From Bacteroidales bacterium (GTDB lineage Bacteria; Bacteroidota; Bacteroidia; Bacteroidales; PXBB01): a DNA stretch of 64,000 bases. Positions within the stretch are counted from its first letter, which is position 1; each line of letters starts with the position of its first letter. The notes under the pieces were generated by a model. The model was not told where the DNA came from and did not search any database. It worked only from the letters and a program-made list of their open reading frames with translations. The position numbers and the translations under genes were made by a program. The stretch is taken from the NCBI GenBank assembly GCA_028698995.1, contig JAQVVM010000023.1:1-64000 (forward strand), written 5' to 3'. This document shows positions 1 through 64,000 of this stretch, one piece after another.

Positions 1-343
1 TTGAAATTAATTCTGCTGCTTTTAGATTGATTGACATACGTTCAACCCATGATAAACCTGACCAGATTTTATGTGCGTTGATGGCTGAATTTATAGCTTT
101 TTGAACCTCTTCCTTGCCTGCTTTGTGATATGTAGCCAATACTTCTCCTGAACCGGGATTAATTACTTTACCTGTATTTCCGCTTCTTATTTCTTTGCCG
201 TTAATAATTATTGGAATATCAATCTGCTCTGATGATAATCTGTTAAGCTCTTCTATGAGTTTTTTACGCTCCAAAGAACCGGGTTTATAATGAAATATTG
301 GTTCATTTGCCGGTTTATTGTATTGAAAATTTGCATTATTCAT
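1..343 (-). CDS. pruA: L-glutamate gamma-semialdehyde dehydrogenase (1-pyrroline-5-carboxylate dehydrogenase), N-terminal part
   Basis: The frame opens with ATG at 343-341 and runs off the left edge, leaving about 114 residues. The N-terminus reads NEPIFHYKPGSLERKKL at residues 13-29, which matches the NEP..F..GS.ER opening characteristic of the ALDH4/P5C dehydrogenase family. It is followed by IPIIINGKEIRSGNTGKVINPG, the usual aldehyde-dehydrogenase entry strand. The enzyme oxidises glutamate semialdehyde to glutamate with NAD+ in proline catabolism. The catalytic Cys and Glu lie outside the window. A TATTTTTG box upstream (379-386) supports this start. The monofunctional form is inferred because no proline dehydrogenase domain precedes it. 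Confidence 0.85.
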   Translation of the reverse strand, partial: MNNANFQYNKPANEPIFHYKPGSLERKKLIEELNRLSSEQIDIPIIINGKEIRSGNTGKVINPGSGEVLATYHKAGKEEVQKAINSAINAHKIWSGLSWVERMSINLKAAELIS

Positions 344-378
344 ATTATATATATTAATTAGACTAATTTAAAATAATG

Positions 379-386
379 CAAAAATA
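379..386 (-). promoter_or_regulatory. Bacteroidota -7 box for pruA
   Basis: The minus strand reads TATTTTTG followed by C, matching the Bacteroidota TAnnTTTG -7 element. It lies about 36 bases upstream of the pruA start. No clear -33 TTTG was found. Confidence 0.5.
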
Positions 387-453
387 AAATAAAATTTCCT
401 GATAAATATCTAAATTAAATATATTTAACAAAAATGCTTCTGATTAAAAAAAT

Positions 454-1038
454 CTATTCTTCAACAATAGAAATATCGGCCGGAATGTTGAATGTTTGCG
501 GTTCTATGATGATATCAGTTTCTATTTCGTTGGTTGTCATTTTTATGGGCATGCCTGAGATTGACATTTCAGTTTTAAGAGATATGCCTTTCCATACCAG
601 ATATTTTCCGGTCATTCTCATATCAGGATGGTTCATTTCCCAAACATCGCATGTTTTGCCCATGAAATCCTCAGTTCCAGTCTTTTCAAGTTTTAGGTCA
701 TTTATAATACGTTCGCTTAAATTTGAGAAATTAATATTCTGTGGAGTTCCTTCTTCCTGAATTCTGCTCTTTTTTCCTGTGCGGTTGTTCAAATCTATAG
801 TATAATAATAACCATCTTTTCTTAATTGTAAACTGTGGGTTGTAATGCCCATAATTTCTCCGGTTATATCTGTAAGTTCTGTAGCCCCGTAGTCGTCAAA
901 TGTGATGACCATTTTTTGCTCCATAGCAAATACCTGGGAAGTCATGACAATTCTTCCTGACTTAATTTCGTAACGTGCTTGGGCTTGAACAAATATTGTT
1001 GTAAAAACCAGAAGTGTAAGTAATGTTTTCTTTATCAT
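454..1038 (-). CDS. Secreted hypothetical protein, LolA/DUF4412-like fold suspected
   Basis: This is a 194-residue protein with an N-terminal signal peptide (KKTLLTLLVFTTIFVQAQA, cleavage probably after VQA). The mature part is a run of beta strands with a GKTCDVWEM segment near residue 130. That resembles the GxxCxxW/Y strand of LolA-like periplasmic lipid-binding proteins, but this is a weak resemblance and no function is assigned. It is the last gene of a three-gene minus-strand set, with a 9-bp gap to the MORN-like lipoprotein, so it is probably cotranscribed with the Skp-like gene. It lacks a lipobox cysteine, so it should be free in the periplasm. Confidence 0.7.
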   Translation of the reverse strand: MIKKTLLTLLVFTTIFVQAQARYEIKSGRIVMTSQVFAMEQKMVITFDDYGATELTDITGEIMGITTHSLQLRKDGYYYTIDLNNRTGKKSRIQEEGTPQNINFSNLSERIINDLKLEKTGTEDFMGKTCDVWEMNHPDMRMTGKYLVWKGISLKTEMSISGMPIKMTTNEIETDIIIEPQTFNIPADISIVEE

Positions 1039-1047
1039 GATTTTATA

Positions 1048-1482
1048 TTAATAATTAATTTCTTCAGCAAGTTCACCATCTTCAGTCCAAAATTTCCAAT
1101 TGCCAATTTTTTCTCCTTCCGCATATTGCCCTTCGTATCTCATTTTCCCGTTCTCATACCATGTTGTTGTTTTCCCATTGTTTATGCCATCTGTGTACAC
1201 AGCTTCACTCCATTTATTCCCATTATCATAATAATAAGTCCATATACCATCTCTCTGACTATTCTTATAATGACCTTCAAGTTTAATTTTATGATCGGGG
1301 TAGTAAGATACCTCTTTAATAACTTCATTGGTCTTTTTATCGTAAAATCTAACAAGCTTTGGACTGTTATCTTCATAAACTTCTTCAACAACTTCAACAG
1401 TATTTTGACAAGAGTTAATGAATAAAGAAAATATTAACAGTAAGCTTAGCTGTGCTATATTTCTAAAACTACTTTTAAGCAT
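1048..1482 (-). CDS. MORN/YwqK-like repeat lipoprotein
   Basis: A 144-residue lipoprotein with lipobox FINSC (Cys25). The mature protein carries repeats of the YwqK/MORN type: LEGHYKNSQRDGIWTYYYDNG, then a similar GKTTTWYENGKMRYEGQY and GNWKFWTEDGE. Each has the Y/W-x-x-G-x-K spacing typical of the family sometimes labelled 'toxin-antitoxin YwqK antitoxin'. No toxin gene is adjacent, so the antitoxin label should not be taken literally; such repeat lipoproteins are common on Bacteroidota envelopes. It lies 6 bp after the Skp-like gene and 9 bp before the next gene, which suggests one operon. The molecular role is unknown. Confidence 0.8.
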   Translation of the reverse strand: MLKSSFRNIAQLSLLLIFSLFINSCQNTVEVVEEVYEDNSPKLVRFYDKKTNEVIKEVSYYPDHKIKLEGHYKNSQRDGIWTYYYDNGNKWSEAVYTDGINNGKTTTWYENGKMRYEGQYAEGEKIGNWKFWTEDGELAEEINY

Positions 1483-1488
1483 TTCAGG

Positions 1489-2199
1489 CTATTTGTTGGC
1501 GTTGTAATTATTGTTTAAGATTCCAATTATTTGGGGTGTAATATCAAATTTTTCATTTGCTAAAAGAATACCACTACCTTTTGAGTAGCCTAAAACATAA
1601 TCAAAATCATATTCTTTATTATATACTGTAATGGCATTTATTATACTGTCAAAAAGCGCATTTTGATGTTCCATTTCCAAGGTTGCCAATTCTTCAGTTA
1701 AGCTCTCTCGTAAGTCCAATAATTGCTGCTGCTTTCTCATTAAATCTGCTTCTATTCTTTGAGCTTGATCAGAAGAAATTTGATAAGATTGTACTTTTTG
1801 CTGAAACTCGTTTACTTCTCTTTCAAAATTGCTCGCTTTCGTTTGCATCTCACTTTCCATGGCTGTTTTTCTTTCTTCAAGAACCGTTTTATAATCATCA
1901 AAAAGAAGATAGTTTTTCATAAGTGAGTCTGAATTTACAAATGCTATGTTTGTTGCAGAACTGTCTGAGGATACATTTCCTCTCAATCCAACTTTTGAGG
2001 TGCCAGAAAAATGAATTATGTATAACACAAGAAGGCCTACAAAGAGAAGAATATTTAAAAAAAGGCTTATTTTTATTTTCTTACTATCATCCATGCAGCA
2101 TTTTGCAGGTTTGATGTTTTCATTTTGAATTTGTGTATTCTGAGAAGTAATCTCCGAATCAATTATTTGATCCTGCTTCTGATTTTCTGTGTTTTCCAT
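1489..2199 (-). CDS. OmpH/Skp-family protein with N-terminal membrane anchor
   Basis: A 236-residue protein. Residues 1-42 are polar and cytoplasmic (Gln/Asn-rich), followed by a hydrophobic segment around 44-64 (ISLFLNILLFVGLLVLYII). An OmpH/Skp-like domain follows: IAFVNSDSLMKNYLLFDDYK, a long charged coiled coil around 100-180, and the DYVLGYSKGSGILLANEKFDIT terminus typical of the family. Skp proteins are periplasmic chaperones for outer-membrane proteins. The anchored form is common in Bacteroidota but less usual than a cleaved signal peptide. It is the first gene of an envelope operon with the two downstream genes, with a TATATTTG box 40 bases upstream. Confidence 0.82.
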   Translation of the reverse strand: MENTENQKQDQIIDSEITSQNTQIQNENIKPAKCCMDDSKKIKISLFLNILLFVGLLVLYIIHFSGTSKVGLRGNVSSDSSATNIAFVNSDSLMKNYLLFDDYKTVLEERKTAMESEMQTKASNFEREVNEFQQKVQSYQISSDQAQRIEADLMRKQQQLLDLRESLTEELATLEMEHQNALFDSIINAITVYNKEYDFDYVLGYSKGSGILLANEKFDITPQIIGILNNNYNANK

Positions 2200-2238
2200 T
2201 ATTTAACCAGTTTAATTTTAAGTCATTTTTATTGATTG

Positions 2239-2246
2239 CAAATATA
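2239..2246 (-). promoter_or_regulatory. Bacteroidota -7 box for the Skp-like operon
   Basis: The minus strand reads TATATTTG then C, an exact TAnnTTTG match, 40 bases upstream of the Skp-like start at 2199. Confidence 0.5.
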
Positions 2247-2363
2247 ACCAAAAATCAAATACATTATTATAAGTTTGATTCCTCTTTTTTATTGTACAGC
2301 ATTTTGGGTTTTTCAATTAACACTTTTTAAGATGTTATTTATAATGAGTTTAAATAATATTTA

Positions 2364-2371
2364 TAATTTTG
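2364..2371 (+). promoter_or_regulatory. Bacteroidota -7 box for the NAD(P)H oxidoreductase gene
   Basis: TAATTTTGC on the plus strand, 55 bases before the ATG at 2426. No well-spaced TTTG -33 box was seen. Confidence 0.4.
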
Positions 2372-2425
2372 CAATAAATTAAATTTAGTAACTTATAAAT
2401 CAATCATATAAATAAATAATAGCGT

Positions 2426-2998
2426 ATGAAAACACTAGTAATAATTGCAAGCCATAATTCTACAAGTTTTAATAATGCGATTAAGAAAAGAGCTGTAGAA
2501 AAATTAAAAAATGATGGACACGACATTGTTGTAAGAGATCTTTATGAAATGAATTTTAATCCGGTTCTTACAAAAAATGATTTTGAAAAACTGCATGGTA
2601 ATAATTTGCCTGAAGAAATTGTAAGAGAACAAGAGTATATAAAATGGGCTGAAAAAATAATTGTCATTTACCCTATTTGGTGGACTGGAATGCCTGCAAT
2701 CTTAAAAGGATATTTTGACAGGGTGATGTTATATGGATTTGCTTACAAATTTGACAATACAGGATTGGTCAAATTACTTAAAGGAAAAGAAGCATTGATT
2801 TTTTCTACAAGTGGGCAACCCAAAGAGCATTATGAAGCAATAGGAATGTACGATGCCATGAATAAAACAACTGATTTAGGAATCTTTGATTTTGTAGGTA
2901 TTAATGTTAAAAAGCACATTTATTTCCCTTCAATCATAAGTGCTAATGATAGTACAAGAAATGAATATTTGAATACAGTAGAACAAGAACTAAATTAA
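2426..2998 (+). CDS. NAD(P)H-dependent oxidoreductase, flavodoxin-fold (NQO1/KefF family)
   Basis: A 190-residue soluble flavoprotein. The N-terminal strand plus phosphate loop (LVIIASHNSTSFNNAI) and the central YPIWWTGMPAILKGYFDRV motif (about residues 82-100) are the FMN-binding signatures of NQO1/MdaB/KefF-type quinone reductases. These use NAD(P)H to reduce quinones by two electrons. The length is normal for the family. It precedes an SDR oxidoreductase by 5 bp, so the two are probably cotranscribed and may act on related carbonyl or quinone substrates. The substrate is not identifiable from sequence. Confidence 0.88.
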   Translation: MKTLVIIASHNSTSFNNAIKKRAVEKLKNDGHDIVVRDLYEMNFNPVLTKNDFEKLHGNNLPEEIVREQEYIKWAEKIIVIYPIWWTGMPAILKGYFDRVMLYGFAYKFDNTGLVKLLKGKEALIFSTSGQPKEHYEAIGMYDAMNKTTDLGIFDFVGINVKKHIYFPSIISANDSTRNEYLNTVEQELN

Positions 2999-3003
2999 TT
3001 TTA

Positions 3004-3840
3004 ATGATGATGGAAAACAAGGTTTGTTTAATTACCGGAGCAACCTCCGGCATTGGAAAAACGACTGCATTTGCTTTAGCAGCACAAGGAATGAAGCTTA
3101 TCTTACCCGTAAGAAATTTGGAAAAAGGAAAAAATATAGCACGGGAAATTACAGCTCAGACTTCAAATAGTAATATTGAACTTTTTTATTGCGACCTTGA
3201 GTCTTTAGATTCTGTGAGGGCATTTGTTGCTGATTTCAAAAGTAAATATAATCGTTTAAATTTGCTCATTAACAATGCAGGTGTTTGGTTTTCGAAAAGA
3301 GAATTATCCAAAGATGGCTATGAGAAAAATTTTGCTGTCAATTATTTGGCTCTTTTTCTCATGACAAATCTTTTACTTGACACAATCAGAAATACGGGTC
3401 ATGCACGCATCATAAACCTATCATCAGAAGCCCATAAATTTTCAACAATGAATTTTGATGATCTTATGGGAGAGAAAAGCTATAATAATTTTAAAGCTTA
3501 TGGCCAATCAAAACTGGCTATTATACTTTTTACCAACAAACTATCAAAAATACTAAGAATTGAGGAAGCTACAGTGAACTGTCTGCACCCTGGAGTTGTT
3601 GCAACTCACCTTTTTGATAAAATGGGTGGATTTATGAAAAGTATTTTCGGCTTGTTTATGATAAGTCCGGAAAAAGGTGCTGAAACTACCATTTATCTGG
3701 CTACATCTGATGATGTAAAAACAATATCCGGAGCCTATTTTAAGAACAAAAAGGTTTCAAAACCAAGAGCTTATGCTTTAAATGAAAAAGATGAAAACAA
3801 ATTATGGGAATACAGCTTGAAATTAACAGGTATCTCCTAA
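3004..3840 (+). CDS. SDR family oxidoreductase, retinol-dehydrogenase-like
   Basis: A 278-residue classical short-chain dehydrogenase. The cofactor motif TGATSGIG is at 11-18, NNAG at about 90-93, the active-site Ser at 140-141 and YxxxK as Tyr166/Lys170. The order, the CLHPGVVATHLFD segment and the length match the eukaryote-like retinol dehydrogenase/WWOX-type branch of SDRs, which usually uses NADP(H). The true substrate is unknown. Three ATG codons stand in a row at 3004-3012 and any could be the start. It is followed by a good intrinsic terminator, so it closes a two-gene operon with the flavodoxin-fold gene. Confidence 0.88.
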   Translation: MMMENKVCLITGATSGIGKTTAFALAAQGMKLILPVRNLEKGKNIAREITAQTSNSNIELFYCDLESLDSVRAFVADFKSKYNRLNLLINNAGVWFSKRELSKDGYEKNFAVNYLALFLMTNLLLDTIRNTGHARIINLSSEAHKFSTMNFDDLMGEKSYNNFKAYGQSKLAIILFTNKLSKILRIEEATVNCLHPGVVATHLFDKMGGFMKSIFGLFMISPEKGAETTIYLATSDDVKTISGAYFKNKKVSKPRAYALNEKDENKLWEYSLKLTGIS

Positions 3841-3865
3841 TATAATAATTTGTATTAAATAAAAT

Positions 3866-3897
3866 ACGGTGCTCAATCTTGAGTGCCGTTTTTTTTT
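3866..3897 (+). terminator. Intrinsic terminator after the SDR gene
   Basis: Ten-base arms ACGGTGCTCA and TGAGTGCCGT pair through eight Watson-Crick and two G-U pairs around the loop ATCT. They are followed by an uninterrupted T run. Confidence 0.85.
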
Positions 3898-3962
3898 AAC
3901 AGGATATAACTTATTTGTTAATAATTTGTGTCAGAAAAATAGGTTTTAAAAATAAATGTTTG

Positions 3963-3970
3963 TATATTTG
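3963..3970 (+). promoter_or_regulatory. Bacteroidota -7 box for the cyanophycinase gene
   Basis: TATATTTGC on the plus strand, 82 bases before the ATG at 4053, implying a leader of about 75 nucleotides. Confidence 0.45.
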
Positions 3971-4052
3971 CCCAACTGATGTGAGCTTATAGAAGCCTAT
4001 TTTTAGGGTTGTATTCAAAAAAACGCATTGTGTTAGAATTTTTTTTATATTA

Positions 4053-4928
4053 ATGTCTAAAACCGATAAAATGCCAAACAATTCACGAAAGGGATATCTT
4101 GTATTAATTGGAGGAGCAGAAGACCGAAAAGGAGAAAAAATTGTTCTTCAAAAATTAGTGAACATAAACAAAGCAAAAAATATTACAGTGATACCTACTG
4201 CAACTAATTATCCTAAAGCTTGCGGCGAGGACTATCAATATGCTTTTAGGCAAATTGGAGTTGAAACAGTAAATGTCTTAGATATTCGTTCAGCAGAAGA
4301 AGCAGATACTCCTGAAAACTTTAACCATGTTGAACATGCCGACATCATTTTTTTTACGGGAGGAGATCAAGTAAAATTGGTTGAAGTTTTAGGTGATACC
4401 AAATTGATTGAATTGATTAAAAAATGTTTTAATAATGGTACAACAATAGCCGGCACCAGTGCCGGAGCAGCAGCTGCAAGCAACCCCATGATTTATGATG
4501 GTGATACACAGGGTTTAATTAAGGGCAGTGTAAACGTTGGAAAAGGATTTGGCTTTATTGAAAACATAACAATTGATACACATTTTGTTGCCAGAGGACG
4601 TATTGGCAGATTAACTCAATTTCTTTTTTCTCAGAGTGTTGATAAGGGAATTGGTATTGGCGAAAATACAGCTTGTATCATTGCCCCTAATAATATCTTT
4701 GAAATTGTGGGAACAGGTATCGTTTCTGTAGTAGATGCATCAAAAATTTCCTATTCAAATTATAATATAGTCAGTGTCAATGAGAGACTTTCCATAAATG
4801 GTTTAAGGGTTGGTTTTTTACAAGCCGGATGTGTTTTTAATATTAACACATGGGATGTAGAATGTTGTGACCCCATAAATGCCCTATGTTCAAAAGTTGA
4901 TAAGACTGATGGAATATATAAACCGTAA
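4053..4928 (+). CDS. cphB: Cyanophycinase (peptidase family S51)
   Basis: A 291-residue cytoplasmic protein. It has the S51 core: VLIGGAEDRKG at 17-27, FFTGGDQVKL at 100-109, the nucleophile elbow GTSAGA with Ser136, and the downstream DTHFVARGRIGRL segment that in cyanophycinases shapes the active site. The length is close to other CphB proteins. The enzyme class is a serine exopeptidase releasing beta-Asp-Arg dipeptides from cyanophycin. No cyanophycin synthetase (cphA) or isoaspartyl dipeptidase is in this window. It may therefore act on imported polymer, on polymer made elsewhere in the genome, or on other isoaspartyl peptides. It lies 45 bp before a Gfo/Idh/MocA gene on the same strand. 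Confidence 0.88.
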   Translation: MSKTDKMPNNSRKGYLVLIGGAEDRKGEKIVLQKLVNINKAKNITVIPTATNYPKACGEDYQYAFRQIGVETVNVLDIRSAEEADTPENFNHVEHADIIFFTGGDQVKLVEVLGDTKLIELIKKCFNNGTTIAGTSAGAAAASNPMIYDGDTQGLIKGSVNVGKGFGFIENITIDTHFVARGRIGRLTQFLFSQSVDKGIGIGENTACIIAPNNIFEIVGTGIVSVVDASKISYSNYNIVSVNERLSINGLRVGFLQAGCVFNINTWDVECCDPINALCSKVDKTDGIYKP

Positions 4929-4973
4929 ATAAGATAAATATTCAAAATATTAAAGTTGTAATTATTAGGAAAT

Positions 4974-5951
4974 ATGTTGAAAATTGGTGTTTTAGGAGCA
5001 GGGCATTTAGGAAAAATTCATATCAAATGTATTAAGCAAATTAATGATTATGAACTAATTGGGTTCTACGACCCTGATTTTGAAAATGCTAAAAAAGTTG
5101 AAACTGAATTTGAAATTAAACGTTTTTCATCTATTGAGGAGCTCATAGAAGTTTCTGATGTAGTTGATATCGTGACACCAACTGTTAGCCACTATGAATG
5201 TGCAACAATTGCCTTAAAAAAAGCGAAACATGTTTTTATTGAAAAACCACTGACTACTACTATAACCGAAGCAAAAGAACTTATAAAAATTGCTGATGAA
5301 GCACATGTTAAAGTGCAGGTTGGACATGTTGAAAGGTTTAACCCCGCTTTTATTGCGGCTTACCCTTTTTTCAATAATCCCATGTTTATTGAAAACCACA
5401 GGTTAGCAGAATTTAACCCACGTGGTACTGATGTGCCTGTTATTCTCGACTTAATGATTCACGATATTGATATTATTCTCAGCGTTGTGAAATCAGAAAT
5501 TAAAAAAATCAGCGCAAGTGGTGTCGCCGTTATAAGCAACACACCTGACATTGCAAACGCACGTATCGAATTTGAAAACGGTTGTGTTGCTAATCTTACT
5601 GCAAGCCGAATTTCTTTGAAAAATATGAGAAAATCAAGATTTTTTCAGAAGGACGCCTATATAGCAATTGATTTTTTAAAGAAAGATGTTGAAATTATCA
5701 AAATGCAGGATTCTCCTGATTTCGATAATCCATTTGCTATCATTATTGATCCAGGCAAAGATAAACCTAAAAAGCAAATAACATTTAAAAAACCTCTGGT
5801 TGAAAATACAAATGCTATTCTTATGGAATTAAAAACCTTTTCTAATGTTATACAAAATAATGAAGAACCACCGGTAAGTATTTACGACGGTTATAAGTCG
5901 TTAGAAGTAGCACACAGAATTATTGATAAAATTAACTTAAATAATATTTAG
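4974..5951 (+). CDS. Gfo/Idh/MocA family NAD(P)-dependent oxidoreductase
   Basis: A 325-residue protein with an N-terminal Rossmann fold (KIGVLGAGHLGKIHI, residues 3-17), the family EKP motif within VFIEKPLTTT (about 86-95), and a C-terminal alpha/beta substrate domain containing DLMIHDIDIIL. Members oxidise or reduce sugar hydroxyls, for example in making nucleotide-sugar or amino-sugar precursors. The nearby polyprenyl-phosphate sugar transferase (6900-8315) makes a role in surface-glycan precursor metabolism possible, but this is inference from neighbourhood only. The gene ends in TAG directly before a hairpin with a CCCC loop. Confidence 0.87.
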   Translation: MLKIGVLGAGHLGKIHIKCIKQINDYELIGFYDPDFENAKKVETEFEIKRFSSIEELIEVSDVVDIVTPTVSHYECATIALKKAKHVFIEKPLTTTITEAKELIKIADEAHVKVQVGHVERFNPAFIAAYPFFNNPMFIENHRLAEFNPRGTDVPVILDLMIHDIDIILSVVKSEIKKISASGVAVISNTPDIANARIEFENGCVANLTASRISLKNMRKSRFFQKDAYIAIDFLKKDVEIIKMQDSPDFDNPFAIIIDPGKDKPKKQITFKKPLVENTNAILMELKTFSNVIQNNEEPPVSIYDGYKSLEVAHRIIDKINLNNI

Positions 5952-5953
5952 TT

Positions 5954-5973
5954 TTATTATCCCCCGATAATAA
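5954..5973 (+). terminator. Perfect 8-bp hairpin after the oxidoreductase gene
   Basis: Arms TTATTATC and GATAATAA enclose a CCCC loop two bases after the stop codon. There is no T run, so it may be an RNA-stabilising 3' stem or an attenuating structure rather than a true terminator. Confidence 0.4.
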
Positions 5974-6024
5974 TAATTCATTAATCTTACCGTTAACTTA
6001 AACATCGAAGACCAAGTATAGGGA

Positions 6025-6891
6025 ATGAAATTTAATTTACAAAAGATTTTTTATTGTTTAATTATTCTGATTATCATTAACCTATATGCATGCAATGATA
6101 AGAAAGATTTAACACCTGCCTATATTAAAGTTGATGAGGTAACTTTAAATACAACCTTTGTTCAAGGGACTAACTCTCATCGAATCAATGATATATGGGT
6201 TTATATAAACGATGATATTCAAGGTGTTTACGAGCTACCTGCACATTTTCCGGTTCTATCTGAAGGAACTTACAAGATGAATATTAAACCCGGCATTCTT
6301 ATGAATGGGATTGGTGCTACCCGTATTTATTATCCCTTTTTTGAAGCCGTTGAAATGGAAGTAACTTTCGAAAGGGGCACTACACAATCATTTAATTTGA
6401 GTACTGCCTATCAAACTGAAACTGTTTTCAAATGGATGGAAAATTTTGAAGATGGAGGAATTAGTCTGGAGAAGACAACCAAAAGTGAAGTTGATATCAC
6501 TAAAACTGACAATATAGAAGATGTTTTTGAAGGCAATTTTTCAGCAAAGGCTGTTTTGGACTCTAACAAAAGTATTTTTGAATGTCATACAATTAATGCT
6601 TATGAACTCCCAAAATATGGTGCTCCTGTATTTCTTGAAATGAATTATAAAATCAACAGTCAGGTTCATGTTGGTATTTACGCTTATTCTCCCTCACAGG
6701 TAGTTCAAAGGGCTGTTCTTATACTAAATGCAACTGATACATGGAAAAAAATCTATATCAATCTAACCAATGCTGTCAGTGAAAATATTAATGCCACTGA
6801 GTTCAGAATATTTTTCGGTATGTTGAAAAATGAAGATGAAAGTATTGTCCCTACAGCATATTTTGACAATATTAAGCTGATACATTTTTAG
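6025..6891 (+). CDS. Hypothetical lipoprotein with predicted beta-sandwich domains
   Basis: A 288-residue lipoprotein with lipobox LYAC (Cys23). The mature region is beta-rich. Residues 130-288 (WMENFEDGGISLEKT... through YFDNIKLIHF) resemble jelly-roll carbohydrate-binding-like modules, including the closing AYFDNIKL strand that is frequent in such domains. The precise family is not recognised. It sits between the Gfo/Idh/MocA gene and the sugar transferase (8-bp gap to the latter), so it may belong to a surface-glycan locus. Confidence 0.72.
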   Translation: MKFNLQKIFYCLIILIIINLYACNDKKDLTPAYIKVDEVTLNTTFVQGTNSHRINDIWVYINDDIQGVYELPAHFPVLSEGTYKMNIKPGILMNGIGATRIYYPFFEAVEMEVTFERGTTQSFNLSTAYQTETVFKWMENFEDGGISLEKTTKSEVDITKTDNIEDVFEGNFSAKAVLDSNKSIFECHTINAYELPKYGAPVFLEMNYKINSQVHVGIYAYSPSQVVQRAVLILNATDTWKKIYINLTNAVSENINATEFRIFFGMLKNEDESIVPTAYFDNIKLIHF

Positions 6892-6899
6892 ATGAGTTT

Positions 6900-8315
6900 A
6901 TGAATAAAAAACTACAAGTATTAAGATACATTTCCTTTGATCTGATAGCATCAATTCTTGCTTGGGGGATTTTCTTTACTTATAGAAAAATAAATGTTCC
7001 ATTTTATACTCAAATCGAAACAGAACAAATCCTATTAGACAATAATCTCTATCTCGGATTGGTAATTATTCCTCTGTTCTGGCTAACCATTTATTTCTTC
7101 ACTGGCACCTACAATCAAATTTACAGGAAGTCGAGGTTAAAAGAACTTGGTCAGACCTTGATACTTACTTTGCTAGGAGTGCTTTTTATATTCTTTGCAC
7201 TTTTACTTGATGATGAAGTCACTACCTATGTGTATTACTATAAATCATTTTTAATCTTATTTGCGCTTCATTTTACTTTTACATTTATTTTTCGCTTCAT
7301 TCTTTCATCCATTACGGCACATAAAATTCATAAAAAGATTATAGGGTTTAACACTATTATTATTGGCAGTGATGCAAATGCAGTAAACATATACAATGAA
7401 ATTGAAAACCTTGAAAAATCTTATGGAAATAAGTTTGTTGGATTTGTATATGTGAAAAATAATAAGACCCATCCTTTAGAAGAGTTTCTCCCCAATTTTG
7501 GTCACTACAAAAACTTACCTGAGATTATTAAAAAACATGGTATTGAAGAAGTGATTATTGCTTTAGAAAATTGTGAGTATAAAAGTATTACCAGAATTAT
7601 TTCAGAGTTAAATCAAACGGAAGTCTTAGTTAAAATAACCCCTGACATGCATGACATCATGCTGGGTCAGGTAAAAATGTCAGCTATTTTCGATGCACCA
7701 CTTATCAACATTTCCAAACAACTGATGCCACCCTGGCAGAAATCTCTTAAAAGGCTGATTGATGTTATTGTCTCTTTAATTTGTCTGATTATTTTACTTC
7801 CTGTTTATATTTTTACGGCCATTATTATTAAATCTACTTCTCGGGGTCCGGTTTTCTATTCCCATGAAAGAATTGGTTTGTATGGAAAGCCTTTTACCAT
7901 GTATAAATTCAGGTCGATGTATGTAGATGCTGAAGCAAATGGGCCTGCTTTGTCAAGTAAAAATGATGCAAGAATAACACGTTTTGGGCGATTTATGAGG
8001 AAAATTAGACTTGATGAAATACCTCAATTCTATAATGTTATCAGGGGTGATATGTCTCTTGTTGGACCTCGACCAGAACGGCAATTTTTTATTGATAAAA
8101 TTGTTGAAGAAGCACCGCATTATAAACTTTTACTGAAAGTAAAACCGGGAATCACATCATGGGGACAAGTCAAATACGGTTATGCTGAAAATGTAAGCCA
8201 AATGATACAACGTCTTAAGTATGATATTCTATATATTGAAAATATGTCTCTGATGGTTGATTTTAAAATCCTTATTTATACAATTCTTATAATTGTGCAG
8301 GGTAGAGGTAAATAA
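6900..8315 (+). CDS. Polyprenyl-phosphate sugar-1-phosphate transferase (WbaP/WcaJ type)
   Basis: A 471-residue membrane protein. Four hydrophobic segments occupy roughly residues 10-130, followed by a CoA-binding-like Rossmann region (FNTIIIGSDANAVNIY, about 150). The C-terminal bacterial sugar transferase domain starts at KRLIDVIVSL (about 280). Catalytic-domain motifs are KFRSMYVDAE, RLDEIPQFYNV and GPRPERQFF (about 336-393). These enzymes transfer a sugar-1-phosphate from a UDP-sugar to undecaprenyl phosphate at the inner membrane and so start exopolysaccharide, O-antigen or glycan synthesis. No flippase, polymerase or glycosyltransferases accompany it here. The stop is only 3 bp from the convergent DUF4294 gene. 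Confidence 0.92.
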   Translation: MNKKLQVLRYISFDLIASILAWGIFFTYRKINVPFYTQIETEQILLDNNLYLGLVIIPLFWLTIYFFTGTYNQIYRKSRLKELGQTLILTLLGVLFIFFALLLDDEVTTYVYYYKSFLILFALHFTFTFIFRFILSSITAHKIHKKIIGFNTIIIGSDANAVNIYNEIENLEKSYGNKFVGFVYVKNNKTHPLEEFLPNFGHYKNLPEIIKKHGIEEVIIALENCEYKSITRIISELNQTEVLVKITPDMHDIMLGQVKMSAIFDAPLINISKQLMPPWQKSLKRLIDVIVSLICLIILLPVYIFTAIIIKSTSRGPVFYSHERIGLYGKPFTMYKFRSMYVDAEANGPALSSKNDARITRFGRFMRKIRLDEIPQFYNVIRGDMSLVGPRPERQFFIDKIVEEAPHYKLLLKVKPGITSWGQVKYGYAENVSQMIQRLKYDILYIENMSLMVDFKILIYTILIIVQGRGK

Positions 8316-8318
8316 AGA

Positions 8319-8903
8319 CTACAAATCTCCGTTTTCAATCATAACCACAATTTCTTCAATCATTCTATCTTCACCAATAGGATCATATTCATCTTTTAAA
8401 TTGGCTGTGAAGATGCGGGCAATAGATTGCCAAAACAAAGCTGAAATAGTGCCTCTGAAGTCTTTTATAATAGAGTAAGAAGTTTGTCCTGTCTCTCTGT
8501 CAATAAGTTTTATGAGAATCTTTCCCTGAGAAAAGGTAAGATTTCTAATGTCTTTTTCGAACTGAGCTTTGAGGTCATCTTCAGCAATCTTCATGAGTTT
8601 TTTTCTTTCTCTTTCAGATGCTATCCCTATAAGCTGTGCCTCATATTCATTCATTTTATTTCCGGCAATCAATGCATAGGGGTATGCTTTTTTTACATTT
8701 CTGACCAAACGATTCCATTGCCTCTCTTCTCTGTTGTTTCTGAAAATTTTTGGAGCATATACCCTGACAACTGGTAATGATAAGTAGGCTATTGTATCAC
8801 CGTCAACAATGGTGCCTCTGACTACAGGTCCCTGAATATCCTGAGCATACAGATTGCCTGTTAGAATTGATATTGAAATTAGTAGGAGGATTATTCGTGT
8901 CAT
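8319..8903 (-). CDS. DUF4294 family protein
   Basis: A 194-residue protein with a signal peptide (RIILLLISISILTGNLYAQ, cleavage near residue 20). The body contains LPVVRVYAPKIFRNNREERQWNRLVRNVKKAYPYA, the strongly conserved block of DUF4294, a Bacteroidota-specific secreted family of unknown function. The charged helical middle (MNEYEAQLIGIASERERKKLMK) and the GKILIKLIDRETGQTSY strand also fit. It is convergent with the sugar transferase and followed upstream by WbqC on the same strand. Confidence 0.85.
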   Translation of the reverse strand: MTRIILLLISISILTGNLYAQDIQGPVVRGTIVDGDTIAYLSLPVVRVYAPKIFRNNREERQWNRLVRNVKKAYPYALIAGNKMNEYEAQLIGIASERERKKLMKIAEDDLKAQFEKDIRNLTFSQGKILIKLIDRETGQTSYSIIKDFRGTISALFWQSIARIFTANLKDEYDPIGEDRMIEEIVVMIENGDL

Positions 8904-8964
8904 TTTTTTTAAAATAGGTTAATTAAGTCTCAAATTCCATACCATTAGAAAAATTTAATAGTCA

Positions 8965-9621
8965 TTACTCTGAAAGCTGAACATTCAAAGCCCCTTCATT
9001 AAACAAAACATCTATGACACTTAAATTCGGAATAAAACCAAATTTTTCTGAAAAAACTTGATGGTATGGTTTCATGCCCATAATCCATACATTTTCCTCC
9101 GGTATCAAATATGTTTTACAATTGCAAAGATAACGGAAATCATTGAGAATTGAAAAGGGTTTAGTAAAATCCTTACTCATAGTGATGTATGGGCGAACTT
9201 TAATGATGTTTAGTAAAATGCTGTCAAGTAAATCAGTATTAAAATCAATTAGATAGGTATATTCTTTTTCATAGAAAGGTTTAAGAAAATCACTAAAAAA
9301 TTGAAGGTAAGGGGAAGAATTATAAGAAGAAACAATAGAACGCCAATGTAGTTTTTGCCAATCCTTGCTGTTATCAATTTTTATGTCTTTCGTTAATTCA
9401 AAATTATTATTCTTTTTTTTTACCGGAATGCTTAAACAATGAATCCCATGAGCAGAGTAAATATAACAACGGTTTCGAAGGCTTTGTTTCGGAAAGTTTT
9501 CCATCACTTCAATAACAGTTGAGTTAAATTTAATGAGTTTATGAATATAGGCTATTGAAGGTAAATATGAAGTTGCAAATAGGTTCAGTTCATTATTAAG
9601 AGTCATCATGAATTCTTGCAA
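8965..9621 (-). CDS. WbqC family protein
   Basis: A 218-residue cytoplasmic protein. SYLPSIAYIHKLIKFNSTVIEVMENFPKQSLRNRCYIYSAHG matches the opening of WbqC family members (FxPxYxPxxxY...), as do LSIPVKK and the KDWQKLHWRSIVSSYNSSPYLQFF block around 90-110. Some members are encoded in O-antigen loci. In Bacteroidota the gene is often found alone near signal peptidase or DUF4294 genes, and its reaction is not established. Met codons at residues 1, 5 and 6 are possible starts. Confidence 0.83.
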   Translation of the reverse strand: MQEFMMTLNNELNLFATSYLPSIAYIHKLIKFNSTVIEVMENFPKQSLRNRCYIYSAHGIHCLSIPVKKKNNNFELTKDIKIDNSKDWQKLHWRSIVSSYNSSPYLQFFSDFLKPFYEKEYTYLIDFNTDLLDSILLNIIKVRPYITMSKDFTKPFSILNDFRYLCNCKTYLIPEENVWIMGMKPYHQVFSEKFGFIPNLSVIDVLFNEGALNVQLSE

Positions 9622-9710
9622 ACTTTAATTAAGAAAATAAACTTTAATTAATATACGAATGCTAATTTATGGTATTTATTATAAACAAGGAAGAAAATAT
9701 TTAAAAAAAA

Positions 9711-9740
9711 TTTGGGATGAACATATTTTGATTAAATTCG
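9711..9740 (+). promoter_or_regulatory. Putative promoter of the mlaE operon
   Basis: A TTTG (9711-9714) is separated by 18 bases from TAAATTCG (9733-9740), a near match to the Bacteroidota TTTG/TAnnTTTG pair, 30 bases before the ATG of mlaE. Confidence 0.4.
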
Positions 9741-9769
9741 CATTAAACTTATAATTCATATTTTATTCT

Positions 9770-10513
9770 ATGTTAAAGTTTTTCAATGAATTAGGTGTGT
9801 ATTTTATACTTTTAGGCAAAGTATTTAAGAAGCCTGATAAGACAAAAGTGTTTTGGCAGCAACTGGTTTTTGAAATTGATAAAATTGGTTTAGACTCACT
9901 GGGAATTGTTTTTATTATTTCAATTTTTATGGGAGGTGTGGTTGCAATTCAAACAGCTTTTAATATTGATAGTCCCTGGTTTCCTGTTTATAGTGTTGGC
10001 TTTACGGTACGTCAGTCAGTAATTTTGGAATTTTCACCAACCATTGTCAGTTTAATTTTAGCCGGTAAAGTAGGTTCTCATATAGCCTCTGAGATTGGTA
10101 CCATGAGGGTAACTGAACAAATTGATGCCCTCGATATCATGGGTGTCAATTCGGCTAATTATCTCATATTACCCAAAATTGTTGCTGCAATGATTATAAA
10201 TCCGATACTTGTTGTAATCAGTATGTTTCTTGGTATTTTTGGTGGTTGGTTGGCATGTTATTTTACAGGACTTGTTATGTCAGCACATTATGTGTATGGA
10301 GTTCAACTTGATTTCAGGGGATATGATGTTTTTTATGCTCTTGTAAAAACTATTGTTTTTGCATTTCTCATCACATCAGCTTCCAGTTATAAGGGATATT
10401 ATGTTGAGGGAGGTTCTCTTGAAGTAGGTAAAGCCAGTACCAAAGCAGTGGTTTACAGCAGTATTCTTATCATTCTTTTCAACTTAATTTTAACTCAAAT
10501 GTTACTGTCATGA
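9770..10513 (+). CDS. mlaE: MlaE family lipid ABC transporter permease
   Basis: A 247-residue inner-membrane protein with five to six hydrophobic segments and the MlaE/DUF140 core (VAIQTAFNI, then SPTIVSLILAGKVGSHIASEIGTMRVTEQIDALDIMGV). The EIGTMRVTEQIDAL coupling segment contacts the MlaF ATPase. It works with MlaF in a phospholipid transport system that maintains outer-membrane asymmetry. The stop overlaps the mlaF start by 4 bp. No MCE-domain substrate-binding gene (mlaD) follows, although one is usual. Confidence 0.93.
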   Translation: MLKFFNELGVYFILLGKVFKKPDKTKVFWQQLVFEIDKIGLDSLGIVFIISIFMGGVVAIQTAFNIDSPWFPVYSVGFTVRQSVILEFSPTIVSLILAGKVGSHIASEIGTMRVTEQIDALDIMGVNSANYLILPKIVAAMIINPILVVISMFLGIFGGWLACYFTGLVMSAHYVYGVQLDFRGYDVFYALVKTIVFAFLITSASSYKGYYVEGGSLEVGKASTKAVVYSSILIILFNLILTQMLLS

Positions 10514-11259
10514 TCGAAGTTAAGAATGTAAACAAAAGCTTTAATGGGAAACATGTTCTAAAAGATGTATCAACAATTTTTGAACAGGGTAAAGTGAATA
10601 TGGTTATTGGTCAAAGTGGTTCTGGAAAAACCGTTCTCATAAAATGTATTGTTGGTTTGTTTGAACCTGATGAAGGAAGTATCTTTTTTAACGAGAGAAA
10701 CTTCATCGGGTTGGGTTTTAAAGAAAAAAAAGAAATCCGTAAGGAAATTGGGATGCTTTTTCAGGGAGCTGCCCTTTTTGATTCATTTAATGTCGAAGAA
10801 AACGTCATGTTTCCTCTCAATATGTTCACAGAAATGTCTTTAAGTGAAAAATTAGACAGGGTAAATTTCTGCCTGAAGCGGGTCAACCTTGAAAATGTAA
10901 ATAAACTTTCTCCGTCTGAACTAAGTGGTGGAATGAAGAAGCGTGTGGCCATTGCCCGTGCCATTGCCATGAATCCAAGATATTTGTTCTGTGATGAGCC
11001 AAATTCCGGTCTTGATCCGAAGACTTCCATTTTGATTGATAATCTAATCAGTGAAATCACAAAAGAGTTTAATATTACCACTATTGTAAATACTCATGAT
11101 ATGAATTCTGTATTTGAAGTGGGGGATAATATTGCCTTTATTTATAAAGGTTTGCTTTGGTGGCAAGGTACCTATCTTGAAATTATGGATTCTGATAATA
11201 CAGAACTCAATGACTTTGTTTATGCAACAGAATTGATGAAGAAAATTAAGAAAAAATGA
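10510..11259 (+). CDS. mlaF: MlaF family ABC transporter ATP-binding protein
   Basis: A 249-residue ABC ATPase: Walker A GQSGSGKT at 34-41, signature LSGGMKKRVAIARA near 138-151, Walker B YLFCDEPNSGLDP near 158-170, and the H-loop THD near 195. The GMKKR variant of the signature is typical of MlaF/Ttg2A ATPases. It energises MlaE. It is translationally coupled with mlaE (4-bp overlap) and with the following cvpA gene (4-bp overlap). Confidence 0.94.
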   Translation: MIEVKNVNKSFNGKHVLKDVSTIFEQGKVNMVIGQSGSGKTVLIKCIVGLFEPDEGSIFFNERNFIGLGFKEKKEIRKEIGMLFQGAALFDSFNVEENVMFPLNMFTEMSLSEKLDRVNFCLKRVNLENVNKLSPSELSGGMKKRVAIARAIAMNPRYLFCDEPNSGLDPKTSILIDNLISEITKEFNITTIVNTHDMNSVFEVGDNIAFIYKGLLWWQGTYLEIMDSDNTELNDFVYATELMKKIKKK

Positions 11260-11795
11260 AACTTCTTGATATTATTCTACTTGTTCCTTTGGTTTGGTTT
11301 ACAATTAAAGGTTTCCGCAAGGGTTTTATTATTGAGCTTGCAACTCTAGCAGCCCTTATTGGGGGCGTTTATATAGCTTATTTTTTCAGTGACATTACGG
11401 CAGATTTTCTATGCAGAATATTCGATTTTTACTCAAAATATTTATTGCCGATTTCATTTGTTGTTACTTTTATCATAGTTGTAATATTGGTTTTTATGTT
11501 GGCTAAAGCACTGGAGGCTGTTGTTAAGACAGTAAATCTTGGCTTGATAAATAAACTTGCAGGTGCTCTATTCGGACTTATTAAGATATCAATTATTCTC
11601 GGTTTTATCCTTTATCAGATTTCATACCTTGATATTAAAGAAAAGATAATTTCAAGTGAGGCTAAAGATACATCCTACACATACAAATATTTGATTAGAA
11701 TCTCACTTACCGTTATACCCATGGTAAAAAATATCAAAGATAGGGTAGATAGTTGTGTTGATAATGAAGCTGACAATACCAACGTGAATGAATGA
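11256..11795 (+). CDS. CvpA family membrane protein
   Basis: A 179-residue protein with four hydrophobic segments, starting LLDIILLVPLVWFTIKGFRKGFIIELATLAALIGGVYIAYFF. The GFRKGF turn after the first helix is the CvpA hallmark. The family is linked to colicin V production and envelope stress in E. coli; its mechanism is unclear. It overlaps mlaF at its start and rlmN at its end (8 bp), so the four genes form one compact transcript. The C-terminal tail (DSCVDNEADNTNVNE) is acidic and probably disordered. Confidence 0.85.
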   Translation: MKLLDIILLVPLVWFTIKGFRKGFIIELATLAALIGGVYIAYFFSDITADFLCRIFDFYSKYLLPISFVVTFIIVVILVFMLAKALEAVVKTVNLGLINKLAGALFGLIKISIILGFILYQISYLDIKEKIISSEAKDTSYTYKYLIRISLTVIPMVKNIKDRVDSCVDNEADNTNVNE

Positions 11796-12828
11796 TATAA
11801 GAAGCATCTCAAAAGAAGCGCTTAATAATTTTCTTACAAATATTGGAGTTGAGAGATTCAGAACCAAACAGGTTTGGAATTGGTTATGGAAGAATTTCGT
11901 CAGTTCTTTTGATGAAATGGTTAATATTCCTGTCTTAGTGAGAGATAAACTGAAAGAGAATTTCAGATTTCCAACGTATGAAGTTATCAAAGTAAGTGAA
12001 AGTAAGGATGGAACTACCAAAATGCTCATTCAGTTTTTTGATGGTTCACAAATCGAGTCTGTTCTTATCCCAACCGAAAAGCGACTTACTGCATGTATCT
12101 CGACTCAGGATGGATGCCCTGTAGGTTGCACCTTTTGTGCTACTGCTTTAATGGGTTTTAAACGGAATTTGAATGCAGGTGAAATTTATGCACAAGTCGT
12201 AATCCTTAATAAACTGGCTCTTGAAAAATTTGGCAAACAACTGACTAATATTGTTATTATGGGAATGGGAGAGCCATTGCTCAATTATGAACAGGTCATG
12301 ATGTTTTGCAATATTTTATCCTCTGAAGATGGCATGTTGTTTTCATCCGGAAGGATTACTTTGTCAAGTATAGGTTTGCCAAAAATGATAAAGAAGCTGA
12401 CTGAAGATAATTCGAAATTTAATTTGGCAATTTCTTTACATGCAACCAGTGATGAAAAAAGGAGTAAGATTATTCCGGCAAGTAAAGCCTATTCGATTGA
12501 GGAATTGATTAAATCACTTGACAATTATTGCAAAACAACCGGAAAGCAGATCACTTTTGAATACATTTTGCTGAAAGACTTCAATGACAGTCCAGAAGAT
12601 GCGCGTAATTTTGTAAAGATAAGCAGAAAAATACCTTCCAAAGTAAATATTATTAATTATAACACTTTTGATAATACGTTTTTTGAGAAATCTGATGATA
12701 AAACTACTGCTGACTTTATAAACATTTTAGAACAAAACAGAATTAATGTCAGACTCAGAATAAGCAGGGGTAGTGCAATAAATGCCGCTTGTGGTCAGTT
12801 AGCCGGCAGGAAAAAGGATGTAAAGTAA
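11788..12828 (+). CDS. rlmN: Dual-specificity 23S rRNA A2503 / tRNA A37 methyltransferase RlmN
   Basis: A 346-residue radical-SAM methyltransferase. The [4Fe-4S] cluster motif CPVGCTFC gives Cys110, Cys114 and Cys117, and the mechanistic Cys335 occurs in INAACGQLA near the C-terminus. MGMGEPLLNY and the LAISLHAT block are also canonical. The N-terminal helical domain (FRTKQVWNWLWKN) binds RNA. It adds C2-methyl to A2503 of 23S rRNA and, in many bacteria, to A37 of some tRNAs. It overlaps cvpA and is convergent with the FISUMP lipoprotein gene. Confidence 0.95.
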   Translation: MNDIRSISKEALNNFLTNIGVERFRTKQVWNWLWKNFVSSFDEMVNIPVLVRDKLKENFRFPTYEVIKVSESKDGTTKMLIQFFDGSQIESVLIPTEKRLTACISTQDGCPVGCTFCATALMGFKRNLNAGEIYAQVVILNKLALEKFGKQLTNIVIMGMGEPLLNYEQVMMFCNILSSEDGMLFSSGRITLSSIGLPKMIKKLTEDNSKFNLAISLHATSDEKRSKIIPASKAYSIEELIKSLDNYCKTTGKQITFEYILLKDFNDSPEDARNFVKISRKIPSKVNIINYNTFDNTFFEKSDDKTTADFINILEQNRINVRLRISRGSAINAACGQLAGRKKDVK

Positions 12829-12832
12829 ATGG

Positions 12833-13567
12833 TTATTGTTTATAAATACATCTTACAGAGAAAGCATTGTTTTTTGGGAAATTGTCCCTTCGTACTTTTA
12901 AGTTGTTCCAAAACATACTTCTGCCATAAGCATTATACTGATTAAATTCGCTTGCTGTCCACCAATATCCATAATCACCAACATAATGGAAAGAGCCGAG
13001 TAAGCTTCGGGTACCACCGGGAAGAGCCTTAAATCCAAAATTATCTGTTCCATTGCCATTCTGATTCCAACCGCTTGTTGCTTTAAGTTTCTGCCCAAGA
13101 TTAACGCCCCTATCATCAATAATATTTGGATCATTTACAGAGGGATCCACAAAATGTTCCATCTGGTACCATTCGGCATCTGAAGGCACTTTCCAACCTG
13201 TAGGGCACAAAATACTTGTATCTACTGCGAAATGATTGTATAACAATCCATAAATAGCGACATTACTTACATTGTTATCATGTATGCAATATGCCGCAGT
13301 GGTTAAGCTATTCCATTGAGTGTTGTCTGATACATGAGGAATTGCAGTGCCATTACTGTATTTAGTTGTTTTAAGATTTTGTGCCATCCAAACCTGCGTT
13401 CCGATTGTTACTGCAGCATACACATTCCCGTCAGCATCAGTAACTGAAGTGGGAAGCTCAGGTGTATCATCAACGAGGTCATCGTCTTTTTTACAACTCA
13501 GTGAGGCTACCAAAAGCAAAAGAAAAATGATGGATAAACTCAATAATTTTGAGGTTGTGATTTTCAT
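12833..13567 (-). CDS. FISUMP-domain lipoprotein
   Basis: A 244-residue lipoprotein with lipobox SLSC (Cys25). The mature protein is the 'Fibrobacter succinogenes major paralogous' domain: VTDADGNVYAAVTIGTQVWMAQNLKTTKYSNG, CPTGWKVPSDAEWYQ (about 140-155), ALPGGTRS, and the closing YWWTASE...GRSMF...NAFSVRCI block. The domain is a C-type-lectin-like fold abundant on surface proteins of Fibrobacter and Bacteroidota; its ligand is unknown. It stands alone between rlmN and the decarboxylase operon. Confidence 0.9.
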   Translation of the reverse strand: MKITTSKLLSLSIIFLLLLVASLSCKKDDDLVDDTPELPTSVTDADGNVYAAVTIGTQVWMAQNLKTTKYSNGTAIPHVSDNTQWNSLTTAAYCIHDNNVSNVAIYGLLYNHFAVDTSILCPTGWKVPSDAEWYQMEHFVDPSVNDPNIIDDRGVNLGQKLKATSGWNQNGNGTDNFGFKALPGGTRSLLGSFHYVGDYGYWWTASEFNQYNAYGRSMFWNNLKVRRDNFPKNNAFSVRCIYKQ

Positions 13568-13601
13568 GTATTTGTTTTAAATAGTATTAATGATTCAGAT
13601 T

Positions 13602-14762
13602 TTAACTAAGAAAGCTGAGCAGAATACCTGCCGCTACGGCGCTTCCAATAACACCAGCTACATTGGGACCCATGGCATGCATCAGCAAATGGTTGGTTTT
13701 ATCATATTCCAATCCGACCATTTGGGATACACGGGCACTGTCTGGGACAGCAGAAACACCTGAATTCCCAATCAATGGGTTTATCTTACTGCCTTCTTTT
13801 AAAAACAAATTCAGGAACTTAACAAACAGCACTCCACCGGTAGTGGCAATAATAAAAGAGAAAGCCCCTAAAGCAAAAATACCTACTGATTTGACTGTTA
13901 AGAATGTAGTAGCTTGTGTAGATGCACCCACTGTTAACCCAATTAAAATGGTAACAATATCAATCAAAGAACCCTTAGCAGTATCTGCGAGGCGTTTGGT
14001 TACACCACTTTCTTTCAGTAAATTTCCAAAGAAAAGCATCCCCAATAAAGGCATACCACTGGGAACAATAAATGTAGTGAGAAGTAAGCCCACAATCGGG
14101 AAAAGAATTTTTTCTAATTTGGCAACCTGACGTGGAGGTTTCATCCGTATGAGTCGCTCTTTATGAGTTGTCAATAACCTCATAATTGGGGGTTGAATAA
14201 CAGGAACTAGAGCCATATACGAATAGGCGGAAACAGCAATAGCCCCCATAAGTTCGGGAGCAAGCTTTGAAGATAGAAAGATTGCAGTGGGGCCATCAGC
14301 ACCACCTATAATGCCAATAGCACCAGCCTCTGAGGCATTGAAGCCAAGCAGGAGTGCAATGGCATAAGCACCAAAAATGCCAAACTGTGCTGCAGCACCA
14401 ATTAAGATAAGTTTAGGGTTAGAGATAAGAGCTGAGAAATCAGTCATGGCTCCAATACCAAGGAATATCAAAGGAGGGTAAATACCGTTTAACACACCAA
14501 AGTAAAGGTAATTCATAACGCTTCCGCTCTCATAAACGCCAATTTTTAAACCCGGATAAAAGGGTACATTCCCAACCAACATCCCAAATCCGATAGGAAC
14601 AAGAAGCATGGGTTCATAATCTTTTGCTATTGCCAAATAAATAAAAACCAAACCAATGATAATCATTACAATATGTCCTATTGTAAAATTTGCAAAAGCA
14701 GTATAAGTGAAGAACTGACCTAAATGGTCGGTTAAAAAAGAAAAAAATCCAGAATTTTCCAT
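13602..14762 (-). CDS. mmdB: Na+-translocating decarboxylase beta subunit (methylmalonyl-CoA decarboxylase)
   Basis: A 386-residue membrane protein with about ten hydrophobic segments. The key OadB/MmdB motifs are present: IGIIGGADGPTAIFLSSKL (about 150-168), with the Asp implicated in Na+ binding, and GNSGVSAVPDSARVSQ (about 330-345). It decarboxylates carboxybiotin and pumps Na+ outward. It is the last gene of mce-mmdA-oadG-like-mmdC-mmdB, 4 bp after the biotin carrier. The neighbouring epimerase favours methylmalonyl-CoA rather than oxaloacetate as substrate. Confidence 0.93.
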   Translation of the reverse strand: MENSGFFSFLTDHLGQFFTYTAFANFTIGHIVMIIIGLVFIYLAIAKDYEPMLLVPIGFGMLVGNVPFYPGLKIGVYESGSVMNYLYFGVLNGIYPPLIFLGIGAMTDFSALISNPKLILIGAAAQFGIFGAYAIALLLGFNASEAGAIGIIGGADGPTAIFLSSKLAPELMGAIAVSAYSYMALVPVIQPPIMRLLTTHKERLIRMKPPRQVAKLEKILFPIVGLLLTTFIVPSGMPLLGMLFFGNLLKESGVTKRLADTAKGSLIDIVTILIGLTVGASTQATTFLTVKSVGIFALGAFSFIIATTGGVLFVKFLNLFLKEGSKINPLIGNSGVSAVPDSARVSQMVGLEYDKTNHLLMHAMGPNVAGVIGSAVAAGILLSFLS

Positions 14763-14766
14763 TTTA

Positions 14767-15207
14767 TTAGTCTCCTATGATTATTAACACATCGCCTTCC
14801 ATCACAGAATCCCCTTTAGAAAACTTAAGGGAAACAACAGTTCCTTCCTTATGACTGTCAATATTATTTTCCATTTTCATGGCTTCAAGAGTCATCAGTT
14901 TCTGCCCAACTTTTACTTTCTCACCCTCTCTCACATGCACATCAAGAATTACGCCCGGCAGTGGTGATTTGATAGGTGATTCGCCCTTTTGTTCAATTGG
15001 TTTGCTTGTTCGTGAAACAGCAGGTGTGCTTTCAGCAGTAGCAACATGAGAAGAACGTACCAAACGTGGTGTCTTTTGTTTAATTTCTTTGTCAATTTCA
15101 ACTTCGTAAGGAGTTCCGTTAACTTCAACTTTTGCTTTGTTTCCTTCAACACTAAGAATCTCAACTTCGTATTGAATGCCGTTTATTTTGTATTTAAAAG
15201 TATTCAT
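14767..15207 (-). CDS. mmdC: Biotin carrier subunit of the decarboxylase
   Basis: A 146-residue protein. The C-terminal biotinyl domain has the motif EAMKMEN with biotinylated Lys111. The N-terminal 45 residues form the small beta domain (YKINGIQYEVEILSVEGNKAKVEVNGTPYEVEI) found in Bacteroidota biotin carriers, followed by a flexible Ser/Thr/Ala-rich linker. It shuttles CO2 between the carboxyltransferase MmdA and the membrane subunit MmdB. It lies 4 bp upstream of mmdB. Confidence 0.93.
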   Translation of the reverse strand: MNTFKYKINGIQYEVEILSVEGNKAKVEVNGTPYEVEIDKEIKQKTPRLVRSSHVATAESTPAVSRTSKPIEQKGESPIKSPLPGVILDVHVREGEKVKVGQKLMTLEAMKMENNIDSHKEGTVVSLKFSKGDSVMEGDVLIIIGD

Positions 15208-15236
15208 TATTAAATATTATTATGTTTCTTTAAATA

Positions 15237-16121
15237 TTACTTACGATCGGGGTTTTGTCTTAATCCATAAATTTTTGAGCTCCATGGGGAATAAGACCTC
15301 GAAACCTTATTAATTGTTAAAACAGCTTCTTCAAAATCGTGCAGTTCAGATGTGTACATATGAAGAGCTAAACCTATGGCTGCATAGACATTTCCGTCAG
15401 CTTCATCCTGAATTTTGGATGCTTCTTCCAATTTTCCTTCTTTAATAAGTGCATTTTTTGCACGGTCACTTTTAAATTTAAGACCAATCTGTCTGAAAAT
15501 CAGATATAGGAACATTAAGGCTGTAAAAACAACAGACATTGCTATTATAGCCATGCCAATTCCCCAAGGGTCCAACTTTAGAAACATTTGTGAAGATGTT
15601 ATCTTTTCCTCAGGTGAGTTTGTTCCATTTGGGGTTGCTTGTTTTAAAATCCCTTTTTCTCCGATACCATCAGTAACATAACCGAAAGAAACATTGCTTT
15701 GTTGATTTTGCAAGGTTATACTGTCAATCAAATTTTCATCAGCATCATAGAAAGCTAAAAAATCCCCGTCTTGTAGCGTGAAATTCAGATGGTTTACTCC
15801 CTTTGAAGTATCACCATCAGCCCAAAAAAGCAGATATCCTTGGCTTTCAATATAGCAATTGGCAGCTCCTTTGATAATTTTAAACTTTTTGGGATTGTTT
15901 CGATCGTTACTGATATAACACTCCCCTATGTTTACTTTGTTGTAGGCTGTATTAAACAGTTCAATCCATGGACCTCTTTTATTGTGTTCATCAACAATGC
16001 TGGAATCATTAAACACTAAAACTTCGTTAATTCTAATATCGCTTTGATTTTGGCAAAACACATTTTTACCGGAAAAATAAAACACATTTATGAGGAAAAC
16101 TATAAATATTAATTTTTTCAT
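15237..16121 (-). CDS. Lamin-tail domain fused to an OadG-type decarboxylase subunit
   Basis: A 294-residue protein with a signal peptide (KLIFIVFLINVFYFSGKNVFCQ). Residues about 27-150 form a lamin-tail domain (RINEVLVFNDSSIVDEHNKRGPWIELFN, NIGECYISNDRNNPKKFKI, FADGDT-like turn, NFTLQDGDFLAFYD). One transmembrane helix follows at about 185-209 (PWGIGMAIIAMSVVFTALMFLYLIF), which is the OadG/MmdD gamma-subunit segment. The C-terminal cytoplasmic region (220-294) is charged. OadG subunits assemble the decarboxylase, so the lamin-tail domain should face the periplasm. It is placed between mmdA and mmdC as expected for the gamma/delta subunit. Confidence 0.82.
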   Translation of the reverse strand: MKKLIFIVFLINVFYFSGKNVFCQNQSDIRINEVLVFNDSSIVDEHNKRGPWIELFNTAYNKVNIGECYISNDRNNPKKFKIIKGAANCYIESQGYLLFWADGDTSKGVNHLNFTLQDGDFLAFYDADENLIDSITLQNQQSNVSFGYVTDGIGEKGILKQATPNGTNSPEEKITSSQMFLKLDPWGIGMAIIAMSVVFTALMFLYLIFRQIGLKFKSDRAKNALIKEGKLEEASKIQDEADGNVYAAIGLALHMYTSELHDFEEAVLTINKVSRSYSPWSSKIYGLRQNPDRK

Positions 16122-16136
16122 TTTAGAAATCTGTTA

Positions 16137-17696
16137 TTATAAAGGTAAGTTATCGTGCTTTTTTGGTGGGTTTAAATCTTTTTTAGTGGAAAGAGATTGT
16201 AGTGCCCTAATAATTCTAAAACGGGTATTACGTGGTTCAATAACTTCATCAATATATCCGTATTGAGCTGCATTATAAGGTGTGGCAAATTTATCCTTGT
16301 ATTCCTTTTCCCTTTCAATAATAAACTTTTCTCTTTCTTTGTCATCAGTAAACTCAGCAAGTTCTTTTTGATAAAGCACTTCAATAGCTCCTTTAGGGCC
16401 CATTACAGCAATTTCGGCCATAGGCCAAGCATAATTAAAATCGCCTCTTAAATGTTTTGAGCTCATCACACAATAAGCTCCGCCATAAGCTTTTCTGAGT
16501 ACAACCGTAATTTTGGGAACTGTTGCCTCTCCGTAAGCGTAAAGTAATTTGGCACCGTGAATAATAATACCACCGTATTCCTGAGCAGTACCGGGTAAAA
16601 ATCCCGGAACATCAACCAATGTAACTAAAGGAATGTTGAACGCATCACAAAAACGGACGAAACGTGCAGCTTTACGTGATGCATTGATGTCTAAAACACC
16701 TGCGAGATGTTTTGGTTGGTTTGCAACAATGCCCACAGATTTGCCGTTAAATCTTGCAAAACCCACAACGATATTAGGAGCATAAGTTTTTTGAACTTCA
16801 AGGAATTCATTATTATCAACAATTGACCAGATTACGTCTTTAACATCGTAAGGTTTATTGGGATTGTCAGGGATTATTTCATTCAGGGCGTCCTCCAGTC
16901 TATCAATAGGATCATCACATTGTATGCTCTGCGGGTCTTCAAGGTTATTTTGAGGTAAATAACTGAGAAGTTTTCGAATCAACAACATACCTTCTTCTTC
17001 GTTTTCAGCAATAAAATGGTTTACGCCTGATTTGGCACCATGAACATCTGCGCCACCTAATTCTTCTGTTGTTACAATTTCACCGGTCACAGTTTTTACG
17101 ACTTTAGGACCTGTAACAAACATATAGGAATTATCTTTAGTCATCAGCGTAAAATCCGTTAAAGCAGGTGAGTAAACTGCTCCCCCAGCACAAGGGCCAA
17201 AAATGGCAGAAATCTGAGGGATAACGCCTGAAGCCATGATATTGCGCTGAAATATTTCAGCATATCCGGCCAGACTGGAAACACCCTCCTGAATTCGAGC
17301 CCCACCGCTATCGTTAATTCCAATGACAGGAGCACCTGTTTTCATGGCTTTATCCATAACTTTACATATCTTTTCAGCATAAGCCAAAGATAAGGAGCCA
17401 CCGAAAACGGTAAAATCCTGAGAAAAGACATAGACCAGACGTCCGTCAATAGTGCCATAACCTGTCACAACGCCATCGGAATAGTACTTCTGTTTATCAA
17501 GTTCAAAATCTGTACATCTATGTGTAACAAACATGTCAAACTCTTCAAAACTTTTTTCATCCAATAGTAATTCTATTCTTTCTCTTGCTGTAAGTTTCCC
17601 TTTTTTATGCTGAGAATCGATGCGTTTCTGCCCTCCGCCTAATTTTGCTTGAACTCTTTTGTCAAGAAGTTCTTTGATAGTATCTTGAATTGCCAT
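16137..17696 (-). CDS. mmdA: Methylmalonyl-CoA decarboxylase alpha subunit (acyl-CoA carboxyltransferase)
   Basis: A 519-residue carboxyltransferase of the PccB/MmdA family. It has the two crotonase-like halves, with [10 protein letters not shown] near 125-134 in the acyl-CoA half and [23 protein letters not shown] near 375 with [10 protein letters not shown] in the biotin half. It moves the carboxyl group from (S)-methylmalonyl-CoA to the biotin of MmdC. The same fold serves as propionyl-CoA carboxylase beta subunit, but the MmdB and OadG genes in the operon and the absence of a biotin carboxylase gene favour the decarboxylase role. Confidence 0.92.
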
Positions 17697-17708
17697 AATA
17701 AAATTATT

Positions 17709-18125
17709 TTATTTTGTGTTCTTTTTGTCTTCACATAATTCTGTTAATACTCCCATGGTAAATTTGGGATGCAAAAAACCGATATCAAGTCCTTCGGCAC
17801 CTTTGCGCGATGTTTTGTCAATTAATTGTATGCCTTTTTCCTCGGCAATCTTCAATGACCCATCAATATCCTTTACTGCAAATGCTAAATGATGGATACC
17901 TTCACCTTTTTTTTCAATAAACTTACCTATTGGACCTTCTGCTTCTGTTGATTCTAAAAGCTCGATTTTTGTCTGTCCTACTTTAAAAAATGCTGTTTTT
18001 ACTTTTTGATCTTTAACTTCTTCAATAGCATAACATTTCAAACCCAAAACTTGCTCATAAAATCTGATACCCTCTTCAAGGTTTTTAACAGCTATGCCAA
18101 TGTGTTCAATATGAGTAACTTCCAT
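17709..18125 (-). CDS. mce: Methylmalonyl-CoA epimerase
   Basis: A 138-residue VOC-fold protein. EHIGIAVKNLEEGIRFYEQVLGL at the N-terminus (His8), GEGIHHLAFAVKDI (His78/79) and MGVLTELCE (Glu129) supply the metal ligands of the epimerase family, and the length is typical. It interconverts R- and S-methylmalonyl-CoA between the B12-dependent mutase and the decarboxylase. It is the first gene of the operon, 12 bp before mmdA, with a TATATTTG promoter box 28 bases upstream. Confidence 0.95.
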   Translation of the reverse strand: MEVTHIEHIGIAVKNLEEGIRFYEQVLGLKCYAIEEVKDQKVKTAFFKVGQTKIELLESTEAEGPIGKFIEKKGEGIHHLAFAVKDIDGSLKIAEEKGIQLIDKTSRKGAEGLDIGFLHPKFTMGVLTELCEDKKNTK

Positions 18126-18152
18126 AATATTTTATGTTAATTAGTTTCAATG

Positions 18153-18160
18153 CAAATATA
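18153..18160 (-). promoter_or_regulatory. Bacteroidota -7 box for the mce-mmd operon
   Basis: The minus strand reads TATATTTG then C, 28 bases upstream of the mce ATG. Confidence 0.5.
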
Positions 18161-18336
18161 TTTTTTTTAAATGGATTGGTGCCATAATTTTTATTTTTTT
18201 TACAAAAAGTAGATAAAGTCTTTTATATCATTACTAAACCTTTATCTTCATCTGTTTAAAATACGATTTCTATGGATAATGTTTGAGCCCTAATGTTTTC
18301 TTATGAAAATGCTTAGATACTTTTAAAACAATTTGA

Positions 18337-18344
18337 TATATTTG
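18337..18344 (+). promoter_or_regulatory. Bacteroidota -7 box for the small lipoprotein gene
   Basis: TATATTTGC on the plus strand, 46 bases before the preferred ATG at 18390. Confidence 0.45.
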
Positions 18345-18389
18345 CAGCATGATTATTGTTGAACCATGCATTGCTTAAAAACTAAAACG

Positions 18390-18809
18390 ATGAAAAAGAA
18401 AATAATATTCAGATTATCCGTATTAATGTTTACATTAATTTCTCTTACAATGGCAACCTGTAATCCAGATGATGGTGAAGATGTTGATACAAGAGATAAA
18501 TATGTTGGTCAGTGGAACTGCACAGAAACTGCCACTCAACATCCTGTTCCTATTACCTTTTCTGTCGATATTACCAAAGATGCATTAACCACAGATGAGA
18601 TTTATATTTCAAACTTTTATCATCTTGGTTTTGATGAGAAAGCGAAGGGACTTGTTAATTTTAATAGTCTGAATCTTCCTACCCAAACTGTATGCAACAT
18701 TACATTTTTTGGAGATGGTACCTATTCTCAAAATAAAGTCAACATGACTTACTATGCAAATGATGGTGCAGATATTGATACTGTTACGGCCGTTTTTAGT
18801 AAGAATTAA
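18390..18809 (+). CDS. Small hypothetical lipoprotein
   Basis: The preferred start is the ATG at 18390 (MKKKIIFRLSVLMF...), which begins the signal peptide directly; an in-frame ATG at 18366 would add eight polar residues. The signal ends in TMATC (Cys24), an imperfect lipobox. The mature 115 residues are beta-rich (YVGQWNCTETATQ, ITFSVDITKD, TVCNITFFGDGTYSQNKVNMTYY), suggesting a small lipocalin-like barrel. That fold call is a guess, and no known family was recognised. It overlaps the convergent DUF4296 gene by 4 bp. Confidence 0.65.
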   Translation: MKKKIIFRLSVLMFTLISLTMATCNPDDGEDVDTRDKYVGQWNCTETATQHPVPITFSVDITKDALTTDEIYISNFYHLGFDEKAKGLVNFNSLNLPTQTVCNITFFGDGTYSQNKVNMTYYANDGADIDTVTAVFSKN

Positions 18810-19177
18810 TTTGATGCTGAAAGGGAAATTTGTCTTTTATTTAATTCAGTTATTACCTCTTCATAAATTTTATCCAGCAATTTAAGATTTACTGAATAAT
18901 AGTTCATGCTATTAATGTAATCTTGCTTGTTTATTTTATGTTTCATAAAAATCTTTTCATAAAATACATTTTTATAAATTTCAACGTCCATCCCGTTTTG
19001 CTGAATGATAGTCAAAGCTGATTCTGCAATTTGAAAATCAGTAAGTACTGCTACCATTTTTTCAGGTTGCAAAATGTTTTCGGGAACCTCATTGCTTTCG
19101 GAGCAAGAAAATAGAAGAGTTATAACAAAAATACAAAGGGAAGTAGTAGAAAAGGGAATGGGTGATAATTTAAGCAC
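18806..19177 (-). CDS. DUF4296 family lipoprotein
   Basis: A 123-residue protein with a signal peptide and lipobox LFSC (Cys25). The PEKMVAVLTDFQIAESAL...YEKIFMKHKINKQDYINSMNYYS body matches DUF4296, a Bacteroidota-only helical lipoprotein family of unknown function; the I-x-x-x-DFxxSxxYY layout is characteristic. It overlaps the upstream lipoprotein gene by 8 bp, so the pair is cotranscribed. Confidence 0.82.
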   Translation of the reverse strand: MLKLSPIPFSTTSLCIFVITLLFSCSESNEVPENILQPEKMVAVLTDFQIAESALTIIQQNGMDVEIYKNVFYEKIFMKHKINKQDYINSMNYYSVNLKLLDKIYEEVITELNKRQISLSASN

Positions 19178-19811
19178 GGCGGAAAATTAGGAATAACTGT
19201 CCATTTTTTAATTCGAGAAAATCGCCTACCTCATTATAAAGCTTGCAGTTAAAAGTAGCTTTAACAAGTCTTCTGCTAAGCCCTGCGTCGTCAGAAGATA
19301 CTATCACTTCAGTAATAGTAAAAGCGCTACCTGTCTGCGAACCTGTTCTTGAATTCCATTCCTTAGAATAAGTATCTTTCCAGAATATTTCAACACAGGG
19401 TGTCACTTCATCTGTGCTGTTGCAGAAAATTCGAGAGCCTGATGTAAAAACTGAGTTGAAAAAAAATTCGGGGTCAGCAGCATAGTCTGTTTTGTTAAAC
19501 CAGTTGTTATCAAAATAAACATAAGCCTCTTCACTGCTTTTGATGTAATAATTATCATTGAGTTGAGACAATCCACCGGCATATACAACATTCTGAACCT
19601 CAGGATCTGTGGGGCTGTCAATTTCAACAGTTTCTACCTGCAGGCGATAGCCATTTCTACCTGATACAAGGTGTTTAGACTTTTCGTTAATAGTGGCAAT
19701 AAAATGAAACTCTCCGGTTGATGGGGGTTCAGGAATTATTTCTTTTTCTTTACAGGAATTTAAGCCGGCAAGTACGTAAAAAAACATTAAAATGAATACT
19801 AACTTTTTCAT
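19170..19811 (-). CDS. Hypothetical lipoprotein
   Basis: A 213-residue lipoprotein with lipobox LNSC (Cys20). The mature part is beta-strand rich and contains three Cys residues (CNSTDEVTPC and FNCKLYN) that could form disulphides in the periplasm or at the surface. No family was recognised. It is the first gene of a two-gene unit with DUF4296; a TATATTTG box lies 27 bases upstream. Confidence 0.68.
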   Translation of the reverse strand: MKKLVFILMFFYVLAGLNSCKEKEIIPEPPSTGEFHFIATINEKSKHLVSGRNGYRLQVETVEIDSPTDPEVQNVVYAGGLSQLNDNYYIKSSEEAYVYFDNNWFNKTDYAADPEFFFNSVFTSGSRIFCNSTDEVTPCVEIFWKDTYSKEWNSRTGSQTGSAFTITEVIVSSDDAGLSRRLVKATFNCKLYNEVGDFLELKNGQLFLIFRRA

Positions 19812-19837
19812 GATTATGTGTGTTTCTTAAATTATGA

Positions 19838-19845
19838 CAAATATA
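19838..19845 (-). promoter_or_regulatory. Bacteroidota -7 box for the lipoprotein-DUF4296 pair
   Basis: The minus strand reads TATATTTG, 27 bases upstream of the start at 19811. Confidence 0.45.
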
Positions 19846-19985
19846 GCAAAAAATTAATTATTTGTTTCCAATTCAAACGAAAAAAAAATAAATATGTTTC
19901 ATGAAATAAAATGTAGGTTTTTCAAACTTACAAAATGCTATTAAAGGTTAGATGGAATCTCATAAATAAATAATATTTACTGCTG

Positions 19986-21101
19986 TTATTGTATGCCACA
20001 ATCAAAATGAGCTTCATTATTTAAAAATACACTCAAAACCTTATGAGCAGCTTTATACGGATTAATCTTATTATGCATTAAATCGCTTTCGCATGCACTT
20101 ATTAATGATTTAATTTTATCATCCAGATAAATTCTGTTTGAAAGTTCTTGCATGATAGCATCATGCATACAGTTTTTCTTTTGTTCAAGTCGGTTTTTAA
20201 TCAAAAAGTTGTTTGATTCTGTAAATTCCTTATACTTTTTAATTGAATCCCAAATTTCTTTAATACCCATTTTGGAGATTGAAGAACATACTTCCACCGG
20301 GGGATACCATCCGGAAGGGGCAGGTGGGAAAAGATGCAGTGCGTTGCTATATTGTGCTTTAGCAAGAATAGCTTTGTTATAGTTATCACCATCAGCTTTA
20401 TTAATGGCAATCATATCAGCCATCTCCATAATACCTCTTTTAATACCTTGTAACTCGTCTCCGGCCCCTGCCAACATAAGCAGAAGGAAAAAATCAACCA
20501 TGTCTTTCACAGTAGTTTCAGATTGCCCGACGCCGACAGTTTCAATGATAATTACATTAAAACCGGCAGCTTCACAAAGGATAATGCTTTCCCTTGTTTT
20601 GCGGGCAACACCTCCAAGAGAACCCGCAGAGGGAGATGGTCTAATGTAAGCTCTTGAGTCTGTAGCAAGTTCTTCCATCCTTGTTTTATCTCCTAAAATG
20701 CTGCCTTTAGAAATACGACTGCTTGGGTCAACAGCAAGAACGGCGACTTTATAACCCAATTCTGTAAGATGTTTTCCAAATGCCTCAATAAAAGTGCTTT
20801 TACCAACACCCGGAACTCCTGTAATACCAATTCTTATTGATTTCCCTGAGTGGGGCAAGCATTGTTCTATTATTTCTTCAGCCCAATCCTGATGTTTTTT
20901 TAAGGTGGATTCAATCAGTGTAATGGATTGGCTAAGCATTTTAATGTCACCTGAGAGAATGCCATTAACAAAGTCTTTAACTTTATAGTTGGATTTTGCT
21001 TGTTTTTTTATGGTTTCTATAAGCTTGACATTAAGGATATCAGGCTGTTCTATGCCTTTATTTACAGTTAAATTGCTTTTGGTTATTTTTTTTGCAGACA
21101 T
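19986..21101 (-). CDS. meaB: Methylmalonyl-CoA mutase-associated GTPase MeaB
   Basis: A 371-residue G3E-family GTPase. Walker A is GVPGVGKS at 95-102. The VDPSSRISKGSILGDKTRM switch region, the IIETVGVGQSE motif and the NKAD base-recognition motif are all present. It chaperones cobalamin loading and protects B12-dependent methylmalonyl-CoA mutase. The mutase genes are not in this window, but mce and the decarboxylase are 2 kb away, consistent with a succinate-to-propionate route. It follows upp by 45 bp on the same strand. Confidence 0.95.
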   Translation of the reverse strand: MSAKKITKSNLTVNKGIEQPDILNVKLIETIKKQAKSNYKVKDFVNGILSGDIKMLSQSITLIESTLKKHQDWAEEIIEQCLPHSGKSIRIGITGVPGVGKSTFIEAFGKHLTELGYKVAVLAVDPSSRISKGSILGDKTRMEELATDSRAYIRPSPSAGSLGGVARKTRESIILCEAAGFNVIIIETVGVGQSETTVKDMVDFFLLLMLAGAGDELQGIKRGIMEMADMIAINKADGDNYNKAILAKAQYSNALHLFPPAPSGWYPPVEVCSSISKMGIKEIWDSIKKYKEFTESNNFLIKNRLEQKKNCMHDAIMQELSNRIYLDDKIKSLISACESDLMHNKINPYKAAHKVLSVFLNNEAHFDCGIQ

Positions 21102-21146
21102 AATTAAAAATAAATGTACCGAATCTCGGGATTCTGATTAGAAAAT

Positions 21147-21797
21147 TTACATTTTCTCACCAAAAGCAAGATCACCTGCATCACCAAGACCGGGCACAAT
21201 ATAGGCTTCAGCAGTCAATTCATCGTCAATAGCACCGACCCATAGGGTAACCTTAGAGGATGGGAGGTGTTTTTCAACATATTCGACCCCTTGCACGCTG
21301 GCAAGAACTGCTACAATATGTGTATGTTCAGGAATTCCTTTGGAAATGAGTTCTTTGTAAGTTAGAACCATGGAGGCGCCAGTAGCCAGCATGGCATCAC
21401 AAAGGATTAAAGTTTTACCTGTTAAATCAGGGCTTGATGTGTATTCAATCTGAATGTTGAAAGCACCAACTTTATTTGGTTTTCTGTAAGCAGAAATAAA
21501 AGCATTATCGGACTGGTCGAAATAATTAAGCATGCCCTGATGCAAAGGTAAGCCTGCTCTCAGGATACTGGCAATCACAGGATAATTATCAAGAAGGGGG
21601 ATGTCAAGTGTGCCAAGAGGGGTAGTTACTTCTTTTTCAGACCATTTCAGGGTTTTACTAATTTCATAAGCAAAAATTTCTCCTATGCGTTCAATATTTT
21701 TTCTAAAACGAAACCTGTCCTGCTGAATGTCAATATCTCTTATCTGATAAACAAATTGATTGAAAATTGAATTCTTGTTGCCGATAATATTAACCAT
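21147..21797 (-). CDS. upp: Uracil phosphoribosyltransferase
   Basis: A 216-residue type I PRTase. The PRPP-binding motif LILCDAMLATGASM sits at about 128-141, and the uracil-recognition C-terminal segment reads AYIVPGLGDAGDLAFG. It salvages uracil to UMP. The N-terminus is the somewhat longer Bacteroidota form. It lies 17 bp after the FemAB/GNAT-like gene. Confidence 0.95.
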   Translation of the reverse strand: MVNIIGNKNSIFNQFVYQIRDIDIQQDRFRFRKNIERIGEIFAYEISKTLKWSEKEVTTPLGTLDIPLLDNYPVIASILRAGLPLHQGMLNYFDQSDNAFISAYRKPNKVGAFNIQIEYTSSPDLTGKTLILCDAMLATGASMVLTYKELISKGIPEHTHIVAVLASVQGVEYVEKHLPSSKVTLWVGAIDDELTAEAYIVPGLGDAGDLAFGEKM

Positions 21798-21814
21798 GTG
21801 CTGAATTTTTGTAA

Positions 21815-22756
21815 TTATTTTATTAATTTATACACATTAAAAAATGCTTTGACAAAATAAGGCAATTTATTTAAATAAATATGTAAATAAGTATTTTTTT
21901 TTGCGCCAAAACTTTTGTAAAATCTAGCCAGATTTTCATCATTAGAACCTTCAAAATCAAGAACAGCATCTGTGCCTGCCTTTGATTTGATGAAAGTGTC
22001 AATAATATACGGCATGGCAGCATTTTTTCTGCCATTATCATTAAGTGCGGAGAACAGAAAAATGTGCTTTTTATTGGCTTCTGCAAAAAAGACAGCCCCG
22101 CAAAGCTGGTTGTGTGTGTCGTAGGCTCCAATAATCTGTCCTATGTTTTTATATACAGATTGGAACATCAAGGCTTTAAGGATTCTGTAGGAATCGGAGT
22201 TGAATACTTTTAATTGACGGCCTTTATTTTTTTTAAACAATTCAATAATTTCATCAGGGTTCACCGAAAAGCCGATATTTAAACCTGATTTTTCAGCTTT
22301 TCTGATATTTCTAGTCGTATTATCACTGTAATTTTTACAAATTTCAATGTAAGGGGAGTTCAAATTTAATTCATAATTTGAATTTTCTTTTGCAGTGAAA
22401 TTATTAGGAGTAGTGTTGTTTGAAGCATTTAAATTGATTTCTATGAGTTTGAATTTGACGGGGATATGGGAGAGAAATTCAGCAAGCATGTCGGGAGGTA
22501 TCTGATTTTTCGAAAACAGACCTAATTGCTGTGAAAAGGGAGGTTGACATAAATAGTTTATGTTTATTTTTTTTTTTGCTGTTAAGGGAAAAACTGCAGA
22601 ATAATCTTCATTTACCAGAGCTTCCCATCCAGTAGCAACAATATCAAGATACCATGAATAGGCATAAATATTTCCATTAGGGGCATGGCGGATGGTTTCG
22701 TCCCATTTTATTTTGTTAATCTCATGATTTTCGAGGTGCTTAATCATTTCTCGCAA
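21815..22756 (-). CDS. GNAT/FemAB-like acyltransferase
   Basis: A 313-residue protein with two GNAT-type halves. HEINKIKWDETIRHAPNGNIYAYSWYLDIVATGWEALV opens the first half, which is characteristic of Bacteroidota FemAB-related proteins. The second half has NIRKAEKSGLNIGF and LDFEGSNDENLARFYKSFGAKKNTYLHI, the acyl-CoA or aminoacyl-tRNA binding end. These proteins are thought to aminoacylate or acylate cell-wall or surface-glycan sugars; the substrate is unknown. The start overlaps the stop of the deacetylase gene by 13 bp, implying coupling to carbohydrate modification. Confidence 0.78.
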   Translation of the reverse strand: MREMIKHLENHEINKIKWDETIRHAPNGNIYAYSWYLDIVATGWEALVNEDYSAVFPLTAKKKININYLCQPPFSQQLGLFSKNQIPPDMLAEFLSHIPVKFKLIEINLNASNNTTPNNFTAKENSNYELNLNSPYIEICKNYSDNTTRNIRKAEKSGLNIGFSVNPDEIIELFKKNKGRQLKVFNSDSYRILKALMFQSVYKNIGQIIGAYDTHNQLCGAVFFAEANKKHIFLFSALNDNGRKNAAMPYIIDTFIKSKAGTDAVLDFEGSNDENLARFYKSFGAKKNTYLHIYLNKLPYFVKAFFNVYKLIK

Positions 22757-24045
22757 ATTGTTTTAATCATGTTTTCATAAACATTTCGCCATCCAATCCA
22801 TTGATTTGTTTCACTTAAAGACTCATTGTGAAACAAGCTGACAAAAAGCCCGTTGACATTTTTTACATGTTCAATCTGTTTGTTAATAATCTCTGAAGCT
22901 TCTTCTGGGGTTTTCTTCAGGTAGTCGTTTAAAGTTCCTTCCATAACAGAAAGGGGATTAATTTTTAAACAAGAAGATTCATTTTTGTCCAGATCGAAGA
23001 AGTAAAATGGTTTGCAAGTACCTGCTCTGAAACCTGTATTTGAAGCATATCCCATGGTGAAATCTTCCTTAATATCATTCATGCACAAATGCCTGTAAGT
23101 TTGGGGTAAATTTAACCTTAAAAAATGCTGGCGGCTTTTACTGATGTCTTTTCGTATGATATCGGAGAGTCTTTCAATTTCGATACTTAGTTTCTCGGGC
23201 TTATCGGCCGATACATAAGAAGGATGAATCCCAATTTCAGCATAATCAGCCAAATGCCTTACCAGTTCTCTGAATTTGGTGTCCTTGAAGGTTGCATTTT
23301 TGTCAAAATAGCTATAATCACCTACATGAATAAAGAAGATGGTGGGAAGATTGTATCGGGCATGAGTCTCCAGGATGTAATCAAAAGAGTCGTAGGGGTC
23401 ATGTTTGATTCCAGAAGTAATAGCAGCTCTTGAAATGAAATCGTTGAAATTTAACTGAGATAAAGACCGTAAATAACCAAAAATACTTCTGTAAATTCCT
23501 TTTGATTTATAGGCAAAGGCGATGTCCACATCGATGGTAGGAAGGTATGTGAATTCACTATCATTTATGACTTTAAAGCCAAACTTTTCAGTGAGTTTTT
23601 CGGAAAAATGCAAAATCCAAATATCAACGATTGGCAAGTGTAGTATTTTCTTTTGAAAAGCTAAACTGCTTTCGGGTTTAAAGCGTCCGTGCATGTCTTT
23701 AACAAAAGGCAAATATTCTTCATACCTGCTGAGGATGAAAAAGACAGAGGCAAAAATATCGAAGGAAAAATCAGATGATAATGATGTAGGAAATAATATG
23801 GTTGTGTTCTTATATAATCCACATTTTACTTCCTGCTCTTTTATGCTGTTTTCAAATAGGAGGTTGCATGCAGGTTGAATAAAAAATTCCTGAGGGTCAA
23901 TTTTTGAATGGGAATAATTTATTTTTTTCTTATCAGAGTTCAGATAATAGTCCTTATTATTAGTAATTTCAGCCATATCTGAAAAGATATGTTTTACAAC
24001 ATACTCAATCCGTGGATTTTTATGAGGGACATAAATCAAAATCAT
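22744..24045 (-). CDS. Polysaccharide deacetylase family protein (Bacteroidota type)
   Basis: A 433-residue soluble protein with no signal peptide. The N-terminal 140 residues are family-specific (NPRIEYVVKHIF, ILSRYEEYLPF). A NodB-like barrel follows: YLPTIDVDIAFAYK (about 165-178) with the catalytic Asp/metal Asp pair, FFIHVGD, EIGIHPSY with the metal His, and QHFLRL. It probably removes acetyl groups from sugars of a surface or cell-wall glycan. It overlaps the acyltransferase gene. A cytoplasmic location is unusual for this fold but common in this Bacteroidota branch. Confidence 0.82.
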   Translation of the reverse strand: MILIYVPHKNPRIEYVVKHIFSDMAEITNNKDYYLNSDKKKINYSHSKIDPQEFFIQPACNLLFENSIKEQEVKCGLYKNTTILFPTSLSSDFSFDIFASVFFILSRYEEYLPFVKDMHGRFKPESSLAFQKKILHLPIVDIWILHFSEKLTEKFGFKVINDSEFTYLPTIDVDIAFAYKSKGIYRSIFGYLRSLSQLNFNDFISRAAITSGIKHDPYDSFDYILETHARYNLPTIFFIHVGDYSYFDKNATFKDTKFRELVRHLADYAEIGIHPSYVSADKPEKLSIEIERLSDIIRKDISKSRQHFLRLNLPQTYRHLCMNDIKEDFTMGYASNTGFRAGTCKPFYFFDLDKNESSCLKINPLSVMEGTLNDYLKKTPEEASEIINKQIEHVKNVNGLFVSLFHNESLSETNQWIGWRNVYENMIKTICEK

Positions 24046-24104
24046 GAGAATAAATTTATATCAGATTGTAAAAGTACTTAAAAATAGAAAATAAAATAAA
24101 AAAA

Positions 24105-24719
24105 TCAGATGCAGTTACAAGGCTTAGAAAATAAAATAATTGTTGACGGCAGTAATTGTTTAATCTCGTCTTGCTGTGATCTGTTCATATAAATAACACG
24201 TAAGTCCACAAGTTCGAGAAGATGTTTCAGTCGGGAAATTTCGTAAGGAAAGCTTACAATTGCCGTGCCCCATAAATCGAGGGTTCTCAGGCTGTACAAA
24301 TTGCCAATTTCCGGAGGAAGAAGTTCAATATCATTGCGGTTGAGAGATAGGATTTTAAGGTGTTCCAAAGTTGTAAGTTCAACAGGAAGGGCTGTGATAT
24401 TATTTTTGCCGAGATATAGATTTTGCAGGTACTTTAGGGTATTTATTTCGGGAGGAATAAAGTTGATATGATTGTTTGTCAGGTTAAGTTCATTGAGGTT
24501 TTTAAAAAGGAAAATTTCTGACGGGAAGTTTCTCAGCTTTTTCCTTTTCAGAGTGAGCTTATAAACTTCGTCGGGGTTTCTCATAGCTTCTTTCAGGCTC
24601 TTGAATTCTCTTGCATTTGCAAGACCAAGCGAGTCTAAGAGTTGAGACTTCACATCCATGGAAATAGCTGTAAAAACAAGAAATAGCAGAACTGAAAATA
24701 TACTTTTGGGAATGCTCAT
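24105..24719 (-). CDS. Secreted leucine-rich repeat protein
   Basis: The start is placed at the ATG at 24719 (MSIPKSIFSVLLFLVF...), which begins a good signal peptide; a longer in-frame ATG at 24782 would put 21 extra residues in front of it. The mature protein holds about five 23-residue LRRs of the plant/SDS22-like type (LNELNLTNNHINFIPPEI and similar). The last, LRTLDLWGTAIVSFPYEISRLKHL, leads into a Cys-containing end (KPCNCI). LRRs mediate protein binding; the partner is unknown. A TATTTTTG box lies just upstream (24745-24752). Confidence 0.82.
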   Translation of the reverse strand: MSIPKSIFSVLLFLVFTAISMDVKSQLLDSLGLANAREFKSLKEAMRNPDEVYKLTLKRKKLRNFPSEIFLFKNLNELNLTNNHINFIPPEINTLKYLQNLYLGKNNITALPVELTTLEHLKILSLNRNDIELLPPEIGNLYSLRTLDLWGTAIVSFPYEISRLKHLLELVDLRVIYMNRSQQDEIKQLLPSTIILFSKPCNCI

Positions 24720-24744
24720 CAAAAACAGCTTAGATTTATTATTG

Positions 24745-24752
24745 CAAAAATA
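24745..24752 (-). promoter_or_regulatory. Bacteroidota -7 box for the LRR gene
   Basis: The minus strand reads TATTTTTGC, 26 bases upstream of the preferred LRR start (24719). It would fall inside the transcript if the longer start at 24782 were real, so it argues for the shorter start. Confidence 0.5.
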
Positions 24753-24970
24753 AGGAATTTTAAAAATGAAAACGGAATTCAAATCATTTTGGCTTAATCT
24801 TTTTTAGGGTGGTTTTTGTTTTTATAGCTTTTGTTCTTAAATGATTGAACAAATTTATTAATGATTTATAATCCAATGGTTTGTTGTTTTATTTTTTTGT
24901 AAAAAAATGATTAAATATTTGTTATGTCTTACAAATATGTAAAGATAATTAATGCAAAGCATACTGTTAA

Positions 24971-25099
24971 TTAAGAGGCTGTATCAAAAGCTAAAAACAT
25001 GTCATACTGAGCGAATCGAAGTATCTGATTATCAAATTTATAAGATTTTTCACTGCGTTCAAAATGACAAATATGAATGCTTTTGATACAGCCTCTTAA
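24971..25099. mobile_element. MITE-like non-autonomous element with TTAA ends
   Basis: This 129-bp element has perfect 21-bp terminal inverted repeats (24971-24991 and 25079-25099), each beginning with TTAA followed by GAGGCTGTATCAAAAGC. TTAA at both borders could be a 4-bp target duplication. The interior (GTCATACTGAGCGAATCGAA ... TTCAAAATGAC) is a second, imperfect inverted repeat, so the whole element can fold into one hairpin. It has no coding capacity. The GAGGCTGT...CAAAAG end type resembles ends I recall for some Bacteroidota IS1182-type elements; this family link is from memory and not shown here. Confidence 0.75.
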
Positions 25100-25255
25100 A
25101 GTTCACGAATGTTTTTAGCCGTTCACGAAATTCCATCCTATGGCAATGCTTTTATGTCCTACTCAGCACAAGTCACTGCAAATTCATGCGACATGAATTC
25201 ATAAGCGTTAAAAGAAACCCTGTTTCGTGACAGATCTGAAACAAGATAAATTATC
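25100..25255. other. Remainder of a 473-bp non-coding gap
   Basis: Between the LRR gene and the subtilase gene (24783-25255) there is no credible gene. Besides the MITE-like element it holds two close copies of GTTCACGAA (near 25101 and 25120) and a perfect 8-bp palindrome AATTCATG/CATGAATT with 3-base spacer at 25181-25199. No promoter box or terminator with a T run was identified. The first part (24783-24970) is plain AT-rich sequence. Confidence 0.5.
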
Positions 25256-28200
25256 TTAATAGACAAAAACATTAACAGTTTTTATTTTGTCCTGACCGGC
25301 TATTTTAACAATATAAATACCTGCAGGCACATCGAGTTTGTGCATAGAAATGCCTAAATCAAGTAGTTTGCTGTAAAGTTCCTGACCCGTTAAATTAAAA
25401 ATTCTTAGGCTTGAAGACGCATCGGGATTGCTCACATAAAGGGTGTTGTTATACATGTAAACATTAGGTTCAATTGATGTGAGTAGGTTTTGATTGTTTG
25501 TTAAGGCAGTAAGCCCGATGTGAAGAATGAAACGATTATCCTCAGTAACATCTGTCATTTGAAACTGATAGGTGTTTTCTTGTTTTAAATTAATTAAAGA
25601 GTTTGAATTTTTATCTTCAAGATGGAGGCTTAAATTTTGGTCAAGTCCTGTTGACTCAAATATGAGGTTATGAGTACCGTTGTTACCGCTGTAAACACCA
25701 AGAGGAATAGAAACAGGCCCCTTAATATCATCCGGAATGCTGTTGATGGATAATTTACTTGCATCGTCCAGTATTGAATAAATCTGCGGCAGGTTTTCAT
25801 TTTCTGCCATAAATTTGAGGGCATCAAAATTGGGGTCAAAGTCATCAGATGCATCAGTATGAAGTCTTATCAAAGCATCGTCTGAAAATTCATCATTCTG
25901 AATATATAATCTGAGGATATTGTTTGCTGTAGAACTTTTAGCTCCTTGATTTGCATGTACTCTGACATCGTTATTCAATAATATACTAGCGCCTGCAATA
26001 GGATTTGTGGCATTTATATAGGCACTGTTTACCTGTACCCAGAAAGCTGTTGCAGGAGGTATTATGCCGTCAAATCCACCGGTGCCAACACTGTTGACAT
26101 AGCTGTTGTAGCTATTATTATTATTGCTGACATAAACTGCCGCATTAACCTTTGTATTGGTTACAAAGTCGGTGGTTCCATTATTTAAAGCAATAACCAA
26201 GTCCCAATCAATAGCAGAAGGGTAGGGGTTGCCAATAAAATTCCAACCGCAATTTCCAGTTTGAAAACCGGTTCGGTACAAATTGTTAAAGGTGAAGTCA
26301 CTGGAATTCAGATTGTCAGAGAAAGAAAGTGTATTATCTGTTGGAAATTTTGTCCAATATCCCCTTCCTAATTCCAAATTTCCGGAATTAAAAGGTGTCC
26401 ATTGTGTTGTTAAAGGATGCCAGAAATAGGTGGCCACATGCCCGCTAAAAATACTCAGGGGGGCTGTTTCAACAGGAGAACTTACTGTTCTCCCATAGGT
26501 AGTAGCTGGAATGAATTTTTCAACAAAAGTATTGCCTTGAACCAGTAATGTGCCTTTATCAATAAAAGAGCCGGAGCCGGAAGCATCGGATTCAATGAGC
26601 AGGTTGCCGGTAACAGTCAGAATTTTATTTTCATCAATAGTTAAGTTACCATCAGGCTCTACGGTTACATTTTGGTAAGCCATATTGGCATCAACCGTAT
26701 GGGTTTCGTTAGAAACTATAAGACTGTTGGCAGCAGTTGCTGTTACCTTAATACTGTCTATACTCCAGTACCATCCATAAGTACCGGTATATTGCCATCT
26801 GAATTTTACCTGGGCTTGGTTGTCTAAAGCAGCAAATGTCTGATTAAAAGGCGTTGGGTTTGAAGTGAAAGTGGCTGTCCATTGTTGTACCTGTGTCCAT
26901 GAAGTACCATTATTGGTGCTGTAATAAAGCGTTGCAGTTGAAGCATAATGTCTGTAATAATGTTTAAAAGACAGGTTTACATTCGTATAGCCAGAAAAAT
27001 CGAAAGTGGTAGAAATTAAATCGCTGTTCTGGCTATTTCCGGTGCCATATCCATCACTGTTTAAATAGGCCACATTTCCGGCTGAACCTGAAACTTTTCC
27101 TGTGAAAGTTCCAAACTGCCAAACCTGTCCGTTCCCTTGATTATCAAATACACTCCAGCAAGTAGGGCAAGACGTGGAAGCGTCAAAGGCTTGAATATAT
27201 GGAAAAAGAGTAATGGTTTCACAAAGTGTTGTAAAGTTCAATTCTTCTCCATAAGAAGTGCCTGTTGAATTGGTTGCATAAGCTCTGACATAATAGGTCT
27301 GATTGCCAGTTAAACCTGTCAGCTGGGCTGAGAATGCTCCTGTGCCATTTCCTGCAATCTTTTTGGAATCACTTAAAGTTGGATTCCCTGTAGTGTTGTA
27401 AACAAAACCACGTTCAGTTACAGTATTTCCTGCATCAGTATGTACAGTACCGTCAATTTGAGCTGATGTTTTTAAAATATTACTGACAGCATCTGTAGTT
27501 ACGACAGGATAGCCGTTTGTAATACCGGTTACAATTAATGAAAATGCCTGAGGTCCGCTGCTCAGAGATCCTTTATGGGTAACAGTGATGGTGTAAGTAG
27601 CTATTTCAGGGCTGGCAATGAAAACTTTTTCAACGTTGTCAATGCTGTTGTCTTCTTTGGTGGCAGCATTTGCAGGGTTTGCCCCGTCGAGCTTGTACGG
27701 ATAATAGGTAGTTGGTGATTTTGAAATTCTTAAATCAAGATCATTGACAAGCATTTTGGTTACAGGGTCGAGAGATGGGGCAGGGGATGTACCGGCCGGA
27801 TCTGCCCATACTATTGTAGCTATCAATGGCTCAGTGCCGGTTGCAGTAACATTAAGTGTATAAGTAGTACCGTTTGATAATGATTCTTCTTTAATAAAAG
27901 TACTGATGTTTTTATTTGAAATAGCACTTGCAGCCTTTGCAGTATTCAGTAATCCCCATCCAAAAACATAATCAGGGCCCTCGTTAGCACCACTCTCATC
28001 GGCAGTATGAATGACCAATGCTTTAAGGGTTGCAGCTCTCATATAACTGCCGTGGGTCTCATTGTTGTGTTCTTGTAATAATAACAAAGAACCTGTTGTA
28101 TTAGGAGTTGACATTGAAGTGCCATTCATGGTTGTATAACTGGTTGTAGAGGTATTATTTGTGGAATATAAACCCATGCCATTGGCAACAATATCTGGCT

Positions 28201-29263
28201 TTATCCTACCGTCATCAGTTGGTCCACGGCTGCTGAATGTTGCAATTGTAACATCAGATGGTTGTGTATAACCATTTGGGATGTCATCAACAGCACCCAC
28301 TGTGAGCAGGTTTTTCGCATTTCCCCAACTAGAAATACAATCCCAGCCATTTGTTCCACCATCTAATGGTCTAACAGTTGTTGAATTCACCCACCCTCCA
28401 TTATAAACATAGTGAGTAACAGGTTGTGAAGTAGGTCCATCTTGGTTGTCATTACCTGATGATTTGACCATTAGATAATAAGGTGCATTGTATGCAACAT
28501 TATCAGCATTCACGCTTTTATCGTCATAAAACCCAAAGTCATAATCTTCACTTTCGCTTACAGAGGGTGTTCCATACCAATACCATTTACTTTCAGTTGA
28601 ACTGTAATACCAACCTGTAACAAAGCCATAAGAATGGTTTGAGACAAGTAATCCGTTGGCTGCAGCTGTTGCCATTTCAGTCATATCATCAGTCCAGTCG
28701 TAGGCATCAACATTAGCTTTAAATGCCATACCTTTGGCAGAGGCTGTAACACCTCCAGCAGCAATGGTTCCTGTTACGTGTGTTGCATGTGAAGCTGTTG
28801 CAACGCTGTTTTTATTTACAATACGTGCGGAACCGGTATTGTTAAATTCTTGATGGGTGGCAAGCACATTCCCTCCATCCCAAACACCTGCCTTCATATT
28901 AGCTCCGTCAAGGCTTAAGCCTAATCCTCCTCCACTATAAACTTTGTTTGTAGAAACTGTTTTGGCTGCATTGGCATTGTTTGTAATGTTATAAATAGGC
29001 ATGCCGTTATCATCAAGACCCTGTAATTCAATAACAACATCACCATAGTCTTCCCTGATTAGCCATCCATTTTCCAAAGCTTTGCGCAAAGCTTCTTCTT
29101 TTCTGAAAGCATTAAATTCTGAAAAGCGGTTTTTTAGCTGATTTAAAACCGGAATGTTTGTACTTGGGAGAATTAACCTTTGTATTTCTTCATTTGTTTG
29201 AGTATATGCATGGAAGGATATAACAAACAAGAACAGAATTAGAAATTTTGTAAAATTTTTCAT
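25256..29263 (-). CDS. T9SS-exported subtilisin-like serine protease (S8)
   Basis: The start is placed at the ATG at 29263, which opens the signal peptide MKNFTKFLILFLFVISFHAYTQ; an in-frame ATG at 29323 would add 20 residues. The resulting 1335-residue protein has an S8 domain with Asp129 (WDGG), His159 (SHATHVTG) and Ser383 (NGTSMSTP). A proprotein-convertase-like beta domain, a fibronectin-III-like module (TTDAVSNILKTSAQIDGTV) and a jelly-roll/MAM-like module follow. The C-terminal T9SS type A sorting domain (SLRIFNLTGQELYSK...AGIYIVKI) directs it to the cell surface or medium. The role is inferred as extracellular protein degradation. Its TATATTTG box is at 29321-29328. Confidence 0.9.
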   Translation of the reverse strand: MKNFTKFLILFLFVISFHAYTQTNEEIQRLILPSTNIPVLNQLKNRFSEFNAFRKEEALRKALENGWLIREDYGDVVIELQGLDDNGMPIYNITNNANAAKTVSTNKVYSGGGLGLSLDGANMKAGVWDGGNVLATHQEFNNTGSARIVNKNSVATASHATHVTGTIAAGGVTASAKGMAFKANVDAYDWTDDMTEMATAAANGLLVSNHSYGFVTGWYYSSTESKWYWYGTPSVSESEDYDFGFYDDKSVNADNVAYNAPYYLMVKSSGNDNQDGPTSQPVTHYVYNGGWVNSTTVRPLDGGTNGWDCISSWGNAKNLLTVGAVDDIPNGYTQPSDVTIATFSSRGPTDDGRIKPDIVANGMGLYSTNNTSTTSYTTMNGTSMSTPNTTGSLLLLQEHNNETHGSYMRAATLKALVIHTADESGANEGPDYVFGWGLLNTAKAASAISNKNISTFIKEESLSNGTTYTLNVTATGTEPLIATIVWADPAGTSPAPSLDPVTKMLVNDLDLRISKSPTTYYPYKLDGANPANAATKEDNSIDNVEKVFIASPEIATYTITVTHKGSLSSGPQAFSLIVTGITNGYPVVTTDAVSNILKTSAQIDGTVHTDAGNTVTERGFVYNTTGNPTLSDSKKIAGNGTGAFSAQLTGLTGNQTYYVRAYATNSTGTSYGEELNFTTLCETITLFPYIQAFDASTSCPTCWSVFDNQGNGQVWQFGTFTGKVSGSAGNVAYLNSDGYGTGNSQNSDLISTTFDFSGYTNVNLSFKHYYRHYASTATLYYSTNNGTSWTQVQQWTATFTSNPTPFNQTFAALDNQAQVKFRWQYTGTYGWYWSIDSIKVTATAANSLIVSNETHTVDANMAYQNVTVEPDGNLTIDENKILTVTGNLLIESDASGSGSFIDKGTLLVQGNTFVEKFIPATTYGRTVSSPVETAPLSIFSGHVATYFWHPLTTQWTPFNSGNLELGRGYWTKFPTDNTLSFSDNLNSSDFTFNNLYRTGFQTGNCGWNFIGNPYPSAIDWDLVIALNNGTTDFVTNTKVNAAVYVSNNNNSYNSYVNSVGTGGFDGIIPPATAFWVQVNSAYINATNPIAGASILLNNDVRVHANQGAKSSTANNILRLYIQNDEFSDDALIRLHTDASDDFDPNFDALKFMAENENLPQIYSILDDASKLSINSIPDDIKGPVSIPLGVYSGNNGTHNLIFESTGLDQNLSLHLEDKNSNSLINLKQENTYQFQMTDVTEDNRFILHIGLTALTNNQNLLTSIEPNVYMYNNTLYVSNPDASSSLRIFNLTGQELYSKLLDLGISMHKLDVPAGIYIVKIAGQDKIKTVNVFVY

Positions 29264-29320
29264 GCCCAGAAGGATTAAATTTTTGAAATGATAGTTGTTA
29301 AAAAAAATAGTATTGTAATG

Positions 29321-29328
29321 CAAATATA
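29321..29328 (-). promoter_or_regulatory. Bacteroidota -7 box for the subtilase gene
   Basis: The minus strand reads TATATTTGC, 58 bases upstream of the preferred start (29263). It overlaps the alternative upstream ATG codon at 29323, which makes that start unlikely. Confidence 0.5.
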
Positions 29329-29352
29329 TGATTTTTTTGCATATAGGATTCT

Positions 29353-29727
29353 TTATTTGATTTTAAAATCTTGGAGCCATTCTATAGCTTTTTGTTTTTT
29401 CCAAAATACATTAATGGTGACAGGGGGTTTATAAAACATCATAATATATTTGTATATAATGTATTGAACTTTAGTTTCAATGAGTACTGCAACTGCACTG
29501 ACACCCTTTAAACTTTCATTTCCCATGAGTCTATCGCGGGCTTCCCTGTTGATAAATGAAGTTCTTGTAAAATCTGCAAATACGGGATACGAATTATTTT
29601 CAACCAAGTCGAGTTTTTTATTTATACAACTGTTTAAATATGTACAATCAACTTGTTCTTCAGTACACTTATAATGAATAATCCCATCATTTAGCTCGAT
29701 TGATGTGTTATTTTTAACCAATATCAT
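29353..29727 (-). CDS. STAS/SEC14-like small protein
   Basis: A 124-residue cytoplasmic protein. The pattern NGIIHYKCTEEQVDCTYLNSCINKKLDLVENNSYPVFADFTRTSFINREARDRL... followed by VSAVAVLIETKVQYIIYKYIMMFYKPPVTINVFWKKQKAIEWLQDFK matches the small Bacteroidota STAS-like proteins (SpoIIAA-like fold, ending in a helix with 'A.eWL'). The function is unknown; related folds sense or bind small ligands or partner switches. It has its own TAATTTTG box (29753-29760). Confidence 0.65.
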   Translation of the reverse strand: MILVKNNTSIELNDGIIHYKCTEEQVDCTYLNSCINKKLDLVENNSYPVFADFTRTSFINREARDRLMGNESLKGVSAVAVLIETKVQYIIYKYIMMFYKPPVTINVFWKKQKAIEWLQDFKIK

Positions 29728-29752
29728 GTAATTATATTTATATTAAAAACTC

Positions 29753-29760
29753 CAAAATTA
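29753..29760 (-). promoter_or_regulatory. Bacteroidota -7 box for the STAS-like gene
   Basis: The minus strand reads TAATTTTG, 26 bases upstream of the start at 29727. Confidence 0.5.
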
Positions 29761-29863
29761 AAATGTTCTCTCTTTAAATAATATAGTTTAATTAATAAAT
29801 CTTTGTCATATAAAGACTGAAATATTTGTAAGTATTTGCCTGACATGACTTTAAAAACTTTTT

Positions 29864-30021
29864 CAGGGCTCAGAGGTGTTTGTTGTGAGATGTAGTGGAT
29901 TACCTTCGGTGATCCAGAGGGGTGGGGCTAAACAAATACCTCTTTTAAAACCCTTTTTTATTTCAGTTTAGCCTTCCAAAAGCAAGCTATGGAGGCTTCC
30001 CTGAAATAAAAAAAGCCCTTT
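29864..30021 (-). repeat. tRNA-Val-derived tandem repeat, unit 3 (distal)
   Basis: A 158-bp unit, the most distal from tRNA-Val. It carries at 29886-29901 a copy of the last 16 nt of the tRNA gene plus the following 9 bases. It is the most diverged copy: the outer stem has AACAAATACCTC instead of AACAAACACCTC, and its terminator hairpin has lost one arm (AAACTTTTTCAGGGCT). It can still form most of the 73-nt hairpin seen in the other copies. Confidence 0.9.
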
Positions 30022-30179
30022 CAGGGCTCAGAGGTGTTTGTTGTGAGATGTAGTGGATTACCTTCGGTGATCCAGAGAGGGGGGCTAAACAAACACCTCT
30101 GTTAAAACCCTTTTTTATTTCAGTTTAGCCTTCCAAAAGCAAGCTATGGAGGCTTCCCTGAAATAAAAAAAAGCCCTTT
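30022..30179 (-). repeat. tRNA-Val-derived tandem repeat, unit 2 (middle)
   Basis: A 158-bp unit. The tRNA-tail copy is at 30044-30059. A 14-bp perfect inverted repeat CAGAGGTGTTTGTT (30029-30042) pairs with AACAAACACCTCTG (30088-30101). It encloses a small GGAT-ACC/GGT-ATCC hairpin. Each unit also contains a second inverted repeat (ATTTCAG...CTGAAAT enclosing AGCCTCC/GGAAGGCT) and ends in a terminator-like AGCCCT-GAA-AGGGCT-T7 on the minus strand. Confidence 0.92.
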
Positions 30180-30336
30180 CAGGGCTCATAGGTGTTTGTT
30201 GTGAGATGTAGTGGATTACCTTCGGTGATCCAGAGAGGGGGGCTAAACAAACACCTCTGTTGAAACCCTTTTTTATTTCAGTTTAGCCTTCCAAAAGCAA
30301 GCTATGGAGGCTTCCCTGAAATAAAAAAAGCCCTTT
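30180..30336 (-). repeat. tRNA-Val-derived tandem repeat, unit 1 (proximal)
   Basis: A 157-bp unit directly downstream of tRNA-Val. The tRNA-tail copy is at 30202-30217. It is nearly identical to the middle unit, with differences such as CATAGGTG for CAGAGGTG, which introduces one mismatch in the long stem. It carries no open reading frame of note on either strand. Confidence 0.92.
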
Positions 30337-30343
30337 CAGGGCT
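30322..30343 (-). terminator. Intrinsic terminator of tRNA-Val
   Basis: On the minus strand AGCCCT-GAA-AGGGCT is followed by T7, 16 bases after the tRNA 3' end. The same hairpin recurs at the unit 1/unit 2 and unit 2/unit 3 junctions. Confidence 0.85.
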
Positions 30344-30358
30344 CAGAGTTGTTTGTTG

Positions 30359-30433
30359 TGAGATGTAGTGGATTCGAACCACTGACCCCCGCCCTGTCAA
30401 GGCGATGCTCTAAACCAACTGAGCTAACATCCC
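30359..30433 (-). tRNA. tRNA-Val (anticodon GAC)
   Basis: A 75-nt cloverleaf on the minus strand. The acceptor stem is GGGATGT/ACATCTC with discriminator A, the D-arm GCTC...GAGC, the anticodon stem TCGCC/GGCGG with loop TTGACAG (anticodon GAC, valine), the variable loop GGGTC, and the T-arm AGTGG-TTCGAAT-CCACT. The CCA end is not encoded. A TATTTTTG box lies 13 bases upstream and a terminator follows. The last 16 bases are repeated three times downstream. Confidence 0.95.
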
Positions 30434-30445
30434 GTTTTGAGTTTG

Positions 30446-30453
30446 CAAAAATA
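30446..30453 (-). promoter_or_regulatory. Bacteroidota -7 box for tRNA-Val
   Basis: The minus strand reads TATTTTTGC, ending 12 bases before the mature tRNA 5' end, so the precursor leader must be very short. Confidence 0.55.
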
Positions 30454-30565
30454 AATAAATTTATAATCTCTTTAGTAAAATTATTAATATTCATAAAAAC
30501 TTATTAATGTTTTTATGCTGTAATAAATTAGAAAGAGATATTTGTGCCTCTTTATATTAATTCAA

Positions 30566-32815
30566 TTAGCGTGTAATAATCATTTTTTCAACCTTGAAAA
30601 TTTCATTGTTTGAAATTTTCAAAAAGTAAATCCCATCATGAAACTGAGAGGTATTAATAACATTTAAATTACCCTCTAAAGTTATCTCCGAAATAAGTTT
30701 ACCATTTAAATTGTAAATTTCGAGCAAATAAGGCTGTCCGATATTTTCTATATAGATATTCAGGACATCTTTCACCGGATTTGGGTATAAAGAAATATTA
30801 TTTTCATTAATGTGTTTATCAATACTTGCAGTGTTTACACAAAAATGCAAAGTATCGGAAAACCCGAAGTCGCCACTGCCACTGTCGAGAACCAAGCCTA
30901 AAGCAGAAATACTATAGGTTCCGGGAGGAGATGGATTCCACCAACCTCCACCGGCCATCCCGTCTCCATAGGAATCGAGTATTACAAAATCGTAACATCC
31001 ATTATGTAAACAAAAGATATCGGTATGGGTTGTTTGTGCAGCCAGTGAATTGCTTGTATAAATGGTGGCACCTGTTGAGTCAAGAAGTTTCCACGATGTT
31101 TCTTCGGGGTAGTTATCGGTTTTTAATGTAAGAGTAACCTGATTGCCAAGCAGTGTTTCAAAAGTGGTATTCAAAGTATCGTTGCTGTTGTTTTCATCCG
31201 GTAATCCGTTAGGAGAAGAAATGAAAATTTTTAAATCCTGCTGACCTTGAGATAAGTAAAGTGTTGGCAGAGAAACGGTTGTAAATTCGAGATAAGCTAA
31301 ACTGCCATTCCATTGTTGTGTTTGGAAAGAAGCGGAATTAACAGCATAGTTAATAACAGCAGAAGTTAAATTCTGTGCGCCGTTATTACGTAATGTGATC
31401 TGAGGTGTTACCTCAAGTTCACACAGGACACTTGCAGCGGGTTGATCTATAGTAGCTAATGCAGCATCTAAAGCAAACTGTGGTGTGTTAAAATCCTGAC
31501 CATCTAAAAAGGTAATACCTGTATCATCTGGGTCAAGCCAGTCTTTAAGTCGGGTAGCGGGGGTAGTACCGGTATTCCAAGAGTATGCAAATTTTCCGTA
31601 AACATCATATCCTGTTGGGTTACTGCAAGATGCAGAACCACCGTGAAGCTGGCCAACAATTCTGTGGTTTTTGTCAAAAAGGGGTGATCCGGAAGAACCA
31701 CCTTCAGTAGTTCCGAGATTCCACGAACCTATGCGCCAATGGTCGTTTCCGGCACCTGAATAAGCTGAAGAAGTAACCGTATCGTAGTCGAAAGTTATTT
31801 TTTTAATATCTCCGGAAGGATGATGAATGCCCACACAACTGTCTGATGCTATATCTATGGCAGACCAACCTGCATAAAAAACGTTGTAGTTTGGTGGTGG
31901 TGTTGAACTCAGTTCCAATAACGCAAAATCGGAATCAGCTCCCTTTGCTCTTATCGTGCTCCCCTGAACCGTTTGGTTTGTTGGACCATTCTGATTTGTA
32001 CACGTTGGACTTTCATAATTGAACATAAAAATCCAACTGTTTGATGTTGTGCCCGACAAACAATGATTGGCTGTTAAAAAGTAGGGTGTACCATCTTGTC
32101 TTGCATTATTAACCATTGCACCTGAACAAATACGGGTATTATTTGAATTCAGAATCATGGCTGCTGCTCTTTTCTGGTTTTGCCAAGAGGTGCCTTGAGG
32201 ACAATTCACATTTATATTGCATGAACCGGAACCGCCATAATCTTTTTCTAATCCAAAAATGTTTTTGTAAGCATGTATGACATAAGTTATATTAATATTT
32301 GATTGTCCCAGTTTGTCTTTTGGCTCAAATAACTCAAATGTAATTTTATCGCCTGCAATGGGACTGGTAGCAAAAATATGATCTGAATTGTTATTTCTGT
32401 TAGTGAATGCGCCTATATATTGTTTAGTGTTTTCATTGTATAAAAACAAACGGGCACCAGGGGGTAAATAAAAGTAATCCATAATAAAATTCAAGGAGAA
32501 AGCTCCTTCTGACATTATGCTCATAAGCCAGATTCTGTCCCCATTTTCTAATGTCTTCCAATAGCCACTGTTTTCAAGGGTGTAATTAACAGCGATGTCT
32601 TTCCCAAAACGGAAAGGGATATCACCTGCGAGTTCATCCACTGCGTCTTCAGAAATTAAAGCATCCATGTCAAACGGAGGGGTTACATAAACAGGAATTG
32701 CTTTTTCCGAAAATTCGTTTTTAAAACTAAGAGGTTGCCCAGACTCAGAAATTTGTGATTTCCCATGAATAATAATAAAGAAAAAGAATAAGGAAAAAAA
32801 TAAATATCGTTTCAT
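30566..32815 (-). CDS. T9SS-exported trypsin-like serine protease
   Basis: A 749-residue protein with a signal peptide (RYLFFSLFFFFIIIHGKSQ). An N-terminal prodomain (about 20-190) precedes a trypsin-fold domain with His251 (TANHCLSG), Asp296 (SDFALLEL) and Ser375 (GGSSGSPLF). Cys pairs and the order resemble the lysyl-endopeptidase-like S1 proteases of Bacteroidota and Lysobacter. A beta-sandwich and a T9SS type A sorting domain (SLYPNPVKDVLNIYIENIG...DGIYFLKI) complete it. It is predicted to be an extracellular or surface protease; its cleavage specificity cannot be read from sequence. A TAATTTTG box lies 25 bases upstream. Confidence 0.9.
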   Translation of the reverse strand: MKRYLFFSLFFFFIIIHGKSQISESGQPLSFKNEFSEKAIPVYVTPPFDMDALISEDAVDELAGDIPFRFGKDIAVNYTLENSGYWKTLENGDRIWLMSIMSEGAFSLNFIMDYFYLPPGARLFLYNENTKQYIGAFTNRNNNSDHIFATSPIAGDKITFELFEPKDKLGQSNINITYVIHAYKNIFGLEKDYGGSGSCNINVNCPQGTSWQNQKRAAAMILNSNNTRICSGAMVNNARQDGTPYFLTANHCLSGTTSNSWIFMFNYESPTCTNQNGPTNQTVQGSTIRAKGADSDFALLELSSTPPPNYNVFYAGWSAIDIASDSCVGIHHPSGDIKKITFDYDTVTSSAYSGAGNDHWRIGSWNLGTTEGGSSGSPLFDKNHRIVGQLHGGSASCSNPTGYDVYGKFAYSWNTGTTPATRLKDWLDPDDTGITFLDGQDFNTPQFALDAALATIDQPAASVLCELEVTPQITLRNNGAQNLTSAVINYAVNSASFQTQQWNGSLAYLEFTTVSLPTLYLSQGQQDLKIFISSPNGLPDENNSNDTLNTTFETLLGNQVTLTLKTDNYPEETSWKLLDSTGATIYTSNSLAAQTTHTDIFCLHNGCYDFVILDSYGDGMAGGGWWNPSPPGTYSISALGLVLDSGSGDFGFSDTLHFCVNTASIDKHINENNISLYPNPVKDVLNIYIENIGQPYLLEIYNLNGKLISEITLEGNLNVINTSQFHDGIYFLKISNNEIFKVEKMIITR

Positions 32816-32839
32816 GCTTTTTAAATTTTGATGTTTTTA

Positions 32840-32847
32840 CAAAATTA
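32840..32847 (-). promoter_or_regulatory. Bacteroidota -7 box for the trypsin-like protease gene
   Basis: The minus strand reads TAATTTTG, 25 bases upstream of the ATG at 32815. Confidence 0.5.
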
Positions 32848-32960
32848 GAAATAAAATTGCATTGTCCATTCTGTTTTTATTTTCAATTATACCAATGTCA
32901 TAATCCTGTTGGTAGAAATAAATTATAGCAGTATCAGATTGAGATAAAATAGGTTGGTAT

Positions 32961-34121
32961 TTAATTTATTCTGTTATTTGTTAAGATATTTAAACTGATT
33001 CTATCAATATTGATAGAGCCATTGTCGTCAATAAAAAGTGGGCTTTCTGGGAAGTCAATAAGACTTAATCGCTGCATTTCAAATATTGCTGATCTTTCAA
33101 TGTCAAGAGCGGGCATTCCTTTTCCAATAAGTTTTAGGGGTATAATGTGTCCATTCAAAAAATCACCTTTGTTATTTACATTTACCATTACTAAAGGTGC
33201 AATTCCACCATGGGATTTAATGTTGAATTGACCGTAGGTGCAGAAATTTCCAAGGCTGTACATTATCAGTTTATTGTTGTACAATTCAATACCTCTTGTA
33301 ACATGAGGGCCATGCCCAAAAACGACATCAGCACCTGCGTCAATCACTCTATGAGCAAAAGCATAAGGATTTCCCCTGTTCTCACCTCTGTAAAATTCTG
33401 TTTCTCTGTTCACATTCCTAAAATCTATGCCTTCACCACCACCGTGGAAAGATACAATGACAACGTCTGTCATTTCTGTGAGTGCACTTACCATTTGTGT
33501 TGCTATATCAATGTTCCGAAACTGTAAGGTGCCTGAATTTGGGGCAAAAGCTATAAATCCAACTGTAACACCATTAATTTCTTTGATGGCAAAAGGTGCT
33601 TCAATTAAACCGGCGTAAAGAATACCGAGAGAGTCAAGTATTTTTTTTGTGAAATTTTTTCCATGGTGTCCAAAATCATACATGTGATTATTGGCAAGAC
33701 TTAAGAAAGTGAAACCGGCATTGAAAAGATTTGGCGCTAATACAGGGGGTATTCTGAATATATAGCAAGAATCCATGTTTTTGCACCCTTTTGGCATTTC
33801 GTCGCCCTCATAAAAAACACCTTCGAGGTTTCCACAAACAATATCTCCTTCCTTTAAAAAATCAGTTACATTTTCGAATAAGTATTTCCCGCTATCAGGT
33901 GGCAATATGGTACTGTCCGGATAATTTGAGCCAAGCATGATATCACCGGTAAATATCAATTTTAAAATGTTTTCATCCTTCGGATTGATAAACTTTTTGT
34001 AAGAGTCGAAAGAAGTTATATTATTTGATGAAAAACAACTTGAAAAATTGTTTAGCCCCTTATTGGAAAGGAAAATGATTAGGATTACTAAAGTAATGCA
34101 GAAAATATGTTTGTAGCGCAT
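32961..34121 (-). CDS. CapA-family metallophosphatase-like protein
   Basis: A 386-residue protein with an N-terminal hydrophobic segment (membrane anchor or signal). The CapA/PgsA domain has LIFTGDIMLGSN (about 52-63), CGNLEGVFYEG, LANNHMYDFGHHG (about 140-152), VSFHGGGEGIDF and FGHGPHVTRGIELYNNKLIMYSLGNF, the calcineurin-like metal-site motifs. The family is tied to poly-gamma-glutamate capsule in Bacillus, but in most Bacteroidota no capB/capC partners exist, and none are here. The reaction is therefore unknown. Confidence 0.88.
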   Translation of the reverse strand: MRYKHIFCITLVILIIFLSNKGLNNFSSCFSSNNITSFDSYKKFINPKDENILKLIFTGDIMLGSNYPDSTILPPDSGKYLFENVTDFLKEGDIVCGNLEGVFYEGDEMPKGCKNMDSCYIFRIPPVLAPNLFNAGFTFLSLANNHMYDFGHHGKNFTKKILDSLGILYAGLIEAPFAIKEINGVTVGFIAFAPNSGTLQFRNIDIATQMVSALTEMTDVVIVSFHGGGEGIDFRNVNRETEFYRGENRGNPYAFAHRVIDAGADVVFGHGPHVTRGIELYNNKLIMYSLGNFCTYGQFNIKSHGGIAPLVMVNVNNKGDFLNGHIIPLKLIGKGMPALDIERSAIFEMQRLSLIDFPESPLFIDDNGSINIDRISLNILTNNRIN

Positions 34122-34175
34122 TAGAAAAATAATATTCTACATAATTACTATTTTTTTTAAATAAAAATAAAATAA

Positions 34176-34211
34176 TTTTGATGTGTCTGAATAAATAAAT
34201 ACGTAATTTTA
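34176..34211 (+). promoter_or_regulatory. Putative promoter of the Omp28-like gene
   Basis: TTTTG (34176-34180) is spaced 23 bases from TAATTTTAC (34204-34212), 34 bases before the ATG. An alternative -7 box, TAATTTTG, lies at 34173-34180. Confidence 0.4.
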
Positions 34212-34244
34212 CATTCAAATCATTATCCACTTAAAAAAAATTGT

Positions 34245-35060
34245 ATGAAAAAAATGTTTGTTTTTGCCATGGCTTTATCCATGCTTATGTTTTCCTGTAA
34301 AAAAGATAATGACATCGTCGATGATGATGATAACCAGCAGGAACAACAATTAAATCCTGTTCAGCAACAATGGGGTTTTACTTTAAATTATACGGCTACA
34401 TGGTGTACCTATTGCGGTTCATGGGGAGCAGATAAATTACACGAATTATCTGTTATGAATTCAGGGAAAGTATTATCTATTGCTGCACATGCATCAGGAG
34501 ATCCAATGTACGTGTCATCAATGTACACAAGCCTTACAAATGACAGAAAAACAGGGGGTGGGATTCCTGCTTTTTGGGTTGGTGATGAAAAAGTTACGTC
34601 TTCGTCGGCTGTTTCAAAAATGAACACACTTGTTGCCAAAACACCTATAGCAGCTATTGATATGAAAACAACCAAGAACAGTGGTTCGTTTGCCGTAAAA
34701 TCTAAGGTTAAGTTTTTTGCTGCAGGAACCGGTGACTATTATTTAAGTTTTTTCATCCTTGAAGATGGCATTCTTGGTAATGCAGGAACGGGTAATTATG
34801 AACAAGATGGTACCAGTAATGCAAATTATAAACATGATTTTGTATTAAGAAAAACTTATGCTACTAATGCCTATGGTGAATTATTGGCTACAAATCCCGC
34901 AGCCAATGCAACTTATGATAAAGAAATAACTTTTGAATTCAATACTGCTTGGACAAATACTTTGTATGTGGGTGCAGCTATATGGAAATACAATCCCAAT
35001 GGTAATCCTGACAACAATATTCCCCGTTATGAATTTGTCAACGGATTTGTAGTTAAATAA
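34245..35060 (+). CDS. Omp28-related outer membrane lipoprotein
   Basis: A 271-residue lipoprotein with lipobox MFSC (Cys18) and an acidic linker (DDDDNQQEQQ). The thioredoxin-like domain has ATWCTYCGSWG (CxxC at about 54-57), PAFWVGDEKV and a beta-rich C-terminal half (KVKFFAAGTGDYYLSFFILEDG, AAIWKY...YEFVNGFVV). This matches the Omp28 family first described as a Porphyromonas gingivalis surface protein. A redox or surface role is possible; the function is not settled. It is followed by a strong terminator. Confidence 0.85.
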   Translation: MKKMFVFAMALSMLMFSCKKDNDIVDDDDNQQEQQLNPVQQQWGFTLNYTATWCTYCGSWGADKLHELSVMNSGKVLSIAAHASGDPMYVSSMYTSLTNDRKTGGGIPAFWVGDEKVTSSSAVSKMNTLVAKTPIAAIDMKTTKNSGSFAVKSKVKFFAAGTGDYYLSFFILEDGILGNAGTGNYEQDGTSNANYKHDFVLRKTYATNAYGELLATNPAANATYDKEITFEFNTAWTNTLYVGAAIWKYNPNGNPDNNIPRYEFVNGFVVK

Positions 35061-35081
35061 TTTTTTAAATTATAATTTTGA

Positions 35082-35113
35082 AGCCGGTTTCAATTTGAAA
35101 TCGGCTTTTTTTT
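35082..35113 (+). terminator. Intrinsic terminator after the Omp28-like gene
   Basis: AGCCGGTTTCAA pairs with TTGAAATCGGCT (one G-U pair) and is followed by T8. Confidence 0.88.
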
Positions 35114-35188
35114 ACAGTATTTTTCCAAAATTATTAGTATTTTATATTTTAGTAAACTTTTTTAAAGGAAATTGCATTTTTACAACCT

Positions 35189-35641
35189 ATGAGAGTAATT
35201 ATTCAAAGGGTATCAAGGGCATCCGTAACCATTGATGACAAGTTATTTGGAAATATTGGTAAAGGCTTACTTGTACTTGTAGGATTTGAAGAAGATGACA
35301 ACAATGAAGATGTTTTGTGGATGAGTGGTAAAATATCTCGTTTGCGCATATTTAATGATGCGCATGGTGTGATGAATTGTTCAGTGTGCGATGTTAGTGG
35401 GAAAGTACTTGTAGTCAGTCAGTTCACTTTGCATGCCAGCACAAAAAAAGGCAACAGACCTTCGTATATCAAAGCAGCAAAACCTGAAACAGCCATACCT
35501 TTATATGATTTTTTTATTGACCGACTAAAGGCGGACACACAACTGGATGTTCAAACAGGCAAATTCGGTGCAATGATGCAGGTTGAACTTGTAAATGATG
35601 GTCCGGTTACTATTTTTATTGACAGCAGGGACAAGGAATAA
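35189..35641 (+). CDS. dtd: D-aminoacyl-tRNA deacylase
   Basis: A 150-residue DTD protein. MRVIIQRVSRASVTIDD opens the family, LVVSQFTLHA (about 80-89) gives the SQxTL motif, and VELVNDGPVTIFIDS (about 132-146) gives the NxGPVT chirality motif. It hydrolyses D-amino acids (and Gly from tRNA-Ala) off tRNA. The length is standard. It is convergent with msrBA with only 2 bp between the stops. Confidence 0.95.
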   Translation: MRVIIQRVSRASVTIDDKLFGNIGKGLLVLVGFEEDDNNEDVLWMSGKISRLRIFNDAHGVMNCSVCDVSGKVLVVSQFTLHASTKKGNRPSYIKAAKPETAIPLYDFFIDRLKADTQLDVQTGKFGAMMQVELVNDGPVTIFIDSRDKE

Positions 35642-35643
35642 TT

Positions 35644-36570
35644 TCAAAAAATTCTTCTGAAAGCATGACAATATGGTAATGAACCTTTAACATTATAATA
35701 ATCCTGATGGTAATTTTCAGCTTTCCAGAAAGTAGTTGCCTGTTCAAGAGTTGTAGATGGATTGTAATGTTTCTCTTTTAATAACTCAATGATTTCCATT
35801 GCTTTAGTCTTCTGTAATTCGTCTTTATAAAAAATAGCAGAACGGTATTGTGGCCCAATATCAGGTCCTTGACCATTCTGTTGTTCAAAATCGTGAATTT
35901 CGAAAAAGTACTTAGCTAAATTTTCAAATGAAGTTTTTCTTTTATCAAAGACCACCATTACAGCTTCTGCATGGCCGGTAGTTTTGGTGCAGACTTCTTG
36001 ATAAGAGGGATTTTCAACATGACCACCTATGTAACCTGAGGTAGCGGAAATGACGCCCTCAGATTTATTGAGGTAATATTCAACTCCCCAAAAACAACCG
36101 GCAGCAAATATGGCTGTGTCAGTTTCGGAAGCAGGAAGAAATGACATTGAAACAGAATTGACACAATGACGGGTGTTTTTCTCTGTTAAGTTTTCGCCAA
36201 AAAATACATGACCAAGATGGCCGTTACATTTGGCGCAAATTATTTCGGTACGTCTTCCGTCACGATCAGGAACTCGCTTTACTGCACCGGCAATTTCATC
36301 ATCGAAAGCCGGCCATCCACATCCAGAGTCAAATTTGTCAGAAGATGCGTATAATGGAGCATTACACTGTTTACACAAGTAATACCCTTCAGCATAATGT
36401 TTGTCATAAATACCACTGTAAGGAGCTTCTGTTCCTTTATGAAGTATTATCCTTTGTTCTTCGGCTGTTAATGTGTTATATGTCATAGTATCTGCTGTTT
36501 GTTGTGAACATGATGAAAAATGAATACCCAAAAATAAAACAAAAATTGTAATCTTAAAACTAATTGTCAT
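35644..36570 (-). CDS. msrBA: Lipoprotein MsrB-MsrA bifunctional methionine sulfoxide reductase
   Basis: A 308-residue fusion in the order MsrB then MsrA. The N-terminal lipobox is FSSC (Cys21). MsrB (about 35-145) has both Zn CxxC pairs (CKQC, CAKC) and the catalytic Cys in RHCVNSVSMSF. MsrA (about 150-305) has GCFWGVE with its nucleophile and the GYIGGHVENPSYQEVC...GHAEAV block. It repairs R- and S-methionine sulfoxide. The lipoprotein signal places it in the periplasm or outer membrane, where it would protect envelope proteins. It needs a periplasmic reductant that is not seen here. Confidence 0.93.
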   Translation of the reverse strand: MTISFKITIFVLFLGIHFSSCSQQTADTMTYNTLTAEEQRIILHKGTEAPYSGIYDKHYAEGYYLCKQCNAPLYASSDKFDSGCGWPAFDDEIAGAVKRVPDRDGRRTEIICAKCNGHLGHVFFGENLTEKNTRHCVNSVSMSFLPASETDTAIFAAGCFWGVEYYLNKSEGVISATSGYIGGHVENPSYQEVCTKTTGHAEAVMVVFDKRKTSFENLAKYFFEIHDFEQQNGQGPDIGPQYRSAIFYKDELQKTKAMEIIELLKEKHYNPSTTLEQATTFWKAENYHQDYYNVKGSLPYCHAFRRIF

Positions 36571-36652
36571 ATTAATATATTTAGATTTGTATATATGAAT
36601 AGATAATTAACGTGCAGCAGAATGATTTATTTTTAAATACTTAAATAAAATT

Positions 36653-38842
36653 TTATTTTAAGCTGATTTCAATAATGAATTTGATTTTTTTCATTTCTTC
36701 AGGAAGGTTTCTTAAATCAGTAATTTTGAATTCAAGAGCTTCAGCCGGAATATTTTTCTCAGTAAAATAATTTCTTAATAGTTGTTCTCTTTTTGAAAGC
36801 AGGTTTTGAAGGAGTTGCTCAGTTTTTTCAATTCCTGCTTTTTGAATACATGCAATAAACAAACTATCCTGCATATTTGATTCTGTGATTCCTAAGAAAT
36901 TAAGGAAAGCAGGATCATTATCTCTTATTGTACTACTTTCGGTGATAACAACTGAATTCTGTTGTTGGTTCACAAAACGCTCATAAAATAGTTTTTTAGA
37001 TTCATTTAAGGACAGAAGTTGTTTTTCTTTATCCGGATCTGTGGTTTGTATGAAAGTGAAAGTAAGATCAGGCTTACTTTGGATGATGTCAGAAATTTTT
37101 TCTAATATATTTGTTTGTTCTTGCAGGAGCGTATCTTGAAGAATACCAAAAGGTATTTGTTTGATGCTTTCAGGATTGGTTTCGAATACATTCCCAATAG
37201 CGTTAAAGGGTTCAGAAACAGCTTTAAGAAGAAATTCTTCAAGGGTTTTCCATATGATTTTGCGCAGTTTAAAAGAAGGATTGGAGGGGTTCCCACTTAC
37301 GGGGAGGTCAATAACAATATTATTTCTACGATCTTTTAAAATATATAAAGCCAATCCTATAGGAACTTTGTAAGCTGTTGTATCTTTTGTTTTCTTTCCA
37401 AGTTCAAGATTTGAAATTTTAATATTATTTTTATTATCAAGTGTGTGGGGTGTCATTCGGAGTTTAATATTGTAATTAAATACTCCTTTTATTATTGGTC
37501 TTGCCAAATAATACTCGGAATAAGGAGAAAAACTCAATAAATCAAGGTTTGCAAGAATGCCTTCAAAGAAAATATTATCGGTGTTCACAATATCCAAAAT
37601 GGCTTTCCCTGAAAAAGTTCCGGTTCTGTTAAGATTCATACTGAAAGTCATTGGGATTTTTGCAGCAGAGTCGCTGAAAGAAGTAAGAACATAATCAAAG
37701 TTCTGAATATCAAAATGGAAAGGGCGATTTAATGTAAGGTCAGAAAAGGCGATGTTCCCCCCTTTAATAATCAGACTATCAATAGCATAGTGAATTATTG
37801 TGGTATCAGTATCAATGGTGTCAACATTTAATGTGTCAGCAAAATAAGGGGCAAGAATTTTGTCGAAATTGGTTCCTCCGTTTTCAAGTACAGCAATCAG
37901 TTGTGGGTTCTCAAGTTTGATAGAACTGATATTATAAACAGAATTACCGATGTCTAAAGAATCAAAGATAACATGAATATTATTCATATTGAAAAAGGAC
38001 ACATCCTGATTGTCATTAAGTGAAAGTCTATTCAGTCCGGCATTACCAAAGATTTTTATATTCATGGGGTCATTCATATTCCCTGACAGCAAGAGGTCGG
38101 TATATAGTCTTCCCATCATAGAATTAATGTCCATATAGGGAAGGGCATAGGATAGGTAAGGAGCAATGTCGATATTTTCCGTTTTCAGAGTTACTTCATA
38201 CAGCCCTTCTGCCTGATTGATAACGCCCCCAAGAGACACTTTCCCATCACTTCCCAGAATAAAATCAATACCCATTTCCGATCTGTTACTGTTCCATGAA
38301 ATTTCAGGCACTTTAATGCTTAACTCATTCAACTCAGTAATATTAGAAACAGATTTATCCTCATATTTTATATATCCCTCTAAAATGCTGATGTTTTTCA
38401 CAAGATATTTAGTTGTATCTGTTGATTCTAAGCTAGTTGTATCAATATCAAGCGTGTCAGAAGAATTGATAAGGTCATCAAAATTAAAAAGACTGTCGTT
38501 GTAAATGATAGATACAACCGGTTTTACGAGCCTGATTTCGGCAAAGGCATATGTGCTTTTTAACATTTGCCATGGCTCGAAGTCAATGTATAATTCTTCA
38601 AAGCTGACAAACGTATCTTTTTTGTTTTGTTCGTACATAACAAAGTAGCCAGCTTTAACGCTACATTTCAGGTAATTAATTTGAAGCTCGGCAAGGTCAA
38701 TCTTACGGCCTATTAGCTCTTCACTGTTTTTAACTATCCACCAGCGAATAATTCCGGAAAGGAAAAAGAGTAAGAGAAAAATCAGTGTGAGAAATCCAAG
38801 AAGTGCTATATATCTTTTCTTTATTTTTAATTTAAGTTTCAT
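36653..38842 (-). CDS. DUF748/AsmA-like envelope protein
   Basis: A 729-residue protein anchored by an N-terminal helix (YIALLGFLTLIFLLLFFLSGIIRWW, about 11-36). The AsmA/TamB-related beta-rich body has repeated 'V.I..ISILEGYIKYEDKSV', 'DSLIIKGGNIAFSDLTLNRPF' units, then the DUF748 signature KVPIGLALYILKDRRNNIVIDLPVSGNPSNPSFKLRKII (about 490-525). The C-terminal part (560-729) is alpha/beta and resembles an OmpA-like or TPR-free tail. Such proteins are thought to span the periplasm and move lipids to the outer membrane. A TAATTTTG box is 23 bases upstream. Confidence 0.82.
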   Translation of the reverse strand: MKLKLKIKKRYIALLGFLTLIFLLLFFLSGIIRWWIVKNSEELIGRKIDLAELQINYLKCSVKAGYFVMYEQNKKDTFVSFEELYIDFEPWQMLKSTYAFAEIRLVKPVVSIIYNDSLFNFDDLINSSDTLDIDTTSLESTDTTKYLVKNISILEGYIKYEDKSVSNITELNELSIKVPEISWNSNRSEMGIDFILGSDGKVSLGGVINQAEGLYEVTLKTENIDIAPYLSYALPYMDINSMMGRLYTDLLLSGNMNDPMNIKIFGNAGLNRLSLNDNQDVSFFNMNNIHVIFDSLDIGNSVYNISSIKLENPQLIAVLENGGTNFDKILAPYFADTLNVDTIDTDTTIIHYAIDSLIIKGGNIAFSDLTLNRPFHFDIQNFDYVLTSFSDSAAKIPMTFSMNLNRTGTFSGKAILDIVNTDNIFFEGILANLDLLSFSPYSEYYLARPIIKGVFNYNIKLRMTPHTLDNKNNIKISNLELGKKTKDTTAYKVPIGLALYILKDRRNNIVIDLPVSGNPSNPSFKLRKIIWKTLEEFLLKAVSEPFNAIGNVFETNPESIKQIPFGILQDTLLQEQTNILEKISDIIQSKPDLTFTFIQTTDPDKEKQLLSLNESKKLFYERFVNQQQNSVVITESSTIRDNDPAFLNFLGITESNMQDSLFIACIQKAGIEKTEQLLQNLLSKREQLLRNYFTEKNIPAEALEFKITDLRNLPEEMKKIKFIIEISLK

Positions 38843-38864
38843 GTGTTTTCAATTATGATTCTTA

Positions 38865-38872
38865 CAAAATTA
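38865..38872 (-). promoter_or_regulatory. Bacteroidota -7 box for the DUF748 gene
   Basis: The minus strand reads TAATTTTG, 23 bases upstream of the ATG at 38842. Confidence 0.5.
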
Positions 38873-38931
38873 TTAAAAAATGATTTAGCGAATTAAATAA
38901 TAGTGTATATTTATCACATCAAAAATAGCCT

Positions 38932-39627
38932 ATGAAAAGAGTTGTTGTATTAAGCGGAGCCGGCATCAGTGCTGAAAGTGGAATAAAAACATTCAGGGAT
39001 GCAGGTGGGCTCTGGGAAGAGCATGATATTATGGAGGTTGCCTCGTATGAAGGTTGGAAGAAGAACCCTGAATTGGTTATCCGTTTCTACAATGCCCGAC
39101 GTAAGCAGCTGTTTGAGGTTGAACCTAATAAGGCACACCTTGATCTGGTGAAGCTTGAAAAGAAATATCATGTTGATATCGTCACCCAAAATGTAGATGA
39201 TTTGCACGAAAGGGCAGGTTCAACACATATTTTGCACTTACATGGTGAGCTTAAAAAGGTTCGTAGTACATTGGATGAAAAACTCATATATGAACTTTCA
39301 AAAGAAAATTGTGAAATACAAATTGGAGATACCTGTGAAAAAGGTTCACAATTACGTCCTCATATTGTATGGTTTGGAGAATCTGTTCCAATGATTGCTG
39401 AAGCTGTGAAACTGACCGAATTATGCGACATTTTTATTGTTATTGGCACTTCACTTAATGTTTATCCGGCAGCAAGTCTTCTAAATTATACCCCATATAA
39501 CGCACAAAAGTATATTATAGATCCACATGATACCCCAGTTTTTGGTGTAAAAAACCTTAAAAAAATTATGACAAAAGCCACTGAAGGCGTGGCTATTGTT
39601 GTTGAAGAATTATTAAAATCAGCTTAA
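38932..39627 (+). CDS. cobB: Sirtuin-family NAD-dependent protein deacylase lacking the zinc ribbon cysteines
   Basis: A 231-residue Sir2 protein. NAD-binding GAGISAESGIKTFRD is at 9-23, TQNVDDLHERAGS at 85-97, catalytic His104 in LHLHGEL, and LRPHIVWFGE at 141-150. Tyr53 and Arg56 form the YxxR pair (FYNARRKQL) of class III sirtuins that remove succinyl or malonyl groups. The zinc module normally has four Cys; here only Cys127 and Cys135 remain and the first CxxC position reads VRSTLDE. Activity on acyl-lysine is expected, but a zinc-free fold must be assumed. Confidence 0.9.
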   Translation: MKRVVVLSGAGISAESGIKTFRDAGGLWEEHDIMEVASYEGWKKNPELVIRFYNARRKQLFEVEPNKAHLDLVKLEKKYHVDIVTQNVDDLHERAGSTHILHLHGELKKVRSTLDEKLIYELSKENCEIQIGDTCEKGSQLRPHIVWFGESVPMIAEAVKLTELCDIFIVIGTSLNVYPAASLLNYTPYNAQKYIIDPHDTPVFGVKNLKKIMTKATEGVAIVVEELLKSA

Positions 39628-39732
39628 ATTTAAAAATTGAAACACTCAAAATGTAAGATATTGAACTATTTTCAACTTTCTTTTATGCTGTTTAGTGATA
39701 AAATAAATAAATTTGAATTAAAAAACAAAAAG

Positions 39733-39766
39733 TTTGTTGAAGTTTGATATAAATATTATATATTTG
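39733..39766 (+). promoter_or_regulatory. Promoter of the TPR/OmpA-like lipoprotein gene
   Basis: TTTG (39733-39736), 22-base spacer, TATATTTGC (39759-39767). This is one of the best-matched Bacteroidota promoters in the window, with a 67-base leader. Confidence 0.6.
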
Positions 39767-39833
39767 CCAAAATTTTTAATATAGTCTAGATTATAAATAA
39801 TTTTAAATCAATTACTAATAAATTTAATGTAAA

Positions 39834-41576
39834 ATGAAAAGAATCAATGTTTTAACAGTAGCAGTAATTTTGTTTTCAGTTGCTCTGATTGCAGGTTGCG
39901 GTTTAAAGAAAATGGTAAAAAAATATGAGACCGTCAGATATGAGGCTACACCAAATCCGCTTGAAACACATGGTGGAAAAATCAGGGTAAGCATCACTGG
40001 CACTATTCCGGAAAAATATTTCCATAAGAAAGCAAAAGTTGAATTTACACCTGTTCTCAGATATGCAGGTGGCGAAGTTCGCTTGAAAACCATTACTTTA
40101 AAAGGTGAAAAAGCTGAAGGTGACGGCATTGTAATCAGTAAGAAAACAAGAAGTACATTTACATATGAGGATATTATTGATTATAATCCTTTAATGAATA
40201 CTTCTGAACTTTTTGTTACAGCAACAGCTATTTTAAAGGATAAACGCGCTGTTCTAGGTGAAGTAAAAGTTGCTGATGGTGTTATTTACACTTCTGAAAG
40301 AGTTGGTAGAGGTGAAAACATTATTCTTGCTCAACATCCTTATGAAGAAGAAATTCTTGTGACAAGAAAAGCCAGTATCTATTTTGAACAAAATTTACAT
40401 GCGCTTAATATGAATTTGCCTTATAATAAAAGGCCGGAAAGCATTGCTGCATTGAATGAGTTAAAAGAATTTACCAAAAATGGATGGGTCATAAAAGACG
40501 TTCAAATTAAAGCATGGGCTTCTCCAGAAGGTGAAGAAACCTATAACAGAGATCTTTCAGACAACCGTTCAAAAACAGCTCAAAAATATATGAACGATCA
40601 TTTTGCAGCAGTTAGAACTGCATGGACAAGAGCAAGAAAAGAATATCAGGCCAATATTCCAATTAATGTAACAGCTATGGGTGAAGACTGGGAAGGTTTT
40701 AAAGCCGCCGTTGCTTCCTCAACAATTGCCGATAGAAATGCAATTCTTAATGTTGTTAATGCTCATACAGATGTTGCAAGACGCGAACAGGAAATCAGAA
40801 ATATGGCTGTTATATATAGAGAAATTGAAGTTGGTATTTTACCCGCACTTAGAAGAGCAGAAATTGTTGTTACCAGCTACGAGCCAAGAAAAACTAAAGA
40901 ACAAATTGCCATGTTGTCAACCACACAACCCGATTCTTTGAAATTTGACGAGATTATGTATGCAGCTACTTTAACAGAAGACCTGAATACAAAACTTACT
41001 GTTTATAAAAATGCTACTTTGGTTTTCCCACAAGAATGGAAAGCTTATAATAATGCAGGTTATATCGCATTAAAACTTAACAAGCTTGATGAAGCAGCCA
41101 CTTATCTTGAAAAAGCAAACAGTTTATCTCCAAACAATGGTACTGTATTAAACAACTTAGGCGTATTGGCCGCATGGAATAAAGATTATGCAAGAGCAGA
41201 ATCATTATATAATCAAGCTCAGGCCAATGGTACAAATGTAACCTATAATTTTGCTCCAATCAATATCAAAAAAGGTTTATACAGTGCAGCATTAGGAAAT
41301 ATGAGCGGAAAAACCTGCGATTACAACCTTGGTTTAGCCCAGTTGCTCAATGGTGATAAAAATGCAGCATTAGCCACATTGGAATGTGCCCCAAGAAATG
41401 CGCAGACTTATTACCTCCTTGCTGTTGTTGGTGCCCGCATGAATAATTCAACAGTATTGTATGATAACCTCAGAAAAGCTGTTCAAGAAGATAGCAGTTT
41501 AAAAAGTGTAGCTAAAGGAGACCGTGAGTTTATTAGATTTACAACAAATACTGAATTTGAAAATATCGTTAGATAG
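39834..41576 (+). CDS. TPR lipoprotein with an OmpA-like segment
   Basis: A 580-residue lipoprotein with lipobox LIAGC (Cys22). Residues 30-190 are beta-rich (VRYEATPNPLETHGGKIRVSITGTIP...). About 195-265 contains an OmpA-C-like peptidoglycan-binding pattern, VQIKAWASPEGEETYNRDLSDNRSKTAQKY, interrupted from the usual domain by an inserted helical stretch (ARKEYQAN...). TPR repeats occupy about 400-500 (AWKAYNNAGYIALKLNKLDEAATYLEKANSLSPNNGTVLNNLGVLA). It is probably an outer-membrane scaffold tied to peptidoglycan. It has its own promoter and terminator, so it is monocistronic and perhaps abundant. Confidence 0.8.
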   Translation: MKRINVLTVAVILFSVALIAGCGLKKMVKKYETVRYEATPNPLETHGGKIRVSITGTIPEKYFHKKAKVEFTPVLRYAGGEVRLKTITLKGEKAEGDGIVISKKTRSTFTYEDIIDYNPLMNTSELFVTATAILKDKRAVLGEVKVADGVIYTSERVGRGENIILAQHPYEEEILVTRKASIYFEQNLHALNMNLPYNKRPESIAALNELKEFTKNGWVIKDVQIKAWASPEGEETYNRDLSDNRSKTAQKYMNDHFAAVRTAWTRARKEYQANIPINVTAMGEDWEGFKAAVASSTIADRNAILNVVNAHTDVARREQEIRNMAVIYREIEVGILPALRRAEIVVTSYEPRKTKEQIAMLSTTQPDSLKFDEIMYAATLTEDLNTKLTVYKNATLVFPQEWKAYNNAGYIALKLNKLDEAATYLEKANSLSPNNGTVLNNLGVLAAWNKDYARAESLYNQAQANGTNVTYNFAPINIKKGLYSAALGNMSGKTCDYNLGLAQLLNGDKNAALATLECAPRNAQTYYLLAVVGARMNNSTVLYDNLRKAVQEDSSLKSVAKGDREFIRFTTNTEFENIVR

Positions 41577-41594
41577 TTTTTCTAAAGTAAAAAA

Positions 41595-41623
41595 AAGGCA
41601 GCTTTTAAGCTGCCTTTTTTTTT
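41595..41623 (+). terminator. Intrinsic terminator after the TPR/OmpA-like gene
   Basis: AAGGCAGCTT-TT-AAGCTGCCTT, a perfect stem, is followed by T9. Confidence 0.92.
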
Positions 41624-41763
41624 GTTTAAAAGTTGTAATCCTTTTACTTTAATATATATACATATAGAAGTACATTAAAAAAAATTATCAGCAAAACATT
41701 CGTGCTGCATCAAAAAATATTACTTTTGAGGCTTGAAGAAGGTTTATTTATTCAATTAAATAT

Positions 41764-41770
41764 AAGGAGG
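41764..41770 (+). promoter_or_regulatory. Strong Shine-Dalgarno sequence deciding a GTG start
   Basis: AAGGAGG lies 9 bases before GTG at 41780. This is much stronger than the ribosome-binding regions of neighbouring genes and favours GTG over the in-frame ATG at 41702. Confidence 0.65.
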
Positions 41771-41779
41771 GTTTATATT

Positions 41780-42682
41780 GTGACAAATAATAAAATAACG
41801 TTGACGAAATTATTATTTTGGTATTTAGTAATTGCTGTTATATTGGTAGTTATTTCATTAATTTCAATTTTTTGTGTTTATTATTTTGCAGAAGAGCAAA
41901 CTTATGTTTCATATATTTTCATATTTGATTTTTTAACAAAAAAGGAATTTCTGATTTATCTTTTTGTAGGCTTTATTGCTCAGCTTATTGATGGTTCACT
42001 TGGAATGGCTTATGGCGTAAGTTCAACTTCTTTTCTTATGAGCACCGGTGTTTCGCCGGTTACAGCCAGTACAAGTGTTCACATAGCTGAAATATTTACC
42101 ACCGGTATTTCAGGTTTTTCACATTGGAAATTTGGCAATGTTGACATGACTTTGTTAAGAAGACTTGCTATTCCTGGAGCTATAGGGGCAGCCATAGGAG
42201 CTTATGCCCTATCATCTTTCGATGGTGATATCATTAAGCCATACGTATCTGCTTACCTTTTGATAATGGGAATCATCATCATCATCAAAGCTTTCAAAAA
42301 GGTAATAGCCTTTAAAGATTATAAAAATGTTCAGTGGTTGGCTTTATTTGGTGGATTTGTCGATGCCTCAGGTGGTGGCGGATGGGGCCCTGTTGTTACA
42401 ACTACTCTGATTAGTTCAGGAAATAACCCCAAGCTTACAATCGGAACTGTAAATGCCATTGAATTCCTGGTTGCACTGACAGCAGCAGGTGTTTTTACTT
42501 TATTTATAGGTATTAACAGTTGGCTTGTTATAGCCGGGCTTATTGCAGGTGGTGCTATCGCTGCTCCTCTTGGTGCTTTTATCTGCAATAAAATAAATGC
42601 ACGTGCAGCCATGATTTTAGTAGGTATGCTCATCATTTTTCTGAGTATTAGAACATTATTGAAATCTTTTAATCTTATTTAA
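41780..42682 (+). CDS. TauE/SafE family anion permease
   Basis: A membrane protein of about 300 residues when started at GTG 41780. The in-frame ATG at 41702 would add 26 residues of no apparent function. Two related halves of four helices each contain the TauE/SafE features: FVGFIAQLIDGSLGMAYGVSSTSFLMSTGVSPVTASTSVHIAEIFTTG and the second-half equivalent FVDASGGGGWGPVVTTTLISSG. The family exports sulfite or sulfonates or takes up organic anions; the substrate is not readable. It stands between two terminated units. Confidence 0.9.
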   Translation: MTNNKITLTKLLFWYLVIAVILVVISLISIFCVYYFAEEQTYVSYIFIFDFLTKKEFLIYLFVGFIAQLIDGSLGMAYGVSSTSFLMSTGVSPVTASTSVHIAEIFTTGISGFSHWKFGNVDMTLLRRLAIPGAIGAAIGAYALSSFDGDIIKPYVSAYLLIMGIIIIIKAFKKVIAFKDYKNVQWLALFGGFVDASGGGGWGPVVTTTLISSGNNPKLTIGTVNAIEFLVALTAAGVFTLFIGINSWLVIAGLIAGGAIAAPLGAFICNKINARAAMILVGMLIIFLSIRTLLKSFNLI

Positions 42683-42758
42683 TCTGATTATTATTTCTCT
42701 TATTTTTTTCTTATTAATAATTTCTACAATCAAATATTTTTAAACTTAAAATTTGATA

Positions 42759-43313
42759 ATGAAATCAATTTACAGCTACAATTATTTTTATGAATTGCTT
42801 TTCATAATGGGTCTTTTCCCTTTTTTAATATCCTGCAATGCTCCTGTTGTTGATTCAGAGAATGAAAAAGCCCAAATTGACTCCTTATTAAACAAGTGGC
42901 ATTCCGCTGCTGCTCAAGCCAATTTTGAAGAATACTTCAATTATTTTGATGAGCATGCTGTTTTTATAGGAACTGATGCCACTGAAAATTGGAATAAAAG
43001 TGAGTTTATGATATGGGCCAAACCTTTTTTTGATAGAGGGAAAGCGTGGCATTTTACTTCTTTAGAAAGACATGTATTTATTGACAGTTCCGGAAGTATT
43101 GCATGGTTTGATGAATTGCTAAGTACACAAATGAAACTGTGCAGAGGTTCAGGAGTATTACAAAAAAGAAATGAGGTCTGGAAAATTCAACATTATGTTT
43201 TGTCAATGACCATCCCAAATGCTATATCTGATACAGTGATTGAACTAAAAACCGGTATAGAAGAAAGCATCACTGATAGCTTGTTGAAAAATGATGCAAT
43301 ATATTTTCAATAA
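42759..43313 (+). CDS. NTF2-like (SnoaL/DUF4440) domain protein
   Basis: The start is at ATG 42759 (MKSIYSYNYFYELLFIMG...), with a signal-like hydrophobic stretch ending in LISC (about Cys26), so it is probably a lipoprotein. The mature part is an NTF2-like cone: INSLLNKWHSAAAQANFEEYFNYFDEHAVFIGTDATENWNKSEFMIWAKPFF, then WFDELLSTQMKLCRGSGVLQKRNEVWKIQHYVLSMTIPN. The fold hosts many small-molecule-binding and enzymatic roles; none can be assigned. It is convergent with the DEAD-box gene. Confidence 0.82.
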   Translation: MKSIYSYNYFYELLFIMGLFPFLISCNAPVVDSENEKAQIDSLLNKWHSAAAQANFEEYFNYFDEHAVFIGTDATENWNKSEFMIWAKPFFDRGKAWHFTSLERHVFIDSSGSIAWFDELLSTQMKLCRGSGVLQKRNEVWKIQHYVLSMTIPNAISDTVIELKTGIEESITDSLLKNDAIYFQ

Positions 43314-43348
43314 TTACTTTGCAAAATAAAAAAACAACCTAAGCTTGT

Positions 43349-44557
43349 TTATCTTTTATAGAACCTTTTCTTTTGAGGTTTCTTCTTTTCATATGATTTG
43401 CCTTCACCATCCTCCCATTTTGGCAGATTTCCAATGTGTTTAGGGAGAAGTAATTCAGGAATGGAGGATTCAATTAATTTTTCAATTTGTTTCAACTTGT
43501 AGATTTCCCTTGTTGTTACAAATGTTATGGCTTCACCTTTAGCATTTACACGTGCAGTCCTTCCAATCCTGTGGACATAATCTTCTGCATCATGAGGAAT
43601 GTCATAATTAATAACCATATTAATATCTTTGACATCAATACCTCTGCTCACTACATCTGTGGCTACTAAAATTTTAATTTGTTTTGTGCTGAACCTTATT
43701 AAAACATCCTCTCTTTTATCTTGTTCCAAATTAGATGATATTCCTTCAGAGGGAAACCCATTTTTTTTCAGTTCTCTGACAATATCATTCACCTTACTTT
43801 TTGTGGAAGTGAAAATGAGAATACTGTTATAGTCTTTCCTTTCATTCAACAGTAGTTTAATAACATCATTTTTCTGGCTTTCATACAACAAACAGACTTT
43901 TTGTTCAACACCCTCTGCCGGCTTTGAAAGTGACAAACTTATTTCAATTGGGTTTAGAAGAATATTTTTTGCTAATTTGCGGATACTTGGAGCCATAGTA
44001 GCACTGAACATCAAGGTTTGTCGTTTTTTGGGCAGACAGGAGATTATTTTCTGTATATCATCTATGAATCCCATGTCTAACATCCTGTCAGCTTCATCCA
44101 GAACTAAATGTTTTATATGATCGAAATTTACATAACCCATATTTAAATGGGATAATAATTTTCCCGGTGTTGCTACAATGATATCAGCTCCTTTTATCAG
44201 AGCACTTTTTTGTATCTCCCAATCTTTCCCGTCTCCACCACCATAAATGGCTATTGAGCTTACAGAAACAAAATAAGACAAGCCCTGTATCTGCTGATCA
44301 ATTTGTAAAGCCAACTCTCTTGTTGGAACAATTATTAAAGTATCTGTGTAGTTGTTTTTCTTCCCAATCAATTTATTGAGGATTGGTAAAACAAATGCAG
44401 CTGTTTTGCCCGTTCCGGTTTGTGCACAAGCAATTAAATCCTTGTTGGCAAAAATGAGTGGTATTACTTGTTCCTGAATTGGTGTGGCCGTTTCAAAGTT
44501 TAAATAAGAAATGGCCTCTAGTAATTGCTTATTTAAATTAAGTTCTGTAAATTTCAT
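43349..44557 (-). CDS. DEAD-box RNA helicase
   Basis: A 402-residue helicase with all core motifs: Q motif FETATPIQEQVIP, Walker A AQTGTGKT (45-52), PTRELALQ, DEAD (in LVLDEADRMLDMGF), SAT, VATDVVSRGIDV and HRIGRTARV. The C-terminal tail is short and basic (EGKSYEKKKPQKKRFYKR), typical of RhlE-related enzymes in ribosome assembly or cold adaptation. It lies opposite a second DEAD-box gene on the other strand and has a TAATTTTGC box 8-15 bases before the ATG, so the leader is nearly absent. Confidence 0.92.
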   Translation of the reverse strand: MKFTELNLNKQLLEAISYLNFETATPIQEQVIPLIFANKDLIACAQTGTGKTAAFVLPILNKLIGKKNNYTDTLIIVPTRELALQIDQQIQGLSYFVSVSSIAIYGGGDGKDWEIQKSALIKGADIIVATPGKLLSHLNMGYVNFDHIKHLVLDEADRMLDMGFIDDIQKIISCLPKKRQTLMFSATMAPSIRKLAKNILLNPIEISLSLSKPAEGVEQKVCLLYESQKNDVIKLLLNERKDYNSILIFTSTKSKVNDIVRELKKNGFPSEGISSNLEQDKREDVLIRFSTKQIKILVATDVVSRGIDVKDINMVINYDIPHDAEDYVHRIGRTARVNAKGEAITFVTTREIYKLKQIEKLIESSIPELLLPKHIGNLPKWEDGEGKSYEKKKPQKKRFYKR

Positions 44558-44564
44558 TTGAGTG

Positions 44565-44572
44565 CAAAATTA
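44565..44572 (-). promoter_or_regulatory. Bacteroidota -7 box for the first helicase gene
   Basis: The minus strand reads TAATTTTGC, only 8 bases from the ATG, implying a nearly leaderless transcript. Confidence 0.45.
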
Positions 44573-44645
44573 AGCAATTTATTTCAGTTTAAGCATTCGA
44601 TTTTTTTACCTTTAACTTAACCCTATTCTAAATCAAAAAAAACAG

Positions 44646-44668
44646 TATCTTTGTGAAAAATTCACAAA
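44646..44668 (+). promoter_or_regulatory. -7 box overlapped by a 19-bp palindrome, upstream of the rhlE-like gene
   Basis: TATCTTTG (44646-44653) is the -7 box. A perfect palindrome TTTGTGAA-AAA-TTCACAAA (44650-44668) overlaps it and covers the expected transcription start. It could be an operator, or the first hairpin of the leader RNA. Confidence 0.6.
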
Positions 44669-44708
44669 CGGACATTTCCCTCCCTACAACAGCAAGGTTT
44701 TGGTTCTC
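44668..44708 (+). promoter_or_regulatory. Candidate cis-regulatory 5' leader of the rhlE-like gene
   Basis: A C- and G-richer 41-nt island, starting ACGGACATTTCCCTCCC and ending GGTTTTGGTTCTC, stands in an otherwise AT-rich leader of about 80 nt. I recall similar pyrimidine-rich leaders before Bacteroidota helicase and cold-shock genes, but this is unverified. Confidence 0.4.
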
Positions 44709-44733
44709 AAAAAAAATATACTTTTAAAATTTT

Positions 44734-46005
44734 ATGTTATTTCACTCATTAAACATTATTGAGCCTATTCTTAAGTCAATAGAACAAGAAGGCTACAAAA
44801 TTCCTACGCCCATACAAGAAGAAGCTATTCCATTGGTGCTGAAAGGCAGCGATTTCCTCGGCTGCGCACAAACCGGCACTGGTAAAACGGCTGCTTTTGC
44901 AATTCCAATATTACAGTTATTACATGCTTCAAAAACAAATGAAAAAAGAAGAAGGATTAGAAGCCTTATTGTTACGCCTACACGTGAACTGGCCATTCAG
45001 ATAGATGAAAGTTTTAAAGCTTATGGCCGCTTTACAGGATTAATCAGCACTGTTGTTTTTGGCGGGGTCAATCAGAACTCTCAAACGGCAGCTTTACAGC
45101 GTGGCGTGGATATTCTTGTAGCGACCCCCGGAAGACTTCTTGACCTGATGAATCAAGGATATATTTCTTTGCGTAACATCGAAATATTTGTACTTGATGA
45201 GGCTGATCGCATGCTCGACATGGGATTTATTCATGATGTTGATAAAATTATTGCAGCATTACCCCGCAAACGACAATCACTTTTTTTCTCAGCAACCATG
45301 CCACCTGAAATTGTAAAATTGGCAAATTCAATTTTATACAAACCTGCAAAAGTTGAGATTACACCATCGGCGACAACTGTTGATATTGTTAAACAATTGG
45401 TTTATTTTGTTGACAAAGGCAATAAAAATGCACTACTTATTGACGTACTTAAAGATGAAAAGATCAAAACTGCCCTCGTCTTTACAAGAACCAAACATGG
45501 AGCTGATAAAGTCGTAAAAGTACTTAAGAAAAATGATATTATTGCTGAGGCCATACATGGCAACAAGAGTCAGGTAGCCCGTCAGCGGGCACTTGCTAAT
45601 TTTAAATCTCAGACTACAAGGGTATTGGTTGCTACCGATATTGCAGCAAGAGGGATTGATGTGGAAGACATGGAATTTGTAATCAATTTTGAATTGCCCA
45701 ATATCCCTGAGACATATGTTCACCGGATAGGCAGAACAGGAAGAGCCGGTGCAAAAGGAACTGCCTATTCTTTCTGCGACGCAGAAGAAAAAGCATATCT
45801 GAAAGATATAGAAAAACTTATTTGTAAAAAAATCCCTGAAATAAAAGACCACGATTATCCTTTGCTGGATAATAATCCTGTAAAAGCTCCAAAACAAGAA
45901 CGCAATCATGCATACCGTAGTAATATTGCTGCTGCAAAACCATCTTTTCCCGGACACAATCACAAAAAAACGGACCAAAAAAAACACAAAAGTTGGTCTT
46001 CATAA
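44734..46005 (+). CDS. rhlE: DEAD-box RNA helicase, RhlE type
   Basis: A 423-residue helicase: FHSLNIIEPILKSIEQEGYKIPTPIQEEAIP (Q motif), AQTGTGKT (45-52), PTRELAIQ, DEAD, SAT, VATDIAARGIDV, HRIGRTGRAG. The tail (NPVKAPKQERNHAYRSNIAAAKPSFPGHNHKKTDQKKHKSW) is basic and disordered, as in RhlE. It unwinds RNA during ribosome biogenesis or in the cold. The long leader with a palindrome on the promoter suggests regulation that the oppositely oriented helicase lacks. The two helicases are similar and may be an old duplication. Confidence 0.93.
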   Translation: MLFHSLNIIEPILKSIEQEGYKIPTPIQEEAIPLVLKGSDFLGCAQTGTGKTAAFAIPILQLLHASKTNEKRRRIRSLIVTPTRELAIQIDESFKAYGRFTGLISTVVFGGVNQNSQTAALQRGVDILVATPGRLLDLMNQGYISLRNIEIFVLDEADRMLDMGFIHDVDKIIAALPRKRQSLFFSATMPPEIVKLANSILYKPAKVEITPSATTVDIVKQLVYFVDKGNKNALLIDVLKDEKIKTALVFTRTKHGADKVVKVLKKNDIIAEAIHGNKSQVARQRALANFKSQTTRVLVATDIAARGIDVEDMEFVINFELPNIPETYVHRIGRTGRAGAKGTAYSFCDAEEKAYLKDIEKLICKKIPEIKDHDYPLLDNNPVKAPKQERNHAYRSNIAAAKPSFPGHNHKKTDQKKHKSWSS

Positions 46006-46340
46006 CTATCAACCGACTAAATTGTATTTTGATTGCTTATGAATTAAAAGGCTTTGGACAGCTTAGTGTAACCCAATAAATCTAATTGAATAATTGGTTT
46101 TGGCATGTGAATTTGCTGCGAAGCAATGCAAATTCCATGACAAAACCATATTTGTTTTAGCTTTTGACAAATTCTAATTTTCTGATAATAGTCTCGGGCC
46201 AATGCCTGTGTACTTAAAATACCAATTCCAAATATATTATTGTTTTGTATCAGGGTGCTGTATCTTTTATGTGTATCATAATTAAGAAGATTAGCAGAAT
46301 TTGTATGCTTTGGATTTATTTAATACATAAATAAATTGTT
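46006..46340. other. 335-bp non-coding gap with one large hairpin
   Basis: No gene was found. The gap holds a 54-nt imperfect inverted repeat at 46095-46148 (GGTTTTG...CATG...GAATTTGC / GCAAATTC...CATG...CAAAACC). It has no T run after it. The remainder is AT-rich; no TAnnTTTG box was located for the PHP gene at 46341. Confidence 0.6.
46095..46148. repeat. Long imperfect palindrome with an alternative inner hairpin
   Basis: The outer arms GGTTTTG/CAAAACC, CATG/CATG and GAATTTGC/GCAAATTC pair around the loop. The middle can instead form TTGCT-GCGA-AGCAA, a GNRA-type tetraloop hairpin that competes with the inner pairing. Confidence 0.6.
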
Positions 46341-47573
46341 ATGGGTTTGGCAAGGTTAAAATCAGGAAAAATTCAATATGTGTCAATGCTTTTATGTGTT
46401 CTTATAGGTATTAGTTCAAAAGCACAACAATCAAGATATTACAAAGCTCAATTGCATTGTCACAGTACCAATAGTGATGGAAAATTTACCCCGACGGAGT
46501 TGGCTGCAGAATATAGAAACAGGGGATATGAGTTATTATTTATCAGTGATCACAATATAATGACACCCGCAGAAAATATTACTGTACCGGGCATTCTTTG
46601 TTTTAATGCAGAAGAATACACTTTTTCAAAACATATCAATGGTTTTTTTCTAAACCATACTGTTAATGCAGATGGATTTACATCCCAACAAGCTGTTGAT
46701 TCTATCAGATCACAAGGAGGGTTGTCTATGTTCAACCATCCGGTAGATATGACTTATGGCCCTGATTGGTCGTATCCTGAAAACTATTTTGATTCCAATA
46801 GCAGCCCTGACTTCATAGAAATTTACAATGCTTCTTTGGCAAGCTTTGCCCCAATAAATACTGAAATATGGGACAATCTGTTGAGTAACAATCACAGGAT
46901 ATTCGGCATTGCAAGCGATGATTTGCACAGCCCCTTACGTGCCGGTTTAGAACAATTGTTTGATAGGGGATGGATTATGTTGAAATTAAGTTCATTAACA
47001 AAAGATTCTGTTTATAATGCTTTAAAACGGGGCGATTTTTATGCTTCAACAGGAATTGAAATTTCAGATTTTCTTGTTCACGAGAACCTGATATCAATAT
47101 CATGCAGTAACTGCACTGAAATTCGTTTTATAGGTGAAAACGGGGCGATTTTAAAAGAAGTCCGAGGCTCACAGGCTGATTTTCTACGATTAGATGAAAA
47201 GTACGTCAGAGTTGAATTGGAAGACAATGGTATTGCCGGTATTGGAAGAAAAAAAGCATGGACGAATCCCGTATTTTATGATGATGAACTTCCTGAAAAT
47301 ACATTGGTTGCAAGCATAACGGAATATTCAACCTTCCCTAACCCGTTTTTTTCGACTATGAATATTGCGTATAAATTGCCAAAGGCTGATCATATAAGGA
47401 TTCAATTATTTGATTATACAGGTACAGAGATTTCGGAGCTTTTAAACGAATATCAGCAAGAGGGAGCATACAATCTTCAATTTGATGGCATCAACCTTGA
47501 AGCAGGTATCTATTATTGCAAACTGACTTCTACGTATCAGTCGCTTACAAATAAGGTTATTCTGATGAAATAA
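46341..47573 (+). CDS. Secreted PHP-domain phosphoesterase with T9SS sorting domain
   Basis: A 410-residue protein with a signal peptide (IQYVSMLLCVLIGISSKAQ). The PHP motifs are LHCHSTNSDGKF (His39, His41), FISDHN (Asp70, His71), FNAEEY, NHPV and ASDDLHSP. A small beta domain and a T9SS type A sorting domain follow (YSTFPNPFFSTMNIAYKLP...AGIYYCKL). PHP enzymes hydrolyse phosphoesters using two or three metals; a secreted, surface-sorted version probably acts on extracellular phosphorylated substrates. Substrate and regulation are not evident. Confidence 0.87.
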   Translation: MGLARLKSGKIQYVSMLLCVLIGISSKAQQSRYYKAQLHCHSTNSDGKFTPTELAAEYRNRGYELLFISDHNIMTPAENITVPGILCFNAEEYTFSKHINGFFLNHTVNADGFTSQQAVDSIRSQGGLSMFNHPVDMTYGPDWSYPENYFDSNSSPDFIEIYNASLASFAPINTEIWDNLLSNNHRIFGIASDDLHSPLRAGLEQLFDRGWIMLKLSSLTKDSVYNALKRGDFYASTGIEISDFLVHENLISISCSNCTEIRFIGENGAILKEVRGSQADFLRLDEKYVRVELEDNGIAGIGRKKAWTNPVFYDDELPENTLVASITEYSTFPNPFFSTMNIAYKLPKADHIRIQLFDYTGTEISELLNEYQQEGAYNLQFDGINLEAGIYYCKLTSTYQSLTNKVILMK

Positions 47574-47628
47574 AAGTGAAAATCAATTATTGATTACATT
47601 TTATGAAAAAAAAGTTGGTAGATATGTA

Positions 47629-48504
47629 TCAGGGTGCAAAACCAAAATTTTTAAGGATGGCTTTATCTTCACGCCAGTCTTTCTGAACTTTAACATGAAT
47701 TTCAAGGAATACTTTTTTATCAAGAAATTTCTCAAGACCTTTTCGTGCTTCAGTACCTACTCTTTTCAGGGCGGTTCCGTTTTTTCCTATAAGGATCCCT
47801 TTTTGTGAATCACGTATCACGCAAAGTAATGCCCCTATCTTTACAAGTTTATCTGTTTCAACAAAGCTTTCAATCATTATTTCAACAGAGTAGGGTATTT
47901 CATCTTTATAGTTGAGAAAGATTTGTTCCCTGATGATTTCAGAAGTAAAAAATCTTACAGGCATATTGCTTATTTCTTCCTTTGAAAAGAAAGGAGGGTG
48001 AACCGGAATATGTTCGAGTAGGATTTGCAGTAGCAAATCAAGGTTAAATTTTGCCAGCACTGAAATAGGGATTATTTGAGCTTCAGGGATTTTTTCCTGC
48101 CAAAACGTTATAAGAGTTTTTACTTTATCCTGTTCTGATAGATCACATTTATTAATGGCTACTATAACAGGAATCCCCATCTTTCTTATTTTAATAATCA
48201 CATCATCAAAATCGAATTTATCTATGACATCTGTCATGATAAGGAAAACATCGGCATCTGTGATGCTTTCATTCACAAATTTCATCATGGCTTCGTGCAT
48301 AAGATAGGCAGGTTTTATAAGCCCTGGGGTGTCTGAAATTACCAATTGATAATTTTCATCATTCAATATACCGAAAATACGATGGCGTGTGGTTTGAGCT
48401 TTTTGTGTGACGGCTGATAGTTTTTCTCCTATCAACGCATTCATTAAAGATGATTTACCAACATTAGGCTTACCGATAATACTTACAAATCCGGCTTTAT
48501 GCAT
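47629..48504 (-). CDS. era: GTPase Era
   Basis: A 291-residue GTPase with G1 GKPNVGKS (11-18), the Era-specific AVTQKAQTTRHRIFGI switch, DTPGL and NKCD. The C-terminal KH domain includes IGKNGTALKRVGTEARKGLEKFLDKKVFLEIHVKV. It binds the 3' end of 16S rRNA and checks 30S assembly. The length is typical. It is divergent from the tRNA-Met gene. Confidence 0.95.
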   Translation of the reverse strand: MHKAGFVSIIGKPNVGKSSLMNALIGEKLSAVTQKAQTTRHRIFGILNDENYQLVISDTPGLIKPAYLMHEAMMKFVNESITDADVFLIMTDVIDKFDFDDVIIKIRKMGIPVIVAINKCDLSEQDKVKTLITFWQEKIPEAQIIPISVLAKFNLDLLLQILLEHIPVHPPFFSKEEISNMPVRFFTSEIIREQIFLNYKDEIPYSVEIMIESFVETDKLVKIGALLCVIRDSQKGILIGKNGTALKRVGTEARKGLEKFLDKKVFLEIHVKVQKDWREDKAILKNFGFAP

Positions 48505-48543
48505 TTTTATTTTAAATTTTATTGTTTATATTAAAAAAAATAT

Positions 48544-48551
48544 TATTTTTG
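48544..48551 (+). promoter_or_regulatory. Bacteroidota -7 box for tRNA-Met
   Basis: TATTTTTGC on the plus strand, 46 bases before the tRNA 5' end. Confidence 0.45.
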
Positions 48552-48597
48552 CAAAGTTAATAAAATGCTACAACAGCCAAAGGCAAATAAGATATAT

Positions 48598-48669
48598 TGC
48601 GGGGTGGAGCAGTGGCAGCTCGTCGGGCTCATAACCCGAAGGTCGCAGGTTCGAGTCCTGTCCCCGCTA
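48598..48669 (+). tRNA. tRNA-Met (CAT), initiator type
   Basis: A 72-nt cloverleaf: acceptor TGCGGGG/CCCCGCT with discriminator A, D-arm GAGC/GCTC, anticodon stem TCGGG/CCCGA with loop CTCATAA, T-arm GCAGG-TTCGAGT-CCTGT. The three G:C pairs in the anticodon stem and the absence of a Watson-Crick 1:72 pair (T opposite T) are initiator tRNA features. CCA is not encoded. Confidence 0.9.
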
Positions 48670-48701
48670 CTAAAACAGTTTGAGTGTGAGTCTAGAGCAA
48701 G

Positions 48702-48725
48702 AGCGAGGATTTACGCTTTTTTTTT
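48702..48725 (+). terminator. Possible terminator of tRNA-Met
   Basis: A weak 4-bp stem AGCG/CGCT is followed by nine T. The T run is good but the stem is short. Confidence 0.4.
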
Positions 48726-48868
48726 AACCTGTTTTTTAACTTACCCGAAAATTCCGTGTCATCAATACTTTAATTGTTGCAATTAAAGAGCTTTTATTTC
48801 AGCCTTACATTGTACTAAGTTCCACTTTCTTTTATCTACTAAAAATGAAATCTGAATTTTTTTAAGTG

Positions 48869-48898
48869 TTTGCAATGGTTTTTTATTTGTAATTTTAC
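48869..48898 (+). promoter_or_regulatory. Putative promoter of the barrel-propeller gene
   Basis: TTTG (48869-48872), 17-base spacer, TAATTTTAC (48890-48898), 25 bases before the preferred ATG at 48924. Confidence 0.5.
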
Positions 48899-48923
48899 AC
48901 TCAATATGTTTTTTATTGATTTT

Positions 48924-51900
48924 ATGGGTGCTGTTTATCTAAAAAGAACTGTACAATTTGGACTTTTGTTTTTTTTCTTTTTCATGTTTCAATTAACTGG
49001 AAAAGCGCAATTTTACAGTGGTTCACAGTTAACTTTTGGAAAAAACAGGGTTCAGTATATTGACAGAATTTGGTCACAGCTCCGTTTTGAAGAATTCGAT
49101 ACTTATTTTTACCAACAGGGAAAACCCCTCGCTATATATACAGCTCGTTATTTTTCAAGTGTTAAACCTGTAATTGAAGCCCGTTTACAAACACAGTTCA
49201 GTGGTAAAATTCAGTTTGTTATTTTTAATAAAATGACTGATTTGAGACAAAGTAATGTGGGCTTTATAAGTGATCAGCAGTATAACATTGGTGGTCAAAC
49301 TCATATTGTGGGGTCAAAAGTGTTTTTGTATTTTAACGGTGATTATCTTGACTTTCAAAAACAAATAAAGGCCGGTTTTACAAATATTCTTATCAATCAG
49401 ATGCTTTATGGCCAATTTTTTACTTCGATGATTAAAAATTCCACTCTTTTATCATTGCCTGATTGGTATGTTCAAGGATTAATCTCTTATTATTCTGACG
49501 AATGGAATGTTGAAATTGATAATTATGTTCGTGACGGAATTCTCAGTAACAGATATAAAGATTTTCACAGGTTGAGACCTGAAGATGCTGTGTATGCAGG
49601 GCACTCTTTCTGGTATTTTATTGCTCAAAGGTATGGGCCGGAAATTATACCAAATATAGTTTTTATGACACGTGCCAGCCGAAGTATTGAAAATGGCTTT
49701 TTGTTTATTCTAGGAATCACCCATAAAAACTTAATGACTGATTGGCTGGAATTTTATAAGAACATTTATGAAACCGAGGATGCTCAGTCAATTTTTCCTG
49801 AAAATCTTATTCTTAGTAACAGGTATAAAAAAAATATAGATTATCATTCCGTTAAATCATCTCCCGGGGGCAGATATGTGGCTTATGTAACAAATAATAT
49901 GGGGAGATCTGTCCTTTGGCTTTATGATACACAAACTCTTAAAAGAAAACGCCTTCTGAAGCAGGGTTACAGACTTGATGAAAAAGTTGATCTTTCTTAC
50001 CCTCTGATTGACTGGCATCCCTCAGGTGAAATTCTTACCATTATACGCGAAGAAAAAGGACTCACTGCTCTTTATTTCTATACTGTTGAAGATAAGAAGA
50101 TGGAAAAACGTTTTTTATATCACTTCGACAAAGTGCTAGATTTTTCATATGCCCCCAATGGAAGACTTCTTGCTGTTTCTGCAGTCATCAATGGGAAAAC
50201 AAATATTTATGTCTATAATGTGGCTGCAAATACTTTTGAAGTTATTACCAATGATTCCTATAATGATTTTGAACCAGTATTTTCAGCTGATAATAAACTT
50301 ATTTATTTCAGCTCCTATAGATTAAATGATACCTTAGTAACTGAGCGACCCGACGAAATATTTGTAAATGACATCCAATCGCGTAATTTATTTGCCTACA
50401 ATTATGCCGAAAGAGACCCTGTTTTAAGACGGGTAACAAATTCCCATAGTAATTTGTTCAGACCACAAACCATTGATAAGAGACACATCTCTTACCTTTC
50501 TGACGAAAGTGGAATTATAAATAGGTATATAGCACGTTTTGATAGCGCAATCAGCCATATTGATACAACCATTCATTATCGCTATTTTGCTATTAGTGAG
50601 CCTGTGACGAATTATAACAGAAGTCTTATGGAACATAGTATTGACCACAATCAGAGTTTTTCAACGGATCTGATATACAAAGGAGGGTCATACTTTATTT
50701 TAAGGCAACCAATAGATGAAATATTTTATCAAACAACGACACCGGAACAGACAAATTTTATAAAATTACAAAGGGAGATTGAATTTAACAGACTCCAGGA
50801 GATTGAAAATCAAAATGATACTTTAGAACCGGTTAGAGAAGACTCACTTATAGATGTTCCTGAAAGAACACAGCGAAAGAGGTTGATAGTTATTGGTGCA
50901 GAAGAGCAAAGCTCAGAAGGGAAAATTGATACTGATAATTTTCTGTTTAATGATGAAATAAGTAGAGATACCGGTAGGACTGCCTCTGATTCTAATGAAG
51001 GTATGAGTAATGACAGTATTTCTGACGACATACAAGAGTTTTATATCCCACGTGCAAGAAATTATTACGTTGAATATACCATAGATCAAATGGTTAATCA
51101 GCTTGACTTTAGCTATCTTAATGCCTCCTATCAGACATTTACCGGTGGCAGCAATCCAATTTATATAAACCCCGGTTTTAATGCTCTTTTTAAGTTGGGA
51201 CTTACAGATTTATTAGAAGATAACAGAATTGTTGGAGGGCTTCGGTTTTCACTTGATTTTAATCAAACCGAATATTTGCTAAGTTACGAAATGCTTCAGA
51301 AAAGACTCGACAGACAGATTACTTTTTACAGGCAAAAATTTGATGAAATGGCTGGTTCTACCTCATTGAAACGCAATACAACCCACTTGTTTTACTATTC
51401 CCTCAAATGGCCATTCAGTAATGTTTTTGCTGTTAAAGCCACTACAACGTACCGTTACGACAGAGGTGTTTATCTTTCAACGGATCTTGATAATCTTAAA
51501 AAACCCAATGTGAATACGCACTGGGGAGGATTTAAAACAGAATTGATTTTTGATAATACAAGATATCAGGGATATAATACTTTTTTAGGTTCGCGGTATA
51601 AATTATTTGGCGAATATTTCAGAAAAATACCTGAGAAGGAATCTGACCTTTTTGTTGTGGGCGCAGATTTCAGAAACTACCAGAAACTCTATAAAAATAT
51701 TATCTGGGCCAATCGTTTTGCTGCCAGTACATCTTTTGGAAACTCCAGACTGATTTATTATATGGGTGGTGTAGATACTTGGCTATTCCCGAAATTTAAC
51801 GATTCAATTTCTATTGCAACGGATCAGAATTATGTTTATCAGACATTAGCTACCAATATGAGGGGATTTACGCAAAATATCCGTAATGGGAACAACTTTG

Positions 51901-52256
51901 CCTTAGTAAATAGTGAAATTCGGTTTCCTGTAATTAGATTTTTCTCTGATAAACCGCTAAAGTCCGAATTACTAAACAGCTTTCAGCTCATTGGTTTTTT
52001 TGATATTGGAACTGCTTGGAATGGCTTAAGTCCTTATTATAAAGACAATCCATTTTTCACACAAGTATATGAAAGTCCTTATTCTCCGGTAAAAATAACA
52101 GTTTATACTCAGAAAGAGCCTATTGTAGCCGGTTATGGTGCAGGACTCAGAGCAAAGGTATTTGGGTATTTTCTTAGAGCTGATATGGCTTGGGGAATTG
52201 ATGATGGAGTTGTCAGAAAGCCTGTATTTTACCTTTCTATGTCACTTGATTTTTAA
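48924..52256 (+). CDS. Degenerate peptidase-MA domain / TolB-like propeller / Omp85-like barrel protein
   Basis: The preferred start is ATG 48924 (MGAVYLKRTVQFGLL...), just before the signal peptide; an in-frame ATG at 48870 exists. The 1110-residue protein has a peptidase-MA-like domain (about 30-300) in which the HExxH helix reads AGFTNILINQM and the third ligand Glu is Gln (LPDWYVQG). It therefore looks catalytically dead. A TolB/WD40-type propeller (about 320-640: YVAYVTNNMGRSVLWLYDTQ, FEPVFSADNKLIYFSSYR) and an acidic linker follow. The C-terminal 16-strand-like barrel has ATNMRGF, NSEIRFPV and GFFDIGTAWNG signatures of Omp85/surface antigen proteins. An outer-membrane assembly or transport role is likely but unproven. 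Confidence 0.85.
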   Translation: MGAVYLKRTVQFGLLFFFFFMFQLTGKAQFYSGSQLTFGKNRVQYIDRIWSQLRFEEFDTYFYQQGKPLAIYTARYFSSVKPVIEARLQTQFSGKIQFVIFNKMTDLRQSNVGFISDQQYNIGGQTHIVGSKVFLYFNGDYLDFQKQIKAGFTNILINQMLYGQFFTSMIKNSTLLSLPDWYVQGLISYYSDEWNVEIDNYVRDGILSNRYKDFHRLRPEDAVYAGHSFWYFIAQRYGPEIIPNIVFMTRASRSIENGFLFILGITHKNLMTDWLEFYKNIYETEDAQSIFPENLILSNRYKKNIDYHSVKSSPGGRYVAYVTNNMGRSVLWLYDTQTLKRKRLLKQGYRLDEKVDLSYPLIDWHPSGEILTIIREEKGLTALYFYTVEDKKMEKRFLYHFDKVLDFSYAPNGRLLAVSAVINGKTNIYVYNVAANTFEVITNDSYNDFEPVFSADNKLIYFSSYRLNDTLVTERPDEIFVNDIQSRNLFAYNYAERDPVLRRVTNSHSNLFRPQTIDKRHISYLSDESGIINRYIARFDSAISHIDTTIHYRYFAISEPVTNYNRSLMEHSIDHNQSFSTDLIYKGGSYFILRQPIDEIFYQTTTPEQTNFIKLQREIEFNRLQEIENQNDTLEPVREDSLIDVPERTQRKRLIVIGAEEQSSEGKIDTDNFLFNDEISRDTGRTASDSNEGMSNDSISDDIQEFYIPRARNYYVEYTIDQMVNQLDFSYLNASYQTFTGGSNPIYINPGFNALFKLGLTDLLEDNRIVGGLRFSLDFNQTEYLLSYEMLQKRLDRQITFYRQKFDEMAGSTSLKRNTTHLFYYSLKWPFSNVFAVKATTTYRYDRGVYLSTDLDNLKKPNVNTHWGGFKTELIFDNTRYQGYNTFLGSRYKLFGEYFRKIPEKESDLFVVGADFRNYQKLYKNIIWANRFAASTSFGNSRLIYYMGGVDTWLFPKFNDSISIATDQNYVYQTLATNMRGFTQNIRNGNNFALVNSEIRFPVIRFFSDKPLKSELLNSFQLIGFFDIGTAWNGLSPYYKDNPFFTQVYESPYSPVKITVYTQKEPIVAGYGAGLRAKVFGYFLRADMAWGIDDGVVRKPVFYLSMSLDF

Positions 52257-52259
52257 AAT

Positions 52260-53453
52260 ATGGAATTAAAAGAAAAGATAAAAAAACTTTCCTCTGAAAT
52301 AAGCAATGAAATTATTGCATTTAGACAACATTTGCATTCTTTACCTGAATTGTCGTTGGAAGAAAAGGAAACTTCTTTGTTTGTTTGTGAAAAACTCGAT
52401 GAATACGGGATAGAATATAAAACTTTTGAGAAGCATTATGGCGTTTTAGGAATTATCAGAGGGCTTGAACCCAATAGTAAAGTTGTCGCTTTGCGTGCTG
52501 ACATGGATGCTTTGGCTATAATTGAAGAAAACAATGTGCCCTATAAATCGAAAAATCACGGTGTTATGCATGCCTGTGGTCATGACGCGCATACAGCTTC
52601 CTTGCTGGGAACTGCTAAGATTCTAAACCAGCTAAGAAATGATTTTAAAGGTACAATCAAACTTGTTTTTCAACCATCTGAAGAAACTTATCCAGGAGGT
52701 GCACTTATGATGATAAATGATGGTGTCCTCCAAAAACCTGATGTGGATATTGTCATTGGACAGCATGTTATTCCCACTATAGATGCAGGAAAAGTTGGAT
52801 TTAAGACCGGTATGTCAATGGCTTCAACGGATGAAATTTATATAACTGTAAAGGGTAAAGGTGGACATGGTGCTACTCCAGAGCTGAATATCGACCCTGT
52901 AACTATTGGAGCACAGATTATAGTTGCACTTCAACAGATTGTCAGCAGAAACGCAGCTCCTCAAATACCTACAGTGCTTTCTTTTGGGCGGTTTATTGCA
53001 GAAGGAAAGGTAAACATAATTCCGGATGAAGCTAAAATTGAGGGAACTTTTCGCTCATTCAGTGAACCATGGCGCGAAAAAGCCCATCTTCTTATTAAAA
53101 AAAGTGCTGAAGCTATTGCTTCGGGGATGGGAGCTTCAGCGGAAGTTAAAATAGTAAGAGGTTATCCCTTCCTTGTTAATAATGAAGCGCTTACAATACG
53201 TCTCAAAAAATCTGCTGTCAAATACCTAGGCGCTGATTTTGTAGAAGACATGGACCTCAGAATGACTGCTGAAGATTTCGCTTATTTCTCTCAGAATAAA
53301 CCCTCATGCTTTTACAGAATAGGAATTAGAAATTTGTCTAAAGGCATTGTGCATAACCTTCATACATCCAGATTCGATATTGATGAAGAGGTATTTCCTT
53401 TGTCAGTTGGTCTTATGGCTTATATGGCTGTATCAGAACTGGGAAATGAATAG
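52260..53453 (+). CDS. M20 family amidohydrolase
   Basis: A 397-residue metallopeptidase. ALRADMDALAI, then MHACGHDAHTASLLG (about 100-114) and FQPSEETYPGGA supply the metal ligands and catalytic Glu. The GHGATPELNIDPV dimerisation segment and the C-terminal RMTAEDFAYFSQNKPSCFYRIG are typical of IAA-amino-acid/hippurate/N-acyl hydrolases (M20D). It cleaves N-acyl amino acids or small amides in the cytoplasm; the substrate is unknown. It starts 3 bp after the barrel-propeller gene, so it is probably cotranscribed. Confidence 0.92.
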   Translation: MELKEKIKKLSSEISNEIIAFRQHLHSLPELSLEEKETSLFVCEKLDEYGIEYKTFEKHYGVLGIIRGLEPNSKVVALRADMDALAIIEENNVPYKSKNHGVMHACGHDAHTASLLGTAKILNQLRNDFKGTIKLVFQPSEETYPGGALMMINDGVLQKPDVDIVIGQHVIPTIDAGKVGFKTGMSMASTDEIYITVKGKGGHGATPELNIDPVTIGAQIIVALQQIVSRNAAPQIPTVLSFGRFIAEGKVNIIPDEAKIEGTFRSFSEPWREKAHLLIKKSAEAIASGMGASAEVKIVRGYPFLVNNEALTIRLKKSAVKYLGADFVEDMDLRMTAEDFAYFSQNKPSCFYRIGIRNLSKGIVHNLHTSRFDIDEEVFPLSVGLMAYMAVSELGNE

Positions 53454-53473
53454 TTATTATTTTGATTTTTAAA

Positions 53474-55021
53474 ATGATGATCAAAAACTTATCTTATAAA
53501 AAGAGAGTTCATCTTTTGAATTTGACATTGATGATATTTTTTTTGTATTTATCATCTTTTTCTTTTGCTGCTCAATATAATTTTAATTCAAACTGTAAGA
53601 ATGCCTATTACAGCATTATTAATTTGGATTTTAATACAGCTAAGAATCAGATTGATTATGAGAAAAGACTCAATCCGGATAATTTAATATGTGTTTATCT
53701 GGAAAATTACATTGACTTTTTAAGCATTGTTATAACCGAAGACAGGGCACTTTTTAATAATTTTAAAAATAATAAAAATGGTCGAATTTCTTTATTGGAA
53801 AAAGGGAATAAAAATTCGCCCTACTATAATTATTGTTTGGCAGAGGTGTACTTACAATGGGCTGCAGCACGAATAATTTTTAAAGAATATGTCACAGCAG
53901 CTTATGAAATTAATAAGGCTTACAGATTACTAAATAAAAACCAGAGCGCATTTCCTTCCTTTGTTCCAAATCTCAAAAGCCTTGGTCTTTTTAATGCACT
54001 GACGGGGTCGATACCTGATGATTATCAATGGGTATTAAGCATTATAGGTTATGATGGCACTATTGAGAGAGGTATAAACCAATTGGGTATAGTGCTTCGA
54101 AGTGCACAAAATTCTGAGGAATTTGACTTCTTGCTATTAGAAACCACTTTTTTTATGGCTTATGTGAATCTGAATCTGTATAATGATGAAGACAAACTGG
54201 ATTTATTGGTGCGTTTTATCGAAAATGAACATACAATTCAATCGTTTTCCCAAACCAGCGCAATAATCAATTATGCCCTTGCCAATATTTATATAAGGAG
54301 TAAACTGAATAATGATAAAGCCATTCAAATCCTTAATGCGTTTCAACCTTGTGAATCATGCTTTCAGTTCCCATTACGAAATTTGCTATTGGCAAATGCC
54401 AAATTAAACAAGCTCGATGATGATGCAGATAAATATTTTAAAGTTTTTTTAGGAACTCATAGGGGGCAGAATTACATTAAAGAGGCCTATCTGAAGCTGG
54501 CATGGCATAGTTTTCTTCATAATGATACCCTTGCCTATTTCTCTTATCTTGATAAAATTAAGCTCAGAGGAGCTACTGATACAGATGATGATAAAATGGC
54601 TCTGACTGAAGCTGAATCAGGTATTCTTCCAAATTATTTTCTTCTCAAATCTCGTTTGTTATTTGATGGTGGCTATTATAACAGATCACTTGAGACACTG
54701 ATGACTGAAGAAGCGCAGAACTCATTTGAAACTACTAAGGAAGCGTTGGAATTCGTTTATCGAAGTGCCCGTATATATCATGAAATGAATACCATGGATA
54801 AAGCCATCTCTTTTTATGAATTAACCATTGAAAAAGGGGCAGACTATACTTATTATTTTGCTGCAAATGCCAGTCTTCAGTTGGGCCTTATTTATGAGCA
54901 AAAACAAAATTTTCAGGAGGCCGAAAAGTATTTTGTGTTAGCCCAGCATATGAATAATACGGAATATAAAAATAGCATAAACCAAAAAGCTAAAGCAGGT
55001 ATCAACAGACTTAAAAAATAG
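53474..55021 (+). CDS. Secreted tetratricopeptide-repeat protein
   Basis: The start is at ATG 53474 (MMIKNLSYKKRVHLLN...; the next codon is also ATG). The 515-residue protein has a signal peptide (LMIFFLYLSSFSFAAQ). It is all-helical, with degenerate TPR-like units at the N-terminus and clear ones at the end (FVYRSARIYHEMNTMDKAISFYELTIEKGADYTYYFAANASLQLGLIYEQKQNFQEAEKYFVLAQHM). It is likely a periplasmic scaffold; its function is unknown. It follows the M20 gene by 20 bp. Confidence 0.82.
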   Translation: MMIKNLSYKKRVHLLNLTLMIFFLYLSSFSFAAQYNFNSNCKNAYYSIINLDFNTAKNQIDYEKRLNPDNLICVYLENYIDFLSIVITEDRALFNNFKNNKNGRISLLEKGNKNSPYYNYCLAEVYLQWAAARIIFKEYVTAAYEINKAYRLLNKNQSAFPSFVPNLKSLGLFNALTGSIPDDYQWVLSIIGYDGTIERGINQLGIVLRSAQNSEEFDFLLLETTFFMAYVNLNLYNDEDKLDLLVRFIENEHTIQSFSQTSAIINYALANIYIRSKLNNDKAIQILNAFQPCESCFQFPLRNLLLANAKLNKLDDDADKYFKVFLGTHRGQNYIKEAYLKLAWHSFLHNDTLAYFSYLDKIKLRGATDTDDDKMALTEAESGILPNYFLLKSRLLFDGGYYNRSLETLMTEEAQNSFETTKEALEFVYRSARIYHEMNTMDKAISFYELTIEKGADYTYYFAANASLQLGLIYEQKQNFQEAEKYFVLAQHMNNTEYKNSINQKAKAGINRLKK

Positions 55022-55156
55022 TTTTTCGGTTCAAAGATTTATATTTTTTTGTTTAGAATTTATTTTGTCGATAAAAAAATAAATCATTTAAATAATAACA
55101 AAATCTATTTGAAAAAAAAAGATTAGGTTTGTATTTAGTTTTTAAAAATTATAAAA

Positions 55157-55720
55157 ATGCAGGCTGAAGTAGAAAAAACAGTTGAAATTCTTCAGAAAGG
55201 TGGTTTGATTGTTTATCCCACTGATACCTTATGGGGTATTGGCTGCGATGCCACAAATAAGAAAAGTATAGAGCGTATATATCAGATTAAACGCCGTTTA
55301 CATGAGAAGAGTTTTATCGTTTTAGTAAACAGTAAAGAAACTGTCCTAAACCATGTAAAAGAAGTGCCTGAATATGTTTGGGATTTTATTGATTCTTATC
55401 AGATGCCTTTGTCAGTAATATATCCGGGCGCTCATAACTTACCGGATAATATCATTGCACCTGATAAAACCATTGCCATCCGAATTACCAAAGACCCTTT
55501 TTGCAGGGCACTGATTGATGCACTAGGAAAACCATTAGTATCAACTTCAGCCAATATCTCCGGAGAAAAATCCCCATTTGCCTTTTCAATGATTCAGGAA
55601 GAGATACTTAACCAGGTTGACTATGTGGTTAATTATAAAAGAGTTAAAATTACTGAAACCAAAGCATCAACCATAATAAAAATTTCCGAAGAGGGTCAGA
55701 TTGAAATAATTAGAAACTGA
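55157..55720 (+). CDS. tsaC: L-threonylcarbamoyladenylate synthase (YrdC/TsaC domain)
   Basis: A 187-residue YrdC-fold protein. GGLIVYPTDTLWGIGCDATNKKSIERIYQIKRR (17-49) and STSANISGEKSPF (about 131-143) are the family signatures, and the length fits the short TsaC form without a Sua5 domain. It makes threonylcarbamoyl-AMP for t6A37 of tRNAs. The downstream neighbour is cca, also a tRNA enzyme. Partner genes (tsaB, tsaD, tsaE) are not here. Confidence 0.93.
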   Translation: MQAEVEKTVEILQKGGLIVYPTDTLWGIGCDATNKKSIERIYQIKRRLHEKSFIVLVNSKETVLNHVKEVPEYVWDFIDSYQMPLSVIYPGAHNLPDNIIAPDKTIAIRITKDPFCRALIDALGKPLVSTSANISGEKSPFAFSMIQEEILNQVDYVVNYKRVKITETKASTIIKISEEGQIEIIRN

Positions 55721-55732
55721 TACAGAATTCTT

Positions 55733-57145
55733 TTGAGAAAAATATTAACACACAATATATTTTCAGTATTAAGTAAGGTTGTTGACGAATTGCAAGTTGA
55801 GGCCTTTTTAGTAGGTGGTTTTGTGCGTGATCTTATACTTGAAAGACCATCAAAAGATATTGATATTATGGTTCTTGGCAGTGGGATTGATTTTGCTAAA
55901 AGAGTAGCCGACCACATTGGAAAACCTGAAGGTTTAAAAGTTTTTGCCAATTTTGGTACAGCCATGCTTCATTATGATGGTCTTGAAATTGAATTTGTTG
56001 GAGCCAGAAAAGAATCGTACCGCAGGGATTCACGCAAACCCATTGTTGAAGATGGTACTTTTGAAGATGATATTTTCCGCAGGGATTTTACTATCAATGC
56101 TTTAACAATCTCACTCAGTTCTAAAAACTTTGGTGAGCTTTCCGACCTGACAGGTGGCACTGAGGATATAAAAAACAAAATTATCAAAACTCCTTTGTCA
56201 CCTGCTCAGACTTTTTCTGATGACCCATTGAGAATGATGAGGGCTGTAAGATTTGCTACACAATTGGGCTTTTTACTGCACGATGATGTCTATAATGGTA
56301 TCATGCAGAATAAAGAACGAATTGAAATAATATCTATTGAAAGAATTACCGATGAACTCAATAAAATAATAATGTCTCCTAAACCTTCAATAGGTTTTGA
56401 ATATCTCTTTAATACAGGGCTTCTGGCTATTATTTTTCCCGAAATGCAAAAACTTCAGGGTGTTGATGTCGTCAAAGGAAAAGGGCATAAGGATAATTTT
56501 TATCATACTTTAAAAGTACTTGATAATATCGCTTTGCATTCCGATAATCTGTGGCTCCGTTGGGCTGCATTGTTGCATGATATTGCAAAACCTGCCACAA
56601 AAAGATTTGTCGAGCATGAGGGATGGACATTTCATTCACATGAGTTTATAGGAGAAAAAATGATACCCGGCATTTTTAAAAAACTTAAATTGCCTTTACA
56701 GGAACATATGAAATATGTTCAAAAACTGGTTCGTTTACATCTGCGTCCTATCGCACTTGTAGAAAGCAATATTACTGATTCGGCTGTAAGAAGATTGCTT
56801 TTCGAAGCCGGTGAAACTATAGATGACCTGATGTTACTTTGTGAGGCTGATATTACTTCCAAAAACGAATTAAAAGTAAAAAAATATATTAACAACCTCA
56901 ATATAGTTAAGAGAAAACTTGTTGAAATTGAAGAAAAAGATAAAGTCAGAGAATTTCAACCCCCTGTAAGTGGTGAAGAGATAATGTCTATTTTCGCATT
57001 AAATCCAAGCAGGGAAGTCGGCCTTATAAAAAATGCCATAAAAAATGCCATTCTTGACGGTGAAATACCCAACAACTATGAGCAAGCTTTGGGATTCATG
57101 ATAAATTTTGCAAAATCATTAAATATTTACCCTCAAAAAAAATAA
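55733..57145 (+). CDS. cca: CCA-adding tRNA nucleotidyltransferase with HD domain
   Basis: A 470-residue enzyme with the nucleotidyltransferase head (FLVGGFVRDLILERPSKDIDIMVLG, residues 25-49), RRDFTINALTISL, and an HD phosphohydrolase domain (RWAALLHDIAKPATKR, about 275-290; FHSHEFIGEKM). It builds or repairs tRNA CCA ends, which fits with both tRNA genes in the window lacking encoded CCA. The start codon is TTG at 55733, because an internal Met would remove the conserved head. It follows tsaC by 12 bp. Confidence 0.93.
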   Translation: MRKILTHNIFSVLSKVVDELQVEAFLVGGFVRDLILERPSKDIDIMVLGSGIDFAKRVADHIGKPEGLKVFANFGTAMLHYDGLEIEFVGARKESYRRDSRKPIVEDGTFEDDIFRRDFTINALTISLSSKNFGELSDLTGGTEDIKNKIIKTPLSPAQTFSDDPLRMMRAVRFATQLGFLLHDDVYNGIMQNKERIEIISIERITDELNKIIMSPKPSIGFEYLFNTGLLAIIFPEMQKLQGVDVVKGKGHKDNFYHTLKVLDNIALHSDNLWLRWAALLHDIAKPATKRFVEHEGWTFHSHEFIGEKMIPGIFKKLKLPLQEHMKYVQKLVRLHLRPIALVESNITDSAVRRLLFEAGETIDDLMLLCEADITSKNELKVKKYINNLNIVKRKLVEIEEKDKVREFQPPVSGEEIMSIFALNPSREVGLIKNAIKNAILDGEIPNNYEQALGFMINFAKSLNIYPQKK

Positions 57146-57166
57146 TTTATTTTTTTAATATTTTAT

Positions 57167-57175
57167 TATTTTTAC
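57167..57175 (+). promoter_or_regulatory. Variant -7 box (TAnnTTTAC) for the pRiA4b-ORF3-like gene
   Basis: TATTTTTAC, 24 bases before the ATG at 57199. This is the same variant as at 34204 and 48890. Confidence 0.4.
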
Positions 57176-57198
57176 ACTCATAAATAAACCATATTAAT

Positions 57199-57813
57199 AT
57201 GCATGCTTACAGATTCTATTTAACACCGGATAATATTGAAGATTTTTATTTTGAAATAGACATTTTACCTAGTCAGACTTTTAGGGTCTTTCATGATAAA
57301 ATTTTAGAAGTGCTTCAACTGTCGGGGACAGAGCTGGCATCCTTTTATGTCAGTAATAATCAGTGGAAGAAAAAAACTGAAATTACACTCATTGATATGA
57401 ACATTGAGGATGATTCTGATTTATATGATGATGAGGATGATGAAATGAATAAACCTAAGAAAAAGAAAATTCTCTTGATGGATAAAGTTAAATTGAGCGA
57501 CATCATTGATGATCCACATCAGAGATTTATTTATATATATGATTTTCTTTCTCCTTGGACTGTTTTTGTTGAACTCATGAAAATTGTTGAAGTAGACAAG
57601 CCCAAATTGTATCCTATGTGTGTCAAAATTGACGGGGAATTGCCTGTCAAGAAAGCCATCCCAAAAATCGAAACTCTTGATGATGAAGATGAAAATATCG
57701 TTTTAGGAGATGATACGGAAATACACGATGAAGAAGAAGAGGACGGATTCGGTAATGAATTTGGTGCTGATGAGGATGCATTAGGAGAAGGATTTGATGA
57801 CCTTAAATTCTAA
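57199..57813 (+). CDS. pRiA4b ORF-3-like / IS1096-passenger-TnpR-family protein
   Basis: A 204-residue protein. The first 130 residues match the plasmid pRiA4b ORF-3 domain (YRFYLTPDNIEDFYFEIDILPSQTFRVFHDKILEVLQ, ASFYVSNNQWKKKTEI, IDDPHQRFIYIYDFLSPWTVFVELMKI). The tail (160-204) is very acidic (DDEDENIVLGDDTEIHDEEEEDGFG) and probably disordered. Despite the family name there is no transposon here. Its end overlaps miaA by 17 bp, as commonly seen in Bacteroidota. The function is unknown. Confidence 0.82.
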   Translation: MHAYRFYLTPDNIEDFYFEIDILPSQTFRVFHDKILEVLQLSGTELASFYVSNNQWKKKTEITLIDMNIEDDSDLYDDEDDEMNKPKKKKILLMDKVKLSDIIDDPHQRFIYIYDFLSPWTVFVELMKIVEVDKPKLYPMCVKIDGELPVKKAIPKIETLDDEDENIVLGDDTEIHDEEEEDGFGNEFGADEDALGEGFDDLKF

Positions 57814-58756
57814 AAAAACGGCCATTGTCATAGCAGGTCCTACTGCTGTAGGCAAAACAACTTTAAGCATTACACTTGCCAAACGACTGAATGCTGAAAT
57901 AATTTCAGCAGACTCAAGACAGTTTTTTTGTGAACTGAAAATTGGAACAGCAGCCCCGGATGAAAAAGAGCTAAAATCTGCCAAACACCATTTTATTGGG
58001 AATTTATCCATTAATGATTATTATAATGTTTCAAAGTTTGAAATAGAAGCTTTATCTGTTATTGATAACCTGTTTAAGAAGTCAGATTTTGTTATTGTAA
58101 CTGGAGGTTCGGGTTTATATATAGATGCATTTTGTCATGGAATTGATGATCTGCCCGAACCTGAAAAAGAAGTACGTCAGGCACTGAAAGAAGAACTACT
58201 TAATTCCGGAATCGAAAGCCTCAGATTAAGTTTAAAAAGTATTGATCCAGAATATTATAACATCGTTGACCTCGCAAATCCCAAAAGAATCATGAGAGGT
58301 ATAGAAGTATATCTCACAACAGGGCAGAAATATTCTGAATTAAGAAAAAAACAGAAGAAATCAAGACCCTTTAATATTGTTAAGATCGGATTAAATCGAG
58401 AACGGAATGAATTGTTTCAACGGATAAACGATAGGGTTGATCAAATGATGTCCCAAGGTTTTCTTGAAGAAGCAAAACAGCTTTTTGAATTTCGTCATTT
58501 GAATGCACTCAATACGGTTGGGTATAAAGAACTTTTTCAGTACATCTCAGGTGAAATTACAATTGAAAAAGCGGTGGAAAATATAAAAACCAATACGCGC
58601 CGATTTGCCAAAAGACAGTTGACCTGGTTTAAAAAAGACATCGAATTTGTTTGGTTTCATCCTGAGGATTTTGATGGGATTATAAAGTTCATTAAAGAAT
58701 CTTGTTCAGTAAATAGTATTTTTGTGGGTTTAGTTTCTGTTTCTCTTCTTTTTTGA
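57797..58756 (+). CDS. miaA: tRNA dimethylallyltransferase
   Basis: The start is at ATG 57797 (MTLNSKKTAIVIAGPT...), inside the end of the preceding gene. The 319-residue protein has a P-loop GPTAVGKT (14-21), DSRQFFCELKIGTA (substrate), GGSGLYIDAFCHGID and the C-terminal NTRRFAKRQLTWFKKD. It adds an isopentenyl group to A37 of tRNAs reading UNN codons. The overlap indicates translational coupling with the upstream gene. An extra hydrophobic tail (SIFVGLVSVSLLF) of about 12 residues follows the family core. Confidence 0.94.
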   Translation: MTLNSKKTAIVIAGPTAVGKTTLSITLAKRLNAEIISADSRQFFCELKIGTAAPDEKELKSAKHHFIGNLSINDYYNVSKFEIEALSVIDNLFKKSDFVIVTGGSGLYIDAFCHGIDDLPEPEKEVRQALKEELLNSGIESLRLSLKSIDPEYYNIVDLANPKRIMRGIEVYLTTGQKYSELRKKQKKSRPFNIVKIGLNRERNELFQRINDRVDQMMSQGFLEEAKQLFEFRHLNALNTVGYKELFQYISGEITIEKAVENIKTNTRRFAKRQLTWFKKDIEFVWFHPEDFDGIIKFIKESCSVNSIFVGLVSVSLLF

Positions 58757-58769
58757 AAATCTTAAAAAA

Positions 58770-59555
58770 ATGTTGGCAAAAACTACCGGGTTTAATTTGT
58801 TTTTACTTTTTCTGAGTGGCTTATTGCTTCTTTTTATTATAGCACCACTGGCAGGTATGTTTTTATCTGTAAACAGTGAACAAGTAGCAGCAACTCTTCA
58901 TGACAAAGAGGTTGCATCAAGTATAAGTCTTACTTTATGGACATCCATGTTGGCCAGTATTATATTCGGTTTTGGAGCAGTTCCTCTGGCTTATTTCCTT
59001 GCAAGAAAAAAGTTTTTTATGCGCAGTTTTATTCTGGGGATTATAAATGTGCCTGTTGTTATACCTCATTCTGCAGCAGGTATTGCAATTTTGGGTTTTA
59101 TATCACGTGACAGTTTTATCGGTTCCTTAGCATCTTCTGTCGGTTTAAACCTAGTTGGGAACCCTATTGCAATTATTCTGGCCATGGCATTTGTAAGTTT
59201 GCCATTTATTATTAATGCTTCTATAGATGCCTTTAGTGCCGTGCCTATACAACTTGAAAAAGCAGCATTAAATCTTGGAGCTTCCTCTTTTAGAGTTTTT
59301 TTTCAGATTTCATTGCCATTAGCCTGGCGTGGTATTTTAACCGGCTTTATCATGATGTGGGCTAGGGGCATGAGCGAATTTGGTGCAGTTGTTATTGTTG
59401 CCTATCATCCTATGGTTACACCTGTACTTATTTATGAAAGATTTGCGTCGTTCGGTTTAAAATATGCCACACCTGTTGCAGTTGTTTTTATTGTTATTAC
59501 ACTCCTTTTCTTTGTGCTGATGCGACTTCTTTCAAAATCTGTTAAAACAAGATAA
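58770..59555 (+). CDS. wtpB: Tungstate/molybdate ABC transporter permease
   Basis: A 261-residue inner-membrane permease with six hydrophobic segments. The ModB/WtpB/CysT-type motif is SIDAFSAVPIQLEKAALNLGASSFRVFFQISLPLAWRGILTGFIMMWARGMSEFGAVVIVAYHP (about 150-215), including the EAA loop. It is 13 bp after miaA and 3 bp before the ATPase gene. With WtpC and the WtpA-like binding protein encoded convergently, it should import tungstate or molybdate for pterin cofactors of anaerobic oxidoreductases. Confidence 0.88.
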   Translation: MLAKTTGFNLFLLFLSGLLLLFIIAPLAGMFLSVNSEQVAATLHDKEVASSISLTLWTSMLASIIFGFGAVPLAYFLARKKFFMRSFILGIINVPVVIPHSAAGIAILGFISRDSFIGSLASSVGLNLVGNPIAIILAMAFVSLPFIINASIDAFSAVPIQLEKAALNLGASSFRVFFQISLPLAWRGILTGFIMMWARGMSEFGAVVIVAYHPMVTPVLIYERFASFGLKYATPVAVVFIVITLLFFVLMRLLSKSVKTR

Positions 59556-59558
59556 TTT

Positions 59559-60647
59559 ATGTTGAAACTTAATGGCATAGAAAAGAAATTTCCGGGTTTT
59601 TCATTGAAAAATATTTGCCTTGAGGTGAATAAAGGTGATTATTTCGTCATTTTAGGTAAATCAGGGGCAGGTAAATCACTTTTACTTGAAATAATTGCTG
59701 GCGTAACAAAACAAGATGCCGGTAAAATATTTTTTGGGGATGAAGATATTTCTTGTAAAAAAATTCAGGATCGTAAGTTTGTGTTGGTATATCAGAATCT
59801 TGCATTATTTCCACACTTAAATGTATATAACAATATTGCTTTTTCTTTGAAATGCAACAATGTTCAATCAAACACCTTTAATAATAGAATATTGGAAGTT
59901 GCTCAAACACTGAGTATTACAGATTTGCTGGGAAGATCAATTGAAGCTTTATCAGGTGGTGAAGCACAGAGGGTGGCTCTAGCAAGAGCTCTTGTAATTA
60001 AACCGGATATCCTTCTTCTTGACGAACCACTTGCTTCTATTGATGTGGAAATGAAAACAGAGCTTCAAAAATTGCTCAAAAAAATCAACAACAGTGGGCA
60101 AACCATCATTCATGTTACCCATAACTTCGATGAAGCACTGGCTCTCTCAAACAGAATTGCTGTTATTGATAAAGGAACTATCTTACAAATGGGTGAAACA
60201 GATGATGTTTTTCAAAACCCACAAAATTCTTTCATAGCAAACTTGTCAGGGGTGAAAAATTTTATTAAAGCCAAACTAATTGATATACCTGAAGACTCAT
60301 CCCTTAAAATTGCTGTACCTGAAAAATCAAATATTGAAATCAAAATTCTTACTGATATTTGTTCAGGAAATGGATTCCTTGCTTTTAATGCAAAAGATGT
60401 TTTTTTATCTGAAAACCCAACTGAAACAACTGCTGTTAACAACTTTTTGGGAGTTATTACAGACATAAACAAAACCCAGCTTGGCTATGAAATTTCTGTT
60501 GATATTGGTATCCCTGTTATTATTTCTGTAAGCCGTTTGTCCTTCCAGAAACTTGGTCTTTGCTTAGATAAAAAGGTATGGGCGAGCTTTAAGGCCTCTG
60601 CTCCCTACTTTATACCTTTGACCAATGAATCAACTTTAACTTATTGA
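59559..60647 (+). CDS. wtpC: Tungstate/molybdate ABC transporter ATP-binding protein
   Basis: A 362-residue ATPase with Walker A GKSGAGKS (33-40), signature LSGGEAQRVALARAL (about 130-144), Walker B LLLDEPLASID, and H-loop VTHNFDEA. The C-terminal TOBE/mop-like beta domain (about 240-362: GVKNFIKAKLIDIPEDSSLKI, FLGVITDINKTQLGYEISVDIG) may bind oxyanion as a regulatory site. It drives the WtpB permease. It is convergent with wtpA (35 bp between stop codons). Confidence 0.9.
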   Translation: MLKLNGIEKKFPGFSLKNICLEVNKGDYFVILGKSGAGKSLLLEIIAGVTKQDAGKIFFGDEDISCKKIQDRKFVLVYQNLALFPHLNVYNNIAFSLKCNNVQSNTFNNRILEVAQTLSITDLLGRSIEALSGGEAQRVALARALVIKPDILLLDEPLASIDVEMKTELQKLLKKINNSGQTIIHVTHNFDEALALSNRIAVIDKGTILQMGETDDVFQNPQNSFIANLSGVKNFIKAKLIDIPEDSSLKIAVPEKSNIEIKILTDICSGNGFLAFNAKDVFLSENPTETTAVNNFLGVITDINKTQLGYEISVDIGIPVIISVSRLSFQKLGLCLDKKVWASFKASAPYFIPLTNESTLTY

Positions 60648-60682
60648 CAGCAACACATTACACTTGCCCTGAACACATTGTT

Positions 60683-61624
60683 TTATTCTAAAAAGGATTG
60701 CAAACTTTCAGGTATATTATTTTTAAACTTGCTCTTTGCAGGTAACAAAATATTCTGACCATTTTCTTCTAAAATTCTTGCTCCTTTTTCACTGTCTAAA
60801 AAGAACTGAATAAAGTGTATGGCGCCTTCTTTATTTTTTGCAATACTTGGGATTGTGATGCCATAAACAATGGGTGTTCCTGTTTCAGTATAGGTTGATT
60901 CAGGTGTATTTCCTATGGTTTCAAATGAAACCAAAGCATAGTATTCGGATAGTTCAGGTTTGGATAAGTTAATACTATCAGGTAGGCTGAGGTATTCAAA
61001 ATGATGTTGAACGGCAATAGATTTATAAATGTAAAGGTAATCAACAGTGTTTTTTTCGAGTAATGCAATAAGGTCTGCTTCCTTAGGTCGGATAAAATTT
61101 TGATCTTTTTCAAGTAAAATTTCAGATATCATAGGATCCTGATAGTAAAGGTCTGATAACAAAAGCATCATAACTGCTCTCACCCCGCAAGGGTCGGCAT
61201 CAGGGGAGGAGCGGGCAGTTAAAACATCTTCACGAGTTAAAATTGAATACCAGTTACTATCGTTAATACTATCAGCAAAGTGCGATGAACTATTATATGC
61301 AAGCACCATTTCATTTCCAGCAAAAGGTATGCTCCAGCTTGCATATTCGGGCATAAGAAAAGTTTCTATAATAATATTATCAGCTGAGATAAAAACATCA
61401 CAATCCTTTTTAAGTTCGGAAATTTGTCTGGCACCGGCCTTGCTTCCCCATGATTCCGTAAGTATTTCTATGTCAGGAAATTCATTGTTGTAGGTCTCAA
61501 CAATTAGCTTTACTGGTAATGATAAGCTCCCTGCGTGAATAATACGTATGGTTTTTTTGTCATTTGGATTCTGACATGAGAAAATGAAAAGGCAGATGAA
61601 TAGTAAAATGATTAATTTCTTCAT
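60683..61624 (-). CDS. wtpA: Tungstate/molybdate-binding lipoprotein WtpA
   Basis: The start is at ATG 61624 (MKKLIILLFICLFIFSCQN, lipobox Cys17); the in-frame start at 61672 adds 16 residues. The 313-residue protein has the WtpA motifs: IRIIHAGSLSLPVKLIVETYN (oxyanion contacts Gly-Ser-Leu), VFISADNIIIETFLMPEYASW, the ligand-binding ARSSPDADPCGVRAVM, and YLYIYKSIAVQHHFEYLSLP. It captures the anion and hands it to WtpBC. It is transcribed opposite to wtpBC with its own TAATTTTG box, so binding protein and permease are controlled separately. Confidence 0.9.
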   Translation of the reverse strand: MKKLIILLFICLFIFSCQNPNDKKTIRIIHAGSLSLPVKLIVETYNNEFPDIEILTESWGSKAGARQISELKKDCDVFISADNIIIETFLMPEYASWSIPFAGNEMVLAYNSSSHFADSINDSNWYSILTREDVLTARSSPDADPCGVRAVMMLLLSDLYYQDPMISEILLEKDQNFIRPKEADLIALLEKNTVDYLYIYKSIAVQHHFEYLSLPDSINLSKPELSEYYALVSFETIGNTPESTYTETGTPIVYGITIPSIAKNKEGAIHFIQFFLDSEKGARILEENGQNILLPAKSKFKNNIPESLQSFLE

Positions 61625-61669
61625 CAGTTTCTTAGATTTTGAGTTAATAATGTCAATAAAATAAAATGT

Positions 61670-61677
61670 CAAAATTA
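61670..61677 (-). promoter_or_regulatory. Bacteroidota -7 box for wtpA
   Basis: The minus strand reads TAATTTTG, 46 bases before the preferred ATG at 61624. Confidence 0.5.
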
Positions 61678-61721
61678 CTTTTTATTAATTAATAACTCTG
61701 TTTATATATCCATAAATGTAT

Positions 61722-61729
61722 TAATTTTG
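61722..61729 (+). promoter_or_regulatory. Bacteroidota -7 box for the C10 protease gene
   Basis: TAATTTTG on the plus strand, 60 bases before the preferred ATG at 61789. Confidence 0.45.
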
Positions 61730-61788
61730 TTTTGGTAAAAATGAACTTTAATAAGATTTTTCCTCCAAATTCAAACCTTATCATTAAA

Positions 61789-63159
61789 ATGAAAAAAATA
61801 TATTGTTTTTTTGTGTTTGTAATTTTATCTGTTGCTGTTAATGCCGAAACTGTTTCATCTGAAATGGCACAAAGGGCAGCCTATAACTTCGTTATTAATC
61901 GGATTGATGAATCTTTTAAGAGTAATTTTGAATTAATACTTTATAAAGAAGTATATAATAGAAATAGGGATAAGTCATTATATTATATTTTTAACATGAG
62001 CCCCGAAGGTTTTATTATTATGTCAGCTGATGATAATTTAGTCCCTGTTATTGCTTTTTCGTTTGAGGGTACCTATAAAGAAGGAGTTAATCCTTCTCAG
62101 GAAGCCATGTTGAATTTTCAGGTAGAAAGTGCAATGCAAAACGTAGTTTCAGACTTGAACAATAATTATAAATGGCAGAACTTAAGTAAGAACCCTGCAA
62201 TGAAACCTGCAAAGGATGTTCCACAGCTTATTACAACACGTTGGAATCAGGATATTCATTACAACTATATGTGCCCTGTTGATTCAAACGGCCCCGGTTA
62301 CAGGGCTTATGCCGGTTGTGTTGCTACAGCAATGGGTCAGGTAATGAAATATTGGAACCATCCTATTAATGGTGAAGGTGGTTATGCCTATCAACATATA
62401 TGGCCTATGTATTTTAGTAATTACGGTATTGTACAAGCCAATTTTGGTGGCACTACCTACAATTGGTCAAATATGCCTAATCAAATAAATGCTTCAAACA
62501 GAATAGATGTAGCAACCTTGCTTTTTCATTGCGGTGTATCAGTCAAAATGGATTATGGCCCAAATGGTTCAGGAGCTAAAACAGAAAAAGTTCCCTTTGC
62601 ACTATATCATTACTTTAAGTATGATGATAGCGCTGATTATATTGAAAGAAGTTTTATGTCCAGTCAGAAATGGGACAGTATTATTATTTCCCAGTTAGAG
62701 AAAGGATTTCCAATGGTTTATTCAGGGAGAACAACTACTGAAGGACATGCCTGGGTTATTGATGGGTATCAGGATTCTGCTTATTTCCATGTGAATTGGG
62801 GATGGGGAGGATGGAATAATGGATTTTTTTATCTGAGCGATCTTAATTCCGGAAATGGAGATTTTACAAACTATCAAACTGCTGTAATTAATATTTTTCC
62901 CAGGGATTATGTTGGAATCAGTGAACCCCATAATAATTCCGAAATTATGGTTTATCCTAATCCGTCAAGTTCATATTTGAATGTAGAAGGTATCAGTGGG
63001 GATTTCCAAATTAATATCTATAACATGCAAGGCCAATTGATTAATCATGCTGTAAATGAATACGCCATCAATCTGAATAGTTTTTCTAATGGGACATATT
63101 TCATAAATATTCAGAATGATAAAATTAACATTACTAAAAGTTTTGTTGTGTTAAAGTAA
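61789..63159 (+). CDS. T9SS-exported C10-family cysteine protease (streptopain-like)
   Basis: The start is at ATG 61789, which begins the signal peptide MKKIYCFFVFVILSVAVNA (456 residues). A Spi-like prodomain (about 25-135: YNFVINRIDESF, GFIIMSADDNLVPVIAFSFEG) precedes the C10 domain with Cys177 (GCVATAMGQVMKYW) and His320 (EGHAWVIDGY), then HVNWGWGGWNNGFF. The T9SS type A sorting domain closes it (IMVYPNPSSSYLNVEGISGDFQ...NGTYFINI). Relatives include Porphyromonas PrtT and streptococcal SpeB. It is a secreted protease. Confidence 0.92.
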   Translation: MKKIYCFFVFVILSVAVNAETVSSEMAQRAAYNFVINRIDESFKSNFELILYKEVYNRNRDKSLYYIFNMSPEGFIIMSADDNLVPVIAFSFEGTYKEGVNPSQEAMLNFQVESAMQNVVSDLNNNYKWQNLSKNPAMKPAKDVPQLITTRWNQDIHYNYMCPVDSNGPGYRAYAGCVATAMGQVMKYWNHPINGEGGYAYQHIWPMYFSNYGIVQANFGGTTYNWSNMPNQINASNRIDVATLLFHCGVSVKMDYGPNGSGAKTEKVPFALYHYFKYDDSADYIERSFMSSQKWDSIIISQLEKGFPMVYSGRTTTEGHAWVIDGYQDSAYFHVNWGWGGWNNGFFYLSDLNSGNGDFTNYQTAVINIFPRDYVGISEPHNNSEIMVYPNPSSSYLNVEGISGDFQINIYNMQGQLINHAVNEYAINLNSFSNGTYFINIQNDKINITKSFVVLK

Positions 63160-63250
63160 TTTCCTGTTACAGTAAATATTATATGGCCTTATTTGAAAAT
63201 TCTTTAAGCAAATTTTTATTAAATTAATTCTATTTATAATAATTTATTTA

Positions 63251-63258
63251 TATTTTTG
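63251..63258 (+). promoter_or_regulatory. Bacteroidota -7 box for the last T9SS gene
   Basis: TATTTTTGC on the plus strand, 61 bases before the ATG at 63319. Confidence 0.45.
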
Positions 63259-63318
63259 CGACATGAATTAAATTACAAGTCGTGTTCAAATCTATTTATT
63301 AACTTAAACTTTTTAATT

Positions 63319-64000
63319 ATGAAAAAAATGTTTTACGTATTCAGTTTCTCTTTTCTGGTCTTGTTTTCATTGAATTCTTTTTCACAGGACACTATTGCAG
63401 CTTGGACTTTTCCATCAACATCAGCAGATTCTTTGATAGATATTTCAATCACTGCCAATGCCAACCGTTATATCAGTTGTGAGTATGGAACTTATGGTGC
63501 TCCCACCTATTTTGCAATACCTATTGATTATACATCCAATGGATCTTTGGGCTCACCTGATAAATGTGCCAAAGTTGTTGGTTTGGATAATGGTGCTGAC
63601 TCTGTTTGTTTTATTGTAAAGTTTAAAACCACTGGTTATAACAATTTGAAGTTATATTCTAAACAAAGTGGAGGTGGAAATAACCCTGGCCCCAGAGATT
63701 TTAAAGTACAATATAAATTATCGGGAACTTCAACTTGGATAGATATTCCCAATGGAACTGTAGTTTGTGCCAATGATTGGACAACAGGAGTTTTAAATGG
63801 TATTGATTTACCAGCTGCTTGTTTTGATCAAAGTTCAAATGTTTCTGTCAGGTGGTTGCAAACATCAAACACTGATATTAACGGTGGCACTGTTACCGCA
63901 GCAGGTATTTCAAAAATTGATGATATTATAGTAATTGGAGATTTGATGACCGGAGTTAACAATTTAAATAACAATGATTTATTAAATGTTTTCCCAAATC
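63319..64000 (+). CDS. T9SS cargo protein, beta-rich, cut at the window edge
   Basis: Open from ATG 63319 to the right edge (227 full codons, no stop). It has a signal peptide (MKKMFYVFSFSFLVLFSLNSFSQ). The body is beta-sandwich-like (AAWTFPSTSADSLIDISI, VVGLDNGADSVCFIVKFKTTGYNNLKLYSKQSGGG, DFKVQYKLSGTSTWIDI, AGISKIDDIIVIG), resembling the N-terminal module found on secreted nucleases and lamin-tail proteins of Bacteroidota. The last visible residues (GVNNLNNNDLLNVFPN) look like the beginning of a T9SS type A sorting domain, so only 70-80 residues are probably missing. Confidence 0.82.
   Translation, partial: MKKMFYVFSFSFLVLFSLNSFSQDTIAAWTFPSTSADSLIDISITANANRYISCEYGTYGAPTYFAIPIDYTSNGSLGSPDKCAKVVGLDNGADSVCFIVKFKTTGYNNLKLYSKQSGGGNNPGPRDFKVQYKLSGTSTWIDIPNGTVVCANDWTTGVLNGIDLPAACFDQSSNVSVRWLQTSNTDINGGTVTAAGISKIDDIIVIGDLMTGVNNLNNNDLLNVFPN

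Follow-up and report, generated by a model that had tools for sequence, protein, structure and literature searches.

Tandem array at tRNA-Val(GAC)

The window, meaning the whole 64,000-nucleotide stretch of Bacteroidales DNA analysed here (contig JAQVVM010000023.1), carries an intact tRNA-Val(GAC) gene followed, in the tRNA sense, by direct repeats with spacings of 158, 158 and 157 bp and an identity of 96–99% (Table 1). TRF scored the array at 968, with 3.3 copies of period 158. The final 16 nt of the tRNA gene (AATCCACTACATCTCA) together with the following 9 bases (CAACAAACA) showed three exact recurrences. An earlier reading of this locus (hereafter the sequence-only reading) had described three tandem units with the tRNA 3′ end beside this gene, including the exact 16 nt and 9 bases and a degenerate distal terminator, and our analysis bears out this description. 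Three of the terminator copies have a T-run; the fourth and most distal, at approximately 29854–29870, is degenerate.

Table 1. Features of the tRNA-Val(GAC) array (positions are those of the window)
Feature	Position	Strand	Basis
tRNA-Val(GAC), intact, T-loop GTTCGAATCC (presumed insertion target)	30358–30433	minus	ARAGORN + Rfam
Unit 1, 158 bp	30217–30374	minus	Repeat analysis + predicted fold
Unit 2, 158 bp, layout as unit 1	30059–30216	minus	Repeat analysis
Unit 3, 158 bp, most divergent of the three	29901–30058	minus	Repeat analysis
Distal tail: final tRNA 3′ copy, trailer, degenerate terminator	29853–29900	minus	
Core hairpin GGATCACCGAAGGTAATCC, copy 1, in place of T-loop GTTCG ahead of tRNA 3′ copy	30213–30231	minus	
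Core hairpin, copy 2	30055–30073	minus	
Core hairpin, copy 3	29897–29915	minus	
tRNA 3′-end copy 1, AATCCACTACATCTCA	30202–30217	minus	
tRNA 3′-end copy 2	30044–30059	minus	
tRNA 3′-end copy 3	29886–29901	minus	
Terminator-like hairpin, unit 1 (the tRNA terminator)	30328–30344	minus	
Terminator-like hairpin, unit 2	30171–30187	minus	
Terminator-like hairpin, unit 3	30013–30029	minus	
Hairpin B, unit 1, 21-nt arms including T-run and A-run	30269–30328	minus	
Hairpin B, unit 2	30111–30170	minus	
Hairpin B, unit 3	29954–30013	minus	
A′ (inverted complement of tRNA trailer), unit 1, CAGAGGTGTTTGTT, closes fold	30246–30259	minus	
A′, unit 2	30088–30101	minus	
A′, unit 3, AGAGGTATTTGTT, one substitution	29930–29943	minus	

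Each unit is arranged in the order of tRNA 3′ end from AATCC, trailer, terminator, hairpin B, trailer complement, C-rich tract and hairpin core. Within the unit, two features go beyond the sequence-only reading: a 19-nt hairpin takes the place of the T-loop in every tRNA copy, and each unit holds an inverted copy of the trailer (A′). The trailer and A′ enclose the terminator hairpin and the long hairpin B. The break point reads GGTTCG/AATCC in the tRNA and GAAGGT/AATCC in the copy, AATCC being the second half of the T-loop/T-stem. The core hairpin has the form GGATCACC-GAA-GGTAATCC, in which the run before AATCC pairs together with AATCC. Folded as single-stranded DNA, unit 2 gave a z-score of −6.0. 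The longest stop-to-stop frame within the array has approximately 55 codons and lacks a GIY-YIG motif, making this array a gene-less member of the family described below.

The unit was confined to the tRNA-Val(GAC) locus in its own genome, and its matches in phages and plasmids were tRNA genes only. Plain BLASTN with the unit gave no match among 59 relatives. At the array and at related loci, Rfam covariance models above the gathering score matched only tRNA and tmRNA. An assembly artefact is an unlikely source of the array, because the units differ in substitutions and because the family also forms arrays of 7 and 13 units in a genome of two contigs.

Core hairpin as a marker of related elements

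At least 12 Bacteroidota genomes contain the hairpin GGATCACCGAAGGTAATCC, almost always 3′ of a tRNA (Ser, Pro, Arg, Val) or tmRNA gene, in arrays of up to 13 units. Sister genomes do hold related arrays, a point on which the sequence-only reading had made itself dependent, and in a genome of the same family one related element stands at tRNA-Val(GAC). A scan of the GTDB collection for the exact 21-nt core detected, outside the window genome, two MAGs only: one with a 104-bp tandem array at tRNA-Pro and another array at a contig end, and one in which the core adjoins tRNA-Arg. When up to three mismatches were allowed, 13 of 393 genomes of the order matched, against one for a reversed control pattern. 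Nine of the 13 matches were genuine by context, with the core 125–160 nt 3′ of a tRNA in constant orientation, either single or in 2–13 copies; at one of the nine (G200), the tRNA is a 3′ half at the end of an island. The other four (G012, G016, G094 and G392), which have no tRNA there, are probably chance matches. The host tRNAs in the order were chiefly tRNA-Ser, followed by Pro, Arg and Val. A phylum sample of 395 genomes added three genomes (G522, G574 and G625), with elements at tRNA-Arg in G522 and G574 and at tmRNA in G574 and G625.

The elements are 105–160 bp in length and contain no integrase. The stem of the core is almost invariant, and base 10 in its loop varies (A, C or G). At three single-copy loci (L044, L047 and L052) the core is perfect despite a decayed tRNA 3′ copy. 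In G574, a 195-aa collagen-like lipoprotein frame lies between the tmRNA and the core element (L067, contig C6, 7800–8740), and this segment is flanked by copies of the tmRNA 3′ end.

Several other identities of the core were considered. Homology to the 16S rRNA 3′ end (GGATCACC versus GGAACACC) was rejected, since G522 and G625 have GGAACACC in 16S rRNA but GGATCACC in the core. A Bacteroidota-type promoter was dropped on inspection, as the fit was poor and changed with the loop base, and an attC/integron-like site was ruled out, also by inspection, by the absence of the GTTRRRY core.

tRNA 3′ ends are classic attachment sites, and the sequence-only reading had offered an integration-site scar as its alternative. 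In this case, an island or phage with a tyrosine recombinase would have deposited a stack of attR sites at the tRNA 3′ end. Insertion at the tRNA 3′ end stood up in our analysis, and one distinct island does place an integrase next to a tRNA-Pro 3′ half (G200). The remainder of this explanation did not: the signature is unlike that of tyrosine-recombinase attachment sites, the array neighbourhoods share neither an integrase nor any other gene partner or gene family, the core is absent from IMG/VR viral sequences, phages and plasmids match the unit only at tRNA genes, and the Ser, Val, Arg, Pro and tmRNA targets all share a single core. We consider this the least probable of the origins discussed here. 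Adjacency of an integrase was rejected as a shared feature of the family, for it occurs in G200 only, as part of a separate island; there (L077, contig C10, ~8700), the island with its 445-aa tyrosine recombinase ends at a tRNA-Pro 3′ half that starts from the anticodon loop and abuts a core element.

A covarying fold between the tRNA and the core

We compared the predicted folds of 15 tRNA-linked elements, comprising 14 loci and the window. Similar folds lie between the tRNA and the core in all of them, in the order of a trailer/A′ stem at the tRNA 3′ end, the terminator hairpin, hairpin B, usually a hairpin C, a C-rich tract and the core. The arms of hairpin B hold a T-run and an A-run in the 15 elements, and the window is without a clear hairpin C. 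Compared with shuffled sequences, the fold energies gave z-scores of −3.2 to −16.8. Both trailer and A′ are fully diverged between loci, yet the best pairing was with the element's own partner in 14 of 17 elements, the three exceptions being near-copies within one genome. The mean pairing energy was −22.4 kcal/mol with the own partner and −11.5 kcal/mol with swapped partners, and none of 20,000 permutations was as good. In two genomes of one genus (G302 and G365), both tRNA-Ser(cga) and tRNA-Ser(tga) retain the element, with trailer and A′ altered yet matching. Together with the perfect core, the retention within a genus and the covariation at two tRNA-Ser genes suggest selection in place, which would resemble a functional RNA or DNA structure more than a decaying insertion.

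The host might retain such a structure as a non-coding RNA or tRNA-trailer element, transcribed either together with the tRNA or from the other strand. Its trailer-paired fold would then govern termination or the 3′ processing of the tRNA, or give rise to a small RNA of the kind proposed for E. coli rtT. The strong conservation and covariation of the fold agree with this possibility, as does the retention across a genus at two tRNA-Ser loci, and its strongest point is the near-invariant core, which is intact where the tRNA copy has decayed. On inspection, the core on the strand opposite the tRNA forms a G-U wobble at the position of an A·C mismatch in the tRNA strand, and hairpin C with the A-run resembles an opposite-strand terminator in many loci. 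However, no Rfam match was obtained, a strong terminator precedes most of the fold in each unit, and the distribution is patchy (approximately 2% of the sampled genomes in the order). Moreover, almost identical elements stand at three tRNA-Ser genes in G087, which looks like spread, and the same layout carries a nuclease gene elsewhere. On balance, we regard maintenance as a host RNA as unlikely. The convergent small-RNA family put forward by the sequence-only reading is likewise not favoured: the strongest link found is with a selfish nuclease element and not with a regulator.

T-loop boundary and probable insertion of the units

Exact tRNA 3′ copies start inside the T-loop (GTTCRANNC) at 18 of 26 loci, and at 11 of these, E. 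coli tyrT included, they start at the same base as in the window. The probability of this boundary by chance was approximately 1e-5, assuming a uniform start over 29 positions. At five of the 26 loci the copy starts further 5′, in the anticodon-stem/variable region, beside a hairpin.

A rival origin of such repeats would be passive tandem duplication of the tRNA 3′ end and terminator region, by slippage or unequal crossover and without further meaning. The 96–99% identity between the units of the window is what this process would leave, and distal units at other loci do appear co-amplified. It leaves unexplained, however, the T-loop boundary, the covarying trailer pairs, adjacent units with unlike trailers and the GIY-YIG genes, and it is largely refuted by the recurrence of one core at unrelated loci and tRNAs; as a full account of the array it is very improbable. 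At tRNA-Arg of G574, adjacent units have unlike trailers and an identical 17-nt tRNA 3′ copy. At the orthologous tRNA-Val(GAC) of a genome of the same family (G001), one related element is present (ACAACAAACG ... GTTTGTTGTTTGTATCCCCCC), from which the core has been lost, whereas this tRNA lacks the element in G002 and in a number of further genomes. The compared tRNA-Val(GAC) loci share no flanking genes, and an empty site between conserved flanks was not found among them. Judged from these sequence comparisons, the units are insertions and not duplications alone.

Linkage with GIY-YIG nuclease genes

To look for 3′-end copies, we surveyed 91 tRNA genes of the window genome (G000) and G302. 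The window genome has six further tRNA loci with related hairpin-tagged tRNA copies, and a GIY-YIG gene lies immediately upstream of its tRNA-Arg(cct). Units that enclose a small GIY-YIG gene stand at tRNA-Val(tac), tRNA-Phe and tRNA-Pro of the window genome and at tRNA-Val(tac) of G302; the gene at tRNA-Val(tac) of the window genome is a pseudogene. These units end in a tRNA copy broken by other hairpins, such as TTCCGATTGCTATCGGAA, CTCCGATAGCTATCGGAG and TCCCGGCTGACAGCCGGGA. Overall, GIY-YIG genes enclosed by hairpin-interrupted tRNA copies were observed at several tRNAs, among them tRNA-Val, Phe, Asn, Pro and Asp.

By our own count, searching nine genomes with PF01541 gave 30 small GIY-YIG loci, 18 of which lie at, and share the strand of, a tRNA or tmRNA gene. 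Given approximately 50 tRNA genes and a reach of 600 bp each way, 0.2 loci were expected (P ~4e-31, with the per-locus chance being our estimate). No tRNA was found at the other 12 loci, one of which was unchecked, and these count against the origin of the array proposed below. All seven GIY-YIG proteins tested scored above the Pfam cut-off.

The same core as in the window was found beside a nuclease gene in G625, where an 85-codon GIY-YIG frame 3′ of tmRNA stops 82 nt before GGATCACCGGAGGTAATCC, a core with the GGA loop seen in other arrays. When 149 genomes of its family were searched with the G625 protein, 12 carriers were detected, 10 of which have a tmRNA or tRNA just upstream. Variants of the core accompany the gene in two further genomes: in G855, AGATCACCGAAGGTAATCT lies 41 nt past the nuclease gene and both sides of its outer pair have changed, which is compensatory, and G884 has a long-loop variant, GATCACC-GAACGCAGTGA-GGTAATC. 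To judge from these three genomes, which belong to a family other than that of the window and have the gene at tmRNA in every case, the window-type core belongs to elements that carry a nuclease gene in some genomes. Several intact GIY-YIG genes lie at other tRNAs of the window genome, but their units have TCCCGA-type hairpins unlike the window core, and no nuclease gene with the exact window core was found in this genome. No viral carriers of the G625 nuclease were found. The solved structures nearest to this protein were PDB 1zg2 (E 1.6e-6) and 1ywl (E 2.7e-4), which are small GIY-YIG proteins of the UPF0213 type. To our knowledge, UPF0213-type proteins have no assigned function and no known tRNA-attached repeats.

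Some loci in this survey had arrangements of their own. At L164 and L181, GIY-YIG genes lie 5′ of tRNA-Pro and tRNA-Arg, after a partial tRNA 5′ half, and mirror the 3′ elements; on inspection, a hairpin seems to break this 5′ half within its D-loop. At L182 and L231, the GIY-YIG frame enters the tRNA fragment, so that T-arm sequence encodes the C-terminus (GGSLVRFQSE and AKLVRVPHLRD). Four other loci are in the window genome. At tRNA-Pro(ggg) (L183, contig C31), two GIY-YIG units occur with 59-bp mini-repeats that are scarcely more than a hairpin and a tRNA 3′ end, and on contig C30 (L228) two GIY-YIG genes of 139 aa stand in tandem ~700 bp from each other, where no neighbouring tRNA was found. 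Another gene-less array, at tRNA-Ser(tga) (L236, contig C42, ~455–1120), comprises five or more units with the architecture of the window and has five copies of the hairpin TCCCGACATTTAAGTCGGGA (TCCCGAC...GTCGGGA). Approximately three gene-less units of 98 bp stand at tRNA-His (L118, contig C22), with the hairpin TCCCGACCGAAGCGTCGGGA and an inverted copy of the tRNA 3′ end (GGAAGATGGGGC) in each unit.

Proposed origin of the array

We propose, with a probability of roughly 0.68, that the array consists of tandem non-autonomous, gene-less units of a Bacteroidota family of GIY-YIG elements residing in tRNA and tmRNA T-loops. This proposal draws on the anatomy of the array, the conservation of its core, the covarying fold, the location at tRNA and tmRNA genes, the linkage with GIY-YIG genes and the T-loop boundary. 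From these we infer cutting, mobility and mobilization in trans, as well as transcription of the units and effects on the tRNA beyond the supply of a terminator.

According to this model, a unit would be a contiguous insertion at the tRNA T-loop (GTTCG/AATCC). Its left end would supply the tRNA with a substitute 3′ end, followed by the trailer and terminator of the unit itself, leaving the tRNA whole, and its right end would be a partial T-arm in which the T-loop is replaced by the hairpin, with the displaced old 3′ end behind it. A GIY-YIG nuclease would cut the T-loop DNA of the tRNA gene, and recombinational repair from a unit-bearing copy would insert the unit. The hairpin would remove the cut motif, rendering the leftover copy both uncuttable and untranscribable as a tRNA. 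Recutting of the intact T-loop, in combination with recombination among units, would then build tandem arrays, and the gene-less units of the window would rely on a nuclease acting in trans. Several points count against this model: no nuclease gene with the window core was found in the window genome, the core is linked with the nuclease through three tmRNA loci of another family, the conserved core and fold suggest selection in place, some small GIY-YIG loci lie away from tRNA genes, and no empty site was found. In addition, the model does not account for the escape from cutting of the intact tRNA, which retains its T-loop. The suggestion of the sequence-only reading that the layout reflects a general way in which such arrays arise gains support in the form of T-loop insertion or break repair, with GIY-YIG genes present at many sister loci. 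The best-supported identity of the window array is a gene-less branch of the GIY-YIG-linked T-loop family, and not an established small-RNA locus. If this is correct, many small orphan GIY-YIG genes of Bacteroidota may have found a possible function.

Comparison with known systems

More broadly, and as a tentative proposal that we hold to be somewhat doubtful, these elements may represent an undescribed class of mobile elements in bacterial tRNA and tmRNA T-loops, with E. coli tyrT/rttR as a relic in another phylum and with gene-less units moved in trans in the manner of REPs or MITEs. No description of such elements was found in the literature searched; as this literature omits most subscription journals, the negative result is weak evidence of novelty.

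Integrative elements that target tRNA genes (tycheposons and NBU-type elements) resemble the window family in that their insertion at a tRNA 3′ end leaves the gene complete. They carry tyrosine recombinases and cargo, whereas the units of the window family are free of integrase and have the T-loop replaced by a hairpin. In the REP/BIME system, a few autonomous copies encode a protein (RAYT, TnpA-REP) that is presumed to mobilize the short hairpins in trans. REP/BIME sequences are dispersed and depend on an HUH protein, whereas the window family is found only at tRNA and tmRNA 3′ ends and its linked gene is GIY-YIG; no REP-like dispersed extragenic copies of the window unit were found in its own genome, where it has a single locus. 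If the gene-less units do move in trans, they would constitute a REP-like system with a different enzyme.

The likeness to E. coli tyrT that the sequence-only reading had pointed out proved to be deeper than claimed, because both copies begin at AATCC in the T-loop. In E. coli K-12 tyrT and tyrV, the copy starts at AATCCTTCCCCCACCACCA, after ...AAGGTTCGA and a structured insert. The tyrT/tyrV locus with rttR shares with the window the tandem units 3′ of the tRNA, the copy from AATCC and the partial T-arm with a structured T-loop insert. The E. coli unit differs in being of unrelated sequence, approximately 178 bp long, with a short annotated ORF (tpr) and an ncRNA (rttR), and the 3 kb examined at tyrT contained neither the GGATCACC core nor a GIY-YIG gene. 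On inspection, and with no Rfam match, the window unit had no homology to the E. coli unit or to rttR, the T-loop boundary alone being common to both. The origin of the E. coli tyrT repeats with tRNA 3′ copies has long been unexplained, and the boundary shared by dozens of loci, at many of which a GIY-YIG nuclease gene separates the tRNA from its scarred copy, makes this origin testable.

Finally, the T-even phages offer a precedent for the enzyme. SegB, a free-standing GIY-YIG homing nuclease, cleaves tRNA genes internally at several positions with the motif RAWTSGAAC, and drives tandem amplification of the tRNA region through recombination (PMC13096335). The complement of this motif, GTTCSAWTY, fits the T-loop GTTCGAATC, an identification that is ours and not that of the cited paper. 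SegB is phage-borne, longer and without a described hairpin-interrupted tRNA copy, whereas the window units are without a nuclease gene. Our findings suggest that universally conserved T-loop DNA is a general target of selfish nucleases in chromosomes, as it is for phage SegB.
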